Shown in pieces: positions 1 to 64,000 of a DNA stretch of 64,000 nt. The first letter of the stretch is position 1; each line of letters starts with the position of its first letter. Origin of the DNA: Candidatus Nitrosotenuis cloacae (GTDB lineage Archaea > Thermoproteota > Nitrososphaeria > Nitrososphaerales > Nitrosopumilaceae). Location of the stretch: assembly GCF_000955905.1 (NCBI RefSeq), contig NZ_CP011097.1, forward strand, positions 62,001 through 126,000, given 5' to 3'. The position numbers were made by a program, and so were the translations under genes. A model generated the notes under the pieces. It ran no database searches. It had not been told where the DNA came from and saw only the letters and a list, made by a program, of their open reading frames with translations.

Positions 1-3000
1 TCACTCACAAAGAACCTCGGAATGACAGATCAAGTAGCTACCACCTGAACACAATCACTCACAAAGAACCTCGGAATGACAGATCAAGTAGCTACCACCT
101 GAACACAATCACTCACAAAGAACCTCGGAATGACAGATCAAGTAGCTACCACCTGAACACAATCACTCACAAAGAACCTCGGAATGACAGATCAAGTAGC
201 TACCACCTGAACACAATCACTCACAAAGAACCTCGGAATGACAGATCAAGTAGCTACCACCTGAACACAATCACTCACAAAGAACCTCGGAATGACAGAT
301 CAAGTAGCTACCACCTGAACACAATCACTCACAAAGAACCTCGGAATGACAGATCAAGTAGCTACCACCTGAACACAATCACTCACAAAGAACCTCGGAA
401 TGACAGATCAAGTAGCTACCACCTGAACACAATCACTCACAAAGAACCTCGGAATGACAGATCAAGTAGCTACCACCTGAACACAATCACTCACAAAGAA
501 CCTCGGAATGACAGATCAAGTAGCTACCACCTGAACACAATCACTCACAAAGAACCTCGGAATGACAGATCAAGTAGCTACCACCTGAACACAATCACTC
601 ACAAAGAACCTCGGAATGACAGATCAAGTAGCTACCACCTGAACACAATCACTCACAAAGAACCTCGGAATGACAGATCAAGTAGCTACCACCTGAACAC
701 AATCACTCACAAAGAACCTCGGAATGACAGATCAAGTAGCTACCACCTGAACACAATCACTCACAAAGAACCTCGGAATGACAGATCAAGTAGCTACCAC
801 CTGAACACAATCACTCACAAAGAACCTCGGAATGACAGATCAAGTAGCTACCACCTGAACACAATCACTCACAAAGAACCTCGGAATGACAGATCAAGTA
901 GCTACCACCTGAACACAATCACTCACAAAGAACCTCGGAATGACAGATCAAGTAGCTACCACCTGAACACAATCACTCACAAAGAACCTCGGAATGACAG
1001 ATCAAGTAGCTACCACCTGAACACAATCACTCACAAAGAACCTCGGAATGACAGATCAAGTAGCTACCACCTGAACACAATCACTCACAAAGAACCTCGG
1101 AATGACAGATCAAGTAGCTACCACCTGAACACAATCACTCACAAAGAACCTCGGAATGACAGATCAAGTAGCTACCACCTGAACACAATCACTCACAAAG
1201 AACCTCGGAATGACAGATCAAGTAGCTACCACCTGAACACAATCACTCACAAAGAACCTCGGAATGACAGATCAAGTAGCTACCACCTGAACACAATCAC
1301 TCACAAAGAACCTCGGAATGACAGATCAAGTAGCTACCACCTGAACACAATCACTCACAAAGAACCTCGGAATGACAGATCAAGTAGCTACCACCTGAAC
1401 ACAATCACTCACAAAGAACCTCGGAATGACAGATCAAGTAGCTACCACCTGAACACAATCACTCACAAAGAACCTCGGAATGACAGATCAAGTAGCTACC
1501 ACCTGAACACAATCACTCACAAAGAACCTCGGAATGACAGATCAAGTAGCTACCACCTGAACACAATCACTCACAAAGAACCTCGGAATGACAGATCAAG
1601 TAGCTACCACCTGAACACAATCACTCACAAAGAACCTCGGAATGACAGATCAAGTAGCTACCACCTGAACACAATCACTCACAAAGAACCTCGGAATGAC
1701 AGATCAAGTAGCTACCACCTGAACACAATCACTCACAAAGAACCTCGGAATGACAGATCAAGTAGCTACCACCTGAACACAATCACTCACAAAGAACCTC
1801 GGAATGACAGATCAAGTAGCTACCACCTGAACACAATCACTCACAAAGAACCTCGGAATGACAGATCAAGTAGCTACCACCTGAACACAATCACTCACAA
1901 AGAACCTCGGAATGACAGATCAAGTAGCTACCACCTGAACACAATCACTCACAAAGAACCTCGGAATGACAGATCAAGTAGCTACCACCTGAACACAATC
2001 ACTCACAAAGAACCTCGGAATGACAGATCAAGTAGCTACCACCTGAACACAATCACTCACAAAGAACCTCGGAATGACAGATCAAGTAGCTACCACCTGA
2101 ACACAATCACTCACAAAGAACCTCGGAATGACAGATCAAGTAGCTACCACCTGAACACAATCACTCACAAAGAACCTCGGAATGACAGATCAAGTAGCTA
2201 CCACCTGAACACAATCACTCACAAAGAACCTCGGAATGACAGATCAAGTAGCTACCACCTGAACACAATCACTCACAAAGAACCTCGGAATGACAGATCA
2301 AGTAGCTACCACCTGAACACAATCACTCACAAAGAACCTCGGAATGACAGATCAAGTAGCTACCACCTGAACACAATCACTCACAAAGAACCTCGGAATG
2401 ACAGATCAAGTAGCTACCACCTGAACACAATCACTCACAAAGAACCTCGGAATGACAGATCAAGTAGCTACCACCTGAACACAATCACTCACAAAGAACC
2501 TCGGAATGACAGATCAAGTAGCTACCACCTGAACACAATCACTCACAAAGAACCTCGGAATGACAGATCAAGTAGCTACCACCTGAACACAATCACTCAC
2601 AAAGAACCTCGGAATGACAGATCAAGTAGCTACCACCTGAACACAATCACTCACAAAGAACCTCGGAATGACAGATCAAGTAGCTACCACCTGAACACAA
2701 TCACTCACAAAGAACCTCGGAATGACAGATCAAGTAGCTACCACCTGAACACAATCACTCACAAAGAACCTCGGAATGACAGATCAAGTAGCTACCACCT
2801 GAACACAATCACTCACAAAGAACCTCGGAATGACAGATCAAGTAGCTACCACCTGAACACAATCACTCACAAAGAACCTCGGAATGACAGATCAAGTAGC
2901 TACCACCTGAACACAATCACTCACAAAGAACCTCGGAATGACAGATCAAGTAGCTACCACCTGAACACAATCACTCACAAAGAACCTCGGAATGACAGAT

Positions 3001-4104
3001 CAAGTAGCTACCACCTGAACACAATCACTCACAAAGAACCTCGGAATGACAGATCAAGTAGCTACCACCTGAACACAATCACTCACAAAGAACCTCGGAA
3101 TGACAGATCAAGTAGCTACCACCTGAACACAATCACTCACAAAGAACCTCGGAATGACAGATCAAGTAGCTACCACCTGAACACAATCACTCACAAAGAA
3201 CCTCGGAATGACAGATCAAGTAGCTACCACCTGAACACAATCACTCACAAAGAACCTCGGAATGACAGATCAAGTAGCTACCACCTGAACACAATCACTC
3301 ACAAAGAACCTCGGAATGACAGATCAAGTAGCTACCACCTGAACACAATCACTCACAAAGAACCTCGGAATGACAGATCAAGTAGCTACCACCTGAACAC
3401 AATCACTCACAAAGAACCTCGGAATGACAGATCAAGTAGCTACCACCTGAACACAATCACTCACAAAGAACCTCGGAATGACAGATCAAGTAGCTACCAC
3501 CTGAACACAATCACTCACAAAGAACCTCGGAATGACAGATCAAGTAGCTACCACCTGAACACAATCACTCACAAAGAACCTCGGAATGACAGATCAAGTA
3601 GCTACCACCTGAACACAATCACTCACAAAGAACCTCGGAATGACAGATCAAGTAGCTACCACCTGAACACAATCACTCACAAAGAACCTCGGAATGACAG
3701 ATCAAGTAGCTACCACCTGAACACAATCACTCACAAAGAACCTCGGAATGACAGATCAAGTAGCTACCACCTGAACACAATCACTCACAAAGAACCTCGG
3801 AATGACAGATCAAGTAGCTACCACCTGAACACAATCACTCACAAAGAACCTCGGAATGACAGATCAAGTAGCTACCACCTGAACACAATCACTCACAAAG
3901 AACCTCGGAATGACAGATCAAGTAGCTACCACCTGAACACAATCACTCACAAAGAACCTCGGAATGACAGATCAAGTAGCTACCACCTGAACACAATCAC
4001 TCACAAAGAACCTCGGAATGACAGATCAAGTAGCTACCACCTGAACACAATCACTCACAAAGAACCTCGGAATGACAGATCAAGTAGCTACCACCTGAAC
4101 ACAA
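1..4104 (+). repeat. 54-bp tandem array, at least 76 perfect copies, TGA in every copy
   Basis: The sequence repeats exactly every 54 bases from base 1 to 4104, which gives 76 copies; I see no variant. The array starts before the window, so its true length is unknown. Read in the frame of the downstream gene, each unit gives SLTKNLGMTDQVATT*TQ, where * is TGA. The matching codon in the next unit (4105-4158) is AGA, so one A-to-T change separates stop from Arg. A second + frame ends in TGA as well (GAA TGA CAG). The third + frame is open throughout but has no ATG, GTG or TTG. All three minus frames contain stops. Each unit holds the 8-bp palindrome GTAGCTAC. There are no spacers, so this is not a CRISPR array. 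Confidence 0.97.
1..4104 (+). pseudogene. Upstream part of the giant repeat protein, interrupted by 76 in-frame TGA codons
   Basis: The 18-residue unit is clearly related to the coding units downstream (SLTENLGMTDT and SLTENRGILDT types) and stays in the same frame up to the end of the gene at 9564. The two blocks were therefore one reading frame. As written, translation from upstream would end in the first repeat, and the last stop is at 4096-4098. The downstream open part has no signal peptide although its C-terminal domains look extracellular, so the real N-terminus should lie before base 1. A broken gene is the simplest reading. Alternatives are an assembly consensus error copied through the array, or translation in the open third frame after an upstream frameshift. 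Selenocysteine or suppression at 76 sites is unlikely. Confidence 0.6.
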
Positions 4105-4389
4105 TCACTCACAGAGAACCTCGGCATCCTTGACACTGTCGCTACCACCAGAACACAATCACTCACAGAGAACCTCGGAATGACAGACACCATAACCAAA
4201 TCAATTTCGATACATCTTACAGAAAACTTTGGACTTACTGCTGAAGTTGTAGCTGCACAAGCTACTCGCTTACAGACTCTAACAGAGAACCTAGGAATGA
4301 CAGACACCATAACAGCAACCTCTGCAAGAACACAATCACTCACAGAGAACCTCGGCAGCCTTGACACTGTCGCTACCACCAGCACACAA
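4105..4389 (+). repeat. Degenerate 54-bp-type units joining the two perfect arrays
   Basis: About five diverged units lie between the two homogeneous arrays. The first (4105-4158) has array-1 ends but an AGA codon and the GILDTV core. The next ones (from 4159) vary in length and sequence, including residues ITKSISIHLTENFGLTAE. The last (4336-4389) reads SLTENLGSLDTVATTSTQ and leads into array 2. Diverged units at the edge of a perfect array are what unequal crossing-over or gene conversion within the core would leave. Confidence 0.85.
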
Positions 4390-7300
4390 TCACTCACAGA
4401 GAACCGCGGCATCCTTGACACTATCGCTACCACCAGAACACCATCACTCACAGAGAACCGCGGCATCCTTGACACTATCGCTACCACCAGAACACCATCA
4501 CTCACAGAGAACCGCGGCATCCTTGACACTATCGCTACCACCAGAACACCATCACTCACAGAGAACCGCGGCATCCTTGACACTATCGCTACCACCAGAA
4601 CACCATCACTCACAGAGAACCGCGGCATCCTTGACACTATCGCTACCACCAGAACACCATCACTCACAGAGAACCGCGGCATCCTTGACACTATCGCTAC
4701 CACCAGAACACCATCACTCACAGAGAACCGCGGCATCCTTGACACTATCGCTACCACCAGAACACCATCACTCACAGAGAACCGCGGCATCCTTGACACT
4801 ATCGCTACCACCAGAACACCATCACTCACAGAGAACCGCGGCATCCTTGACACTATCGCTACCACCAGAACACCATCACTCACAGAGAACCGCGGCATCC
4901 TTGACACTATCGCTACCACCAGAACACCATCACTCACAGAGAACCGCGGCATCCTTGACACTATCGCTACCACCAGAACACCATCACTCACAGAGAACCG
5001 CGGCATCCTTGACACTATCGCTACCACCAGAACACCATCACTCACAGAGAACCGCGGCATCCTTGACACTATCGCTACCACCAGAACACCATCACTCACA
5101 GAGAACCGCGGCATCCTTGACACTATCGCTACCACCAGAACACCATCACTCACAGAGAACCGCGGCATCCTTGACACTATCGCTACCACCAGAACACCAT
5201 CACTCACAGAGAACCGCGGCATCCTTGACACTATCGCTACCACCAGAACACCATCACTCACAGAGAACCGCGGCATCCTTGACACTATCGCTACCACCAG
5301 AACACCATCACTCACAGAGAACCGCGGCATCCTTGACACTATCGCTACCACCAGAACACCATCACTCACAGAGAACCGCGGCATCCTTGACACTATCGCT
5401 ACCACCAGAACACCATCACTCACAGAGAACCGCGGCATCCTTGACACTATCGCTACCACCAGAACACCATCACTCACAGAGAACCGCGGCATCCTTGACA
5501 CTATCGCTACCACCAGAACACCATCACTCACAGAGAACCGCGGCATCCTTGACACTATCGCTACCACCAGAACACCATCACTCACAGAGAACCGCGGCAT
5601 CCTTGACACTATCGCTACCACCAGAACACCATCACTCACAGAGAACCGCGGCATCCTTGACACTATCGCTACCACCAGAACACCATCACTCACAGAGAAC
5701 CGCGGCATCCTTGACACTATCGCTACCACCAGAACACCATCACTCACAGAGAACCGCGGCATCCTTGACACTATCGCTACCACCAGAACACCATCACTCA
5801 CAGAGAACCGCGGCATCCTTGACACTATCGCTACCACCAGAACACCATCACTCACAGAGAACCGCGGCATCCTTGACACTATCGCTACCACCAGAACACC
5901 ATCACTCACAGAGAACCGCGGCATCCTTGACACTATCGCTACCACCAGAACACCATCACTCACAGAGAACCGCGGCATCCTTGACACTATCGCTACCACC
6001 AGAACACCATCACTCACAGAGAACCGCGGCATCCTTGACACTATCGCTACCACCAGAACACCATCACTCACAGAGAACCGCGGCATCCTTGACACTATCG
6101 CTACCACCAGAACACCATCACTCACAGAGAACCGCGGCATCCTTGACACTATCGCTACCACCAGAACACCATCACTCACAGAGAACCGCGGCATCCTTGA
6201 CACTATCGCTACCACCAGAACACCATCACTCACAGAGAACCGCGGCATCCTTGACACTATCGCTACCACCAGAACACCATCACTCACAGAGAACCGCGGC
6301 ATCCTTGACACTATCGCTACCACCAGAACACCATCACTCACAGAGAACCGCGGCATCCTTGACACTATCGCTACCACCAGAACACCATCACTCACAGAGA
6401 ACCGCGGCATCCTTGACACTATCGCTACCACCAGAACACAATCACTCACAGACAACCTCGGAATCACAGACACCGTAACAGCAACCGCTGCCAAGAAAAA
6501 GTCTCTAACAGAAAACCTCGGAATGACAGACACTACTACTAGATCCACCACCAAGGTACTCCTAGAGCTATTGGGATTGACTGATAACACAGCAAAGAAA
6601 TCAACACGATCACTCACAGAAAGCTTAGGCGTTACTGATATTATCACCAAGACTACAACATTATCATTCACTGAACGACTAGGCATGAGAGATCAGGTTG
6701 TGGTCACTGTCACCAAGTCACTCACAGAGAACCTCAGCATAACGGATTCAATCCTATTCAAGGGAGGACTGCGAGCTGAAGCACGTGATATTTCTGATGC
6801 ACTCATAGGTGGTGCATCATACACAATATCTCCAAATCCACTGGGAGGATCTTCATTAGTAGTAGTTGATAATGGCGCAAATGATAATGATGCAACAGTA
6901 GGAAGAATTGCCTTTACTTCATTTACATTTGGTACCTACTCCATAACAATGACTACAGTGCCTGCAGGATACAATGTACTTGGTAATAGTACTGCACAGG
7001 AAGTACACTCCACTAATCTTAATGGTACATCAATGTTCAGAGTCGCAACTCAATCCACTAATCTTTCCCTGATACCTCCAACAGTGATTACGGAAGCTCC
7101 ATCACTAAATGCAACTACATACAATACTTGGACCAGCTCATTTGCCGCAGCCATAGTAAACCAAACATCAACTAATACAATGAATGCAGTTAATCAGCTA
7201 CCTCATATCATATCTGTTGGAAATGCTACTTCACAATCACAAACCGATAATGCTATCTTAAAACAAGCATCAATAAGATTAAGCACATCCTTCACATCAC

Positions 7301-9564
7301 AAACAAATCCAAACACAATCGTAAATACATTAGGCGTACTGAATTACTCAATGCCAACATCTTCAAACACAACCTCAGTCTTGCCAACATTTGTAACTGC
7401 GCCTTCAGCAAGCTTACCACAACACATAGTCACACCGCCAGTAGACAAAATCACTCCAGGACAGAAGGTGATCATTCCGGTAGAGACATCATTAATTCCA
7501 TCATACGGTGGCCTAAGAGAGCTAAGCATTGAATCGCTAGACGGCAAGACATCTGTAGGCACAGCAAAGAATGACTGGTTTGTAGTAGAGACAAACTCAG
7601 ATGTCCCATCGTCAATAGGAAAAACTGGAATCAACCAGACCAACATAAACTTGTTCGTAGAGGTAAAATACAAATACGAAGCGGATGGCGTCGGATTTAA
7701 TTGGGGCGATACAAACAACGTAAAATCACAAACAGCAACATTGAAACTACGTGTAGCAAAATCTACAAACGTAATATCTGATAGTAACGGCTGTCCAGTT
7801 ATGACTACATACTCGTTTAACACTGCTACAAACAGATGGGACGCAACAAACATTGTTTCTACTACAACTCCTTCATCATCAGATGCAAACAGCTGTGATA
7901 TAGAAGTAAAAGCACAACACTTTAGCAGATTCAGTCTTGCATCTACTCCAAAATCAAGTTCAACACCAAGTGCAGGTCCTGGTGCTTCTGCTGGTGATTC
8001 TGGTGGAAGAGGTGGTAGCGGATCAATTGCTGGAGTTGCAACCGGTACAGTAGGTGCACCAGGAACCGTTGCAAACCCAATCATCCTGTACCAAGCAACG
8101 TATGACACCTGTGATAAGAATATGGTCAGAATAATTGCTGGGGTCTATGGCTCAGAGGCTCCTCCACCACACGTAAAGATCAGAACACCAGACAGAGAGA
8201 TATATTCCGCAACACTTGCAAAAGACCAACCATATCTAGAACACAACAAGATACTCCAAGTAAGCAGGTACATATACGAGGCACCGCTCACCAAGGATCT
8301 CAAGTACTTTGTAATCACAGCAGAGCAGGTAAATGGCAGAATTGCAACATCCGCATCATATCTGGTAAATGTCTATGGCTGCTCTGAAACAATAATCATC
8401 AACCCGATGACCGACTTGGAGAAAATCCGAATAGACACCATAATCGAAGAGGGAAGACCGAACATATTTGATATTAAATTCCAAGTAGGAAACAACAAAC
8501 CAGTCTCTGCAACAGCAGTAAACCAATTCATCCAAGGCAACGAGCTAGTCAAGGTAACCGGAATAGTTGACTCACAAACAGATCTAAGACGTGCAGAGCT
8601 TCGAGTGGTAACTGGCGGCAACAACTATACTGATTACGCAGCAGTAAAGATGGATATTGCACCACTAACTGGTGTTCCAAACACATACTTTGTCTCTGCA
8701 GAACTACCAACATCATTCCTGCAAGCCCCTGCCATCATATACTGGATACATGTGGTAAACCAAGAAGAAAAGATCCAAGCCTCTGAGAAATACTATTTGG
8801 GAGTAAAGCCAACCTACCCACTAGATGCAAGACTGGAATTGGATACCCCAACTGCAAAGTCACAGGGATCTGTGCTCAGACCATCAGCATATGTGTACAA
8901 TGAAGGCAAGCCATTATTTGGCTCAGTATCATTGATTGTAAATGGCAAGACAGTTCATACATCAACAGAATATGTCTTCAAGGGCATAACCGCAATTGAT
9001 CTCATCTGGGATGTTCCAGAACTAGACTCACAAACAAGCTATGACATCAAGGCAAGACTAAACCTGTATGACAAGCAAATAGACACTACATCCACAATGG
9101 TCAACACATTCGAGTCCACAAAATCATATCCGATCTCTGATGTGATAAATGTCCAATCCATAACAGATGAACAGCAAAAAATAGTTGCTAGAGCAGGCTT
9201 ACTGTACTCTTCTGATGCAAACCCAACCACACACTATAGAGTTGTATCGCCAGATGGCAAGTGTGTGATTGGTAGCACTGATTCTTGCTTGGTTAATCAC
9301 TCCACACTGGGCAAGAGAGGAAATGCAGAAAGCATCGAGATAAACGGCCAAATCTTCAGAGTTAGATATTCCGGCCAAGACAGTCCGTTGGAGAGATTCA
9401 GCATCACATCAGTGGATCCAATTGTTGGTAACTGGCACGTATCACTAGAATCAGATACTGGTCTGATTCCAGATGCTCAAGCCTCAGAGAATACTCAGGT
9501 CAAGGTAAAGTACAGAACATTGTTTGCCAAGCCGATCACACTGAGTTCTGTACAAGACTCCTAA
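4180..9564 (+). CDS. Giant repeat-containing surface protein, C-terminal open part
   Basis: The open frame runs from just after the last TGA (4098) to TAA at 9562-9564; the first ATG is at 4180 and gives 1794 residues. Residues 1 to about 857 are 18-residue repeats of the SLTEN-LG-TDT type. A beta-rich part follows, then two spaced Cys around 1207-1235 and a Gly/Ser/Pro linker around 1260-1297. The rest, to 1794, looks like stacked Ig-like modules with a few paired Cys. There is no signal peptide, no good Shine-Dalgarno site before 4180 and no clear C-terminal membrane anchor. I therefore doubt that 4180 is the natural start and think this is the distal part of a longer exported protein. I recognise no catalytic motif; adhesion or a cell-envelope role is an inference. 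Confidence 0.7.
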   Translation: MTDTITKSISIHLTENFGLTAEVVAAQATRLQTLTENLGMTDTITATSARTQSLTENLGSLDTVATTSTQSLTENRGILDTIATTRTPSLTENRGILDTIATTRTPSLTENRGILDTIATTRTPSLTENRGILDTIATTRTPSLTENRGILDTIATTRTPSLTENRGILDTIATTRTPSLTENRGILDTIATTRTPSLTENRGILDTIATTRTPSLTENRGILDTIATTRTPSLTENRGILDTIATTRTPSLTENRGILDTIATTRTPSLTENRGILDTIATTRTPSLTENRGILDTIATTRTPSLTENRGILDTIATTRTPSLTENRGILDTIATTRTPSLTENRGILDTIATTRTPSLTENRGILDTIATTRTPSLTENRGILDTIATTRTPSLTENRGILDTIATTRTPSLTENRGILDTIATTRTPSLTENRGILDTIATTRTPSLTENRGILDTIATTRTPSLTENRGILDTIATTRTPSLTENRGILDTIATTRTPSLTENRGILDTIATTRTPSLTENRGILDTIATTRTPSLTENRGILDTIATTRTPSLTENRGILDTIATTRTPSLTENRGILDTIATTRTPSLTENRGILDTIATTRTPSLTENRGILDTIATTRTPSLTENRGILDTIATTRTPSLTENRGILDTIATTRTPSLTENRGILDTIATTRTPSLTENRGILDTIATTRTPSLTENRGILDTIATTRTPSLTENRGILDTIATTRTPSLTENRGILDTIATTRTQSLTDNLGITDTVTATAAKKKSLTENLGMTDTTTRSTTKVLLELLGLTDNTAKKSTRSLTESLGVTDIITKTTTLSFTERLGMRDQVVVTVTKSLTENLSITDSILFKGGLRAEARDISDALIGGASYTISPNPLGGSSLVVVDNGANDNDATVGRIAFTSFTFGTYSITMTTVPAGYNVLGNSTAQEVHSTNLNGTSMFRVATQSTNLSLIPPTVITEAPSLNATTYNTWTSSFAAAIVNQTSTNTMNAVNQLPHIISVGNATSQSQTDNAILKQASIRLSTSFTSQTNPNTIVNTLGVLNYSMPTSSNTTSVLPTFVTAPSASLPQHIVTPPVDKITPGQKVIIPVETSLIPSYGGLRELSIESLDGKTSVGTAKNDWFVVETNSDVPSSIGKTGINQTNINLFVEVKYKYEADGVGFNWGDTNNVKSQTATLKLRVAKSTNVISDSNGCPVMTTYSFNTATNRWDATNIVSTTTPSSSDANSCDIEVKAQHFSRFSLASTPKSSSTPSAGPGASAGDSGGRGGSGSIAGVATGTVGAPGTVANPIILYQATYDTCDKNMVRIIAGVYGSEAPPPHVKIRTPDREIYSATLAKDQPYLEHNKILQVSRYIYEAPLTKDLKYFVITAEQVNGRIATSASYLVNVYGCSETIIINPMTDLEKIRIDTIIEEGRPNIFDIKFQVGNNKPVSATAVNQFIQGNELVKVTGIVDSQTDLRRAELRVVTGGNNYTDYAAVKMDIAPLTGVPNTYFVSAELPTSFLQAPAIIYWIHVVNQEEKIQASEKYYLGVKPTYPLDARLELDTPTAKSQGSVLRPSAYVYNEGKPLFGSVSLIVNGKTVHTSTEYVFKGITAIDLIWDVPELDSQTSYDIKARLNLYDKQIDTTSTMVNTFESTKSYPISDVINVQSITDEQQKIVARAGLLYSSDANPTTHYRVVSPDGKCVIGSTDSCLVNHSTLGKRGNAESIEINGQIFRVRYSGQDSPLERFSITSVDPIVGNWHVSLESDTGLIPDAQASENTQVKVKYRTLFAKPITLSSVQDS
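4390..6441 (+). repeat. Second 54-bp tandem array, 38 copies, open reading frame
   Basis: Thirty-eight 54-base units run from 4390 to 6441 and encode SLTENRGILDTIATTRTP. All look identical except the last, which ends in CAA (Gln) instead of CCA (Pro). Compared with array 1, the unit has GAG for AAG, CGC for CTC, a different core (GILDTI for GMTDQV) and AGA for TGA. The unit is a multiple of three, so three frames stay open by periodicity: the real + frame, a second + frame and one minus frame. The two extra frames are by-products. The near-perfect identity points to recent expansion or active homogenisation. Confidence 0.97.
6442..6753 (+). repeat. Degenerate terminal repeat units
   Basis: About six diverged units follow array 2. 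They start with SLTDNLGITDT, SLTENLGMTDT, LLELLGLTDNT, SLTESLGVTDI, SFTERLGMRDQ and SLTENLSITDS. The shared core is S-L-T-E-x-L-G-[ILMV]-T-D. They seem to show the older ancestral motif before the two arrays were amplified, and they end where the non-repetitive C-terminal part begins. Confidence 0.85.
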
Positions 9565-9679
9565 ATCTGCCATTTTGGAACTAGTTTGCTCAAAAAAGTT
9601 CCGTTTTTCATAAATACGGTCATGACTCGTGCATAATTAGTGAGTACAAACATGAGTCATATTTCCAAGATAGGTAATT

Positions 9680-9706
9680 GGAGGTTATCTAAATAAACGA
9701 TAAACT
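9680..9706 (+). promoter_or_regulatory. Possible promoter of the RTX surface protein
   Basis: An AT-rich TATA-like stretch (TTATCTAAATAAAC, about 9686-9699) lies just before the ATG codons at 9707 and 9719. A GGAGGT at 9680-9685 is 21 bases from the first ATG, too far for a normal ribosome site. A leaderless start at 9707 or 9719 fits the TATA spacing better. No other gene lies in 9565-9706. Confidence 0.4.
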
Positions 9707-12700
9707 ATGCCTAAAGCCATGAAGTCTAAAAACATTACAATTATAGCTGTCCTTGCGATATTCCTAGTACCGTTACTCCAAAGCGTTCCTGTCTTTGCAT
9801 TAGATTTTTCTACAGAAAAAATTACCATACCTGGCACTGATAGATTTGGTTGGACAGTTAAGCGCACTGATTTCGGCGTTGCTGTTGGAGAACCCTTTGC
9901 AGATTCTGGATCTGGCAAAGTACATTTTTTTGACTCTACTGGATCCATTACTGGTGAAATAGAAAATCCAAATGTTGGAGGATCACAAGATAATTTTGGC
10001 TATTCCCTGAGTTCACTTGGCAATATACTTGCAGTTGGTGCCCCAGGATACGATAATGACGAAGGCATAGTGTATCTATATGATATTACCAATCCTTCCT
10101 CACCCACACTAATAACGCCTGGCATCACAAATCCGTCTAATATGAATGGCGAAAGAATGGGAGAAGACGAAATGAACTTTTTTGGCGATGATCTACTCGT
10201 AGGCGTCTCAAAGGCAAAAAATCACGGTCAAATTCAAGCAGGAGTAATACATCGATTTGACACAAGTGGTGGTTTAGTATTGACCTACGATGATCCAAAT
10301 TCTATTGACCCGAACAACATGTTTGGAAGATCAATCTCTGTGGATGACAGTGTATTTCTGAGCGGAGCTCATGGCACAGATAACGAAAAAGGCCATGCCA
10401 GTGTCCTTGACAGCTCATCCATACTTTTCCCAAATCCAGATGATCACGAAGGTGACAAATACGGATGGTCAACTGAAATAACTCCAAATAGATATCTCGT
10501 ATCTGCCATTAATGGAGAGGTTAGCTACTCTAGCGACTCTCTTCCGCCACAAACTGTCCAACAGGGCAAAGTATACCTGCATCACAAAACCACATCGAAC
10601 ACAGATGTGATAACCAGCCCGGATATTTCAGATCTTGATCTCTCTCAGGATGTCACAGACAACTTTGGCTATGACATATCTGAATCAGGTGGCTTCATAG
10701 TTGTTAGCGCTCCATTTGATGATGTAAGTGATTCATCTACTACACACATTGATGCAGGCAGCGTGTATCTCTATACCGGCAGTGGGTATCCATTAGAAAC
10801 TATGCATAATATTGAGCCTCAGAATAATGCTCTTTTTGGACATTCAATCGAGATCGTTGATGGCCTAATTGTTATTGGAGTACCTGGAGATAATAACAAC
10901 CAAGGCGCAATTTACTATTTGGCCGTTTCTAATGAATTTGCTGCAACCCTGATGATTGATGCGCTACCTAACCCAGTACTAGCTGGTGGCACCACCACAA
11001 TCACATACACCATAAAAAATTCTGGCACTGCAGATCTCTTTAATGCTATTGTGACTATAGACACTCCTACATGTTCTACATTCGACGGCCCATTTTCAAT
11101 TGATGAAGATGAACATCTCAACTCTGGAGAGGAATGGCAATTCACTTGCGAGGTAGTCGTTACAGCACCATTTGAGGAATCTGTAGTTGAAGCCACCACA
11201 GAAATTGCATATCTAAGTGATCCAAATGAAGAATCGCCCACCATAAAATCTTGTGGGGATCAAAACTTTGAGTGTAGTGACACTGAATCTATAGAAATTC
11301 TTGGCCCTTCAATCACATTGGATGTCTCAGCAGATCCAACTACAATATTCACGGGAGAGACCTCAATTGTTACATTCAAACTTACTAACGATGGAAATGA
11401 TCTCCGTTACGCATTTTGGGAAGATATTGATGTCAATTGCACTCCAGAATTTGATACTCTTGGTAACCCAATTGAAATAGTGCCTACAGGAAGCGTTGAT
11501 TTCACTTGTGAAGTTACAGGCGCCGATGATACCACACTAGACATCATTGCAACAATAATCACTAAAGACGCAAACAATGAAAATCCGGTGACTGTATCTG
11601 ATACTGTTACAATAAATGTTATAGTACCTTCAGTTACACTAGACATTTCTGCAGATCCGGATCCAACTTATGATCAAGAAGTAACCACAATCACATATAC
11701 CGTAACAAACTCTGGCAATGCTCCACTCACAATTGACTCTCAGATGGATCTCATAGAGAATTCTGGTGCCTGCACTCCAACTACCATAACCGCACTACCA
11801 GTAACACTACAGCCAAGTGAGGAATTGATATTCACATGTACTGTCACGGCCGGCACATCACCAATCAACTTTGATGCTACTATAACAGCAGCTGACGAAC
11901 ATGGTGATCCAGTTTCTGCATCTGATACACTTATTCTGAATGTAATTGCACCAACAATCGATCTTGCAATATCTTCCAATCCAAACCCAGTCAATACTGG
12001 ATCTAACTCATTAATCACATATACCGTAACAAACTCTGGCAATGCTCCACTCACAATTGACTCTCAGATGGATCTCATAGAGAATTCTGGTGCCTGCACT
12101 CCAACTACCATAACCGCACTACCAGTAACACTACAGCCAAGTGAGGAATTGATATTCACATGTACTGTCACGGCCGGCACATCACCAATCAATTTTGATG
12201 CCAAAATCACAGCAGCCGATGAAAACGAAAGACCAGTATCAGCTTCTGCCCAACATACACTAGATGTAATCCAGAATATAGTACTCTCAGGCATAATTCG
12301 GGACTTTAAGATTGCTCATCCAGACTTTGAATACAAAATATCTGATGATGATGGAATAGTCAAAATGACACTAGGCGGTGATGGTGAGCCATTATACAGC
12401 GGAAATCCATTCACTGGAACCATCACTACAACAGGTCTTGTAAACTATAATCATTGGTACAATCATGTCAACACGATAAATGACTGTACACAATATGACA
12501 TCACACTAAGCCCAACTACCTCTGGCACCTTCAAATACATGGATAGTGACTTTTTCCCAATCGATGGACAGTTGTTTGGCAATGAAGGAAAGCCACACAA
12601 CTATCACTTTACATATCAAATTCATGCGACATTTGTCTATCAGACTGGACAGACCATAATCATGACTGGTGATGACGACATTTGGGTATTCATTGATAAC

Positions 12701-13945
12701 AAACTTGCTCTGGATCAGGGAGGAGTACTACCTCCAAGAACTGGAACAATCAACTTGGATACTTTGGGCCTGACTCCGGGAACAACCTATAGCTTTGATC
12801 TGTTCTTTGCAGAACGTCACACTGTACAATCAAATCTTGGAATAGAGACTAACATCCCACTAATCCAATCAACTCCAGCACAATGCAGTGCAGTTGATGC
12901 AGTAAATGACTCTGTATTTGCTATACAAGGCCCTAACACAATACCTATCACAAACAACGATTCTGGATTTTCATCAATATCTGCATTCACACAAGGACTG
13001 CATGGTTCTGTGTCTCAGATAGGAACGTCACTGGTGTATACTCCTGCTTTGGGCTTTGAAGGAATTGATCTATTCACTTATACTATAGCCAACACATTGG
13101 GCGGTACTGATACTGCCGTAGTAACTGTAATTGCTTTGACAGATGCAACATGTCCATTACCACCAGACTCGTACAACATGATACTAGGTGATAATACTAA
13201 CAACAAGCTCAGAGGTACAAATAACAATGATCTGATACTTGGCCTTGGCGGCGATGACAAGATCTATGGCAAGGGAGGCAATGACTGTCTAGTTGGAGGA
13301 AACGGCAATGACAAGATATGGGGCGGAGATGGTAATGACACCGTATTATCTGGAAGTGGCAATGATCAAATACACGGACAAAACGGAGACGACACAATGT
13401 TTGGCGGCATTGGAGATGACAAGATCTATGGCTACAAAGGAAACGACGTAATTGATGCCGGAGCGGGCAATGATAGAGTGCACGCAAACCAAGACAATGA
13501 TACTGTATTTGGTGGAGACGGCAACGATTGGCTTGGTGCAGGAATAGGCAATGATTTAGTAAACGGCGGCATTGGAGATGACAAAATCTTTGGCAGACCT
13601 GGAAATGACATTCTAAATGGTGATGCAGGCAATGATTACATTCATGCTGGACAAGGAGATGACACTACAAATGGTGGCGATGATAATGACAAAATCTTTG
13701 GTCATCAAGGTGTAGATATTCTAAATGGAAATAATGGCAATGATTACATACACGGCGGCCAAGGAAATGACGCACTTGATGGAGGGGATGGTAATGACAA
13801 GTGTAATGGCGATCAGGGATCTAACACAATTGTTAACTGTGAAGTAGAAGACAAGAAGATGAAAGAAGACAAAGAAGAAAACGATGATGATGAGGGAGAG
13901 AAAGAAAATGACGATGATGACGACAAAGACAACAAGGACAAATAG
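9707..13945 (+). CDS. Secreted multi-domain surface protein with FG-GAP, CARDB-like, fibro-slime and RTX regions
   Basis: This 1412-residue protein starts with a signal peptide (basic MPKAMKSK, hydrophobic core, cleavage near PVFA-LDF). Residues about 40-405 are FG-GAP-like propeller repeats (recurrent DxFGxS, VGAPG and LYD). Residues about 415-865 are four or five CARDB/DUF11-like Ig modules with TYTVTNSGNAPL-type motifs. About 865-1060 resembles a fibro-slime domain, with the core DDDIWVFIDNKLALDQGG. About 1062-1150 is cadherin-like (VNDSVFAI...PITNNDSG). About 1160-1380 holds many RTX nonapeptides of the GGxGNDxIx type, which bind calcium. The tail is a strongly acidic Asp/Glu/Lys stretch. 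Calcium-dependent folding outside the cell is expected from the RTX family; an adhesin or matrix role is inferred. An alternative start is ATG at 9719. Confidence 0.85.
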   Translation: MPKAMKSKNITIIAVLAIFLVPLLQSVPVFALDFSTEKITIPGTDRFGWTVKRTDFGVAVGEPFADSGSGKVHFFDSTGSITGEIENPNVGGSQDNFGYSLSSLGNILAVGAPGYDNDEGIVYLYDITNPSSPTLITPGITNPSNMNGERMGEDEMNFFGDDLLVGVSKAKNHGQIQAGVIHRFDTSGGLVLTYDDPNSIDPNNMFGRSISVDDSVFLSGAHGTDNEKGHASVLDSSSILFPNPDDHEGDKYGWSTEITPNRYLVSAINGEVSYSSDSLPPQTVQQGKVYLHHKTTSNTDVITSPDISDLDLSQDVTDNFGYDISESGGFIVVSAPFDDVSDSSTTHIDAGSVYLYTGSGYPLETMHNIEPQNNALFGHSIEIVDGLIVIGVPGDNNNQGAIYYLAVSNEFAATLMIDALPNPVLAGGTTTITYTIKNSGTADLFNAIVTIDTPTCSTFDGPFSIDEDEHLNSGEEWQFTCEVVVTAPFEESVVEATTEIAYLSDPNEESPTIKSCGDQNFECSDTESIEILGPSITLDVSADPTTIFTGETSIVTFKLTNDGNDLRYAFWEDIDVNCTPEFDTLGNPIEIVPTGSVDFTCEVTGADDTTLDIIATIITKDANNENPVTVSDTVTINVIVPSVTLDISADPDPTYDQEVTTITYTVTNSGNAPLTIDSQMDLIENSGACTPTTITALPVTLQPSEELIFTCTVTAGTSPINFDATITAADEHGDPVSASDTLILNVIAPTIDLAISSNPNPVNTGSNSLITYTVTNSGNAPLTIDSQMDLIENSGACTPTTITALPVTLQPSEELIFTCTVTAGTSPINFDAKITAADENERPVSASAQHTLDVIQNIVLSGIIRDFKIAHPDFEYKISDDDGIVKMTLGGDGEPLYSGNPFTGTITTTGLVNYNHWYNHVNTINDCTQYDITLSPTTSGTFKYMDSDFFPIDGQLFGNEGKPHNYHFTYQIHATFVYQTGQTIIMTGDDDIWVFIDNKLALDQGGVLPPRTGTINLDTLGLTPGTTYSFDLFFAERHTVQSNLGIETNIPLIQSTPAQCSAVDAVNDSVFAIQGPNTIPITNNDSGFSSISAFTQGLHGSVSQIGTSLVYTPALGFEGIDLFTYTIANTLGGTDTAVVTVIALTDATCPLPPDSYNMILGDNTNNKLRGTNNNDLILGLGGDDKIYGKGGNDCLVGGNGNDKIWGGDGNDTVLSGSGNDQIHGQNGDDTMFGGIGDDKIYGYKGNDVIDAGAGNDRVHANQDNDTVFGGDGNDWLGAGIGNDLVNGGIGDDKIFGRPGNDILNGDAGNDYIHAGQGDDTTNGGDDNDKIFGHQGVDILNGNNGNDYIHGGQGNDALDGGDGNDKCNGDQGSNTIVNCEVEDKKMKEDKEENDDDEGEKENDDDDDKDNKDK
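11689..12193 (+). repeat. Perfect 181-bp direct duplication inside the RTX protein gene
   Basis: Bases 11689-11869 recur without change at 12013-12193, an offset of 324 bases or 108 codons. They encode one complete CARDB-like module, from about TITYTVTNSG to TAGTSPIN. The flanking parts of each module have diverged. A perfect nucleotide match over a protein module implies a recent duplication or gene conversion. Confidence 0.9.
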
Positions 13946-14054
13946 AAAAAACAGCTCATATAATTAATAATTTAAAAGAAATAACCTCAACTGTAATTCA
14001 GGTTTTCTGGATTTTTAAATAAAAACTCTCCTAGTCAACTCGAAAATTCATCAT

Positions 14055-15512
14055 TTATGGAAACGCAGTTTCTTTAGATAACACAGAATCCAATTCTACT
14101 ATCTTGATTCTGTCCTGACTCATTGAATCACGCCTTCTCAAAGTTACTGTCTCATCTTGTAATGTTTGGTGGTCTATTGTTATGGCAAAGGGAGCTCCTA
14201 CTTCGTCCAATCTTCTGTATCTTCTACCAATAGCTCCTGAATGATCCAAGAATGCATCGTATCTTCGCTTTATCTGCAAAAATATTTCATCTGTTTTTTC
14301 CTTTAGGCCGTCTTTTTTTACCAAAGACAAAACCCCAACGTGAACTGGCGCCAAGTATGGCTTGATGGATAGAACCGTTCTGTCATGTTCTTTTTCCTCG
14401 CGCAAGCCATGCTCTAGTATTGTATATAAAGAACGGTCAATTCCCATGGAAATCTCAAACACATGTGGCAGTACCTTTTGCTCATCGTCTAGCACCTCGA
14501 ATTTTTCCTTGGACTTGGTTGCATGGCTAGTAAGATCATAGTCCGATCTATAATTGCACGCAACAAGCTCCAACCAGCCAATTGTGGTTTGGACCTCAAA
14601 GTCAAAAGCAACGCTAGCATAGAATGCCTTTTCCTTTTCCCCTAGTCGACGGAATCTAGATTTTGTAATGTCGATTCCAGTCTTTTCATAAAATTCAGTC
14701 AGTAATCCCAAGTAATATGCAACAAACTTGTTTGGCAAGATTCCAGAGTCCACTGCTTCCTTGCATGTCATTGCCTTTAGGGCATCATCAATCCATAATC
14801 GAATGGTAACATTTTGTATCTCAGAAAATCTCTCCAAGTCATTTAGCTTGGCAGGATTGCAAAACACCTCAATTTCCGCCTGGTAAAACTCGCGCAATCT
14901 CAGTAATGATTGCCGTGGTGATATTTCATTTCGAAAGCTTTTGCCGATTTGTGCAATTCCTAGTGGCAGCTTTCCCCTCATTGTCTTGAACAATCTTGGA
15001 AAATCCACAAAAATGGACTGACACGTCTCTGGTCTAAGGTATGCCGCCTCTGCCTCCGGACCAATCTCCACCTTAAACATCATGTTGAATTTTCGCGCCC
15101 GCTCAAACTCACCCTTGCATTTTGGACATCGAATGTTTTTCTCAGATATCACTTTATCAAAGTCAGGCAGGTCCGCACTTTCAGGAATTTCTATTTTTAT
15201 CTGCTCAAAGATGAGTTTGTCAGCCCTATAATTCAACCCGCACTCAATACACCGAATCACGGGATCTGCAAAGCTTGCCAAGTGACCCGATGCCTCAAAG
15301 ACCGACTGGGACATTATTTGCGAGCCATCAATTTCCATCATTCCATCGCGTCGTAACAACTCGCGCCTCCACAGCTCGATGAATTTGGTTTTCATTGATA
15401 CGCCGGATGGGCCATATTCCCAAAATCCGGCCTTTGCATCAGAGTAAATCTCGCAGCTAGGAAAGTAAAATCCGCGCTCCAGCGCAAGCTGCATCACACT
15501 ATCATAATTCAT
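14055..15512 (-). CDS. glyS: Glycyl-tRNA synthetase, alpha2 class II type
   Basis: This 485-residue protein charges tRNA-Gly. The start NYDSVMQLALERGFYFPS and the GFWEYGPSG block are typical of eukaryotic/archaeal GlyRS. A Cys-rich insert (two CxxC pairs, near residues 88-91 and 131-134) resembles the zinc-binding insertion of the family. Motif 2 is visible at FRNEISPRQSLLRLREF and motif 3 near the C-terminus (SMGIDRSLY). An anticodon-binding domain (LAPVHVGVL onward) closes the protein. Its length is slightly short for archaeal GlyRS. It lies 35 bases after nfo on the same strand and is probably co-transcribed. ATG start. Confidence 0.95.
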   Translation of the reverse strand: MNYDSVMQLALERGFYFPSCEIYSDAKAGFWEYGPSGVSMKTKFIELWRRELLRRDGMMEIDGSQIMSQSVFEASGHLASFADPVIRCIECGLNYRADKLIFEQIKIEIPESADLPDFDKVISEKNIRCPKCKGEFERARKFNMMFKVEIGPEAEAAYLRPETCQSIFVDFPRLFKTMRGKLPLGIAQIGKSFRNEISPRQSLLRLREFYQAEIEVFCNPAKLNDLERFSEIQNVTIRLWIDDALKAMTCKEAVDSGILPNKFVAYYLGLLTEFYEKTGIDITKSRFRRLGEKEKAFYASVAFDFEVQTTIGWLELVACNYRSDYDLTSHATKSKEKFEVLDDEQKVLPHVFEISMGIDRSLYTILEHGLREEKEHDRTVLSIKPYLAPVHVGVLSLVKKDGLKEKTDEIFLQIKRRYDAFLDHSGAIGRRYRRLDEVGAPFAITIDHQTLQDETVTLRRRDSMSQDRIKIVELDSVLSKETAFP

Positions 15513-15547
15513 TGGTATGACTCCCCCAAATCAGAATAAATTTGAAG

Positions 15548-16387
15548 CTATGCAATCTCTTTTACCTTTCTGAGGTTGGCAAAATCATCACGTGTATTGT
15601 CAATTGGAGTCTCCAAAATTATTGGTATGTCTTTTTTGTTTGCCATCTTTACTACAGATGCCATTCCTCGCTCACCTATTTTGCCTAGGCCAATGTGTTC
15701 ATGCCTGTCCAGATTCGAGCCAAGCTCGCCCTTGGAATCATTTAGGTGCAAAATCTTCAAGTGTTCAAATCCAACAGTCTCATCAAATTCTTTGAATGTC
15801 TCGGCAACGTCTTTTTCCGATCTTAGATCATATCCATATGCAAACGCATGACACGTATCAAAACAAACGCCAAATCGATTCTTTGGCTTTAATCTGGAAA
15901 GAATTTCTGCCCACTGGGCAAATTCGGATCCCACGGAGTTTTTCTGGCCGGCAGTATTCTCTAGTAGTATAGTAACATCATTTTTTACTTCGGCTGCTTT
16001 CTCAAATGCTTTAACCAGTTGGGCAATCCCCTTTTCCTCTCCCTCTCCAAGGTGGCTACCCAAATGTGCAACCAGATATGGTATGCCAATTTCTCCGCAC
16101 CTTTGTACTTCTTTGATCAAAACGGCAACCGATTTTGCATGGGTTGCTGCATTTGGTGATGCCAAATTTGGCAGATATGGCATGTGGGCAACCGTTGCAA
16201 ATCTGTCTATTTTGCTGGATGCTAATTTATCCCTAAATTTCAGGGCGTCTTGTTTTGGAATCTCCTTCGCAGTCCACATTCTAGGGCTGCGCGTAAAAAT
16301 CTGAAATGCAGAGCACTCTCGTTCAATCGCATTGTCTACTGCTGCAGAAAGCGAGCCGGAAATGGAGACATGCAGTCCTACTCGCAT
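15548..16387 (-). CDS. nfo: Endonuclease IV (AP endonuclease)
   Basis: About 279 residues in an Nfo-type TIM barrel. Family motifs are visible: MRVGLHVSISG at the start, SAFQIFTRSPR, VAHMPYLPNLASPN, YLVAHLGSH, ILLENTAGQ, FGVCFDTCHAFAYG, LHLNDSKGELGSNLDRHEHIG and ILETP. These supply the three-zinc site of His, Glu and Asp residues. The enzyme cuts abasic sites in base-excision repair. The frame extends upstream to an ATG at 16408, but the conserved N-terminus begins at the ATG at 16387, which I prefer. It is divergent from priL, with about 83 AT-rich bases between them. Confidence 0.93.
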   Translation of the reverse strand: MRVGLHVSISGSLSAAVDNAIERECSAFQIFTRSPRMWTAKEIPKQDALKFRDKLASSKIDRFATVAHMPYLPNLASPNAATHAKSVAVLIKEVQRCGEIGIPYLVAHLGSHLGEGEEKGIAQLVKAFEKAAEVKNDVTILLENTAGQKNSVGSEFAQWAEILSRLKPKNRFGVCFDTCHAFAYGYDLRSEKDVAETFKEFDETVGFEHLKILHLNDSKGELGSNLDRHEHIGLGKIGERGMASVVKMANKKDIPIILETPIDNTRDDFANLRKVKEIA

Positions 16388-16470
16388 ACATTTTTCCCAA
16401 TACATCATAATTTAAACCAAAATCAGAATGAAAACTCTAATTTTTATCTAGAAATCACCAATTAACTCCA

Positions 16471-17475
16471 ATGAAGCTGGGAACAGAAGAGATAGCAAAG
16501 TATCCTTTTTTGAGTGAGGCCGGAACCTATCTGAGAGAAAAAGGATTTACACTGGAACAGTTTGGCGATGAGGATTTCAAGCCCATAATCGATCTGGCGT
16601 TATCTCGAATCCAAATCGCCGCAGAGGGAAAAATATTCAACTCGGATTTTTCAATCAAAAATCTGGACATTGAGGTATTTTCGTTTCTAGTCGCAGTTAT
16701 TTTACTAAAGCAGAGCGGCATGAACACTTTGATTAGGAGATTTTCTCTTGCCGAGGCAAGACGTGCGGAAAAATTCCTAGAAAAAGACCTGATCAACGCT
16801 CACACAAATGAAGAACTGGCAATCAAAATCATCAAGGACCTTTTTGCAATGAATGTCTCAAAGTCTGATGATTATTTTGTAATACCTGCACCAGACTATC
16901 TTACCCACGCAGTTAATTTCCATGAGCAAGAATGGAAGCTAGTCAATCGGCTGGTCCATGACGGCAAGGTTTTCCTCTCCGCACACGAAACAGTCAGATT
17001 GATCCGAAAGGAGCTGGACAATTTTATCAGCTCAAAAATCCAATCAGCAAACATTCCAAGCATCCCAGAATCCTTCAAAAAACCAATTGATACATTACTC
17101 ACTTTAGCAAAAAAATTCACAGTCCAAATAATAGAGACAACAGAACAACCTCCTTGCATCAAACATGCCTTGGAGATATTGCACAAAGGGGAAAACCTAC
17201 CTCATTCTGGAAGATTCATGCTGGCCACATATCTTCTCAACAAGGGCCAGACAATAGAAGAGATTGCACCGCTTTTCAAAAACGCACCGGATTACAACGA
17301 AAAAATAACACTATACCAGCTAAAACATCTGGCAGGAAACTTTGGAAGCGGAACAAAGTACGCATGTCCTTCATGTGAGAAGCTAAAGAGCGAAAACCTT
17401 TGTTATATCATACCCGAGTGCGCAAATATCATCAATCCATTGCAGTTTGGCAGGAAAAAGATAAGCAATGCTTGA
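16471..17475 (+). CDS. priL: DNA primase large subunit PriL
   Basis: This 334-residue protein is the regulatory, iron-sulfur subunit of the archaeal/eukaryotic primase. The N-terminal half is helical. The C-terminal half has the family pattern of four spaced Cys: PPCIKHAL, YACPSCEKL and LCYIIPECANI regions, with NPLQFGRKK at the end. Four of these Cys would bind the 4Fe-4S cluster. Its stop overlaps the start of priS in ATGCTTGA (17468-17475), so the two are translationally coupled. Confidence 0.92.
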   Translation: MKLGTEEIAKYPFLSEAGTYLREKGFTLEQFGDEDFKPIIDLALSRIQIAAEGKIFNSDFSIKNLDIEVFSFLVAVILLKQSGMNTLIRRFSLAEARRAEKFLEKDLINAHTNEELAIKIIKDLFAMNVSKSDDYFVIPAPDYLTHAVNFHEQEWKLVNRLVHDGKVFLSAHETVRLIRKELDNFISSKIQSANIPSIPESFKKPIDTLLTLAKKFTVQIIETTEQPPCIKHALEILHKGENLPHSGRFMLATYLLNKGQTIEEIAPLFKNAPDYNEKITLYQLKHLAGNFGSGTKYACPSCEKLKSENLCYIIPECANIINPLQFGRKKISNA

Positions 17476-18589
17476 GCCAGACGCAAAATTCCTAGAGGAT
17501 TCTTTCAAGAAATATTATTTTGATCATTTCGATCTTATTCGTACGCCAAAAAATCCAGAGATGCGTGAGTTTGGGTACCAAAAATTCAATTCCGGCATGA
17601 TTCGACACATCTCGCTAAGATCCGACAAGGAACTGCATCTGTTATTGATGAAAAATGTACCGTCCGATGTTTATTGTTCCAATGCTAGATACTCTTTTCC
17701 AAATCTACCAATGGCGGAAAAGGACTGGCAAAACGCAGATCTTATCTTTGATATTGATGCCAAAGACCTTCATTTGCCATGCAGAATAAATCATACTGCA
17801 AAAAAATGCAATTCCTGTGGATGCATGTTTTCTGGCCTTGATTCCTGTCCACAATGTAAGAGCACAAAATTTGATGTATCGTCTGTGCTGTGTAATGACT
17901 GTATGGTTGGTGCAAAAAGAGAAGTGGAAAAGCTCATTACAATCTTAACTAGTGATCTTGGAATCAAAAAACAAGATATCACCGTTTATTATTCCGGAAA
18001 TGAGGGTTTTCACATACATGTGTCCAGTTCAGAATATGAAAAACTAGACTCTAGACACAGAGCAGACCTAGTTGATTATGTGACATTCAAAGGCGCAATA
18101 CCGGAAACATTTGGTGCTAGGACAAACTTTGCAAAATCAATCTTTTCAGATGTAGATGATAAGGGTTGGCCTGGACGCGTATCAAAAAAAATCTTTGGCT
18201 CTAAATCAAACAAACCTAAACTATCAAAGGAAATCATATCAGAGGGCTATCCTGCCTTTAAAAAAAGATTGGAATCAATCCAAAAAGAGATCGGAACCCT
18301 TGTAGATCCAAATGTCACCATAGATGTACACAGAATATTCAGATTAGGCGGAACAATCAACTCCAAGTCGGGCCTCACCAAACTATTGTGCACAGATATT
18401 GCAAAATTCAATCCTGGCATGGATGCGTGCTATATTGATGATGAGAAAACCGCAGTTCTAGCTGACTGTCCAGTTGAGTTCAGACTAAAAAACAAAAAGT
18501 TCGGCCCATACAAAAAAGAAAGACTAGACGTACCAAAATATGCCGCAGTCTATATGATTTGCAAAGGGTGCGCCACGACCACAAACTAG
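17468..18589 (+). CDS. priS: DNA primase catalytic (small) subunit PriS
   Basis: This 373-residue AEP-type primase makes RNA/DNA primers for replication. The catalytic acid pair is D95-I-D97 in LIFDIDAKDL. A third acid lies in the TIDVHRIFRLGG block, and the GNEGFHIHV motif holds conserved His residues. A zinc knob is seen in KKCNSCGCMF, DSCPQCKS and VLCNDCM. Order and overlap with priL follow the usual archaeal pairing. The start is ATG at 17468, inside the end of priL. Confidence 0.95.
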   Translation: MLEPDAKFLEDSFKKYYFDHFDLIRTPKNPEMREFGYQKFNSGMIRHISLRSDKELHLLLMKNVPSDVYCSNARYSFPNLPMAEKDWQNADLIFDIDAKDLHLPCRINHTAKKCNSCGCMFSGLDSCPQCKSTKFDVSSVLCNDCMVGAKREVEKLITILTSDLGIKKQDITVYYSGNEGFHIHVSSSEYEKLDSRHRADLVDYVTFKGAIPETFGARTNFAKSIFSDVDDKGWPGRVSKKIFGSKSNKPKLSKEIISEGYPAFKKRLESIQKEIGTLVDPNVTIDVHRIFRLGGTINSKSGLTKLLCTDIAKFNPGMDACYIDDEKTAVLADCPVEFRLKNKKFGPYKKERLDVPKYAAVYMICKGCATTTN

Positions 18590-18637
18590 GCGCAAAATCC
18601 TCCCCAAGACATTAATTTATCTAAAAATGAGCAAATT

Positions 18638-21490
18638 TTGAATTTGTATAGTTCCTCAACCGAGTCTAATTCGCCTCCACCAGGTGCAGGTAAGCTGATC
18701 CGACTGGGAATAGTTGCCATAATTGGCATAATTGTGCTTGTAATGGTTGGAAACCAGGGCGTCATACTATCCATGAACATGACAGAGTTTGACGACCAGT
18801 TCACAAAACCACTCCAATATTCTCTGATATCATCTCTAGTTCTAGCAGCAATTGCTCTGGTAAACGTGGATGTGAAAAATCGCTCCTCCATAGTTTGGTA
18901 TGCTATACATGTCATGATCACATTTTTGAATCGAACCTCGCATGATCCAGTATCAAAAAACATCTCTAGTTTCCGTGACTACAAGCTTAGCGTTCCGCAG
19001 TTTGCCATCTGGCAGGTAACCAAGATCTTCCTCTTTGGAGCGTTCTTTGTCAACATTATGTTTGGTCTGGGATTATCCCACATGCTTGATGGCAATGACC
19101 TGGGAATTGATAAAATCCCAACCATATTTTCTCTGCCATTTATTGCACCGGAATCATCAGCACCAGCCCAAACCGTAATTGAATTAATTCCAGCCCTTAC
19201 CATTCTAGTTCCGGCACTCTTGGGTGTGATTGGAATCAGGCTTGCAGTCTATGTCGGACTACATTCTATCATCAAAGTCATCACATCATATCTGTATGAT
19301 TCATCGCAAGGAAAACCAAAATTCCTCAACTATGTATCCACAATAGAAGCAGTAATTGGAATCGGAATAATCTGGGCAGGAATAAACATGTTCTTTACAG
19401 AGCAGATCGATTACAACACAAAATATGTAATTGGTGGAACGCTTGCCGCAGGATTTTTGTTGGTTGGATTCTCAATCTTTGATAAAATTCGCTCAAAGGT
19501 ACTCACACATCCGATCAAGCGCGACATTTACATCCGAGTCTTTGCGTTAATTGCAATTGGAATCATTGCCGGATCTATTATGGCCGTAAACAACAGCATT
19601 GCAGACACTCGCAAAATAGAATATTTGGGCCCATACACGCAACAACAAATCACACTAAACAGATACCTTGGCGAATTAGATAAAATCAAGATAACAAACG
19701 ATGATGTCAAACTATCCTCAGTATCGCCAAACAACATCAAATCTTACATTGAACAGAACCGCGACGTGCTGGATTCCGTTAGAATCTGGGACTGGGAGGC
19801 AGCATTTGCCAAACTAAAACCAGAGATAGGCCTAATCCCATACATCACATTTGGGGACAATGACATTTTACGATTCAACAATACCCTATACTGGACTGCA
19901 TCAATGAAGCCAGTCGTACCTAGTACGGTAAGCCTCGAGAATCGCTGGTACAATGAACACCTAGTATACACGCATGTACCTGATGGCTTCCTCACCCTAG
20001 AGGCCACCACCGGCCAATCAGTAGAGACAGCGGATCTGTTCTCGCAAAGGTCCATCTATTATGGAGAAGGCGGACTGTTCCGAGAGACATGGTCTGCGTT
20101 TCCAACCAACCGGGGAGGAACAAGCGCTGAAATCAATAACGCACTATACTCTGGCGCAGGTGGAATAACACTATCACCACCACTAAGCTGGGTCTTTGAG
20201 CCAAACTTTTTGCTATCATATCCAAGTACTTCGGTCCATGTAATGAGATACAAGGATGTCTATGATCGAATGGAAACATTATACCCGTATTTTCTGTATG
20301 ATCTGTTTGGCCAAAAACTAGACATCTATCCAGTCACTGATGGCAAAGACACGTACTGGCTGGTACCACTAATCATAGGGTTTGATACTCATTCCGTTCC
20401 ATGGTCCATGGGCAACCCATATCTCAGACTGGTAGGCTTTGCTCTGGTGGATACATATGATGGTGACATTACTCTACTAAAGCACGGCGATGACTATTTT
20501 GCCAAAATCCTAGAATCGCAATATGGAGAAAAATTCTCACCAATTCCGTCCTGGCTGACTGAGCAAATACGATACCCACAGGAACTATTCACATGGAAGA
20601 CAGAAATGTTCAACATTTACCATGTTACCGATACAGAGACATTCATCCAGGCAAATACATTCTTTGAGATTCCAGACAAGCTTGATGCATATTACATCGA
20701 GGCAAAGCCGCCAGGATTTGACACTACCAAGTTTCTTGGACTATTATCGCTAGAGCTGCGAGACTCTAAAGGAAAGAACCTCTCTGGCTACATGATAGTG
20801 GAAAATGATCTGCCCACATTAGGCGATATGCACTTTTACCAAGTACCACTAAATTCAACTACCAAACTAATTGGTCCAACCGCTGTCCGCGAGGCACTGG
20901 AAAAAGACAATGACTTTGCACAGCTAAAGACATTGCTTCGAACGCCAAGAATTGGTGATAACATCCTGTACCGAGTTGGTGAGCACGATGTGTACTTTAT
21001 CCCAGTGTATACTGCAGGCTCTGGCGAGGGAGTAGTGGCGCAACTAGGAACAATTGCGGCAGTTGGTGCGGCATTTAATGGTGAATACTATGTCGGTTTG
21101 GGTAATACTCAACAGGAAGCATTTGAGGCATATTTGCAAAAGCTGGCGGGAGTCGTGCCAACCTCTACATCAAAATCCGATCCAGGATTTGACAAAGAGG
21201 CAAGGCTTGCAAAAGTAAAGGCAGTCTTTGAGGAAAAAGGGCTAGAAATCATAACGCCAACGTCCCTGTCAATTCCGTTGTCATTTAAGGAAGGCGAAGT
21301 ATCGCTGTTCTCTAATGCAGATGTAGAGGCAACAGACAAACTGCTAGATGAGTTCGTAAATGACTTTGTCCTACAAAAAACAAAGCGAGTAGTGATGTGG
21401 CAGGACGAAGACACCATTAACTTTGGAACTATTATAACAGTTGAAGGCGTGCCTGAGCTACACTATGTGGCAATCGAAGTAGGCAAGTAA
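18638..21490 (+). CDS. UPF0182 family large membrane protein
   Basis: This 950-residue protein has about seven hydrophobic spans in the first 340 residues, followed by a large, probably extracytoplasmic domain. Blocks typical of UPF0182/COG1615 are present: the NRYLGELDKIK-like transition, VRIWDWEAA, LENRWYNEHLVYTHG-type text (here YTHVPDGFL), YYGEGG and PYLRLVGFALVDTYDGD. The molecular role of the family is not established. The start is TTG (18638); a second TTG follows two codons later. A TATA-like TTTATCTAAAAA stretch lies about 20 bases upstream, so the transcript may be leaderless. Confidence 0.85.
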   Translation: MNLYSSSTESNSPPPGAGKLIRLGIVAIIGIIVLVMVGNQGVILSMNMTEFDDQFTKPLQYSLISSLVLAAIALVNVDVKNRSSIVWYAIHVMITFLNRTSHDPVSKNISSFRDYKLSVPQFAIWQVTKIFLFGAFFVNIMFGLGLSHMLDGNDLGIDKIPTIFSLPFIAPESSAPAQTVIELIPALTILVPALLGVIGIRLAVYVGLHSIIKVITSYLYDSSQGKPKFLNYVSTIEAVIGIGIIWAGINMFFTEQIDYNTKYVIGGTLAAGFLLVGFSIFDKIRSKVLTHPIKRDIYIRVFALIAIGIIAGSIMAVNNSIADTRKIEYLGPYTQQQITLNRYLGELDKIKITNDDVKLSSVSPNNIKSYIEQNRDVLDSVRIWDWEAAFAKLKPEIGLIPYITFGDNDILRFNNTLYWTASMKPVVPSTVSLENRWYNEHLVYTHVPDGFLTLEATTGQSVETADLFSQRSIYYGEGGLFRETWSAFPTNRGGTSAEINNALYSGAGGITLSPPLSWVFEPNFLLSYPSTSVHVMRYKDVYDRMETLYPYFLYDLFGQKLDIYPVTDGKDTYWLVPLIIGFDTHSVPWSMGNPYLRLVGFALVDTYDGDITLLKHGDDYFAKILESQYGEKFSPIPSWLTEQIRYPQELFTWKTEMFNIYHVTDTETFIQANTFFEIPDKLDAYYIEAKPPGFDTTKFLGLLSLELRDSKGKNLSGYMIVENDLPTLGDMHFYQVPLNSTTKLIGPTAVREALEKDNDFAQLKTLLRTPRIGDNILYRVGEHDVYFIPVYTAGSGEGVVAQLGTIAAVGAAFNGEYYVGLGNTQQEAFEAYLQKLAGVVPTSTSKSDPGFDKEARLAKVKAVFEEKGLEIITPTSLSIPLSFKEGEVSLFSNADVEATDKLLDEFVNDFVLQKTKRVVMWQDEDTINFGTIITVEGVPELHYVAIEVGK

Positions 21491-21524
21491 TCACAAATAA
21501 ATCAAGTATTACATATGATGATTT

Positions 21525-22067
21525 GTGATCTTACTAGTCGATAATGGATCTGTATTTACAAAAAACATAGTTGAGTTTCTTTGTTCCACAAAATCTGATC
21601 ACGCTGTTATGCCGTTTGATAAGGTGAATCTTGGAGATTTGGAAAAATTCGACTCGTTCATCTTATCCGGAAGACGTCACAACGATCAAGCCATGAATGC
21701 GTTAAATTCTAAAATCATTCATCATGCCATATCTCACAAAAAACCATTGCTTGGAATTTGTTATGGCGCAGAAATTTTAGCACTAAGCACAGGTGGGACA
21801 ATTAAAAGAATGTCTTCTCTGCAAAAAGGACCAAGTATGGTACAGGTGATGCAAGAAAATCCACTCTGTGATGGTGTGATTCAAGTGTACCAAAGCCACA
21901 GCTTTGAGGTCTCTAGTCTTGGAAAATCCCTCATACCACTGGGACGATCAGACGCATGCAAATACGAGATATTTCAATATGAAAACTCTCACATATTTGG
22001 AACACAATTCCATCCGGAAATGAGTGGCGATGGTTTGTCATTGATTGAAAAATTCATCAACATCTGA
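21525..22067 (+). CDS. Class I glutamine amidotransferase, GuaA-N/TrpG type
   Basis: This 180-residue single-domain class I glutaminase has the nucleophile in GICYGAEIL, the oxyanion-type ILSG block, and the catalytic His-x-Glu in QFHPEMSGDG. It resembles the separate GMP synthase subunit A of archaea, and 180 residues fits that subunit. No synthetase partner is adjacent, so the product it supplies with ammonia is not certain. The start is GTG at 21525. It follows the UPF0182 gene by 34 bases. Confidence 0.8.
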   Translation: MILLVDNGSVFTKNIVEFLCSTKSDHAVMPFDKVNLGDLEKFDSFILSGRRHNDQAMNALNSKIIHHAISHKKPLLGICYGAEILALSTGGTIKRMSSLQKGPSMVQVMQENPLCDGVIQVYQSHSFEVSSLGKSLIPLGRSDACKYEIFQYENSHIFGTQFHPEMSGDGLSLIEKFINI

Positions 22068-22101
22068 TCGGTATTAATACAAATCACAAAAACCAAAACC
22101 A

Positions 22102-23043
22102 ATGAGTGATCACGAGCTATTACTTCCGCAGGTAACTGAGGAAAACATTTGCCTGCCTTTGGCAATCAGCGCTGTATCAAAATACTGGAACGTAAATCTA
22201 CCGTTATCTGAGGCAAAAGAGATTGCAAAAAAATATCCAAACATGCGGGGAAGCATCCTAATTGAGGGAATCGAGCTTGCGCAAAGGCACGGCCTTGGCA
22301 GTTTGATTTTACATTCTTCCATAGCTGAGCTAAAAAAAATAATTGACATGGGAATCCCGCCAATTGTTATTTTACCAGGATTGTACGAAACAGTCCAACA
22401 CGCATCAGTAATATCTGGATATGATGATGCAGAAAAGACCATTTTGCATTATATTCCGCAACAGGACCAGATAGGCGCAATCCCCGAAAAGCAGTTTGAC
22501 AAATTATGGGAGGAAGACGGAAGACTGGTAATACTTTTGGCCACACCTGACATTATAGACACCATACGACTAGAGAACAAGTCCAAAGAAAAATCAAACC
22601 GCCTCTGCTTTGTATCAGAAAAACTAAATTTGCAGGGCTCACAAGATGATGCAATAAGGGCACTAAAGGAAGCCGTCTCACTAGATGAGAATAATTCCAC
22701 TGCTCTGTGTCTGCTTGGCGGAATATACAATGAGAGAAACCTGCCAGAATGTGTCCAGTTTTATGAGAAAAGCATCCAATCAAACAAAAAATCATACCTA
22801 GCATATAGGGGCCTTGGTAACTATTACCTAAAGACAAAACAGTATGATATGGCAGAGAAAAACTATACTTCAGCAATTGAGATAAATTCCAGCCGGTTTG
22901 GACCAATTTACAAAAATCGCGGCCTGGCCCGAATGTCACTAAACAAAAACAAGCAAGCAAGACAAGACTTTGAGGATTACCTGAAATATTCGCCAAATGC
23001 CAAGGACAAGGACTCCATCATACAAGCAATAAAGGAAATGTAA
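22102..23043 (+). CDS. C39-like papain-fold domain fused to TPR repeats
   Basis: This 313-residue protein has two parts. Residues 1-150 look like a peptidase C39-like domain, with Q10 and C17 in LLPQVTEENICLPLAIS, the pattern around a C39 catalytic Cys, and His-Asp candidates in VQHASVISGYDD. From about residue 165, TPR helices follow (ALKEAVSLDEN, YLAYRGLGNYYLKTKQYD, AEKNYTSAIEIN). There is no signal peptide or membrane span, so it probably acts in the cytoplasm. Whether it is a protease or only a binding fold cannot be told from sequence. Its stop codon abuts the tRNA-Gly gene on the other strand. Confidence 0.7.
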   Translation: MSDHELLLPQVTEENICLPLAISAVSKYWNVNLPLSEAKEIAKKYPNMRGSILIEGIELAQRHGLGSLILHSSIAELKKIIDMGIPPIVILPGLYETVQHASVISGYDDAEKTILHYIPQQDQIGAIPEKQFDKLWEEDGRLVILLATPDIIDTIRLENKSKEKSNRLCFVSEKLNLQGSQDDAIRALKEAVSLDENNSTALCLLGGIYNERNLPECVQFYEKSIQSNKKSYLAYRGLGNYYLKTKQYDMAEKNYTSAIEINSSRFGPIYKNRGLARMSLNKNKQARQDFEDYLKYSPNAKDKDSIIQAIKEM

Positions 23044-23117
23044 TGCGGAGTGCGGGAATTGAACCCGCGACCTTCAGCTTGGGAAGCTGACGTCCTGCCA
23101 GGCTGGACTAACTCCGC
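23044..23117 (-). tRNA. tRNA-Gly(CCC)
   Basis: The minus strand folds as a 74-nt cloverleaf. The acceptor GCGGAGT/ACTCCGC is fully paired with discriminator A. The D arm is GTCC/GGAC, the anticodon stem TCAGC/GCTGA holds loop TTCCCAA (anticodon CCC), and the T arm is GCGGG/CCCGC. CCA is not encoded, and no intron is seen. It starts directly at the end of the preceding gene on the + strand. Confidence 0.95.
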
Positions 23118-23171
23118 GCAGATCGGTTTCTGCAAATTAGTGTTAATATAGTTTTGAAGCCATATCACTCC

Positions 23172-23345
23172 ATGGATGCAAAATGCCCCGAATGTGAAAA
23201 GGCAGCAACCCTAAGCGATGATCTAAGTATGATAAAATGTCCTCACTGTAATTTTGAAACCGATTATGATACATACTTGGAGATAATGAAAGACAAAGCG
23301 CTAAACATGTCAATTGATTATCTGCCAAAAAGGCCCGGAATCTAA
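23172..23345 (+). CDS. Small zinc-ribbon protein
   Basis: A 57-residue protein with two CxxC pairs (CPEC at 5-8 and CPHC at 23-26), the pattern of a single zinc ribbon, then a helical tail ending KRPGI. ATG at 23172 gives a natural start just before the first CxxC; a TTG at 23154 would add six residues. No enzymatic part is present, and its function is unknown. It lies between the tRNA-Gly gene and another tiny zinc protein on the opposite strand. Confidence 0.65.
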   Translation: MDAKCPECEKAATLSDDLSMIKCPHCNFETDYDTYLEIMKDKALNMSIDYLPKRPGI

Positions 23346-23346
23346 T

Positions 23347-23469
23347 CTACCAAAAAGAGCCCTTGTCTGAGCAATCAAGGTGCGCACCGCAATTACCACA
23401 AATCATATGACATGCTTGCATGTCGTCCATTTTGTTATTGCACCTGGGGCATGTGATCTCTTCTTTCAA
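23347..23469 (-). CDS. Very small zinc-ribbon protein (40 aa)
   Basis: A minus-strand frame of 40 codons begins with TTG at 23469 and ends at TAG (23347). It reads KEEITCPRCNNKMDDMQACH, then ICGNCGAHLDCSDKGSFW. Two Cys pairs (CPRC and CGNC) plus a later Cys suit a zinc ribbon. An in-frame stop lies upstream, so the protein cannot be much longer. The dense, ordered Cys pattern makes chance unlikely. It converges on the zinc-ribbon gene at 23172, with one base between their ends. Confidence 0.6.
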   Translation of the reverse strand: MKEEITCPRCNNKMDDMQACHMICGNCGAHLDCSDKGSFW

Positions 23470-23542
23470 TGATTGTTCTATATGATCAAAGTTTAAATTT
23501 TTTCACATGGTTTATTAGCCGCCCAAAAACTTTGAGCAATAC

Positions 23543-23923
23543 TTGGCTAACTTTAAGCTAACAATATCGGACAAGAGCGGAAAATCCATCTCAAAGGAGC
23601 TCAAGGACAAAGAGGCAAGTGGCTTTATTGGATTACACTTGGGTAATGAGATAGATGCAGCAATTGCAGGACTTGGCGGCAAGCTAAAACTAACTGGCGG
23701 AAGCGACAAGTCCGGAATTCCAATGCGCGCAGACATTTACGGCTCTGCAAGAAAGCCAGTCTTGGTATCAAAGGGAGTCGGCCTGAAAAAAGTAGAAAAG
23801 GGCCAGCGAAGACGACGACTGATTCGCGGAAATGTAATCTCTGAGGAAATTTATCAGCTGAACTGCTCATATGATGGCGAGCTAAAAATTGAAGAAGCCC
23901 CACCAGCAGAAGCCAAGGCATAA
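23543..23923 (+). CDS. rps6e: 30S ribosomal protein S6e
   Basis: This 126-residue protein matches archaeal S6e: FKLTISDKSGKS at the start, the GLHLGNEIDA block, KLTGGSDKSGIPMR and the basic KGQRRRRLIRGN segment. It is part of the small ribosomal subunit. The start is TTG at 23543, with no better ATG before the conserved N-terminus. It is followed 31 bases later by aIF2 gamma in the same direction, a frequent archaeal arrangement. Confidence 0.96.
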   Translation: MANFKLTISDKSGKSISKELKDKEASGFIGLHLGNEIDAAIAGLGGKLKLTGGSDKSGIPMRADIYGSARKPVLVSKGVGLKKVEKGQRRRRLIRGNVISEEIYQLNCSYDGELKIEEAPPAEAKA

Positions 23924-23954
23924 GTTAACATAATAGGATTTTTGAATCTGTACA

Positions 23955-25217
23955 TTGCATTGGCGTGAAACTCTACCTGATTGGTATGTAAAGCAATATG
24001 GATATCAGCCCTGTGTCAACATTGGCACTGCAGGACATGTAGACCATGGTAAAACCACCTTAATCCAGGCACTCACCGGCCAGTGGACCAGTGTTCACAG
24101 CCAGGAGCTGAAGCGTGGAATTACAATCCGCGTTGGATATTCCGATGCAGCATTTTACAAGTGCAAAAAGTGCGAGGTCCCACTAGGGTATTCTACCACA
24201 CCAAAATGCCCAAACTGCGGAAAAGAAAGCGAGCTGTCGCGTGTGGTCAGCTTTGTGGACAGTCCTGGACATGAAAGCCTGATGGCAAACATGCTTTCTG
24301 GCGCTGCCTTGATGGATGGCGCACTGTTATTGGTTGCAGCAAACCAAAAGGTACCGCAACCGCAAACCAAAGAACATTTACTTGCACTGCAAATTCTGGG
24401 AATCCAGCAAATAGTAATCATACAGAATAAGGTTGATCTGATATCATATCAGGACGCTACCTCAAATTATTCCGATATTGTCAAGTTTGTCAAGGGAACC
24501 AAGGCTGCAAAATCCCCAATAATTCCAATTTCTGCCCAGTCCCGCCTAAACATTGATGCACTGATTGGGGCAATAGAGGAGAGCATCCCCACCCCAAAGA
24601 GAGCAGAGACAAAAGAACCGGTAATGCATGTGTTAAGATCATTTGATGTAAACAAGCCTGGAACCAAAATAAAAGACATCAAGGGAGGAGTAATTGGCGG
24701 AAGCCTAACCCAAGGAACCTTCTCAATAGGCGATGAAGTCGAGATAAAGCCCGGAATCTTTAATCCAAAAAAGAACACATACGAGCCAATTCGAACACAG
24801 ATTATATCCCTTGGAACCGCCGCAGGCATAGTTGATAATGTCAAGCCAGGTGGACTGGTGGCAATTGGCACAAAGCTCGATCCATCAATGACTAGGAGTG
24901 ACTCCTTTGTTGGTTCTGTAATTGGAAAACCCGAGACATTACCGCAAAATGCCACCGATGCAAGACTAGAAGTCAGCCTCTTTGATTCCGCAGTTGGAAC
25001 AATGAATGACATTAAGGTTCTCCCAATACAGGTAGGCGAGTCCCTCAGACTAAACATTGGCACGGCGCCTGTCTTGGCCAAAGTAAACAAGGTAAAATCA
25101 GAAAAAATCGAGGTCCAGTTCAAAAGACCAGTATGTGTGTTTGATAAGAGCAATGTAGCATTGAGTCGCAAAATAGAAGACAGATGGAGACTAATTGGTG
25201 CAGGAATAGTTGGTTGA
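23955..25217 (+). CDS. eif2g: Translation initiation factor aIF2 subunit gamma
   Basis: A 420-residue GTPase that carries initiator Met-tRNA. G1 is GHVDHGKTTL, G3 is DSPGHE, G4 is NKVDL and G5 is ISAQSR. A zinc knuckle with two CxxC pairs lies in the effector region (CKKC and CPNC). Domains II and III (beta barrels) follow. Start TTG at 23955. The last eight bases overlap the downstream PIN-domain gene. The alpha subunit is encoded separately at 29036-29836. Confidence 0.96.
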   Translation: MHWRETLPDWYVKQYGYQPCVNIGTAGHVDHGKTTLIQALTGQWTSVHSQELKRGITIRVGYSDAAFYKCKKCEVPLGYSTTPKCPNCGKESELSRVVSFVDSPGHESLMANMLSGAALMDGALLLVAANQKVPQPQTKEHLLALQILGIQQIVIIQNKVDLISYQDATSNYSDIVKFVKGTKAAKSPIIPISAQSRLNIDALIGAIEESIPTPKRAETKEPVMHVLRSFDVNKPGTKIKDIKGGVIGGSLTQGTFSIGDEVEIKPGIFNPKKNTYEPIRTQIISLGTAAGIVDNVKPGGLVAIGTKLDPSMTRSDSFVGSVIGKPETLPQNATDARLEVSLFDSAVGTMNDIKVLPIQVGESLRLNIGTAPVLAKVNKVKSEKIEVQFKRPVCVFDKSNVALSRKIEDRWRLIGAGIVG

Positions 25218-25587
25218 GGTAATATGCGACACGAGCTTTCTAATTCATCTGGCTAATCACAGAATCAAGAATCTGGCCACACTAGACACAGACATTGGCA
25301 ACATTCGGTTCTTGGTGCCAGAAATAGTACATACAGAGCTTGCCAAGCTTGCAAAGCAGGAAGAAAAAACAAAGGAGGCAAGTGCTACTATCCAATACAT
25401 AAAAAATTTCAAAAAAATAAACATCGGAGGAACCTTTGCAGATGACTCCATACTACAATATGTGAAAGAAAATGGCGGAATCATTGCCACAATAGACAAG
25501 GACCTAAAGTACAAAATAAAAAATCATGGCGGCTCTGTCATTTCTATTGCCAACAACAGAATAGTACTAGAGACAACAAAAAATTAA
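25210..25587 (+). CDS. PIN-domain protein, archaeal Fcf1/VapC9-like
   Basis: This 125-residue PIN fold has the acidic residues expected for the metal site: D in ICDTSFLIHL, E in PEIVHTEL, D in FADDSIL and D in IATIDKDL. It follows aIF2 gamma with an 8-base overlap, an arrangement common in archaea, where it is grouped with Fcf1-like rRNA-processing nucleases. No antitoxin partner is visible, so a toxin role is less likely. Start TTG at 25210. Confidence 0.85.
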   Translation: MVEVICDTSFLIHLANHRIKNLATLDTDIGNIRFLVPEIVHTELAKLAKQEEKTKEASATIQYIKNFKKINIGGTFADDSILQYVKENGGIIATIDKDLKYKIKNHGGSVISIANNRIVLETTKN

Positions 25588-25620
25588 ACATTATCCATTG
25601 TGTGTGATTCTGGTAATTCT

Positions 25621-26067
25621 TCAAGGTGCAAATGTGCCAGACAATGATGTTTGAGCTATGATGTGATTTTGCATGGCCTCCTCTACTTGCTTTTTTGTAG
25701 AACCTTTTTCCAGATTTAGCTCTGCATTAAGAGCGTATATTTTGAAAACATAGGTATGTCTTTTATCTGGCGGGGCAGGGCCGCCGTACCCAATTTCCAC
25801 AAAATCTGTGATTCCCTCAACTGCGTTTTCTGGCAAACTAGATTCTTTGATCTCTGGCTTTCTTGGATCAATGTTCCAGACTATCCAATGAACCCACAAC
25901 CTTCCTACTGCTCCCATTGCGTCTGGATCATCCATTATCAATACAAGTGACTTTGTCTGTTGGGGAATTTGTTTGATAATCAGAGGTGGACTTGTATTAC
26001 CATTTTTGTATCCGTATTTGCTTGGAATCTCTCCACCTTCCTCAAAGCTCGGACTCTGCAGAATCAA
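25621..26067 (-). CDS. PEBP / YbhB-YbcL family protein
   Basis: This 148-residue phosphatidylethanolamine-binding-protein fold shows LVLIMDDPDAMG, WVHWIVWNIDP, the GYGGPAPPDKRHTYVFKIYAL block and a C-terminal SGTFAP. These form the ligand pocket of the family. Its biological role in archaea is not defined. Start TTG at 26067. The 144 bases to the next gene form a divergent promoter region shared with the oligosaccharyltransferase gene. Confidence 0.92.
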   Translation of the reverse strand: MILQSPSFEEGGEIPSKYGYKNGNTSPPLIIKQIPQQTKSLVLIMDDPDAMGAVGRLWVHWIVWNIDPRKPEIKESSLPENAVEGITDFVEIGYGGPAPPDKRHTYVFKIYALNAELNLEKGSTKKQVEEAMQNHIIAQTSLSGTFAP

Positions 26068-26211
26068 TTACAGAAAAACCTCTCTTTCCTTAGTTAAATT
26101 TTTCTAACTTGAGGCCTATCCATAAAAATTCCAATAATCGTAATTGATTAGTAAAAATCATACCTTCTATATCCACAAGAGTAATAAACAGACTTTTGGA
26201 AAAAAAACCAA

Positions 26212-28875
26212 TTGCTTTCTAATAAAAAAATATTCTCCGTTGACAGCTTTGAGTTTTGCCTACACCATCTGATAATAATCGGAGTTCTTGCATTATCATT
26301 TTCAATATCTGCAATGATACGATCACAGGCAGCGGAATACGGATTTCAGCTAAACGAGTTTGATCCATACTTCAACTATAGAGCAACACAATTTATCGTA
26401 GAAAATGGCATACCCGCCTATTTTGATTGGCATGATGATATGAGTTGGTATCCATTTGGACGAGACGTTGCCAACACCTCACAAGTAATGTTGCACATTA
26501 CCACAGCCGTTCTGTATGGTGCATTTGGTGGGGGAGATCTGTATGGATTCACAATAATATTTCCTGTAGTGTTTGGCTCACTAACGGCAATCATTGTTTT
26601 TGCGTTGGTGCGAGTAATCGGTGGAACCACTGCCGGACTGTATGCCGCCCTGATGTATTCTGTCTCACTTCCTATCATATCTAGAGGATCAATTGGCTGG
26701 TTCAAGTCTGAGCCATTGGGATTATTCTATGGATTATTGGCAGTTTACCTGTTTTTGAGCGGGATAAAATCCACATCTCACAAAATAGCAGCAGCAAAAC
26801 TAGTAGGTGGTGGAATATTTTTGGGTTTTGGGTTTTCAGCATGGGGAGGAACCGACTTTTTTGTCCTGCCAATAGGACTATTCATCATATCACTGACATT
26901 CACAAGAAAGGACTCTGGCTTTCTGAGATGGGCAATACCATTATTTGTGCTAGGCCTTGCAATATCGCTTGCACCTTTTGAGCGCCCTGGCTTGGGATTC
27001 TTTGCCAAGGCAAGCGGATTTTTGATAATCGGACCGACTTTGTTTTTGGTAGTGTCCTCATTTATTGAAAAAATTGGTGGCGAGCAAAAGCAAAGACGAA
27101 ACAAAGCACTATTTCTAATAGCAATAATTGCGATAGGAATTACGGTATTATCTGCAAATGTGTTCGGCCTGCCTAGCTTTAGATATCTCAACGCGGTCAA
27201 TCCGTTTTTGACAACACTAGATCCGTTGACTGATTCAGTAGCAGAGCATGCAACCACTACGGTATTTCAGTCGTTTATGTTCAACTCTGTGTTTATGGTG
27301 TTTGCAGGAATTGGCGCATGGCTTGTATTCAAGAACTTGCTAAATCCTACAAATCAAAAGCGTGATCTACATATCTTTGCATTGATATTTGGACTACTTG
27401 GAGTCTACATAAGCTCTGCATTCATAAGATTGGAGCTGTTCTCATCGCTTGCTCTTGTGATACTGGGCTCTGTTGGCTTGTCGTTATTGACAAAAGAGAT
27501 TTTCAAGCCGGTAAGACAAGAGACCAAAAAGCCAGTCAAGTCTCATCCTACTACGATCAAGATCTCGTTTTTAGTAGTAATTACAATATTTTTAATCCTT
27601 CCAATGATGGTGCCAGTCAGCGCAAACTGGGTTAACGGCGCAAAGGCACCGCCAACCATACTCAATGGCGGTAGCAACTATAACATTGCAACAACCGACT
27701 GGCTTGATGCCATGCAGTGGATCAAAGAAAATACGCCAAAGGATGCAGTGGTTGCCGCTTGGTGGGACTATGGATACTGGATTACAACGCTTGGGGAACG
27801 ACGATCCATTGCAGATAATGCCACACTAATTGACTGGAGAATAGAGCAGACTGCAAAGGCGTTTTTGAGCACGCCAGACGAGGGATGGAAGATCCTCAAA
27901 GAAATGGATGCTGACTATGTTTTGATTTATGTTGCAGCTCAACGAGTCAACAGCGAAGAGCCACCATTATACTTCGTGCAGGGTGGTGGAGATGAGAGCA
28001 AAAAACAGTGGTTCATGAGAATTGGCGGATTTGACACGCAACGATTCCTGTATGATGATGGTATCAGCTCAACTCCGGAATTTTGGAATGAGACTCTACT
28101 AGGAAAAATGATTCCATTTACCACATATGGCTACATTGATGTTGCAGGCCAAAAACAATCTCAATCATACATTTCTGGATTTACACCAGTTTACATCGAT
28201 GATATCAAATATCCAAAGGATGCAAACGCTCCACTAAGACTCGCCTACATGTCTTCTGGATTTACAATAAAGACATCTGGCGCTATAAACGGTGTTCTAA
28301 TATATGAGATAAACAAGGATTACATCCCAACAGAAACACCAAAGGCAGAGCCAATCATACCAACTACAACAACCCCGACAGAATCATCATCAAGGCAGAC
28401 TGTAACCATCTCTACCCAGTTTGGTGATATTGTGATTGAATTAAAACCAGAAGTTGCACCAAAGACAGTAGAGAACTTTGTAAAACTGGCAGACTCTAAA
28501 TTCTATGATGGCACACTATTCCACAGAATAATCTCTACATTTGTCATACAGGGTGGGGACCCAAACACAAAGGACCAACCTCCTGGAACATGGGGAACCG
28601 GCGGTCCTGGCTATTCCATTGATGCGGAAATTAGCAACCTCAAGCACACAAGATACATGGTTTCAATGGCACGAGGTACAGACATCAACAGCGCAGGCTC
28701 ACAGTTTTTTATAATGACTGGTGACGCGCCGTTTCTTGATGGCAAATACACCATATTTGGCGAAGTAATTGAGGGCAAGGACGTTGTGGACAAGATTGCC
28801 TCTTTGCAGACTGACCTAAATGATCGGCCGGTTGACTTTGAGGCAGCTCGAATGAGTACCGTTAGAGTTTCCTAG
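26212..28875 (+). CDS. aglB: STT3/AglB oligosaccharyltransferase fused to a cyclophilin
   Basis: This 887-residue protein has about 12 membrane spans, then a soluble STT3 domain, then a complete cyclophilin. The first-loop acid motif is D51-P-Y-F-N-Y, and WWDYG is at 517-521, both hallmarks of the N-glycosylation transferase that moves a lipid-linked glycan to Asn of exported proteins. After a Pro/Thr-rich linker, residues about 728-887 show FHRIISTFVIQGGDP, MARG, GSQFFIMTGDAPFLDGKYTIFG: the prolyl isomerase core with its Arg, Phe and Gln. STT3 C-terminal domains face outside, so the isomerase would too. Start TTG at 26212. It overlaps the nop10 3' end by 14 bases. Confidence 0.93.
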   Translation: MLSNKKIFSVDSFEFCLHHLIIIGVLALSFSISAMIRSQAAEYGFQLNEFDPYFNYRATQFIVENGIPAYFDWHDDMSWYPFGRDVANTSQVMLHITTAVLYGAFGGGDLYGFTIIFPVVFGSLTAIIVFALVRVIGGTTAGLYAALMYSVSLPIISRGSIGWFKSEPLGLFYGLLAVYLFLSGIKSTSHKIAAAKLVGGGIFLGFGFSAWGGTDFFVLPIGLFIISLTFTRKDSGFLRWAIPLFVLGLAISLAPFERPGLGFFAKASGFLIIGPTLFLVVSSFIEKIGGEQKQRRNKALFLIAIIAIGITVLSANVFGLPSFRYLNAVNPFLTTLDPLTDSVAEHATTTVFQSFMFNSVFMVFAGIGAWLVFKNLLNPTNQKRDLHIFALIFGLLGVYISSAFIRLELFSSLALVILGSVGLSLLTKEIFKPVRQETKKPVKSHPTTIKISFLVVITIFLILPMMVPVSANWVNGAKAPPTILNGGSNYNIATTDWLDAMQWIKENTPKDAVVAAWWDYGYWITTLGERRSIADNATLIDWRIEQTAKAFLSTPDEGWKILKEMDADYVLIYVAAQRVNSEEPPLYFVQGGGDESKKQWFMRIGGFDTQRFLYDDGISSTPEFWNETLLGKMIPFTTYGYIDVAGQKQSQSYISGFTPVYIDDIKYPKDANAPLRLAYMSSGFTIKTSGAINGVLIYEINKDYIPTETPKAEPIIPTTTTPTESSSRQTVTISTQFGDIVIELKPEVAPKTVENFVKLADSKFYDGTLFHRIISTFVIQGGDPNTKDQPPGTWGTGGPGYSIDAEISNLKHTRYMVSMARGTDINSAGSQFFIMTGDAPFLDGKYTIFGEVIEGKDVVDKIASLQTDLNDRPVDFEAARMSTVRVS

Positions 28876-29032
28876 TCTCCTTGAATTTGTCCATTATTCT
28901 GTAACGGGCATACTTGTCATCAGGTGAAAACTTGGCAGGATGCGCAGTGGTTGTCTTGGATTGACAATGAGGACATTCGTCCTTTAGGGTGTACTTTTTG
29001 CATTCGGGACATTTGCGGAGCTGGAACTTCAA
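28862..29032 (-). CDS. nop10: H/ACA RNP protein Nop10
   Basis: A 56-residue protein, MKFQLRKCPECKKYTLKD then a CPHC pair, KTTTAHPAKFSPDDKYARYR and a Lys-rich end. The zinc-ribbon N-terminus and the AHPAKFSPDDKYARYR block are diagnostic for Nop10 of the pseudouridylation RNP. The start is TTG at 29032, one base after the stop codon of the aIF2 alpha gene. The aIF2 alpha-Nop10 pair is a known archaeal operon. The 3' end overlaps the convergent STT3 gene by 14 bases. Confidence 0.93.
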   Translation of the reverse strand: MKFQLRKCPECKKYTLKDECPHCQSKTTTAHPAKFSPDDKYARYRIMDKFKETRKL

Positions 29033-29035
29033 AAG

Positions 29036-29836
29036 CTAGCCTTCCCGAGTTTTTTTTGATTCTTCTCTTGTAAAGCTGAACGTGCCGTTGCTCTTTTCGA
29101 TTATCTTTTGGATTTTGTCCAGTATTGGCTTGAGCATTCTCTCCGTGCTCTTAAAGTCAGGACCCTTGATGCTCAGCCTGTATTTTGGTGCGCCAATGTA
29201 TGTTACTGTGATGCTTGATGCATTGTCTTTAATGGAATCTAAAATGGCGTTTTTGATTATCTCTACTCCGTTTGGCTGATTACACGAAAGCTCGCAAATT
29301 CCGCGGATCTCTACAGATGGTGGCTTTATCTTTGAGCTAGTCTCCTCTATTGCAGTTGCAGTCTTTTTTGCCAGCTTGAGCTCATCCAGCACGGCAATTC
29401 CCTTTGTTACCACATCCAAAAACGCGTCATAAACAAAATCATATTTTGTAAAAATTGCATCCTCTAGCTTTTCAATGTCTTTGTCTGTTAGTCCTGCAGA
29501 TGTCTTGACTGCATCCAGGAGCGTTTTTCCTTTTTCGATTCTTTTTACCTCTAGGAGCTTTTTCTTTTGCTGCTCCTTTGATACCTGTTTTAGGGACAGA
29601 TCTATTTCGGATCTTCCAGGATTTACCTTCTTTACTAGGAGGACTTTTTTCTCACCCTCCCGCACAAACTTGCTAACAGAACGTACCCAGCCAGGCGCTA
29701 TCTCGGATACGTGCAGGAATCCTTGGGTGTTGTCGTATTCGTCTAGTGTTACGTATGCTCCGTGATCTGTGAGCTTGGCAATTGTGGCGAGCACTATTTC
29801 GCCAATTTCTGGAAGCTCTTGAGTCTGGGTAACCAA
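29036..29836 (-). CDS. eif2a: Translation initiation factor aIF2 subunit alpha
   Basis: A 266-residue protein with an S1 RNA-binding domain at residues about 10-85 (GEIVLATIAKLTDHGAYVTL, GFLHVSEIAPGWV), a helical middle domain and a C-terminal alpha-beta domain (YIGAPKYRLSIKGPDFK). The S1 loop carries Ser at SEIAPGWV in place of the eukaryotic SELSRRR site. Start TTG at 29836. It is followed directly by nop10. Confidence 0.95.
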   Translation of the reverse strand: MVTQTQELPEIGEIVLATIAKLTDHGAYVTLDEYDNTQGFLHVSEIAPGWVRSVSKFVREGEKKVLLVKKVNPGRSEIDLSLKQVSKEQQKKKLLEVKRIEKGKTLLDAVKTSAGLTDKDIEKLEDAIFTKYDFVYDAFLDVVTKGIAVLDELKLAKKTATAIEETSSKIKPPSVEIRGICELSCNQPNGVEIIKNAILDSIKDNASSITVTYIGAPKYRLSIKGPDFKSTERMLKPILDKIQKIIEKSNGTFSFTREESKKTREG

Positions 29837-29872
29837 TGAAGCTTTGGCTTTCGCTACATAATTTAATGTTGT

Positions 29873-30403
29873 CTAAAAGTCAATGCCTTTTTTTGCGCGA
29901 ATTCCCCGCTGGAATGGATGCTTTATCTCCTTCATCTCAGTTACCAGATCTGCTGCATCAACTATTTCTTGTTTCACATGATTTCCAGTCAGGACTAGTG
30001 TCACACTTTGTGGTTTGTTTTTTATCAGATCCAGAACATCTTCCAGCTCAACCAGTCCCAGATTGACTGCATAATTGATCTCATCTAGTATGATGATGTT
30101 GTATTTTTCTGAGAGAGTTTTTTCCTTGGCTATTTGGATTGCCTCTTTTGCTATCTTTTGGTGTACTTCCTTTGGAGTCTTGTCATCTAGTATGCCAACA
30201 AAGCCCTTGCCTACCGCTGTCAGCTCAAATTCTGGCTCTAGTTTTTTGGATGAGCTCATCTCTCCATAATGCCAGGAACCCTTGATGAACTGGATCATGC
30301 AGATCTTGTAGTTGTGGCCTATTGCGCGCAGTGCCATGCCTAGGGCTGCCGTGGTCTTTCCCTTGCCCTTTCCTGTGTATACTATAACCAGACCTGATTC
30401 CAT
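29873..30403 (-). CDS. cobO: Cob(I)yrinic acid a,c-diamide adenosyltransferase
   Basis: About 176 residues from ATG 30403: MESGLVIVYTGKGKGKTTA with a P-loop (GKGKGKTT), then ILDEINYA as Walker B-like and LVLTGNHVKQEIVDAADLVTEM, the CobA/CobO family signature. It adds the adenosyl group to the cobalt of corrinoids. The frame extends upstream to 30478, but that would overlap cobB and the family starts at this Met. It is divergent from cobB, with 62 bases between the two. Confidence 0.92.
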   Translation of the reverse strand: MESGLVIVYTGKGKGKTTAALGMALRAIGHNYKICMIQFIKGSWHYGEMSSSKKLEPEFELTAVGKGFVGILDDKTPKEVHQKIAKEAIQIAKEKTLSEKYNIIILDEINYAVNLGLVELEDVLDLIKNKPQSVTLVLTGNHVKQEIVDAADLVTEMKEIKHPFQRGIRAKKGIDF

Positions 30404-30465
30404 ATACAAAAAATCATTTCTGGCTAGAAAAAGATTGGTATAGTTCTGCCTTGCAGACAAGTAAA

Positions 30466-31821
30466 ATGAGAATACCAAGACTAGTCATTGCTGGAACAAC
30501 AAGCGGTGTTGGCAAGACCTCCATTACATGCTCTGTAATCTATGCTATTAAAAAAAAGGGCTATTCGGTCCAGCCGTTCAAGGTAGGGCCTGACTATATC
30601 GACCCAACATATCTTTCGGCAATCTCTGGCAACCCTGCAAGGAATCTGGACTCGTGGATAATGGGGGAAGACTCTGTACTGGAAAGCTTTGCCAAAAATT
30701 CCCAGTCTGATGTTTCTATAATAGAGGGTGTGATGGGGTTTTACGATGGGTTTTCTGGCGCAACAAACCAGTCCAGCACCCACCATATAGCAACAATTCT
30801 GCAATCACCAGTCATTTTAGTATTGGATGCAAGCAAGACTGCCCGATCCATTGCCGCAACCGCACTGGGATATGCCAAGTTTCACAAAAATTCCAGAATT
30901 GTGGGATTAATCCTGAACAAGCTTGGAAGCAAAAAACACGAAGAGATGTGCAGGGCAGCACTTGGACCACTACGCATTCCAGTAATTGGATGCATTCCAA
31001 AAAATCCCGAACTTTCACTAGAGTCGCGACACTTGGGATTAATTCCTATAACAGAGCAGGCTCTGCTAAAACAAAAAATAACAAAAATCGCAAAGACCAT
31101 TTCCTCATATCTTGATGTTGATAAAATAATCTCACTTGCAAACAACACAAAGCAAATCTCACAAAAACCAAAACTACACTTGTCCAAACCAAAAACTACA
31201 ATTGCTGTGGCACTGGACAAGTCGTTTAATTTCTATTATTATGACAACTTTGACTCCCTGCGCAAAAATGGCGCAAAAATAGAGTTTTTCAGCCCAATTT
31301 CTGATTCTCAGCCACCAGAATGCTCTGGGATATACATTGGTGGTGGATTCCCTGAAGTTTTGGGGGGGCCGCTTGCAAAAAACCAATCCATGAAAAAGTC
31401 CATAAAAAAACTGGCAGAGCAAGACATGCCGATTTATGGTGAATGTGGCGGACTGATGTATCTTACAAAATCTATCATTTATGGCAACAAAAAACATTCC
31501 ATGGTTGGTTTGTTTGATGTGGAAACCGGCATGGAAAAAAAGATGACACTAAACTATACTCAGGCAAGTGTCGCATCAAGCTGTCTTGTCGCAAAAAAAT
31601 CTACAAAAATACTGGGCCATGAATTTCATTATTCTGAATTATACTCTGTCTCAAAGGATGCCAAGTTTGCGTATGATCTTTCAATTGGTGTGGGAATCAA
31701 GAACAAAAAAGACGGACTGGTTACACATAACACACTGGCATCCTACATGCATCTTTATTTTGATAGAAACATGCACGCAGAAAACTTTGTCAATAATTGT
31801 GTTAAATATTCTAGGACCTAG
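30466..31821 (+). CDS. cobB: Cobyrinic acid a,c-diamide synthase
   Basis: About 451 residues from ATG 30466 (MRIPRLVIAGTTSGVGKTS), with a P-loop-type N-terminal ATPase domain and a class I GATase domain carrying GIYIGGGFPEVL and the nucleophile Cys in YGECGGLMYL. A His block (GHEFHYSEL) lies near the end. It amidates the a and c side chains of the corrin ring. A TTG at 30451 could add five residues. Its TAG lies in a CTAG shared with the stop of the convergent cbiC (31818-31821). Confidence 0.93.
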   Translation: MRIPRLVIAGTTSGVGKTSITCSVIYAIKKKGYSVQPFKVGPDYIDPTYLSAISGNPARNLDSWIMGEDSVLESFAKNSQSDVSIIEGVMGFYDGFSGATNQSSTHHIATILQSPVILVLDASKTARSIAATALGYAKFHKNSRIVGLILNKLGSKKHEEMCRAALGPLRIPVIGCIPKNPELSLESRHLGLIPITEQALLKQKITKIAKTISSYLDVDKIISLANNTKQISQKPKLHLSKPKTTIAVALDKSFNFYYYDNFDSLRKNGAKIEFFSPISDSQPPECSGIYIGGGFPEVLGGPLAKNQSMKKSIKKLAEQDMPIYGECGGLMYLTKSIIYGNKKHSMVGLFDVETGMEKKMTLNYTQASVASSCLVAKKSTKILGHEFHYSELYSVSKDAKFAYDLSIGVGIKNKKDGLVTHNTLASYMHLYFDRNMHAENFVNNCVKYSRT

Positions 31822-32447
31822 TCACCGCGAACTATCTTAAAGAGAGCATTGATTATTGCTGAAGCGCATGGACTACCGCCCTTGCGTCCCTTGTTTGTGA
31901 TAAATGGTATGTCTAGTGCTTGCAGCTCGTCCTTTGATTCTGACGCGCACACAAATCCTACCGGCACTCCAATTATCAGGCTTGGCCTTGTTGCGTTTTC
32001 TTTTACCATTTGGATTACCTCCAGTAATGCGGTTGGGGCATTACCAATCACTACGACTGCGCCATTCATCTCAGATGCGCGGATTCGCATTGCGGTTTGG
32101 GCGCGTGTCTTGTTTAGTTTAGTTGCTTCTTTTACCACGTCTGGATTTGAAATATCACAGATAACCTGGTTTTTGAAATCCTGCAGATTTTGCTTGTTTA
32201 ACAATCCAATGATTCCGTTTACGTCAACTATGATGTTTTTGCCTGATTTCAGGGCATCCAGGCCTGCATTTACCGCATCCTTGTGAAAGACCAGGCCATT
32301 TTTGCCTGCAAAGTCAAAGTCTGCAGTGGAGTGAATTATTCTTCGCACTATTTTCCATTCGTGGCCCTTGTAGGGGTGTGGCCCTATCTCACGCTCTATG
32401 ATTTCCATGCTTTCATCTTCAATTGATTGGCCTTTCCTAGTTTGCAT
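31818..32447 (-). CDS. cbiC: Precorrin-8X / cobalt-precorrin-8 methylmutase
   Basis: A 209-residue CbiC/CobH protein. The catalytic His is in RRIIHSTADFDF. IIVDVNGI, RIRASEMNGAVVVIGNAPTAL and IIGVPVGFVCASESK match the family. It moves a methyl group from C-11 to C-12 to give (cobalt) hydrogenobyrinate or cobyrinate. It overlaps the end of cbiX by 11 bases and is last in the cbiD-cbiG-cbiX-cbiC operon. Confidence 0.94.
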   Translation of the reverse strand: MQTRKGQSIEDESMEIIEREIGPHPYKGHEWKIVRRIIHSTADFDFAGKNGLVFHKDAVNAGLDALKSGKNIIVDVNGIIGLLNKQNLQDFKNQVICDISNPDVVKEATKLNKTRAQTAMRIRASEMNGAVVVIGNAPTALLEVIQMVKENATRPSLIIGVPVGFVCASESKDELQALDIPFITNKGRKGGSPCASAIINALFKIVRGD

Positions 32448-33189
32448 TTTCTACCTCCCTTGCTCGCTCTATGATAAAGTCGATCATCTTGTCATCTGTG
32501 CCAATGTGTTCTGTTATGATGGTTTTCTTTAGGGTTGATTGCTCCAGCGCTGGATTGAGGTCTCCGTAGATGTCTCTTTTTACATGCGCTCCTTCATGCA
32601 GAAAATAAAACACGATCACCAAGACCTCTGGATTATTCTTGTTGCATTTTTGGATTCCCTGTAAGATATTTGGCTCTTCGATTTCCAAAAAACAATAATC
32701 TACATTTCTGTATGATGTGGCCAAATTATCCACGACATACTTTATTGAAATCTGGGCGTTTGGGTCCTTGCTGCCGTGGCCTATCACCAGTACATCCACC
32801 ATATTCCTTGATGATGTAATGTTGTTTTTTTGCAGGGCTGACTCTATTTTGGAATTCACTATATCCACCATGGTATGGTGCATACTCATTGGCTTTGTTA
32901 CAGTAAATTTGACACTGGTCTTTGATTGGAGCTTGGCGGCCTCCGTTACTGCAATTTTGACTTTTTTTCCTGGATACAGAAAATATGGCACTATGGTGAG
33001 TGAGTCGACCTTGGTCTTGAGGCAGTTTTGTATGCCTTCTTCAATAAATGGCGGAACTACTTCCAAAAAGCAATAGTTTGCAAATTCATAGTTTCCTTTC
33101 TGCTGGACCTTTTTGCAAATATAATCCAGCTCGTCCTTTGCTTCCTGCTCCCGGCTGCCCCTATCAATTAGTAGTAATCCGCGCTTCAT
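32437..33189 (-). CDS. cbiX: CbiX-type sirohydrochlorin cobaltochelatase, two fused halves
   Basis: The 250 residues make two CbiX-like halves. The second half (about 120-250) has VIGHGSKDP and YFLHEGAHVKRDI with the metal-handling His residues. The first half has LLIDRGSREQE and YFLYPGKKVKIAV, where these His are replaced by Arg/Lys. One half therefore seems catalytic and the other structural. The enzyme would insert cobalt early in cobalamin synthesis. Its ATG overlaps the TGA of cbiG (33186-33189). Confidence 0.9.
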   Translation of the reverse strand: MKRGLLLIDRGSREQEAKDELDYICKKVQQKGNYEFANYCFLEVVPPFIEEGIQNCLKTKVDSLTIVPYFLYPGKKVKIAVTEAAKLQSKTSVKFTVTKPMSMHHTMVDIVNSKIESALQKNNITSSRNMVDVLVIGHGSKDPNAQISIKYVVDNLATSYRNVDYCFLEIEEPNILQGIQKCNKNNPEVLVIVFYFLHEGAHVKRDIYGDLNPALEQSTLKKTIITEHIGTDDKMIDFIIERAREVENAN

Positions 33190-34238
33190 GGTTCTATCCT
33201 TGCTATGGCAACCGTAAGATCCGGTGGGAATTTCTGCTTTTCAACTATCAGCTTTCCGCCTGAGCTCTTGATTGCGGCAGCCTCTGAGACACTTGGTGTT
33301 CCCTCGTATGCCTGGACCATCTGGGATGGGTTTGGGATGCTGATTTGCGCCAAATCCTCTCGCTCAAAATAGTGTAATGGTACGCCAAGCTCATTTGCTG
33401 CATCGATTAGGCCCTGGACGTCTGCTGGTTTTTTTAATGAGACAAACCTTGCAATGCATTTTGCACTGAGATCATACTTTGATAATGTAGATTGGAGACA
33501 CTGGATTATCTTTTCTTTTGTAGTGTCTCCGTGTAGTCCAATGCCGGCAACCAATGTTTTTGGCCTGTATACTACGGAATTTTTTAAAATCTCATCATCA
33601 AATGTTTTGTCTGATATGATCAAGTATGCCTTGGAATCTGAGCTTTTCAGCTGTTCCATGGAATTGTATGTGGTGACATTTTTTGGCAGCTCTGTCTTCC
33701 ACCAGTTTTTCTCACCACAATCCTGATAGACGCCTATTTTTTCCTCATTTACCATTAATGCGCTAATCCTAGTTACATTGGAATCATCGTCTATTTTCCA
33801 TCCAAATTCCTTTCCTAGCAGATCCACTGGTATTGTCTTGTTTACGTCTGCTGCCGTAGTGATAACTGGAGTTGCGCCTAGCTTTTTTGCAATCTCTTCT
33901 GTTAGCTCATTTGCACCGCCCAAATGTCCAGATAAAACAGAGATAACAAAACTTGCTTTGTCATCAATTACAATTATTGCGGGATCTGTCTTTTTGTCCT
34001 TGAGATATGGTGACACAAGTCTGATCACTGCACCAAGCGAGAACAAGCACACCAGCCCATCAAATCTGCCAAACAATTCTGCTACCTTGGCAGAGGTTTG
34101 GTTTTCATACCATGTTATACTGGTTTGATCTTGGAACTTTGATGGAGCAAAGATCTCCCAGCTTGAAAATGACTGCTTTATGGTATGTGCAATTTTGATG
34201 CCGTTTTTTGTAATTGCTAGGATCGCAACCTTTTCCAT
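33186..34238 (-). CDS. cbiG: CbiG, cobalt-precorrin 5A hydrolase
   Basis: About 350 residues. The N-terminal half carries KVAILAITKNGIKIA, the LVCLFSLGAVIRLVSPYLKDKKTDPA region and VLSGHLGGANELTEEIA. The C-terminal CbiG domain has LVAGIGLHGDTTKE and the SVSEAAAIKSSGGKLIVEKQK block. It opens the lactone of cobalt-precorrin 5A. I prefer ATG at 34238; a TTG at 34262 would add eight basic residues. It sits in the cbiD-G-X-C operon, and the cbiX start overlaps its stop. Confidence 0.93.
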   Translation of the reverse strand: MEKVAILAITKNGIKIAHTIKQSFSSWEIFAPSKFQDQTSITWYENQTSAKVAELFGRFDGLVCLFSLGAVIRLVSPYLKDKKTDPAIIVIDDKASFVISVLSGHLGGANELTEEIAKKLGATPVITTAADVNKTIPVDLLGKEFGWKIDDDSNVTRISALMVNEEKIGVYQDCGEKNWWKTELPKNVTTYNSMEQLKSSDSKAYLIISDKTFDDEILKNSVVYRPKTLVAGIGLHGDTTKEKIIQCLQSTLSKYDLSAKCIARFVSLKKPADVQGLIDAANELGVPLHYFEREDLAQISIPNPSQMVQAYEGTPSVSEAAAIKSSGGKLIVEKQKFPPDLTVAIARIEP

Positions 34239-34272
34239 GCCTTGCTTTTTTTTGTGGCTCAATAAATTCTTG

Positions 34273-35364
34273 CTAGGGATATCTGCCTAGTGCACAACCA
34301 TCAAAATCAAACAGAATAACTTGGATCTCTACCTTACTCTCGGAATGTGCGCGCATTTGCTCGTATGATTCCTTGCAGATTTGGGCAAAAAAGCTATCAA
34401 CCTTGTTGCTTGTAATAATCTCCTGGACGTGCCTTGCGGTGTTTGCTTTTTTTATTTCATTTATTGTGTTTGTATCGGCGTTGCACCTTTGCGCGACCTG
34501 TGCCAAAAAGTCCATGTCTACTTTGGAGCCCTTGACGTGGGTCTGCTTTACGCCCATTGCTATCTTGGTCAGCTTGCCGATGAATCCAGCAACATAGGCC
34601 TTTTTGATTGATTTTTTGGCACACTGTTGTATGGTATAGCCTGAAAAATCCCCCATCTGCACAAAGCAATGATCCGGCAGGCTGATCTCTTTTTTTGCAA
34701 AATCCTCGCTGCGCCCGCCAGTGGTCAGAACCACTGTATCATCACCCATCGCAATTGTAACATCAAGGCTTTGTCGTATAGATGCGGCAAACGATGCCGT
34801 GGAATATGGCAAAACTATGCCGGTTGTTCCAAGAATCGATATTCCGCCCATTATGCCCAATCGGGGATTGTCAGTCTTTGGTGCAATCTCCGCTCCTTTT
34901 GGAACTGAAATCACGACCTCGATTCCATGTTTTTGTAGAATTTCTTTTCCTGCCTCGGTCAGATTTTGAATCAGCATCTTTTTTGGAGTCGGGTTTATTG
35001 CAGCAGCTCCAATTTCTAGGCCTAGGCCTGGTTTTGTTACTCGTCCAACACCTGTTCCGCCATCTATCTTTATTTTACCCACATCATCTGTGATTTTCAA
35101 ATCCACAACAATTTCTGCGCCGTGTGTGACATCTGGATCATCTCCGCCGTCCTTGATCACGGAACATTTTGCAGATTTTTGATCAAATTGGCAATCGGAA
35201 ACTGAAATTGTTATCTTTTTTTCTTTGGGGAGTGTTACCTCGGTATGATTGATCTTCTTTTTTGTAATCAGCGCTTCTAGTCCTGCCTTTGCTGCTGCCG
35301 TTGCACATGTACCTGTGGTAAAACCAGTTCGTAGCTTTTGGCGAGGCTTTTCCGTCTCACTCAC
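34273..35364 (-). CDS. cbiD: CbiD, cobalt-precorrin-5B C1-methyltransferase
   Basis: A 363-residue CbiD protein: LRTGFTTGTCATAAAKAGL at the N-terminus, KDGGDDPDVTHGAEIVVD, GVGRVTKPGLGL, PRLGIMGGISILGTTGIV and AGFIGKLTKIAMGVKQTH. These blocks define the family, which uses SAM at C-1 in the anaerobic route. Start GTG at 35364. It is the first gene of the operon; about 40 bases separate it from the end of the J-protein gene upstream. Confidence 0.95.
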   Translation of the reverse strand: MSETEKPRQKLRTGFTTGTCATAAAKAGLEALITKKKINHTEVTLPKEKKITISVSDCQFDQKSAKCSVIKDGGDDPDVTHGAEIVVDLKITDDVGKIKIDGGTGVGRVTKPGLGLEIGAAAINPTPKKMLIQNLTEAGKEILQKHGIEVVISVPKGAEIAPKTDNPRLGIMGGISILGTTGIVLPYSTASFAASIRQSLDVTIAMGDDTVVLTTGGRSEDFAKKEISLPDHCFVQMGDFSGYTIQQCAKKSIKKAYVAGFIGKLTKIAMGVKQTHVKGSKVDMDFLAQVAQRCNADTNTINEIKKANTARHVQEIITSNKVDSFFAQICKESYEQMRAHSESKVEIQVILFDFDGCALGRYP

Positions 35365-35403
35365 AATATAATGTTCTATTTTTGGATAATAACTCTTCTT
35401 GGT

Positions 35404-35847
35404 TTACTTTAGGATTTCAGAAATGATTATCCATAGTGCAATTGCTGCCAGTCCTCCATAGAGTAATAGATGCGTCATCTTGTGCGAGACTGGCTTTTCC
35501 TCGGAATCATCCCTGAATTGGTCTGCGCCTGCCCCAAAATTGCGCTCAAACTCTTTTCTGTATGCTGAATATCCAAAACTAAACTCTTCGCCTGCCTTTT
35601 TGTCATAGTACTTCCAAAATTCTGTCTGAGCAGACTCGACATCTCGGTGAGCCAAGTTTTTCTTTTTTTGCTCGACCTTGAGTGTTTGATATGCTTGGGT
35701 TACCTCTTTGAACATTTTTTCTGCATTGTGGTCCTTGTTACGGTCTGGATGATACTTGAGTGATAGTTTTCTGTAAGCTTGTTTTATCTCCTTTGGGGAT
35801 GCGTCTTTTTGCACTCCGAGAATCTCATAGCACTGAGATGCATTCAA
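35404..35847 (-). CDS. Membrane-anchored J-domain protein
   Basis: About 147 residues from TTG 35847. The J domain is at residues 3-70 ([36 protein letters not shown] at 33-35). A linker of charged and Phe/Tyr-rich text follows, and a single C-terminal membrane span ([19 protein letters not shown]) closes it. It lacks the zinc and G/F domains of DnaJ, so it is a tail-anchored type III J-protein, probably recruiting DnaK to the membrane. The frame extends upstream to 36063, but that part would overlap the divergent gene and has no J-protein similarity. Confidence 0.85.
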
Positions 35848-35899
35848 TGGATGAATATGTCTGGATTTAACATTTAAAATTATATTCGATTTTCCTAAC

Positions 35900-36745
35900 T
35901 TGGTGGAAAAGAGCAAACCAGTGATATCTATTTCTGGCTCTACTGGATTCGTAGGGACAAATCTTGGAAAATTTCTATCCTCACAAAACATTTCAGTCAT
36001 TAACCTATCAAGAAAAAAACAAAAATCATTCAAATCGAAAAAAACATTGGTCTTCTCAGACATTGATGATATCCCAAAGATACACTGTGATGCTTTGGTT
36101 CATTTGATTGGAACTGGTGCGCAGACCACATCATCTGACTATGAATCAGTCAATGTCAGGCAGACGCAAAAAATAATCAATCTCTGCAAAAAATCAAAAA
36201 TCAAAAAAATCATCTACATCAGTGGATTAGGTGTTAGTGATAACACCACATTTGGATATTTCATATCAAAGCTAAAGGCAGAAAGATTAATCAAAGAATC
36301 TAGGCTGGACTATACAATTTTGCGCGCATCATACATCGTTGGCAGTGATGATCCATTATCGCAAAATCTCACAAGACAGATCAAAAATGGCACGATATTG
36401 GTTCCTGGGTCTGGCTCGTATAGACTACAGCCAATATCCATACATGATGTGTGCAGAGTAATTCTTGAATCTGTCCACAACAAGAATCTCTCCAACAAAA
36501 CAGTTGATCTGGTGGGACCAAAGACAATCAGCTTTGCAAACTATGTGAAAAAATTTGCCCGTGGCAAAAAGGCCAAGATCAAAAAAATACCACTAGAGCA
36601 AGCATACTTTGATGCGCTGAATAATCCGGAAAATGCGCTTTATGGAATAGATGATCTAAACATCATGATTGGCGACTTTACATCAAGCCATCATAAACTG
36701 GAAAAACTCTCTGGAATAAAGCTGAAAACGCCGGAAATTCTATAG
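35900..36745 (+). CDS. NAD(P)-binding SDR/epimerase-like protein (NDUFA9-like)
   Basis: This 281-residue atypical short-chain dehydrogenase has a Rossmann start [16 protein letters not shown], then ALVHLIGT, the active-site-like region YISGLGV and [14 protein letters not shown], followed by [11 protein letters not shown] and [11 protein letters not shown]. The pattern matches the NDUFA9-like / nucleoside-diphosphate-sugar epimerase group. The substrate is not predictable. The start is TTG 35900, with GTG one codon later. Its TAG forms a CTATAG palindrome with the metK stop. Confidence 0.82.
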
Positions 36746-37897
36746 GCCTGCTGCCTTGCGCAATGTTTCTGCCTTGTCTGTTTTTTCCCATGGGAAGGCA
36801 ACGTCTGTTCTTCCAAAGTGACCAAATGCTGCAGTGTCCTTGTAGATCGGTCTTTTCAGGTCCAGCTGGGAAATGATTGCAGCTGGTCGCATATCAAAGT
36901 GCTTTCTTGCCAAATTTTCAATGTCTTCTTCTGAGATCTTGCTTGTGCCAAAGGTGTTTACCATGAGTGAAACCGGCTCTGCAACTCCAATTGCATATGC
37001 AACTTGGACTTCGCATTTTTCTGCCAAGCCTGCAGCGACAATGTTCTTTGCGATGTATCTGCACATGTAACAAGCAGATCTGTCAACTTTGGATGGGTCC
37101 TTACCAGAGAATGCTCCGCCACCATGTCTTCCGGCTCCACCGTATGTATCAACTATGATTTTTCTCCCAGTGAGGCCCGAGTCTCCTGGAGGGCCACCAA
37201 TTACGAATCTACCTGTAGGATTAACGTGAATCTTGATCTTGTCGTGCCACCACTTGCCACACACTGGCTTGATTACCTTGTCGATGATCTGTTTTCTTAT
37301 CTCTTCATTGCTGATTTCTGGTGCGTGTTGGGTTGATACCACTATGGTTTCAATTTTCTTTGGCTTGCCGTCTTCATATTCTACTGTAACTTGGGACTTA
37401 CCGTCTGGTCTTACCCAAGCCAGTTCCTTGCTTTTTCTTGCCTCTGATAGTCTTCGTATCAGCTTGTGTGCAAGCAAAATTGGCAATGGCATCAGCTCGT
37501 CCGTTTCATTTACTGCATATCCAAACATCAAGCCTTGGTCTCCTGCTCCCTGATCCTTGTTCTCAGTTGCGGTGACTCCTTGTGAAATGTCTGGGCTCTG
37601 TGCATGGATTGATACCAGTACACTGCATGTGTCTGCATCAAAGCCGTACTCTGGCTTGTCATAACCGATCTCTTTGATCGTGTTTCTGACCACGTCCTGA
37701 ATGTCAAACTTTGCCTTTGTGGTTACCTCGCCTGCGACTACTACAATTCCTGTGGTGGTCATGGTTTCTACTGCAACGCGTGAGTTTGGGTCTTGTCTTA
37801 GAAATTCATCTAGTAACGCATCTGAAATTTTATCACAAATCTTGTCTGGATGTCCTTCTGTTACTGATTCAGAAGTAAAAAGGAAACTTCGCGCCAT
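36740..37897 (-). CDS. metK: S-adenosylmethionine synthetase, bacterial/eukaryotic type
   Basis: A 385-residue Met[67 protein letters not shown] and [10 protein letters not shown]. These carry the methionine, ATP and metal sites. This is the classic bacterial/eukaryotic family, not the divergent archaeal MAT family used by many Euryarchaeota. It makes SAM, needed among others by cobalamin C-methylases. ATG start. It is convergent with the SDR gene; both stops lie in CTATAG (36740-36745). Confidence 0.97.
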
Positions 37898-37907
37898 TAG
37901 GGTTCAC

Positions 37908-38150
37908 CTACAGGTCGTTTTCTAATCTGATGAATAATACGTTATTGCCTCTAACTATGACTCGGCCGTAATTTGCAATGATTTTGCCGTCGTGGAGCTC
38001 TTCTGCGTCTGTCATGATTAAATTCATGTAGGAATCGACATTGTCCATCTTGCCCTTGTATTCAACTTCGTTCTTTAGTCGTACGGTGACTTTCTTTTTT
38101 GTGCTTTTTTGGAGTGTTGTTAAAGGTCTCTTTGCGTTTACTTGTGACAA
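37908..38150 (-). CDS. Sm-like (Lsm) RNA-binding protein
   Basis: About 80 residues from TTG 38150. The Sm1 motif is VTVRLKNEVEYKGKMDNVDSYMNL and Sm2 is IIANYGRVIVRGNN, with the typical N and RG of the uridine-binding site. It should form a ring that binds U-rich RNA. The frame continues upstream to 38213, but the extra residues do not fit the family. It lies 10 bases before metK, same strand, probably one operon. Confidence 0.92.
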   Translation of the reverse strand: MSQVNAKRPLTTLQKSTKKKVTVRLKNEVEYKGKMDNVDSYMNLIMTDAEELHDGKIIANYGRVIVRGNNVLFIRLENDL

Positions 38151-38261
38151 TGGTTGCTCTCTTGTGATGCTAGCTTGGTAACCTGAATAAAAGCCTTGCC
38201 TATCTTGGAGCAAAAATGCGGGATTCGTTTATTTTTCAATTTTTTCTAGATTTTATTAGCT

Positions 38262-38906
38262 ATGATCAGAACCGGCCTTGAAAAATTAGATGAAATTCTT
38301 GGAGACTCATTAAGAAGTGGAACCATAACGGATGTGTTTGGTGAAAGCGGAGCTGGAAAGACTCAGCTGGTAATGCAAATAATTGCAAACTCTGTTTTGG
38401 AGAATAATGTGTTCTATCAAGATACGACTGGAAATTTTAGGCCGGAAAGACTGCTTGAGATGGTGCCATCAAAGGATCCAAGCTTTCTTGACAAAATTAC
38501 TGTAAGCAGAATCACAAATGTCAAAGAGCAGCAAAACAGCCTTGATAAAATCAAAAAAACTGACTTTTCCTTGATAGTAATTGATAGTGTAACGGATCTG
38601 TTCTCGTTCGAATATCCAAAGGAGGAACAGTTCCTGGAAAAGACAACCCAGTTCTCAAAATACATGAAGAAATTATCTCAGATTGCGTTTGAGACAAAGA
38701 TTCCAATCATCATAACCAACATGATGCGCAAAGTTGAGCAAACAGAACAGGAAAACATGGAATCCATCATATCATTATACACGCACATCAAGATCAAGCT
38801 AGCCAAAAATCAGACACGATATGAAGGCCAAGTTTTTTTGAATCCGATTCAGAAAAACCAATTCTCATATATCATAACAAAGCAAGGCTTGAGCAATCCA
38901 AGTTAA
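38262..38906 (+). CDS. radB: RadB-like RecA-family protein
   Basis: This 214-residue single RecA core has Walker A GESGAGKT at 27-34 and Walker B LIVIDSVTDLF. The opening RTGLEKLDEILGDSLRSGTIT is like RadA/RadB. It lacks the N-terminal helix-hairpin-helix domain of RadA, so it is a short paralog; RadB is a recombination mediator. A KaiC-type or RadC-type paralog is the alternative. The ATG start is 111 bases from the divergent lsm gene. Confidence 0.82.
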   Translation: MIRTGLEKLDEILGDSLRSGTITDVFGESGAGKTQLVMQIIANSVLENNVFYQDTTGNFRPERLLEMVPSKDPSFLDKITVSRITNVKEQQNSLDKIKKTDFSLIVIDSVTDLFSFEYPKEEQFLEKTTQFSKYMKKLSQIAFETKIPIIITNMMRKVEQTEQENMESIISLYTHIKIKLAKNQTRYEGQVFLNPIQKNQFSYIITKQGLSNPS

Positions 38907-38937
38907 GCTATTTAACTGCCGCAAATCTTTGGGAATC

Positions 38938-39057
38938 ATGGCAGGAATCTTTGACTCCATCCCAGCTATTACTGTGATCTTGTTTGCAATTGGAGTTGTT
39001 GGAATAATGGTTTATGAGCGAGCAAAGTCAAGAAAAGACGCACAGCAAACAACTTGA
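38938..39057 (+). CDS. Single-span mini membrane protein overlapping lhr (39 aa)
   Basis: A 39-residue frame, MAGIFDSIPAITVILFAIG then VVGIMVYERAKSRKDAQQTT, stops with TGA at 39055-39057. It has one hydrophobic span (about residues 8-26) and a basic C-terminal tail, so the C-terminus should be inside. Its ATG is about 20 bases after a TATA-like CTATTTAAC at 38918-38926, suitable for a leaderless transcript. The last 44 bases overlap the helicase gene in another frame. Function unknown; that it is translated is an inference. Confidence 0.5.
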   Translation: MAGIFDSIPAITVILFAIGVVGIMVYERAKSRKDAQQTT

Positions 39058-41761
39058 TACAGTTCTTGCCAAATTTCATCGCCTAGGTTTTACAAATCTG
39101 ACAGAAATTCAAAAAAAGGCAATACCGCTAATCATTCAGAAAAAAGACGCACTAATTATCGCTCCAACTGGTTCTGGCAAGACAGAATGCTCTGTGATTC
39201 CGGTGTTTTCATTTTTGTCCTCAATACATGAGAAGAACAAGATAAAGGCACTATACATCACACCACTCAGGGCGTTAAACCGAGATGTTTTCAAGAGAAT
39301 AATCAAGTACGCAGAACTGGAAGGCCTCTCAATAGAGATTCGCCATGGCGACACATCGCAGTCTGCCAGAAAAAAAATCACTGATCATCCGCCAGACATT
39401 CTGATTACCACTCCCGAAACACTAGTCATCCTACTAACGCAGGAAAAAATGCTAAACGCACTATCAAATCTGGAATGGATAATCATTGATGAAATCCATG
39501 ATTTGCTATCAAATGAGCGGGGATCTCAGCTATCCCTTAGCCTTGAGCGACTGCAGATAAATGCCAAAAACCCAATAACTCGAATAGGCCTTTCTGCTAC
39601 AGTTGGCAACTCTGATGATGCGGCAAAATTCCTGGTTGGAACAAAAAGAAAATACCAAATAATTCGAGACAATACGATTCGAAAATATGATGTGGAAATC
39701 AAGCACATCAATGGTACCATTAGCGATGTTGCAGACTATATCGTGGAATATCTGGTAAATCTGAACCTGGACTCGTCGGTACTATTATTTACAAACACGC
39801 GTGGAGAGGCGGAATTTTTGGCCTCGGTTCTGCGGGAAAAAGCACCAATTTCAGTTGAGCTGCACCATGGCTCGCTGTCACAACAAGTTCGCGAGGAAAC
39901 GGAAGAAAATCTCAAGTCTGGCAAATCCAGATTAGTGGTGTGCACTTCATCGCTTGAGCTTGGATTGGACATTGGATCAGTGGAGCTTGTGATGCATTAT
40001 GGCTCTCCAAGACAGGTCTCTAAATTCATGCAAAGAATCGGCAGAAGCAAGCACAACAAGCATTCCTCTGCAAAGGGATTGATAATTACAAACAACGTGG
40101 ATGATGAGCTGGAAACAAAGGCGATCCTCGAGAGAATCAACGAAGGCTCCATCGAGGACCAGCTTATTCATGATGGATCACTTGATGTTTTGGCGCACCA
40201 CTTGGTGGGCCTTGCAATGCAGCTAGGCGAAATGACTGTCGGTGATGCACTGGAAATATTCAAGAACTCGTTTTTGTTCAGGAATTTAACCCTTGAGGAT
40301 CTGACTGGCGTTCTTGAGCTGCTTGATTCCAACTATTTGATATTTTTTGATAGGGAAAAGATGACCTTTAGGAAAACTGCCAAATGTTATCGATATTACT
40401 TTGAGAATCTTTCCACAATCCCTGACATTTTAAAATTCAAGGTGTTTGATAGTGTCACAAAAAAGATAATCGGCAGCCTTGATCAAAGATTTGTAGGAGA
40501 CTTTGGAGATTCAGGCAACATCTTTGTTCTGAGAGGATCCCAGTGGAAAATCATCAATGTGGACGAGTCATCACTTAAGGTAAATGTAGAGCCAATTCGA
40601 GCTGGCGGAATCACAGTTCCATATTGGGAAGGAGAAACCATTCCAGTTGACTACAAGACTACCTCAAAGGTAGGCAGGTTCCGAACCAAAATACGGGATG
40701 GCTCACTAGATCTGCCAGACAATGTGATAACGCAGCTTGATCTACCAGTAATTCCAGATGAAAAGAATGTGGTAGTCGAGTCTGTGCGTGGCCAGGGAAG
40801 CATAGTGATTCACAGCTGCTTTGGCACAAAGATCAACTCTACTCTGGCTACCTTACTATCGTCAATGCTATCATCAAGGACTGGCCTACAAGTTGATGCA
40901 AGATCCGATGCATATCGTATCGTGTTATCATCCAAGGGAAGAATCATAGAAGCCCAGGTGCGACAAATCTTGGCAGACACGTATGATCTGTATGATATAG
41001 TGACTGCATCTTTGAACGGCACACACAATGTGAGCTGGAGAACTTGGAATGTTGCAAAAAAGTTCGGCGTTGTGGGGAGAGGTGCAGTCTATGAGAAAAA
41101 ATCTGCGAGATTTCTTTTTGAGCGATATTTCAAGACCCCTCTGGTCAAGGAAGCACTTCGGGAATTATTCCATGACAAGTATGATCTGGAAAAAACAAAA
41201 CAAGTCCTCTCTGAGATTAATTCTAATTCTGTCCAGATTCATTGGCTTGAGCAAAACAAGTTCTCCAAGCTGGCAGAGCCCATACTGGATCATACCACAA
41301 AATACTATTCCTCACCTACAAGCATTGACAAGGGAATCTTGGATCTGGTAAAGACTCGACTCTTCAAAACATCTCACCGGTTCATCTGTGCAAGATGTGG
41401 CAAGTGGGAGCGAGTAGTAAAGACAAACGAAATAGAAAACATGCCTGTCTGTCCATACTGCAAGGCGCGACAGATCACTACGACATTTTATTCGGACCAT
41501 GATCTGGCAAAAATCATTCAAAAAAAGGCAGCCGGCAAAAAAATAACAGCAGATGAGAACCATCGGTTTTCTCGTGCTTGGAAGGCTGCCTCGCTATTGG
41601 AAAACTTTGGCAAAATCGCCCTGATTGTTTTGTCTGGGTATGGTGTAGGGGTTGATACTGCATCCAGGATTTTGCGAAACATGGTTGATGAGGAAACGCT
41701 GTACCGGCAAATTTACGAGGCAGAACGACTGTACGTTACTACGCGTGGGTTTTGGGACTAG
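39014..41761 (+). CDS. lhr: Lhr-type ATP-dependent helicase
   Basis: This 915-residue superfamily 2 helicase carries a Q-like motif LTEIQKKAIP, Walker A APTGSGKTE, motif Ib ITTPETL, DEIH box (IIDEIHDLLSNERG), motif III SATVG, and motifs V and VI (SSLELGLDIGSV, QRIGRSKHNK). The long C-terminal part matches the Lhr-core winged-helix and beta-barrel region. Near residues 790-820 it adds CARCGKW and CPYCKAR, a zinc ribbon. It probably acts in DNA repair or restart. The ATG start is inside the small membrane ORF. Its stop shares CTAG with the RPA gene. Confidence 0.9.
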   Translation: MSEQSQEKTHSKQLDTVLAKFHRLGFTNLTEIQKKAIPLIIQKKDALIIAPTGSGKTECSVIPVFSFLSSIHEKNKIKALYITPLRALNRDVFKRIIKYAELEGLSIEIRHGDTSQSARKKITDHPPDILITTPETLVILLTQEKMLNALSNLEWIIIDEIHDLLSNERGSQLSLSLERLQINAKNPITRIGLSATVGNSDDAAKFLVGTKRKYQIIRDNTIRKYDVEIKHINGTISDVADYIVEYLVNLNLDSSVLLFTNTRGEAEFLASVLREKAPISVELHHGSLSQQVREETEENLKSGKSRLVVCTSSLELGLDIGSVELVMHYGSPRQVSKFMQRIGRSKHNKHSSAKGLIITNNVDDELETKAILERINEGSIEDQLIHDGSLDVLAHHLVGLAMQLGEMTVGDALEIFKNSFLFRNLTLEDLTGVLELLDSNYLIFFDREKMTFRKTAKCYRYYFENLSTIPDILKFKVFDSVTKKIIGSLDQRFVGDFGDSGNIFVLRGSQWKIINVDESSLKVNVEPIRAGGITVPYWEGETIPVDYKTTSKVGRFRTKIRDGSLDLPDNVITQLDLPVIPDEKNVVVESVRGQGSIVIHSCFGTKINSTLATLLSSMLSSRTGLQVDARSDAYRIVLSSKGRIIEAQVRQILADTYDLYDIVTASLNGTHNVSWRTWNVAKKFGVVGRGAVYEKKSARFLFERYFKTPLVKEALRELFHDKYDLEKTKQVLSEINSNSVQIHWLEQNKFSKLAEPILDHTTKYYSSPTSIDKGILDLVKTRLFKTSHRFICARCGKWERVVKTNEIENMPVCPYCKARQITTTFYSDHDLAKIIQKKAAGKKITADENHRFSRAWKAASLLENFGKIALIVLSGYGVGVDTASRILRNMVDEETLYRQIYEAERLYVTTRGFWD

Positions 41762-43152
41762 TTCTTCTTTTTGATGCCTGAATATGGGGTAACAAACAAT
41801 TCTGTTCTTCCCTCCAAGCCTGGCTTTGCGGTAACGCCGGTAACGGAGATGATCTCACCAATAGAGCACTCATCTAATAGACGAGCTTGGTTTCTCCAGC
41901 CCTTGAGCCAAATTTGCGCAGTGTCATCTTCCACATACATTTCAGAAAGCGTTATTGTCTCACCAGTCTTTGTCTGAACGTTTCTTCTTTCTGGAGCCTT
42001 TAGAATTATTGCCTCAATGCAGTATGTATTGTTGTCTGGTTTGACATCTACAATTTTGGTTCGAAGCTCAGATATTCCTGGGATGTCTTCTTGTATTTTT
42101 CTTACAAATGATTCTGCATCAACTGTTATACTGTTGCCATAAAGTTTTGATGGCATGCATTCTAGCACATCATCTTGAGCAAATGACTCTGTGACATTTG
42201 CAGTGTCTATGACATTGTAGAGCTGTTTTTGCTTGTCAACGCCCAAAATCATTCTCTGGCCGTTTTCGTTTTTTGTTGCAGACAAAATTCTAATCACAAT
42301 TGGCTCCACTTGTTTCTCTGCCTGGACTTCAAGTGTGGTTGATTCGTTTCCATGAATTTCTAGCTCTTGCTGGTTGGTCTTTGCCTTGACTCCAATCAGT
42401 CTTGCCCTGGTTCCTGCAGGAATTACCTTTGGTATGTCTGAATTACTTTTGCCCCACAGAACAACTCTCATGGAGTGTTCATTCTTTCCCTTTAGTCTTA
42501 ATCGAAGTGCGGTGCCTGGAACTCCCTTAAAGTTTGTAAATTCTGAAAATGTTATTGGGCCATCCAGCATTCCTGAAACCACGACATTGTTGTCTCCTTC
42601 CTTTAGCTCAGAGATGTCTTTTGTGATAGAGTCAATTGATGGAATGGTGCTTTCTGTTTCCGTGCGCTCAATATTTGAGCCTGAGCCTATGTTGATTGTA
42701 AGCTGGCCGTTCAGATCAGACTTGACATATGCCTTGATTATTTTGATGAGATCCCCTGGGCTGATGTTTGCCATCTCTGGTAGGTTTGCCTTTTCGTCCC
42801 AAAGCTTTACTGTTACTGCCGAATCTTTGTCATAGACTGTCATGTTTCTCAGATAGAACTGGGAGCCGTCCTTTCTTGAGAACTGTTTTTTTGGTGACAC
42901 ATTAAGCACTCTGGTTTGTAGTGTGACTTCTTTTGCCCCTGCATGCAGATCCCTTATGTTGATCTCACCCTTTGGTGGCTCTGAAATTGTAATGCCTAGA
43001 TCAGATGCAACCAAGAACAGCGCTCCTTGATCTGTAAGATAGCCTGCGCCGATCTTTTCTTTTTTCTGCGCGATCAGTCCTTCGACATCTGTCTTTGATA
43101 GATCAGGCTTTAGTTCTAATAATTTGGAAAGAAGTGCGTCAAATTCAGACAA
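41758..43152 (-). CDS. Replication protein A-like ssDNA-binding protein (multi-OB)
   Basis: This 464-residue protein has several OB folds in tandem: about 60-160 (VTLQTRVLNVSPKKQFSRKDGS, AVTVKLWDEKA), about 175-275 and about 360-460 (ETITLSEMYVEDDTAQIWLKGW). The N-terminal 50 residues are helical. No zinc finger is visible. This matches thaumarchaeal/euryarchaeal RPA that coats single-stranded DNA. Start TTG at 43152. A 75-base divergent promoter region separates it from the ABC transporter genes. Confidence 0.87.
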   Translation of the reverse strand: MSEFDALLSKLLELKPDLSKTDVEGLIAQKKEKIGAGYLTDQGALFLVASDLGITISEPPKGEINIRDLHAGAKEVTLQTRVLNVSPKKQFSRKDGSQFYLRNMTVYDKDSAVTVKLWDEKANLPEMANISPGDLIKIIKAYVKSDLNGQLTINIGSGSNIERTETESTIPSIDSITKDISELKEGDNNVVVSGMLDGPITFSEFTNFKGVPGTALRLRLKGKNEHSMRVVLWGKSNSDIPKVIPAGTRARLIGVKAKTNQQELEIHGNESTTLEVQAEKQVEPIVIRILSATKNENGQRMILGVDKQKQLYNVIDTANVTESFAQDDVLECMPSKLYGNSITVDAESFVRKIQEDIPGISELRTKIVDVKPDNNTYCIEAIILKAPERRNVQTKTGETITLSEMYVEDDTAQIWLKGWRNQARLLDECSIGEIISVTGVTAKPGLEGRTELFVTPYSGIKKKN

Positions 43153-43227
43153 TTTGATCTACCATGGTTTGATGGACTAATAAGAATTTCACTAATGTAA
43201 ATTAAGAGACAGGGATCATACAGATCT

Positions 43228-44166
43228 GTGTCTGTTACAACTCGATCGCTTTTCAAATCATATGGAGATCTCACCGCAGTAGATGGGATAGATCTTGACA
43301 TCAAACCTGGCAAAGTTTTTGGGTTTTTGGGCCCAAACGGTGCAGGAAAATCCACCACCATCAAGCTTCTCACCACTTTGATTCCTCCAACCAATGGAAC
43401 AATTGAGATTCTGGGGATAAATGCGATCAAGCACCCACTTGAGGTAAGAAAAAAAATCGGTGTGGTCTTACAACAGCCCAGCTACGAGCCAAACCTCTCA
43501 GTGGAAAAATCCCTTGAAAAATACGGAATGATGTGGGGTGTTGAAAAAAAACTGCGCAAGCAAAGAACAGACGAACTGATTGATGTATTTGATCTGCAGG
43601 AAATAAGAAAGAAAAAAAACGAAGATCTCTCAATTGGACAGCGCAGGCGTGTCCAGGTGGCTCGTGAATTCATGCATGAAATGGAGCTTCTTTTCCTGGA
43701 CGAGCCTACCGTAGGCTTGGACCCAGGCGCAAGAAGAAAGTTATTGGATTATCTAAAAGACAAGGCAAAAACCGGCCTCACCATATTTTACACTACACAT
43801 GTGCTAACAGAGGCAGAATACCTTTGCGATGAAATCGCTGTGATAAACAAGGGCAAAATCTTGGCAGTCGACACACCGGACCAGCTAAAGTCCACGTTTG
43901 GCCAGGAAAAAACAATCAAGATTCATCTGTTTGGCAGGCATGAGAATCTAGCAAATCTTTTGTCAGGAATTGAAGGCTGCACAATTGATCTGAACAATGA
44001 AACAGACATCATAATCCAGTCACGAAAATCGGAAATAGTGCTGTCTCAGGTGTTATCAATATTGATTGAAAACAACATCCCAATAGAGGATCTTTCTGCA
44101 ATGCCGACTACACTCGAGGAGATATTTCTCAAAATGGTCAAGGAGACAAATGCACCCAACAATTAG
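43228..44166 (+). CDS. ABC-2 type transporter ATP-binding protein
   Basis: A 312-residue ATPase: Walker A GPNGAGKST, Q-loop LQQPSYEPNL, signature LSIGQRRRVQVAREF, Walker B LLFLDEPTVGLDP, and switch His in YTTHVLTEAEYL. The C-terminal 80 residues (DTPDQLKSTFG onward) form the DrrA-like tail. The LSIGQ signature is a variant of LSGGQ. It pairs with the permease that begins 17 bases before its end. Substrate unknown; DrrAB-like exporters move lipophilic compounds or polysaccharides. GTG start. Confidence 0.92.
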   Translation: MSVTTRSLFKSYGDLTAVDGIDLDIKPGKVFGFLGPNGAGKSTTIKLLTTLIPPTNGTIEILGINAIKHPLEVRKKIGVVLQQPSYEPNLSVEKSLEKYGMMWGVEKKLRKQRTDELIDVFDLQEIRKKKNEDLSIGQRRRVQVAREFMHEMELLFLDEPTVGLDPGARRKLLDYLKDKAKTGLTIFYTTHVLTEAEYLCDEIAVINKGKILAVDTPDQLKSTFGQEKTIKIHLFGRHENLANLLSGIEGCTIDLNNETDIIIQSRKSEIVLSQVLSILIENNIPIEDLSAMPTTLEEIFLKMVKETNAPNN

Positions 44167-44911
44167 GCTTGTAAATCGAAACCTGACAATATCCCTAAAT
44201 CCGGGATTTTTGGTCTGGCAGGTGCTATTCCCTATTGTGTATATTTTTGTGGCAGGATTTGCATATACATCACTTATTGACTCTGTCCAGCTTGGCGAGA
44301 TGTCACTAGATTATCCTGCGTTTATTGCGTCTGGGATGATCGGCTTTAACATCATGAACAGCACACTTGTCTCTGGAATAATAATCTGGAATGACAGGCG
44401 ACATGGAATGTTTGAGCAAATCCTAGTTGGGCCATTCAAGCGAAGCCACTACATACTGAGCAATGTCTATACCATAGCAATCGTTGGACTGATCAGTGCA
44501 GCACTAATTACGGCAATTGGATTTCCGCTCTTTTTCCAGTCCACTCAATTCAGCTTACTCACAATACCGTTTTTGATATTTGCCTCAATTGTTGGCTCTA
44601 TTTTGTTTGGTTCTATTGCATCCATCATATCTACAAGACTCAAGTCAAGTGAAGGATTCAATGTCATAATTAATACGGTTTTCCTGTTCTTTGCGTTCGT
44701 AAGTACCGCATTTTATCCCGCGCAAGGCGCACCTGAACCACTGGCAACTGGGTTTTACCTAAATCCGCTGACATATCTGGTTGATATCATTCGTGCGGGA
44801 ATCTTTGGGACGTTTAATGAATTTGTCATGCTTGAGATGTTGGTGCTAGTTAGCGTCGCAGCAATTTTGTTTGTGACTGCAATTAAATTACTAACAAAGC
44901 TTGATCTGTAA
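44150..44911 (+). CDS. ABC-2 type transporter permease
   Basis: This 253-residue protein has six hydrophobic spans and the ABC-2 signature region, LNPLTYLVDIIRAGIFG, near the C-terminus. The NRNLTISLNPGFLVWQVLFPIVYI start is typical of DrrB/NodJ-like permeases. It overlaps the ATPase gene by 17 bases and so forms one exporter with it. It ends 8 bases before the tRNA-Gln gene on the other strand. Confidence 0.92.
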   Translation: MHPTIRLVNRNLTISLNPGFLVWQVLFPIVYIFVAGFAYTSLIDSVQLGEMSLDYPAFIASGMIGFNIMNSTLVSGIIIWNDRRHGMFEQILVGPFKRSHYILSNVYTIAIVGLISAALITAIGFPLFFQSTQFSLLTIPFLIFASIVGSILFGSIASIISTRLKSSEGFNVIINTVFLFFAFVSTAFYPAQGAPEPLATGFYLNPLTYLVDIIRAGIFGTFNEFVMLEMLVLVSVAAILFVTAIKLLTKLDL

Positions 44912-44918
44912 AATTTAG

Positions 44919-44991
44919 TAGCCCGGCCCAGACTCGAACTGGGGTCAAGGGCTCCAAAGGCCCCTATGCTTGACCGCTACACTACCGGGCT
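44919..44991 (-). tRNA. tRNA-Gln(TTG)
   Basis: The minus strand gives a 73-nt cloverleaf. The acceptor AGCCCGG/CCGGGCT starts with an A1-U72 pair and has discriminator A. The D arm is GTGT/GCAT (wobble pairs), the anticodon stem GGGGC/GCCCT has loop CTTTGGA (anticodon TTG), and the T arm is CCCAG/CTGGG. CCA is not encoded. A1-U72 is the usual archaeal tRNA-Gln mark recognised by GatDE, which is encoded in this window. Confidence 0.94.
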
Positions 44992-45032
44992 TCCTGCAAT
45001 GACTCCTCAAAAACCCCTATTATTGATATTTT

Positions 45033-46052
45033 CTATTTTTTCTTGATTGCATCGATTAGTTTTTTGTAAGGATCTTCCATTGATGCAAGTGTTTGTCTTG
45101 CATTTTTTTCCAAATTTTTATTATTTGAAGACAGGGCTTTTCCAATCATAGAAACTATTTTGTCTGGATTGGATTCAAGTGTGATGAGTTTTTTTCTGAC
45201 AAGATAGTTCTGCACCAAGTTTGGTACTGCATTATATGAGATGGTTGGTATGCCCATCAGGGCAGCCTCCGCAGTCATTGTTCCGCCAGATCCGACAAAG
45301 ACATCGATATCCTGCAGCAAATTATTCCCAATGATGACCTTACCCAGAATCTTTACTTTGTTTCCTAGCTTTTCTCTCAGAGTCAGAATCTGGGATCTGT
45401 ATCTTGGCAGCACCATTATGGAGTGATCAGGGAATCTGTCGGCAATTTTTTGAATTATCTGTATGGTGTGGTTGTTTTTCTGAGCATATGCCGCGTGTTC
45501 CTCTTCAACTCTGATCAGAATGGATTTTTTCTTTTTTGGTTTTGGTTTTTGCTTTACAGCAGACTTGACAATCACTGATGCGTCAATTGCCTTGTATGGT
45601 ATGATGTTCTTTTCTGTGATTCCGTATTTTGTAAATTCTTTTTTTGGTATTATCCAGGGTATCAGCAATTTTTGAATTATTGGTACTGTTAGTTTCATTA
45701 CCGCTTCTGCGTGGGGAGAATCACAAAACGCAACGTGCTTTATTCCGAGCCCAAATGCCACGCGTGCTGTCTCTGGCGAGCAAAAGCTAATTGCCAAATC
45801 TGGCTTGAATCTGTCTATTGTTTTGCCAAGGCCTGTGCTTCTCTGGAGCGATGCGTCAAGCTTGCCGGATTTGCTGTCCCCACCGTGTTTTCCAATTACA
45901 ACCATTTTTATTTTCTTGATCTTTGCAAGCTCATTTACCTCTCGATAGCTTCTAGTGGTGCAAAGAACAGAATTACTCATTTTCAATTTTCTTATCATTG
46001 GATCAAAAAACAAGATTTGTTTTGGTGTCAAAATGTCAAACCAAATCTTCAA
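45033..46052 (-). CDS. DUF354 family, glycosyltransferase-like protein
   Basis: This 339-residue protein with two Rossmann-like halves resembles the GT-B fold and the archaeal DUF354 family: MKIWFDILTPKQILFF at the start, LAISFCSPETARVAFGLG, FCDSPHAEAVMKL, ILIRVEEEHAAYA, DVFVGSGGTMTAEAALMGIPTIS. The GGTMTAEAAL segment corresponds to the nucleotide-sugar-binding part of related enzymes. The donor and acceptor are unknown. It is divergent from the dehydrogenase-like gene at 46118. Confidence 0.82.
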   Translation of the reverse strand: MKIWFDILTPKQILFFDPMIRKLKMSNSVLCTTRSYREVNELAKIKKIKMVVIGKHGGDSKSGKLDASLQRSTGLGKTIDRFKPDLAISFCSPETARVAFGLGIKHVAFCDSPHAEAVMKLTVPIIQKLLIPWIIPKKEFTKYGITEKNIIPYKAIDASVIVKSAVKQKPKPKKKKSILIRVEEEHAAYAQKNNHTIQIIQKIADRFPDHSIMVLPRYRSQILTLREKLGNKVKILGKVIIGNNLLQDIDVFVGSGGTMTAEAALMGIPTISYNAVPNLVQNYLVRKKLITLESNPDKIVSMIGKALSSNNKNLEKNARQTLASMEDPYKKLIDAIKKK

Positions 46053-46117
46053 GACATGACATCTGGTGATATTTGATGCAATAAGTTTTTCTTAGTCTGG
46101 CGTTTAGCATCAATGAA

Positions 46118-47260
46118 TTGGCATCGGATAGGGTAGTTGTGTATGGTTTGAGCACCGAGGGTTACTCTATTGCGTGCCAAATGGCAATAAACGGAGCAAA
46201 CGTGTTCATCATTGACGAGTCATCCCAGTCTGCAATCTCACTCAAGGCAGAAATTGCAAAGACATACCCAAACGTTTCTGCACTAAAAGAGGACGAGCCA
46301 CTGCTTGCAATGGAGCCAATTGATGTTGCAATATCCAAATCTCAATACCTGTTTTTTGCTCCAAGAATCCGCAAGACAGGCCAGGAAACAAAAACCGAGG
46401 TCCACTCTAAATTCAAGGATGCAACGTCATCTCTGAAAAAGGGAAGCTCTGTTGTGTATACCTTACCAACAGGGATTGGCGGAAATAGTGAAAACATTTC
46501 ACTACTAGAACATGTCACAGGTCTTGAGGTCGGAAAATCAATCTCTTACTTTTATTATCCGCTAGGTGGCGGCAACCAACCTCCCAAAGTTATCGGCTCG
46601 TATAATAGCAAACAGGATCCGGCCCTAGCAGGATTACTTACGAATTCCAAAAAAGAGATCTCTTTTGTTGGGATTTCATCGGCAGAGCATTTCCATGCGA
46701 TAAACGTGCTATCCAGATTTTCTTCGCTTTGTAGTGTGCTTGAAGTCTGCAAATTCGCACAGGACGACAACACAAAGACGGACCTGCAGTCAGATGACTT
46801 TCAAAACATATTCCTTGATGACATGGTAAATGGCTTGTATGATTTGCGTTCCCTTGGGACATCCTTTGAAGGCGCAAACACGCTGATGTATCTAATTAAT
46901 GGAAGCCTCAAGGGAATAGACGGATACATCAAAAGACTAATCGATGAAATTCGCGCAACGCTAAAGAAAAATGATCTCAAGGCAAGTAGAACAAAGATTG
47001 CACTGTCTTGGTCTTTGGATCAGTACGAAATGCGGGGAGACAAAATCGAGATGCTACAAAACCTGATCACCAAATTACGTGATTATATCGGAGATGTAGA
47101 GGCCTATGAGGATCCAAACTTGGATCTATTCCACAACGACAAGACCACGATTCTTGTAATTTGCTCAAAATTTGATTATGAACACCTGCGTAAAAAGAAG
47201 GACAACGATCTAATCATCATAAAAGGAAATCCACTCTGCGAAATATCGCACAAAGAATAA
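46118..47260 (+). CDS. Rossmann-fold protein resembling nucleotide-sugar dehydrogenases, probably non-catalytic
   Basis: This 380-residue protein begins with a Rossmann motif, VVVYGLSTEGYSIACQMAINGANVFIIDE. Later text resembles the UDP-glucose/GDP-mannose dehydrogenase layout (VVYTLPTGIGGNSENISLLE, SAEHFHAINVLSRF, DDMVNGLYDLRSLG). The catalytic Cys motif of that family (GxCFPKD-like) is not visible. I therefore regard it as a dehydrogenase-like or regulatory paralog. Start TTG at 46118. It precedes grpE by 26 bases in the same direction and may be co-transcribed. Confidence 0.6.
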   Translation: MASDRVVVYGLSTEGYSIACQMAINGANVFIIDESSQSAISLKAEIAKTYPNVSALKEDEPLLAMEPIDVAISKSQYLFFAPRIRKTGQETKTEVHSKFKDATSSLKKGSSVVYTLPTGIGGNSENISLLEHVTGLEVGKSISYFYYPLGGGNQPPKVIGSYNSKQDPALAGLLTNSKKEISFVGISSAEHFHAINVLSRFSSLCSVLEVCKFAQDDNTKTDLQSDDFQNIFLDDMVNGLYDLRSLGTSFEGANTLMYLINGSLKGIDGYIKRLIDEIRATLKKNDLKASRTKIALSWSLDQYEMRGDKIEMLQNLITKLRDYIGDVEAYEDPNLDLFHNDKTTILVICSKFDYEHLRKKKDNDLIIIKGNPLCEISHKE

Positions 47261-47286
47261 AACTAGATTACAAAAAATAACTTGAC

Positions 47287-47784
47287 ATGTCGGAACAAAA
47301 CGAAGCTGAAGACCAAAATATCTCGGAGGATGTACCAGTTGATGAATCAAAGCAATTACGACAAAGCCTTGCATCATGTGAGGACAAGCTAAAGCGCTCA
47401 CTTGCAGACTACATCAATCTAGAGCGCAAAACCAAGTCCGACATACAAAACGGCATCAATGAAAAAATGGACAGATTCCTGCTCCAGTTTCTAACCATAT
47501 ATGACGATCTGATCCGAGCAAAAGAGATTCTCAAAAAAGAAAATCCAGATGCCCAAGGGTTAGATGCAATTTTAAAAAACATTGACTCGCTGCTATCCGG
47601 CTATGGAGTAACACCGATCAATGCAATAGGGGAGATATTTGATCCAAGCCTCCATGAGGCAATAGCAATCATATCTGATGATTCCCTAGATGATAATACA
47701 ATTACCAAAGAATTAAGGAAAGGATATATTTCTCATAATAGGACGCTTAGACCGACGCTAGTCGAAATATCGAAAAAATCATAA
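47287..47784 (+). CDS. grpE: Nucleotide exchange factor GrpE
   Basis: A 165-residue protein with an acidic N-terminus, a long coiled coil (LRQSLASCEDKLKRSLADYINLERKTK) and a beta-wing domain (GVTPINAIGEIFDPSLHEAI, ITKELRKGYISHNRTLRP). These define GrpE, which releases ADP from DnaK. It is followed 24 bases later by dnaK. ATG start. Confidence 0.96.
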   Translation: MSEQNEAEDQNISEDVPVDESKQLRQSLASCEDKLKRSLADYINLERKTKSDIQNGINEKMDRFLLQFLTIYDDLIRAKEILKKENPDAQGLDAILKNIDSLLSGYGVTPINAIGEIFDPSLHEAIAIISDDSLDDNTITKELRKGYISHNRTLRPTLVEISKKS

Positions 47785-47808
47785 TAAAAATAATCTAATG
47801 GTGAAAAA

Positions 47809-49635
47809 ATGGCAAAAATAATTGGAATAGATCTTGGAACAAGTAACTCGGCTGCAGCCGTAGTAATGGGTGGAAAACCTACCCTAATTCCTGCAGCTGA
47901 AGGAACCTCAATTGGCGGAAAGGCGTTCCCATCAGTTGTTGCCTTTACCAAGGAAGGACAACTCCTAGTTGGCGAGCCAGCCCGAAGACAGGCAGTAACA
48001 AACCCAGACAGTACCATAATTGCAGCTAAAAGAAAGATGGGCTCTGACTATGTGTTCAAAGTACAAGGAAAGGACTACAAACCGCAGCAAATCTCGTCTT
48101 TTATCTTACAGAAAATCAAAAAGGATGCTGAGGCATTTCTTGGCGAAAAAGTAGAAAAGGCAGTAATCACGGTTCCTGCCTATTTTGATGATAACCAAAG
48201 ACAGGCAACAAAGGACGCCGGAACCATCGCTGGACTGGATGTTGTAAGAATCATCAACGAACCAACTGCAGCTTCATTGGCATTTGGTCTTGACAAGGCA
48301 GGCCAAGACATGAAGATTCTGGTATTTGATCTTGGAGGCGGAACACTGGACGTTACCATAATGGAAATGGGCGGTGGTGTCTTTGAGGTCCTAAGCACGT
48401 CAGGTGACACCCAGCTTGGCGGAACCGACATGGACAAGGTCCTAATTGATTATGTAGTAAATGAATTCCGCAAAACAACAGGAATTGATCTTACCGGTGA
48501 TAGTACAGCAATGACTAGAATCAGAGAGGCCTCTGAAAAAGCAAAGATAGAACTCTCAACTGTAATGGAGACTGACATCAACTTGCCATTCATCTCGTAT
48601 GATCCATCTGCTGGACCAAAGAATCTAGAGCTGAAACTCACTCGAGCTAAATTTGAGGAACTGATACGACCGATCGTAGAGCGATGCAGAACATCAATTG
48701 ATAATTCATTACGCGATGCAAAGCTATCTACATCCGATGTTTCCAAAATTGTCCTAGTTGGTGGCCCTACACGAATCCCAATGGTCAAAAAATTCGTAGG
48801 TGATGTAATTGGCAAGAATCCGGAATCTGGAGTAGATCCAATGGAGGCAGTCGCAATGGGCGCTGCAATCCAGGCTGGAATCATTGCAGGTGACGTAACC
48901 AGCGATATCGTACTATTAGATGTCACACCACTAACACTAGGCGTTGAAACTCTGGGTGGTCTTCGAGAGCCACTAATTGAGCGAAACACCACAATCCCAA
49001 CATCAAAGACCAAGGTCTTTACCACTGCAGCAGACAATCAGACTGCAGTTACAATACATGTAGTTCAAGGAGAGCGACCAATGGCAGCCGACAATGTATC
49101 GCTTGGCAGCTTTAATTTGGCAGGAATTCCGCCAGCACCACGAGGAATTCCGCAAATCGAGGTAAAGTTCGACATTGATGCAAACGGAATCATAAACGTG
49201 ACTGCAAAAGATCTGGGCACGGCAAAGGAGGCAAAAATCACAATCCAAGCTGGCACCAAATTATCCAAAGAGGAAATCGACAAGCTAAAGCAAGATGCAG
49301 AAAAATTCTCTGATGAGGACAAAAAGAAAAAGGAGGCAGTCGATATTCGAAATGAAGCAGAGAGTTTTGTTTACACCACTGAAAAACTCCTAACACAAGA
49401 TCTCAAGGACAAACTCACACAAGAACAAGGAATCAAAATCTCAGAATCCGTAAAGGAGCTAAAAGAAGTTCTAGGAAAGACACCAGAAGAAATCAAACCA
49501 AAGCTTGATGCGCTAAAGGCACTGGTAAATGAAATAACTACGGAACTCTACAAAAATGCCGCTCCACCACCAAACCCGGAACAACAAGCAGGCCCATCTG
49601 AGCAAAGCAATCAAAACACAGGTTCAACAAGCTAA
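47809..49635 (+). CDS. dnaK: Molecular chaperone DnaK (Hsp70)
   Basis: A 608-residue Hsp70. The nucleotide-binding domain has [58 protein letters not shown] and [17 protein letters not shown]. The substrate domain starts near residue 370 ([33 protein letters not shown]). The C-terminus is a Pro/Gln/Ser-rich tail without a clear EEVD. The protein is of bacterial type and sits in a grpE-dnaK-dnaJ set, a layout that archaea received from bacteria. Confidence 0.98.
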
Positions 49636-49663
49636 TTTACTTACTAATCCATTACAATAAGAA

Positions 49664-50752
49664 ATGTCAGCAAAACGAGATTACTATGAAGTACTGGGAG
49701 TAACAAAATCAGATTCTGCAGATGCCATCAAGTCCCAATACCGCAAGCTAGCATTAAAGTTTCATCCAGACAGAAACAAGTCTCCAGAGGCGGCAGAGCA
49801 TTTCAAAGAAATATCGGAAGCCTATGCGGTTTTGTCTGATTCTGAGAAGAAAAAGCTCTACGACCAGTATGGCCACGCAGGAGTAGAAGGCAGATATTCC
49901 ACTGAGGATATCTTTTCAGGCGCTCGGGGCAACTTTGATGAGGTGTTTTCTAATTTTGGCTCTGGAGGATTTGATTCTATTTTTGAGTCATTGTTTGGGC
50001 GGGGAGGTGGATTTGGAGGCTTTTCACGGCAGCGTGGACAAGACCTGCTACACGAAGTATCCGTATCACTAGATGATGTTTTCAGAGGAAAAAAGCTAGA
50101 CATTGATGTAAAAAAGAATATTGACTGCAATGATTGTCATGGTTCCGGTTGCGCCCCTGGAACAAAGCCTGAGACATGTCCCAGTTGTAGGGGCCAAGGA
50201 CAGGTTCGTGTCACGCGAAACATGGGATTTTCGACATTTGTTACTGTTCAGCCCTGCTCAAAGTGCAATGGAGAAGGAAGTTTCATCTCAAAGCCATGCT
50301 CTGCATGCAAGGGAAGCGGAAAAACAAGGGGAACAAAACATCTCTCATTTGATCTTCCGGCAGGAATCGACAGCGGTGACTATGTCATTAATGGTGAGGG
50401 AGAATCCATTCCTCATGGTCCAAGTGGTGATCTGATAATCAGAGTGCGAGTGATGCCACACCAGCATTTCAAAAGGGATGGTGCAGATATTTTTTATGAC
50501 GCAAAGATCTCAATTGTTGATGCCAGCCTTGGAAAGACAATCGAGGTTCCAACACTAGAAAAACCAGAAAAGATCAAAATTGAAGAAGGGACACAGCCAA
50601 ATACAATATCAAAGATCAAAGGAAAGGGGCTGCCTCACATGGGTGCCCGCGGGCGCGGCGATCAGTATGTTCGATTTGTAATAGACATTCCAACAAAGCT
50701 AAACAAGCAACAAAAAGAACTATTAGAAAAGCTAGGCCAGACCTTTGATTAG
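49664..50752 (+). CDS. dnaJ: Chaperone DnaJ (Hsp40)
   Basis: This 362-residue full DnaJ has a J domain with H34-P35-D36, a G/F-rich region (GSGGFDSIFESLFGRGGGFG), four CxxCxGxG-type zinc motifs (CNDCHGSG, CPSCRGQG, CSKCNGEG, CSACKGSG) and two C-terminal substrate barrels. It delivers clients to DnaK. It follows dnaK by 28 bases. The downstream 53-aa gene on the other strand ends at the very next base. Confidence 0.97.
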   Translation: MSAKRDYYEVLGVTKSDSADAIKSQYRKLALKFHPDRNKSPEAAEHFKEISEAYAVLSDSEKKKLYDQYGHAGVEGRYSTEDIFSGARGNFDEVFSNFGSGGFDSIFESLFGRGGGFGGFSRQRGQDLLHEVSVSLDDVFRGKKLDIDVKKNIDCNDCHGSGCAPGTKPETCPSCRGQGQVRVTRNMGFSTFVTVQPCSKCNGEGSFISKPCSACKGSGKTRGTKHLSFDLPAGIDSGDYVINGEGESIPHGPSGDLIIRVRVMPHQHFKRDGADIFYDAKISIVDASLGKTIEVPTLEKPEKIKIEEGTQPNTISKIKGKGLPHMGARGRGDQYVRFVIDIPTKLNKQQKELLEKLGQTFD

Positions 50753-50914
50753 TTATTTGGTTGTCTTTCGAACGGATATCTGGTGACCGTTCCTGTAATG
50801 AGTGGTGTGGGTTGATTTTATCAGCTCTGCAATCTTGGCATCCGAAAAATACCTAACATTGTATCGTCCAAGTGTTTTTTTGCAGTTATTGCAGTAGATT
50901 TCTTTGAATTCCAA
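50753..50914 (-). CDS. Small CxxC protein (53 aa)
   Basis: A minus-strand frame of 53 codons starts with TTG at 50914: EFKEIYCNNCKKTLGRYNV, then RYFSDAKIAELIKSTHTTHY, RNGHQISVRKTTK. It has one CxxC and a His near the end, so it may bind zinc, though only two Cys are present. It abuts the dnaJ stop exactly (50750-50752 and 50753-50755). Ordered codons and a basic C-terminus suggest a real gene. Function unknown. Confidence 0.5.
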   Translation of the reverse strand: MEFKEIYCNNCKKTLGRYNVRYFSDAKIAELIKSTHTTHYRNGHQISVRKTTK

Positions 50915-50982
50915 CTAGTACACCTGTTTTTCCCATATGATCTAATAAATGACTTTTATTTTGGATGCAAAAACCATTCTTT

Positions 50983-51070
50983 GCGGGAGTCGCCAAGCCC
51001 GGTCAACGGCGTAAGGTTCAGATCCTTATCTTCTAGGAGTTCGTGGGTTCAAATCCCACCCCCCGCACCA
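50983..51070 (+). tRNA. tRNA-Leu(CAG) with encoded CCA
   Basis: A class II tRNA of 85 nt plus CCA. The acceptor GCGGGAG/CCCCCGC has one A-C mismatch, the D arm is GCC/GGC, and the anticodon stem TAAGG/CCTTA has loop TTCAGAT (anticodon CAG). The long variable arm is TCTTCTAGGAGTTC, and the T arm GTGGG/CCCAC. Discriminator A is followed by an encoded CCA (51068-51070); the other two tRNAs here lack it. A TATA-like CTTTTATTTT stretch lies about 25-30 bases upstream. Confidence 0.93.
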
Positions 51071-51190
51071 TTTCTTTGGGAATGTAGACAGAGGTGGAGA
51101 GATGTCACTAATTGTACGAGGCTGAAAAGGATGAATTTAGGAAAAAATTCTTGAGAACTAATTTTATAGTATATTGATATTTGCAAAAAT

Positions 51191-51607
51191 ATGAGTGAAA
51201 TTTTTGGCTATAGCATAGATTCACTCACCGCTTATGCTATAATGTTGCTTATTTCTGAATCTTTGACATTGTTATTTTTTTATCGTGATAATGCTGGTTG
51301 GAGATTTAGACCAACTAAATCCCTCATTAAAACATGGAAAGTTACAGTTTTCATTTTTGGGCTGTTCATTTTCACATTCTTTTTTGGAGATAATATGTCT
51401 GCATTAATACAAAATACTATGAAAGATTTCCAATATAGAGAATTATTAATGCCAGCATCTTTACTTCTGACTTTTGTATGGATTTGGCATTATGTAGTTG
51501 GAAAAGATATACACAAACCAATGATTCTAATGTTAATTGCAACCGGTGTGTTGATTGCAATTTTTGTTTGGATCAACATAGAATTAATTCAGGCGTTGAT
51601 TTCATAA
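51191..51607 (+). CDS. AT-rich small integral membrane protein
   Basis: A 138-residue protein with four hydrophobic spans (about 13-31, 48-68, 85-101 and 110-135) and few charged residues outside them. I recognise no family. Its codons are clearly more AT-rich than those of the flanking dnaJ and gatE genes. It stands alone between tRNA-Leu and a gene-free stretch, with no partner. ATG start; a TATA-like TTATAGTATA lies about 25 bases upstream. It could be lineage-specific. Confidence 0.6.
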   Translation: MSEIFGYSIDSLTAYAIMLLISESLTLLFFYRDNAGWRFRPTKSLIKTWKVTVFIFGLFIFTFFFGDNMSALIQNTMKDFQYRELLMPASLLLTFVWIWHYVVGKDIHKPMILMLIATGVLIAIFVWINIELIQALIS

Positions 51608-51936
51608 TTACTGATGATGTATCTATCCGAATATCTAAACAAGATTCCAATCACAACAATTCTAAATTGCTGAATTAGATCCTTACATATAGAAAAATTT
51701 GTTATTTGAATTGTTAATAAAATAAGATATCTCACAAAGCCTCGTGTTAAACCATTTCAGTTTAACACCATTCTAGCTGGGATTATTCTAGTATGATCAA
51801 AAAAACTGTCTAGTTCTGGCTAGTTATGAATAATGGAATGACTCCAATAATACAAAAAATGCCATTTTCCAATAATCATAAAATTAATTCAAAATTATGA
51901 ACAACTTTAAACCATAGTTAGTTCTAGTATGACCCA
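51608..51936. other. Gene-poor AT-rich stretch
   Basis: I see no gene in these 329 bases. A perfect inverted repeat is present (see next entry). Near 51,900-51,936 an AT-rich TATA-like segment probably serves the downstream GRGT-motif gene. Confidence 0.6.
51744..51768. repeat. Perfect 9-bp inverted repeat with 7-base loop
   Basis: GTGTTAAAC (51744-51752) and GTTTAACAC (51760-51768) are exact reverse complements around CATTTCA. No T-tract follows the hairpin. It could be a protein-binding site, an RNA hairpin or a remnant of a mobile element. It lies between the membrane gene and the GRGT-motif gene, with no copy elsewhere that I noticed. Confidence 0.75.
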
Positions 51937-52191
51937 ATGGGCAAAATCATCAAAGTTGGCGGTAGAGGCACCTCACGTAGAGTAGCAGATTCTGAAGACG
52001 AAAAGTGGGCTGGCGAAAAATTCAAGGACTACCAGAAAAAAATGAAAGAAAAGGCAGCCGATGAATATGTCGTGTCTGGCCGCGGAACAGGCAAAAGAAA
52101 GCTCGGTGATACTCCTGAAACTGAAAAGCCTTCATCAAAGGGCCGATACGTTTCAATGGGTAGAGGAACAGGAAGAAGAAAGTTAGAATAA
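51937..52191 (+). CDS. Small basic protein with three GRGT motifs
   Basis: An 84-residue, charged protein. The motif G-R-G-T-[SG]-[RK]-[RK] occurs three times: GGRGTSRRV near residue 8, SGRGTGKRKL near 48 and MGRGTGRRKLE at the end. Between the first two lies a Lys/Glu helical stretch. The spaced GRG-basic motifs are reminiscent of AT-hook or RGG-like nucleic-acid contacts, but I cannot name the family. ATG 51937. It converges on gatE with 17 bases between the ends. Confidence 0.65.
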   Translation: MGKIIKVGGRGTSRRVADSEDEKWAGEKFKDYQKKMKEKAADEYVVSGRGTGKRKLGDTPETEKPSSKGRYVSMGRGTGRRKLE

Positions 52192-52208
52192 ACTAATTTT
52201 CGTAGTTT

Positions 52209-54095
52209 TTATTTTTCTAATATTTTTGCAATTTTTGATTCCAAGGCCTTGCTTATTTTCTCACCAGATATCTTGCCACGCAATGACTTCATTGCCATTC
52301 CCATGAGTATGCTGGAAGAGCGAGCACCCTGTTTTTGTATCACATCCAGATTGCCCTGAATCAGCTCATCCAGGAATTTTTCCAGCTCCATATCACCAAA
52401 GGAGGACTGGCTTTGCGCAAACTCGCCAGGCGTCTTTATTTTCTGCGACATCATGCCCTCAAAGATTATCTCCACTGATTCCTTGCTAATTTTTTCGCTG
52501 GACAGCAGATCAAATGTCTCCTCGATGTGCTCTGGCTTTAGCAGACTGGCATCGAGGCCCTGCCTTTGCAAATTTGTAATTGTGGAACATAATGCAGATG
52601 CGACAAAGTTTGGGTTTTGGTATTTTGTGCATATTGATTCGAATAGTTCCATATAATCGGAATCAAAGATCTGCTCTGCCAGCTGCAAGTTGAGCCCATA
52701 TTTTTTTTGCAGTTCTGTTATGGTATCATCCCATGACTTGGGGATGTTTTTTTGTGCAAACTCAAATTCCTCTTTACTAACCAGTATTGGCGGAATGTCG
52801 GTTTCCGGATACATGCGGGATGAGCCAGGCCTTGGCCTCAAAAATACAGTCTCGCCTGTCTGTGTTGCAACTCGTGTCTCTGCAGGAACTCCACTCTTTG
52901 CATTTTTGATTCTATTAATCACAGCATCTAAAGCAAATTCTAGTTTTTCTGCAGCTCCTGCAATTATAAAAAATCCATCATGTGGTTGCAGCTTTAATAG
53001 CTCTCGTATCCCCTCAACATCGTTTTGCTCGATTCCATAGTTTGGCAGTTCATCTGAGTGAAATATTCCACCGATTCCAAAGAATCGCACCTGTTGTCCA
53101 AGCTCCTTTCCTAATCTGATTCCCTCGTATGGCTCATATCCAAACATGCCTGCAAAGTTTTTGATCCCAAGTGCTCTGATTGCAGCTCTGTCCTTGATTG
53201 ATTTCTGAATTACCTTGGATTTGCAACTTGTAAAATATGATGTAAGATCAACACTCTGGTTCTTTGATAGTGTATCAAGATCCATCTTCTCGATTTTCTG
53301 GGCAATCAGCTGCAGGCCGTGCTGTCGCTTTGCCTCATATAGAATGACTTTTTCCAGCTGGTCTAGCTGCTGGACTCCCTTTACCTCTACGATTCCACCT
53401 CCGGTAACTGATACGTTTACGTCCTGCCTGATAGATCCTATTCCGCGAGTTACCCTGCGAGTTACACGTAAGAGTCTACCTAGTGTTAGCGCTATTTTTT
53501 TTACAAATGCAGGCGAGCCACTCACTGGTTCCAGAGCAATTTCCACTAGCGGAATGCCTAGCCTATCCAGCGCATATTCTCGGATGTTTTCAGTGTCTTT
53601 GAGCAGTTTGGCAGCGTCTTCTTCTAGGCAAATTGTCTGAACGCCTACCTTGGTATCATCCACCTCAATGTATCCACCTTGGGACACCAGCATGGTTCTC
53701 TGAAATCCAGATGTATTAGAGCCATCAATCACTATTTTTCTCATGACATAGCTTTCATCGAAAATGTCTGAGTTTAGTGCAGATGCTATGATTAGTGCAG
53801 TGTCCTTTGCGTTCTGGTCCAGCTTGTGAGGTGGCTCATCGTCATGCTCTACAAGACAGCTGCTCTTGGGATTTGCATAATACTGGATTTGCTTTGATTT
53901 TGATGACTCAAATAACGCTGCAGGATCATATTTACCAAGCTCGCTTTTTGCCAATCTTAGCTTCCTTGAAAACTTGACAGGATATTCCTCCAACTCTAGT
54001 GGCTGGCATCCACAAAACAATTTTTTATTAGTTGCAAGCTGCTGGTGTATTTCTAGGCCAACTTTTAGTCCTATTTTGTCCAGTTGCGGTTCCAC
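52209..54095 (-). CDS. gatE: Glu-tRNA(Gln) amidotransferase subunit E
   Basis: A 628-residue GatE: KVGLEIHQQLATNKKLFCGCQP at the start, EPPHKLDQNAKDTALIIASAL, SGFQRTMLVSQGGYIEVDD, RVTRGIGSIRQDVNVSVTGG. An AspRS-type insertion domain lies in the middle, and a GatB/YqeY-like domain is at the end (SSSILMGMAMKSLRGKISGEKIS). It activates Glu-tRNA(Gln) and amidates it with GatD. Start GTG at 54095. GatD precedes it by 29 bases. Confidence 0.96.
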   Translation of the reverse strand: MEPQLDKIGLKVGLEIHQQLATNKKLFCGCQPLELEEYPVKFSRKLRLAKSELGKYDPAALFESSKSKQIQYYANPKSSCLVEHDDEPPHKLDQNAKDTALIIASALNSDIFDESYVMRKIVIDGSNTSGFQRTMLVSQGGYIEVDDTKVGVQTICLEEDAAKLLKDTENIREYALDRLGIPLVEIALEPVSGSPAFVKKIALTLGRLLRVTRRVTRGIGSIRQDVNVSVTGGGIVEVKGVQQLDQLEKVILYEAKRQHGLQLIAQKIEKMDLDTLSKNQSVDLTSYFTSCKSKVIQKSIKDRAAIRALGIKNFAGMFGYEPYEGIRLGKELGQQVRFFGIGGIFHSDELPNYGIEQNDVEGIRELLKLQPHDGFFIIAGAAEKLEFALDAVINRIKNAKSGVPAETRVATQTGETVFLRPRPGSSRMYPETDIPPILVSKEEFEFAQKNIPKSWDDTITELQKKYGLNLQLAEQIFDSDYMELFESICTKYQNPNFVASALCSTITNLQRQGLDASLLKPEHIEETFDLLSSEKISKESVEIIFEGMMSQKIKTPGEFAQSQSSFGDMELEKFLDELIQGNLDVIQKQGARSSSILMGMAMKSLRGKISGEKISKALESKIAKILEK

Positions 54096-54124
54096 ACAAA
54101 ACCTATCTGTGATTGCCTTAAATC

Positions 54125-55405
54125 TTATTCTGTAAACTCTGATGCAATGTTTTTGAGCATCACTTCTTTGATGTTCGCATCATTACCAAGCACCCACATT
54201 GCCTTTACCAGCGCAATCTCTGGTATCATGTTTGATAGTGGTATGATTCCAAAATGCATCAGGTCTCGTCCGCTCTCATAGATTGCCATGTTTACCTGGC
54301 CATCCAAACATTGTGAGGTCATTCCCAAAAAGACGTTTTGCTCTTTTGCCTTTTTTATTATATCATACATTGATTTTCCAACATGTCCAAGGCCTGTCCC
54401 CTCAAAGATTATTGCCTTGTATCCAAGCTCTAGCAAATACTCGACTTGCTTTGGATCATATCCAGGATGATATTTCACCAAGGCTACCTTGGGGTCTATC
54501 TTTATTTTCGGAGTATAGTCTTTTTGGGTATAATATTTGCCAGAGAAATTCTGCACTACATTCTCCCCAGATATTATGAATGCAGGTTTTGCGCCAACTG
54601 TCTCAAATGCATTTCTTTTGCTGGTATGGTTTTTTCGCACGCGCGTTCCAAGGTGGCACGCAGTATCGTCATCATTTTCCGAATTGTGCATTGCAACAAA
54701 AACCCCGCTGGTTTTACATTTTATGATGAATTTTGTAGCTCCGATCAAGTTCAGCGCGGCATCAGATGAAGGCCTGTCTGATGATCTCTGTGATCCCACC
54801 AAAACAATCGGCTTTGGAAAGCCAGCCAGTGCAAATGACAAAAATGCCGCAGTATATTGCATGGTGTCTGTCCCATGCGCAACCAAGATTCCGGCATACT
54901 CAGACTTTGCAAGTGAATCTAGTTTCTGAGCTATTTTTATCCAGTGTTCTGGAGTGATATTCTCGGAATATTCAGAAAATAACACCTCGGCATCAATATT
55001 GGCAATCTCTGCAAGCTCGGGAACCGATGCGTTTAGCTCTTGCGCATTCAGTGCCGGTGTGACGCTTCCTGTCCTGTAATCAATTCTGCTTGCAATTGTT
55101 CCACCGGTAGATAATAACAAAATCTTTGGCAATGCCGGATCATACGATATTGGCTTGCCTGATTCTTGTGATGATTCCACACCAGAAAGATATTCAATTT
55201 TTTTTATCTTGTCCAAGCCAAACCCGACATTATAGCCGCTCTTGAATTTCACAACTAAATGAGTGTCGTCGCTGTGCTCGTATCTTGGCATTATTGTGGC
55301 CGTTTGCTCAGAATCAGTCGTTATCTTTATGGTATCGCCAACTTTGAGCTTGTTTTGCTTTAGAAACTCTAGGACTTTTCCATTATAGCCGCGATATTCA
55401 GACAT
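54125..55405 (-). CDS. gatD: Glu-tRNA(Gln) amidotransferase subunit D
   Basis: A 426-residue asparaginase-like subunit that frees ammonia from glutamine. The N-terminal 80 residues are a small Sm-like domain. The asparaginase part has ILLLSTGGTIASRIDY, ILVAHGTDTMQYTAAFLSFAL, IVLVGSQRSSDRPSSDAALNL and FLGMTSQCLDGQVN. The first Thr (TGGTIAS) and the HGTDT Thr-Asp pair are the catalytic residues. It lies in a cdc48-gatD-gatE run on the minus strand. ATG start. Confidence 0.96.
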   Translation of the reverse strand: MSEYRGYNGKVLEFLKQNKLKVGDTIKITTDSEQTATIMPRYEHSDDTHLVVKFKSGYNVGFGLDKIKKIEYLSGVESSQESGKPISYDPALPKILLLSTGGTIASRIDYRTGSVTPALNAQELNASVPELAEIANIDAEVLFSEYSENITPEHWIKIAQKLDSLAKSEYAGILVAHGTDTMQYTAAFLSFALAGFPKPIVLVGSQRSSDRPSSDAALNLIGATKFIIKCKTSGVFVAMHNSENDDDTACHLGTRVRKNHTSKRNAFETVGAKPAFIISGENVVQNFSGKYYTQKDYTPKIKIDPKVALVKYHPGYDPKQVEYLLELGYKAIIFEGTGLGHVGKSMYDIIKKAKEQNVFLGMTSQCLDGQVNMAIYESGRDLMHFGIIPLSNMIPEIALVKAMWVLGNDANIKEVMLKNIASEFTE

Positions 55406-55438
55406 TTATGAAAAACTAGCTTTGTTGTTGTTTTAAGA

Positions 55439-57643
55439 CTATCTGTAGTATGGGACTGCTATCTTTTGGCCTATCTTGAGGTCTTTTTGGGTCTTTACCT
55501 TTTTGACTGCTTCCTCAAAGTGCCTCATGGTTACCTTGGCACCAGTTGTTGCCTTTTCCAGTTCTTCCTTTGTTGGATGCTTGTCTAGGTATTCGTGAAT
55601 CACAATGGATACTGCAGTGTTTGCAATTGCCGCAACATCTGCTCCACTCATGCCGTCTGTCATCTCAGAGATTTTATCTAAATTGACATAGTCTAATTCA
55701 TTCTTATCAGAGACTGCCGGGATTACCTTGGCAGTAATTTCCAAGATTTGTCGCCTGCTGTCCTTGTCTGGCATTGGAATTTGTATAATTTTATCAAATC
55801 GTCCCGGTCTGAGCAGTGCTGGGTCTATCATGTCTGCCCTGTTTGTTGCCGCAAGGACTATTACTCCATGCATGTTTTCCATTCCGTCCAGTTCCGTTAG
55901 AAGCTGACTGACTACTCGCTCAGTTACTGCTGTCTCTGCACCTGCACCCCTAATTGGCGCAATGGAATCAATTTCATCAAAGAATACAACACATGGAGAT
56001 GCCTGTCTTGCACGTCGAAATATTTCCCTGATTCCTCGTTCAGATTCTCCAACCCACTTTGATAGTAATTCAGGTCCTCGCACTGAGACAAAGTTTGCCT
56101 CACTCTCAGTTGCCACTGCCTTTGCAAGCAGTGTTTTTCCAACTCCGCTTGGGCCGTGCAATAAGATACCGCGTGGCATTCTATGGCCCAGTTTATCATA
56201 CAACGCAGGATATTTCATTGGCCACTCTACTGCCTCCTGTAGTTGTTGCTTTACCTCCTTTAGGCCGCCAATGTCGTCCCATTTTACGTCTGGGTTTTCA
56301 ATGAACACCTCTCGCATTCCAGATGGTGTGACCTCGATGAGTGCCTTTTGGAAATCATCATTGTTTACTATTAGCTTGTCAAGTGTCTCTGGTGGCAGCT
56401 TTTCGTCCTCCATGTTTAGCTCAGGCAATAGTCTGCGAAGGCACTTCATTGCAGCTTCCTTGCACAAGTATTCCAAGTCTGCGCCCACATATCCATGGCT
56501 TACTGATGCTATTTTGTCGATATTGACATAGTTCGTGTCATTTTCTTCGGTGACTAGTGGCATGTTGCGTGTGTGGATGTTGAGTATGTCTTTTCGCCCC
56601 TTCTTGTCTGGTACCTTGATCTCTATTTCCCTGTCAAATCGCCCAGGTCTTCTCAGTGCAGGATCGATTGCATTTGGCCTGTTGGTTGCAGCAATCACGA
56701 TTACCTTGCCTCTTGCCTCAAGGCCGTCCATTAATGATAACATTTGTGATACGACACGTCGCTCTACCTCACCGGTTACCTCTTCTCTTTTTGGCGCAAT
56801 AGAATCGATTTCATCCACGAATATGATTGATGGTGCCTTTTCTCTTGCCTCTTTGAATATCTCTCTTAGTCTTGCTTCACTCTCACCATAAAATTTAGAC
56901 ATTATCTCAGGACCTGAAATGCTGATAAAGTGAGCATTGCTCTCATTTGCTACTGCCTTTGCTAGTAAGGTCTTTCCAGTTCCTGGTGGTCCATACAACA
57001 AGACTCCTTTTGGTGCCTCTACTCCTAGTTTTTCAAATATTTCTGGGTGTCGCAGTGGCAGCTCGATCATCTCTCGTACTTTTTTGATCTCATCAGTTAA
57101 TCCGCCAATGTCTTCGTATGTTACCTGTGGCACACCTCGAAGGGTCTCGCCCTTTTCTGCTATGTGGAAAACTGTCTTTTGTGTTACCAGTACCGCATCA
57201 GCTGCTGGAGTAACGCCGATTACCTGAAATGTTAAACGTCCGCCAAAGTATGGAACCATCACGTTATCGCCTTTAATGAGAGGAACGCTTTCCAGTGCAT
57301 CTGCCAAGTATCGCTCATCTATTGGAGGAATTGCCTCTAATGGTGCTACTACTACTTTTTCCGCTGCCACTGCCTTTATTTTTCGAACTGTTATGGTATC
57401 ACCAATTGCTATACCTGCATTATTTCTGCCAAGGCCGTCTATTCGTATGATCCCCTTTCCTTCGTCTGATGGGTATAGCGGCAGGCATTTTGCAACGGTC
57501 CTTCTCTTTCCTTTGATTTCAATGACATCGCCAGTTGAGGCATTTAGCGTATCCATGGAATCATAATCGATTCTGGCTACTCCACGTCCCACATCTCTGG
57601 TGTATGCTTCTAAAACTTTGAGAGAAAGGGCGCTCTGGCTCAT
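55439..57643 (-). CDS. cdc48: Cdc48/VAT-type AAA+ ATPase
   Basis: A 734-residue double AAA+ protein with a double-psi-barrel N domain (about 1-185). D1 has Walker A GPPGTGKT and Walker [14 protein letters not shown]2 has GPSGVGKT and [12 protein letters not shown], and both have ATNR sensor motifs. It unfolds substrates, often for the 20S proteasome. The last three residues, Tyr-Tyr-Arg, fit the HbYX docking pattern. A TATA-like GATATAAAAAATA lies about 25 bases before the ATG, so the transcript should be leaderless. Confidence 0.97.
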
Positions 57644-57736
57644 AGATTTGAACTCGCAGCGTATTTTTTATATCTTTGGCCTTTTTGATCCACACAAAAC
57701 AAAGCTTAAAATCCAAAGTCCCAACCATCACCAAAA
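57644..57736. promoter_or_regulatory. Divergent promoter region, cdc48 and rpl2
   Basis: For cdc48 (minus) an AT-rich box, the reverse complement of 57661-57673 (TATTTTTTATAT), ends about 20 bases from the ATG at 57643. For rpl2 (plus) GCTTAAAAT at 57704-57712 lies 25-33 bases before ATG 57737. Neither gene has a Shine-Dalgarno site, so both starts fit leaderless transcription. Confidence 0.55.
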
Positions 57737-58468
57737 ATGGGTAAGCGACCATTAGTTAGAAGACGTGGCCGAGGAGGCATGCAGTTTAGAGCAGCCGCAA
57801 CTGGCAAGACTGTTCCAGCTAAATACCCATATTTTGACTTGGCAGAGGCTCATCTGGGCGAGGTAATCGATCTGGTCCATGAACGAGGCCGAGACGCACC
57901 TTTAGCACGAGTTCGTTTTGAGGATGGATCTATTTCGATGATTCCAGCAGTTTTAGGAACCACCATAGGAAGTACAATTAATTTTGGATTAAACGCAGAA
58001 ATCACACAAGGAAACGTAATTAGCATTCAAAACATTCCAGACGGAACCATAGTGTGCAATGTTGAGAAACACTTTGGAGACGGAGGCGCAATCGCAAAGA
58101 GCGCAGGCGGTTCCGCAACTGTATTTTCACACGGAGCAGACGGCGTAATTCTAAAGCTACCATCTGGCAGATTCACTACACTAAATCCAAAGAACAGGGC
58201 AATGATTGGAATCTTGGCCGGTGGTGGAACTTCTGATAGACCATTCCTAAACGCAGGAAACAAGTGGAGACGTTACAGATCAAAGGGCCACAAATACCCA
58301 ATAGTTAGAGGTGTAGCGCAAGCAGCATATGTTCACCCACACGGTGGTGGAAGACACCAACACATGGGTGGTGGAGGAACTGTATCAAGAAATGCACCAC
58401 CTGGAGCAAAGGTCGGAAGCATTGCAGCAAGAAAGACTGGTCGTGCTCGAGTCAAGGACAGAGTATAA
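57737..58468 (+). CDS. rpl2: 50S ribosomal protein L2
   Basis: A 243-residue archaeal L2: GKRPLVRRRGRGGMQFRAAA at the start and RGVAQAAYVHPHGGGRHQHM with the conserved His in the peptidyl-transferase region, then a basic tail. Archaeal L2 often lies inside the large ribosomal operon. Here it stands alone, between cdc48 and acylphosphatase. ATG start. Confidence 0.97.
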   Translation: MGKRPLVRRRGRGGMQFRAAATGKTVPAKYPYFDLAEAHLGEVIDLVHERGRDAPLARVRFEDGSISMIPAVLGTTIGSTINFGLNAEITQGNVISIQNIPDGTIVCNVEKHFGDGGAIAKSAGGSATVFSHGADGVILKLPSGRFTTLNPKNRAMIGILAGGGTSDRPFLNAGNKWRRYRSKGHKYPIVRGVAQAAYVHPHGGGRHQHMGGGGTVSRNAPPGAKVGSIAARKTGRARVKDRV

Positions 58469-58516
58469 TTTTTTCATACCCTAAAATTGATTAAGACCAA
58501 AACAAGTTATTTCTAA

Positions 58517-58795
58517 ATGGCAAATCAACGCGTTCACCTTTTTATCACCGGTAAGGTACAGGGAGTTTTTTTTCGCCAGGCAATGAAGGTGACTGCAAAA
58601 AAGAATCACGCAACAGGCTGGGTTAGGAATCTTAAGGATGGCCGAGTGGAAGCTATAGTTGAAGGAGAAGATCTCAGCGTTAGCCGTGTTGTGGAATGGT
58701 GTCATGCAGGTCCTGCAAATGCACGAGTAGAGGACGTAGAGATACGAAACGAAAAATTCAAAGGCGAATTTGCCAAGTTTGAAGTATTGTACTAG
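58517..58795 (+). CDS. acyP: Acylphosphatase
   Basis: A 92-residue acylphosphatase. The active-site loop is ITGKVQGVFFRQAM, with the catalytic Arg in FFRQ, and the Asn is in GWVRNLKDGRVEAIVEG. It hydrolyses acyl phosphates such as carbamoyl phosphate. It follows rpl2 by 48 bases. ATG start. Its TAG shares CTAG with the stop of the convergent gene at 58792. Confidence 0.95.
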   Translation: MANQRVHLFITGKVQGVFFRQAMKVTAKKNHATGWVRNLKDGRVEAIVEGEDLSVSRVVEWCHAGPANARVEDVEIRNEKFKGEFAKFEVLY

Positions 58796-59121
58796 TGTAT
58801 TGTATTATAGGCATCCAAAATCATGCCTTTTAGCTCATCCATCTTTGTCTCGCTTGTTACTGTAATGGTTTGAAATGGCTCCTTTCTGTCTCGCTGGACC
58901 TTTACAATTATAGAGTCATTCCCTGGCTCTAAATCAGCAAACCACCTAAAGGAAAGCGACTTGCCAAATACAATTCTGTGAGCACGTACATCTTCTACCG
59001 CATTATTTCCCAATGACATACAGTATTGTCTTATGGAATCAAACACTGGAAATATAGAAACAGGAATCTGTTTTTTGAAATCTTCATAGCTTCTCTTTGG
59101 CCCAAGGAATAATCCGTCCAT
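58792..59121 (-). CDS. DUF5655-like hypothetical protein
   Basis: A 109-residue protein with an N-terminal YEDFKKQ segment and a VFDSIRQYCMSLGNNAVEDV block, which recall the DUF5655 region (a putative nucleic-acid/transport-related fold). It then has SFRWFADLEPGNDSIIVKVQR. This assignment is weak. No catalytic motif is visible. It lies just downstream of the SRP RNA gene on the same strand. ATG start. Confidence 0.55.
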   Translation of the reverse strand: MDGLFLGPKRSYEDFKKQIPVSIFPVFDSIRQYCMSLGNNAVEDVRAHRIVFGKSLSFRWFADLEPGNDSIIVKVQRDRKEPFQTITVTSETKMDELKGMILDAYNTIH

Positions 59122-59155
59122 GGGATTTGATCTGACTTTAATACTAATATGTCAA

Positions 59156-59474
59156 GTGGTAGTAGATCTGCCAGTTCCAATCCAGACGAGTAGCCCCATC
59201 TCAAGATGCACAAGATCCGCCACGTTGACGAAGCAGCGTGAATACTTTGCCTTAGGATTGCTCCCTCCCGGACCTCATCCATTTCGGCAATTCGACATTA
59301 AGATCATCCCTTCGGACGATCACATGCCTGCATCCACCCGCTTCGGCGTGATTTCATTTCAGTACATCAAGCAGGAATTATCCATCTGGAAATTTATCCA
59401 GCAGTTACTGACCTCTGCATAGAGCCGGTTTCAGAAAAGGGCACGGCTAGCGCCCCGATCCTACCTACTACCAC
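59156..59474 (-). ncRNA. ffs: Signal recognition particle (7S) RNA
   Basis: The stretch is GC-richer than its surroundings. Its ends pair: GTGGTAGTAG at the 5' end with CTACTACCAC at the 3' end (59156-59165), as in archaeal SRP RNA. The minus strand holds GAGGTCCGGGAGGGAGCAAT (59257-59276), the conserved helix-8 motif that binds SRP54, and a length of about 319 nt is normal. Apparent frames across this region are not proteins. The exact ends are estimated from the terminal helix. Confidence 0.85.
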
Positions 59475-59493
59475 ATTATACCATGACGTAATG

Positions 59494-59503
59494 TTATATT
59501 TGC
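59494..59503 (-). promoter_or_regulatory. TATA box of the SRP RNA gene
   Basis: On the minus strand GCAAATATAAC lies about 20-27 bases before the predicted first base of the SRP RNA (near 59474), the usual archaeal spacing. It sits just upstream of the RNA, next to the end of the thiolase gene. Confidence 0.6.
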
Positions 59504-59509
59504 ATTAGG

Positions 59510-60415
59510 TTAGTCTTGCAAGTCTATTATCATCTTGCACACAGAGCAGATCTTGCCTGTGCACTCGGCACCACAACTAGTACACTTGGTTTTCTCCTTA
59601 TAGTTTGCATCCTTCATGATTTGAGATATTTTTAGAACAGATCTATACATGCTGTTTTTAATTCCACTGTGGCTGCCCTCCAACTTGTTTAGAAATTCGC
59701 GAATCTCTGTTCTAATTCCCTCATTTGTGTGGGGGCATGGTTCCGTTTGAAATGGCAAGTCATTGGTAAATGCATAAAACACTATTTCTGATTCATAAAT
59801 CTCGCAAAACGGCTTGATTTTTCGCAACGAGTTCTCGGATGTGTCTGGGTCCATCCAGCCTATTTTGTTAGTATCCCCAGATAGCGTGTTTATGATAAAT
59901 GTCTGCAGTACATCATCTAGGTTGTGGCCAGTTGCAATAACACTTGCACCAATCTGTTTTGCCGCATGATCCATTGCGCGCCTTCGAAATGTACCGCAAA
60001 TGGAACACGATGACAATCTATCATTTTCGTTTTGTTTTAGGGAGTCATCCAGAGTCAGGCCGAACAATTCATTGTATGGGTATATGGTGTGCTCTACTCC
60101 AAGTTTTACGCAAAATTCTTTTACTATATCCAGTGCCTCTTCGCGGTATCCGGGGATTCCCTCGTCTATTGTTATTGCGTGAATCCTAAAGTTATGGTTT
60201 TTTGCCATCTTTGATAACGCATCTAGTAATGCAAGTGAGTCCTTGCCACCAGACACTGCAACGCATACCGTCTCACCATTTTGGATCATGTTGTATTTTG
60301 AGATGGTCTTTGCTGTTTTTCTTAGAATGGAATTTGAGAAACAGTCCGAGCAAAAACTCTCACCGGAATATTTTCTAGAGTAAACTGCATTATTCTCACA
60401 TCGGTCGCATTTCAT
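59510..60415 (-). CDS. TtuA/Ncs6-type tRNA 2-thiolation protein
   Basis: A 301-residue PP-loop protein. An N-terminal zinc finger (CDRCENNAVY and CSDCF) is followed by the ATP loop VAVSGGKDSLALLD. CSICGTFRRRAMDHAA and ATGHNLDDVLQTFIINTLSGD carry the Cys pair and metal-site region of the TtuA/CTU1 group. A second zinc finger (CTSCGAECTGKICSVCK) closes it. It adds sulfur to tRNA uridines or similar positions. ATG start. Confidence 0.9.
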   Translation of the reverse strand: MKCDRCENNAVYSRKYSGESFCSDCFSNSILRKTAKTISKYNMIQNGETVCVAVSGGKDSLALLDALSKMAKNHNFRIHAITIDEGIPGYREEALDIVKEFCVKLGVEHTIYPYNELFGLTLDDSLKQNENDRLSSCSICGTFRRRAMDHAAKQIGASVIATGHNLDDVLQTFIINTLSGDTNKIGWMDPDTSENSLRKIKPFCEIYESEIVFYAFTNDLPFQTEPCPHTNEGIRTEIREFLNKLEGSHSGIKNSMYRSVLKISQIMKDANYKEKTKCTSCGAECTGKICSVCKMIIDLQD

Positions 60416-60455
60416 GGGTTTTGGTTTTCCAAGCCCAAATTTAACGATAATTGCC

Positions 60456-61658
60456 CTAGATTGTAAACCAGCCTGATTTTAGATATGACAGCGCTATGTT
60501 TAGGCCAAACAAGGCAAAGGTAAACCCGTAGATTGCCCACATTGTGCGATTCACCATCACATCTGAGAGTTTCTTGTCTATTATACTATGAATGAACTTG
60601 CCGCCATCAAGGATTGGTAATGGTAACATGTTGATTATTCCAATGAAAAATGAGATCATCCAAAGCCAAAGCAAAAACATGGACAGCTCAGCACTCTTCC
60701 ACTCGATAAAGTTGTAGACTGGTTTGTAGGATACAGAATTGTCGCGAGTTATTCCAATTAGGCCCTTTGTTGGATCCTCAGGCGATGGCATTATCTCTAC
60801 TTGGTGAGTAATTTTTTGCCCGTCTCGCAAAACTATAACCGATGCCGTACTGCCCGGCGCAAGCTTGACCTTGGTAAAGTCAAAGGGCGTCACTATCGTA
60901 ATATTGTTGATTGATGTTATGATGTCGTTTGTTTGCAATCCTGCCTTTTCTGCACCACTTCCCTGCATTATACTTAGAACGTTTACTCCTTGTGGTATTT
61001 CATAAAATGCGCTTCGTATTGGCTCTGGAACAATGATTGCAAAGAACGGATTTGTAAGTAGTATGGCACCAAGTGCCAGTGCAAATATCACATTTGATGT
61101 TGCACCCGCACCAATGACTCGAAGCTTTGATATTTTTTTTGCCTTGTTGAATTCCTCATCGTCCGGCTCTACAAAGCCCGCAAACATTGCAATGAATATA
61201 GCAAATCCACCCGTCTTGATTCTTATCTTTTCAAGCGTTGCAACTATTCCGTGCGCTCCCTCATGAATTACAAGAACTATGGGGATTGATAACAAAAAAT
61301 ACAAAATTGCAGATGATGATGTAAGTGTAACGCCAGGTATCAAGACTGTCAGCTCTGAGAATTCCTCCGGCTTGTCAAAGAACTTGGTAACATTGTCAAT
61401 CAAAAACCAAAACCCAAAGCCCATCATGATAAAGCCAGCAACGACACTGACATCCGCAAATACGCGAATGCCTCGCCTAGTTCTGCTCAAGACCTTGGTC
61501 AGTACCGTCTGCACCTGGGCGTTTTTGTATGTAAGACTGTACGGCTTTATCTCAAATCCATGCTTGTCCAGCTTGAGTGCCTTGGTTACGCCAAGTATGA
61601 CTCCCCAAGCCATCAAAACATAGATTATGGCATTCTGTGATAAAAAATCTAAATTCAA
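60456..61658 (-). CDS. Site-2 (M50) intramembrane metalloprotease with PDZ domain
   Basis: About 400 residues from TTG 61658. Several spans surround VLVIHEGAHGIVA (HExxH zinc site) and a C-terminal NMLPLPILDGGKF motif with the third metal ligand Asp. Between them is a PDZ-like domain (NVLSIMQGSGAEKAGLQTND). Such enzymes cut membrane substrates in regulatory or signal-peptide pathways. The frame continues to 61739 but then overlaps the divergent cutA promoter region, so I chose the TTG start. Confidence 0.9.
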   Translation of the reverse strand: MNLDFLSQNAIIYVLMAWGVILGVTKALKLDKHGFEIKPYSLTYKNAQVQTVLTKVLSRTRRGIRVFADVSVVAGFIMMGFGFWFLIDNVTKFFDKPEEFSELTVLIPGVTLTSSSAILYFLLSIPIVLVIHEGAHGIVATLEKIRIKTGGFAIFIAMFAGFVEPDDEEFNKAKKISKLRVIGAGATSNVIFALALGAILLTNPFFAIIVPEPIRSAFYEIPQGVNVLSIMQGSGAEKAGLQTNDIITSINNITIVTPFDFTKVKLAPGSTASVIVLRDGQKITHQVEIMPSPEDPTKGLIGITRDNSVSYKPVYNFIEWKSAELSMFLLWLWMISFFIGIINMLPLPILDGGKFIHSIIDKKLSDVMVNRTMWAIYGFTFALFGLNIALSYLKSGWFTI

Positions 61659-61701
61659 ATTAATTGTTACTTTTTTTAATGACGCCCATTTATCGTTTGC
61701 T

Positions 61702-62013
61702 ATGAAAGGAGTAGTGATTTTATCCACATATCCAGACAAAAAATCAATTCAAAAAATCGCAAATTCCCTTGTGAGCGCAAGACTTGTGGCATGTGTGAAC
61801 ATCACCAAAGTGTCCTCGGTATATTCATGGAAAGACAAAATAGAAAACACAGATGAATTTCTAGCAGTCTTCAAGACCACACAAAAAAACAAGGCAAAAC
61901 TAAAATCAAAAATCAAATCCACACATCCTTACAAGGTGCCAGAGATAGCAGAACTCACGCTGAAAGATCTGAACAAGCCATATTTGCAGTGGATGGTTGA
62001 CTCTACGAACTAG
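61702..62013 (+). CDS. cutA: CutA1-type divalent-cation tolerance protein
   Basis: A 103-residue trimeric CutA fold: MKGVVILSTYPDKKSIQKIA, LVACVNITKVSSVYSWKDKI and HPYKVPEIAELTL. The family binds divalent metals; its role is not settled. ATG 61702; the frame extends upstream to 61627, but the conserved start is here. Its TAG shares CTAG with the convergent pelota gene (62010-62013). Confidence 0.93.
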   Translation: MKGVVILSTYPDKKSIQKIANSLVSARLVACVNITKVSSVYSWKDKIENTDEFLAVFKTTQKNKAKLKSKIKSTHPYKVPEIAELTLKDLNKPYLQWMVDSTN

Positions 62014-63062
62014 GTATCCACTGCGAATCTTAGCAACGATAAAATTCCACCAAGGCCAGATACCTGAAGACCAATATCCGTTGATGCATCTAATGCATAC
62101 ACCTTGACCCCTTTTGACTCGACATCATTCAGAAATTCTACCACCTCATCTTCGTCATGGGTCTGGATTATCTTTTCAGAGAAAACCAATGATTCCACAG
62201 CACCGAACTCGTTTGCCTTTTTGGTCTCCTCAAAGCCCATTGTGAATTTTCTGCTCTTGTTGTTTGCCCTAATCATCACCTCTTCCAGTATGGATGAGAC
62301 CTTGGCAAGCTTGCTTTGGCCCAAAATCTGTTGCATGGCTTTTGATTTTATGAATACGTAGATTCCATCCTCTCCACCAGAGTCAATACCATCTATTGTC
62401 TCTATTTTGTGCGATTTTGCAATTGGGGTCTTTGCCAAAAAGTTGGCAAACTGCCTTTTTGTCTCACCTGGGCCAAAGATCACAATTCCGTCGTTTTCCT
62501 TTAGAGTGGTATCTAGGGCCTTTGAGACATTCTCAAAAAAGGCCTGGATGTTAAAGTTGGTCTTGTATTGCTTTCCGCTAGATCCGGAATACATGTTTTG
62601 CATCAGCTCCAAGTGCGTTCCCTTTAGCTTGCCGATTCCACAATCACCCTTGTCAATTGCAATCAAAACAAACCCAATGCTTTCATCTTTACTCTTTATG
62701 AGCTTGAGCTCAATTGGCTGCAATTTTTTCTTCACAACATTAAGCGAGTCTCCAATTCTTATCAAAATGGAGTGGTGCAGTCCCTTTGATACTGCCTCGT
62801 TGGTTGATTCTATTATGGTTCCATGGATTCGAAGCTTGTCAAACACCGCATCCAGTGCGATTTTTTCAACCTCGAGTGATATGCGGATTTTGATTCGCTC
62901 GCCCCTGTCTGGCCTGGAATAGTCCTTGTCCTGCTTTATGACGCGTGTAGTGTCGGATATTATCTTGTCTTCTTTTTTTATTATTCTGCGTAGTGTGAGC
63001 AGATCATCTGGCTCTTCGACCAAAAACGATACTGTGGAATCATCGATAATTTTTGTAATCAT
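62010..63062 (-). CDS. pelA: Pelota/Dom34 ribosome-rescue factor
   Basis: A 350-residue three-domain Pelota: Sm-like N-terminal domain (DDLLTLRRIIKKEDKIISDTTRV), a central eRF1-like domain (GDCGIGKL, FGPGETKRQFANFLA), and a C-terminal domain with EVMIRANNKSRKFTMGFEETKKA. It lacks the GGQ of eRF1. It dissociates stalled ribosomes with an EF1A-type partner. ATG start, 27 bases downstream of the 63090 gene on the same strand. Confidence 0.95.
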   Translation of the reverse strand: MITKIIDDSTVSFLVEEPDDLLTLRRIIKKEDKIISDTTRVIKQDKDYSRPDRGERIKIRISLEVEKIALDAVFDKLRIHGTIIESTNEAVSKGLHHSILIRIGDSLNVVKKKLQPIELKLIKSKDESIGFVLIAIDKGDCGIGKLKGTHLELMQNMYSGSSGKQYKTNFNIQAFFENVSKALDTTLKENDGIVIFGPGETKRQFANFLAKTPIAKSHKIETIDGIDSGGEDGIYVFIKSKAMQQILGQSKLAKVSSILEEVMIRANNKSRKFTMGFEETKKANEFGAVESLVFSEKIIQTHDEDEVVEFLNDVESKGVKVYALDASTDIGLQVSGLGGILSLLRFAVDT

Positions 63063-63089
63063 TGGGTTTGGTGTGTAATACTAGAATAA

Positions 63090-63497
63090 TTATACAGCGT
63101 TTGTGTTTTCCATGTTTTTCTTTTTGAGATAGCTATCAACCCATTCTGGTGTGATTACTCCGCCTTCTGCCAGATTTACAAGCGAATTGGATGATGCCTC
63201 ACCGGTTACCTTGCCTCCCCTTCTTCGCAATTGTCTCCACTTTAGCGTGGTGTTGCCGCTCTTGGAATTGTATATTATACCAAGAACGTCCCTTGCGTTT
63301 ACAAATGTGATGTCTCGGATCTTCTTTAGCGTAACCTTGTCTGCTGCCTCCACATAAATGGAGCCAAGAGATTCCTCTCTTTCTGGAAACACTTCTGGGT
63401 CTTCTATATAGCTGCGCGGCATGTAGGAGCTGCATGTGCTGGCTATGACAAACCTTCTGAAGCTTTCAAGTGAGGCAGATGCATCTATTGCAACCAT
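63090..63497 (-). CDS. Conserved hypothetical protein
   Basis: A 135-residue, mixed alpha/beta protein. No motif is recognised; text such as GSIYVEAADKVTLKKIRDIT, ARDVLGIIYNSKSGNTTLKWR and RRRGGKVTGEASSNSLVNLAE is well composed and gives a convincing frame. It lies upstream of pelota, same strand, 27 bases apart, so an operon is likely. ATG 63497. A role in ribosome rescue is only guilt by association. Confidence 0.7.
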   Translation of the reverse strand: MVAIDASASLESFRRFVIASTCSSYMPRSYIEDPEVFPEREESLGSIYVEAADKVTLKKIRDITFVNARDVLGIIYNSKSGNTTLKWRQLRRRGGKVTGEASSNSLVNLAEGGVITPEWVDSYLKKKNMENTNAV

Positions 63498-63672
63498 TTT
63501 CTTTATACTATTTTTGTGCCTTTTATCAAGCTTCTTTTAAAAATCCCTTTTTCCTATGATGGTTCGTAGGCGTTGATGACCTTATCCCATTGATTCCAAA
63601 TGATGTAGATCTTGAGTTCTGAGCCTGCACTATTGCAATAAGCTTTAATCCAAAAATCAAAAGCTACCAAAC

Positions 63673-64000
63673 ATGAAATCCCTAACAGAGTATCTTACGT
63701 TTAACACAAAGACCAGAACAGCATTTGTGAATCTTACACCACAGGTACGACAGCTGGTCAAAAAAAGCAAGATCCAAGAAGGGTTCTGCCTTGTCAATGC
63801 AATGCATATTTCTGCAAGCGTTTTCATAAATGACAACGAGTCAGGCCTGCACCGCGATTATGCCAAGTGGCTTGAGAAACTAGCACCACACGAGCCAATC
63901 AACCAATACGAACACAATGACACCGGAGAGGACAATGCAGATGCGCATCTAAAGCGTCAAATCATGGGGCGCGAAGTTACAGTAGCAATTACAAACGGTG
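63673..64000 (+). CDS. YjbQ / UPF0047 family protein (cut by window end)
   Basis: About 109 residues are visible from ATG 63673: [20 protein letters not shown], then [20 protein letters not shown] and the Asp/His-rich stretch ending [20 protein letters not shown]. These match the YjbQ/UPF0047 family, whose members show thiamine-phosphate synthase-like activity. The 3' end lies beyond 64000. The 175 bases before it hold no gene I can support. Confidence 0.9.

Follow-up and report, generated by a model that had tools for sequence, protein, structure and literature searches.

A family of small basic proteins with three GRGT motifs in ammonia-oxidising archaea: candidate nucleic-acid binders

The locus

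In the window analysed here, a stretch of 64,000 nucleotides from Candidatus Nitrosotenuis cloacae (positions 62001-126000 of a genome consisting of a single contig of 1,620,156 bases), a gene for a protein of only 84 residues lies between dnaJ and gatE, and the tetrapeptide G-R-G-T occurs three times in this protein (Table 1). What could such a protein do? An earlier note on this DNA had read the repeats as likely nucleic-acid contacts, perhaps of a chromatin or RNA-binding factor, and had stated that no family could be assigned. The three motifs are real: in 200,000 shuffles of the protein's residues, three GRGT motifs never arose and two arose seven times. The protein contains 23 lysines and arginines and 13 aspartates and glutamates (pI 10.04). 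Searching the genome with the profile of alignment A1 (57 rows) shows that it holds three copies of the gene.

Table 1. Features of the locus; positions are those of the window, except for the two further gene copies, which are given in genome coordinates.
Feature	Position	Strand	Evidence or remarks
dnaK (HSP70), upstream neighbourhood, conserved	47809-49635	+	Synteny, Pfam
dnaJ, upstream neighbour, conserved	49664-50752	+	Synteny, Pfam
tRNA-Leu (cag), between dnaJ and the GRGT gene	50983-51070	+	
19-base promoter element AACAACTTTAAACCATAGT	51900-51918	+	TATA box TTTAAA at 51906-51911, about 29 bases before the ATG
GRGT-family gene, 84 aa, ATG start, TAA stop, pI 10.0	51937-52191	+	ORF and family searches
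First GRGT motif, residues 9-12	51961-51972	+	A1: R 56/57, G 57/57, T 57/57
W-x-G, residues 24-26, conserved, ahead of predicted helix	52006-52014	+	A1: G26 invariant, W24 at least 90%
Second GRGT motif, residues 48-51	52078-52089	+	A1: R 56/57, G 57/57, T 50/57
Third GRGT motif, residues 75-78, followed by near-invariant R81	52159-52170	+	A1: R 56/56, G 56/56, T 55/56, R81 55/56
gatE, downstream neighbour, convergent	52209-54095	-	Synteny, Pfam
gatD, beyond gatE	54125-55405	-	Synteny, Pfam
GRGT copy 2 (genome coordinates)	1031089-1031334	+	
GRGT copy 3 (genome coordinates)	1409132-1409383	-	

Conservation and charge

Loss of the motifs in homologues had been named in the earlier note as the observation that would speak against its reading. 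The opposite was found: R-G-T is the most conserved feature of the family and hardly varies at any of the three sites, even among members with as little as 29% identity in A1, where the invariant or near-invariant columns are R10 G11 T12, W24, G26, R49 G50, R76 G77 T78 and R81. The window protein shows the layout that defines the family, with three R-G-T motifs, the first two about 39 to 40 residues apart, and a W-x-G after the first.

Merging identical proteins among the matches listed and those from a related-locus search gave 79 distinct proteins, 57 of which form A1; the counts over 79 proteins refer to 77 of the distinct cellular set plus two viral ones, the fragments L090 and L095 having been dropped beforehand and the protein starts trimmed in L057, L088 and L073. 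Three RGT motifs are present in 68 of these proteins, two in 10 and one in a single protein. Lengths range from 75 to 94 aa (median 85), and all 79 are strongly basic, with a pI of 9.78 to 11.84 and a net charge of +7 to +24. Among 201 neighbouring ORFs of at least 150 aa (called mechanically) the median pI is 6.7, and just 5.5% reach 9.7. Basic residues had also been noted after each motif, which holds fully for the third copy only: the third position after the threonine is arginine in 55/56 A1 members at copy 3, and arginine or lysine in 41/57 at copy 1 and 21/57 at copy 2, so the pattern is not strictly kept after the first two. One position further on, copy 2 has arginine or lysine in 50/57 members. 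The reading frame is under purifying selection, as the median pairwise dN/dS is 0.087 for 15 same-genus orthologues (91 of 105 pairs with usable dS).

Distribution and family status

A search with the single protein matched 48 of 101 relatives, all within the window's own taxonomic family, and none of the other-family genomes among those 101; named carriers include Nitrosopumilales MAGs, 'Candidatus Nitrosotenuis' and a Nitrosopumilus strain. The A1 profile matches 189 of 250 genomes of the taxonomic family (104/131 among the better assemblies) and 18 of its 22 genera, at one to five copies per matching genome. In an even draw of 300 genomes from the phylum 37 match, every one of them from the same taxonomic family. 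As far as searched, the protein family thus occurs only in this one family of ammonia-oxidising archaea and in some virus-like contigs.

The A1 profile found no match in the remaining 4 of 22 genera, and the protein is therefore no indispensable chromatin component in this archaeal family. A very divergent gene hidden in these genera was considered and rejected, since the dnaJ-gatE gaps of 14 loci from genera without GRGT genes (fetched by gatE and read in six frames) hold no ORF with two or more RGT-like motifs; the test does not properly apply to g16 (L167, L168) and the out-of-family loci L169 and L171, dnaJ not being found nearby.

Existing family models all fail to match, so the statement that no family could be assigned was right. 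Pfam and NCBIfam contain no domain for the window protein, and Pfam run on 57 members gave scattered matches with no credible shared domain and no DNA- or RNA-binding model. The strongest of these, a THOC3 beta-propeller match (E 4.1e-6), occurs in one of the 57 members and was set aside as chance, as were two further single-member matches below 0.02, one of them Cas8b_C. PHROG and PADLOC gave weak matches only, none of them shared and all likewise set aside as chance, and a profile search of the sequences of solved structures returned a tautomerase at E 0.59 as its best match, which is not credible. The phrase 'GRGT motif' is absent from the literature searched, and no description of the family was found in searches judged mostly from listings. 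On the basis of these literature searches and family libraries, the GRGT proteins are a real, conserved family that is both unannotated and undescribed.

Gene neighbourhood and paralogues

A tree of 79 rows separates several paralogue groups, with few columns and many forks unresolved. The gene in the window belongs to the group found beside gatE: at 35 of 77 loci, spread over about 12 genera, the GRGT gene is followed by gatE in facing orientation (counted by eye), and dnaJ is usually found upstream where the locus reaches that far. A second group faces an unannotated gene of 115 aa. A third lies by transaldolase genes (confirmed with Pfam) and transketolase-like genes; the neighbours of a fourth are a permease gene and one resembling malate dehydrogenase. 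Apart from transaldolase, these names were read from the sequences. Overall, the downstream neighbour is convergent at 64 of 77 loci. Predicted ORFs on the same strand lie within 100 bases of GRGT genes in 17 cases, at least some of which are likely spurious.

Three smaller ORFs at these loci are without a Pfam match. A 53-aa ORF with paired cysteines (50753-50914, minus strand) adjoins dnaJ and is found at 53-57% identity in five other genomes. A predicted membrane protein of 138 aa (51191-51607, plus strand) lies between tRNA-Leu and the GRGT gene, and no ORF from the sister loci clusters with it. The 115-aa gene (L046:2382-2729, minus strand) faces the second paralogue group in most loci.

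Some members also adjoin genes for P-II nitrogen regulators. A P-II gene lies within 200 bases of at least three of 75 GRGT genes (38 genomes) and within 1 kb of at least two more. This amounts to about two independent events, which is near chance, and the association is weak. The genera g6 and g8 are without a detected GRGT gene, and their dnaJ-gatE slot is taken by a P-II gene (confirmed with Pfam for L172 only). These slot genes (L172:1090-1455, plus strand; L157; L158) have the orientation that the GRGT gene has elsewhere and carry an RGT in the likely T-loop. Very divergent GRGT members are seen directly 3' of a P-II (GlnK-type) gene at L063:2026-2762, L052:1583-2312 and G161:C1:949613-950340, and an ammonium-transporter-like gene adjoins the pair in L063 and L052. 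The P-II domain model (PF00543) has no match in 57 members at E up to 1, and a common origin with P-II was rejected on this ground. GRGT proteins resemble the P-II system in this adjacency and in the use of the same slot; they differ from P-II proteins in length and repeat layout.

Promoter elements

A promoter-like region upstream of the gene had been pointed out before, and it proves to be an archaeal TATA-type element that is conserved across genera. In 34 orthologues of the dnaJ-gatE group the 19-base element AACAACTTTAAACCATAGT is identical at a median of 18 positions, whereas the upstream control reaches 12 at most (median 10); scoring was anchored on the best match and is biased high, which the control from the same row partly corrects. 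Conservation falls outside the element in these orthologues. The promoter counts omit six loci and L012 (too short). The spacing of about 29 bases between TATA box and ATG suggests a transcript with almost no leader. A sigma-70 promoter was rejected, two sites being found where 2.6 are expected by chance, and the terminator scan was likewise at chance level; sigma-70 promoter and terminator models are of the wrong kind for archaea.

The element is also specific to this gene. Its exact sequence occurs once in its own genome, where the next-best site has three mismatches. Sites with at most two mismatches are present in 22 of 101 family genomes (11 for a reversed control pattern), and by coordinates 19 of these 22 lie just upstream of a GRGT gene, the exceptions being G039, G055 and G110. 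The G039 site (C57:2159-2177) is a copy with one mismatch in a fragmented genome without a detected GRGT gene.

Other paralogues carry elements of their own at roughly the same distance from the ATG. AATCTTATTA characterises 14 loci of one group (7-10 of 10 positions; upstream control 6-7) and GCTTAGATAAATACAAGAT 10 loci of another (13-19 of 19; control 8-10). A fourth promoter element is common to three loci of the same genus.

Copies on virus-like contigs

Four IMG/VR contigs of 71 to 98 kb (L135-L138, forming two pairs) carry one GRGT copy each. The encoded proteins are 80-82 aa long with three RGT motifs and W-x-G (matches at 8001-8246 or 8001-8240), and their genes sit among a primase-like gene, a helicase and unannotated genes. 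Three further scans with other paralogues gave no additional viral copies, and neither the 50,697 phage records nor the 72,556 plasmid records contain a match. Also encoded next to the viral GRGT genes are, with names given by eye, a matrixin-like metalloprotease and a large protein in which GGxGSGRK motifs recur. The viral primase has distant phage matches only. The metalloprotease-like protein has matches in 30 of 101 relatives, with 30% identity at best, which suggests that the host of these contigs is this archaeal lineage.

Predicted structure and proposed function

AlphaFold2 was run twice, with 16 and 15 sequences, and both models are of low confidence (pLDDT 63.5 and 61.4; pTM 0.36 and 0.26). 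In both, a strand, a GRGT turn and a second strand follow each other three times, with one predicted helix at about residues 26-41. The predicted secondary structure thus agrees between the models, which do not establish the overall fold. Foldseek with the first of them gave no match below E 6. The W-x-G and the hydrophobic positions in the strands suggest a folded core.

The gene in the window may best be explained as coding for one member, that of the dnaJ-gatE slot, of a new family of small, basic proteins that bind nucleic acid. In each repeat an R-G-T turn would connect a short strand to a second one, and the turn would set one arginine and a flat Gly-Thr on the nucleic acid, most likely in the minor groove of DNA, in the manner of AT-hook-like R-G contacts. 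Flanking lysines and arginines would grip the backbone. Three such tips round a single helix might make a multivalent and weakly sequence-specific binder able to coat DNA, to bridge it or to affect transcription; RNA would be the second choice. The repeats, their conservation, the basicity of all members, purifying selection, the range of the family and the conserved promoters were observed directly, whereas we infer the hairpin shape (from the low-confidence models), the contact, the preference for DNA and the cellular role.

To nucleic-acid binding as a whole we give a probability of roughly one half. It is favoured because the universal basicity, the Arg-Gly turn repeated three times between strands, the small size and the apparently mostly single-gene units all fit. 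Motif conservation, dN/dS, both models, the convergent downstream genes and the viral copies count for it as well. Against it count that no binding-domain model, solved relative or fold match was found in the searches described, that model confidence is low, that the basic positions following the first two motifs vary, and that no member was detected in 4 of 22 genera. The earlier reading is partly supported, in that basicity, tiny size and what look like mostly stand-alone genes fit; it gains no fold match, and the data do not separate chromatin from RNA binding. DNA in particular is a tentative choice of target, though somewhat likelier than RNA.

Small basic proteins are frequent binders of rRNA, and the RGT hairpins might instead bind RNA, the protein being a ribosome- or RNA-associated stress factor, such as an RNA chaperone or a ribosome hibernation factor, made together with DnaK and DnaJ. 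The conserved placement by dnaK-dnaJ in one subgroup fits this, as does the presence of several paralogues with different promoter elements, which would be expected of condition-specific factors. However, that setting is confined to one paralogue group, the others lying by transaldolase, CBS or permease genes; the GRGT gene is served by a promoter of its own, with a tRNA and the 138-aa ORF lying between it and dnaJ, and Pfam found no RNA-binding domain in 57 members. We consider this explanation unlikely.

No better placed is the idea that the GRGT repeats serve as docking sites for another protein, such as a chaperone, a modifying enzyme or a signalling protein; the GRGT protein would then be a scaffold or substrate with three sites, and its charge incidental. 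Short motifs repeated identically, with linkers that vary, are a usual sign of multivalent peptide docking, the low model confidence permits a partly disordered protein, and some members lie beside P-II signalling genes (at least 5/75 within 1 kb). Yet every member is strongly basic, the W-x-G and hydrophobic strand positions point to a folded core, and the P-II adjacency is near chance. The viral copies raise a quite improbable alternative, in which hosts and viruses trade copies in a conflict and the protein silences or protects foreign DNA. One copy sits on each of four virus-like contigs and extra paralogues evolve fast in several genomes, but defence models have no match, the main copies are stable, syntenic and under purifying selection, and no copy was found in the phage and plasmid records. 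Also improbable would be a new archaeal class of DNA-organising or silencing proteins with three R-G-T 'hooks', whose paralogues, on dedicated promoters, bind their own AT-rich, TATA-spanning elements and whose viral copies overwrite or join host chromatin control.

Comparison with known systems

Ammonia-oxidising archaea rank among the most abundant microbes of the sea. The organisation of their DNA is poorly understood, and the GRGT family is a concrete candidate for a part in it, given its presence in most of the lineage, the lack of annotation, the gene-specific conserved promoter and the virus-like copies. At the minimum, annotation libraries have missed a well-defined family that still lacks a name.

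Cren7 and Sul7 are archaeal nucleoid-associated proteins. Like these and Alba, histones and MC1, the GRGT proteins are small, basic and apparently mostly encoded in single-gene units, but no sequence or domain relation to any of them was found in Pfam, NCBIfam or solved structures. According to PMC7613761, histones make up less than 0.06% of protein in Nitrosopumilus maritimus, and a lysine-rich protein of 74 aa is a candidate nucleoid protein in another archaeon. That study looks for proteins below 290 aa, single-gene transcription units, a known or predicted DNA-binding domain and outlying abundance within the proteome. GRGT proteins have 75-94 aa, and their genes have their own conserved promoter and a convergent neighbour in 64/77 cases, but also 17 close same-strand ORFs; a DNA-binding domain was found neither in the window protein (Pfam, NCBIfam) nor in 57 members (Pfam). 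A GRGT member may already be among the candidate lists of that study, which includes N. maritimus.

AT-hook and AT-hook-like (Q/RGR) proteins, the latter including H-NS and Lsr2, use an R-G contact, following the description of RGR and AT-hook elements in PMC4466236. The AT-hook core R-G-R-P differs from G-R-G-T, and the AT-hook model matches 0 of 57 members. Nor is the GRGT core a Q/RGR, and it sits in predicted beta-hairpins. The likeness would lie in a short R-G element amid basic residues, on a putative loop or turn that enters the minor groove. Without being a member of that group, the GRGT family appears to find its nearest working analogy in the AT-hook-like R-G contact of H-NS and Lsr2.
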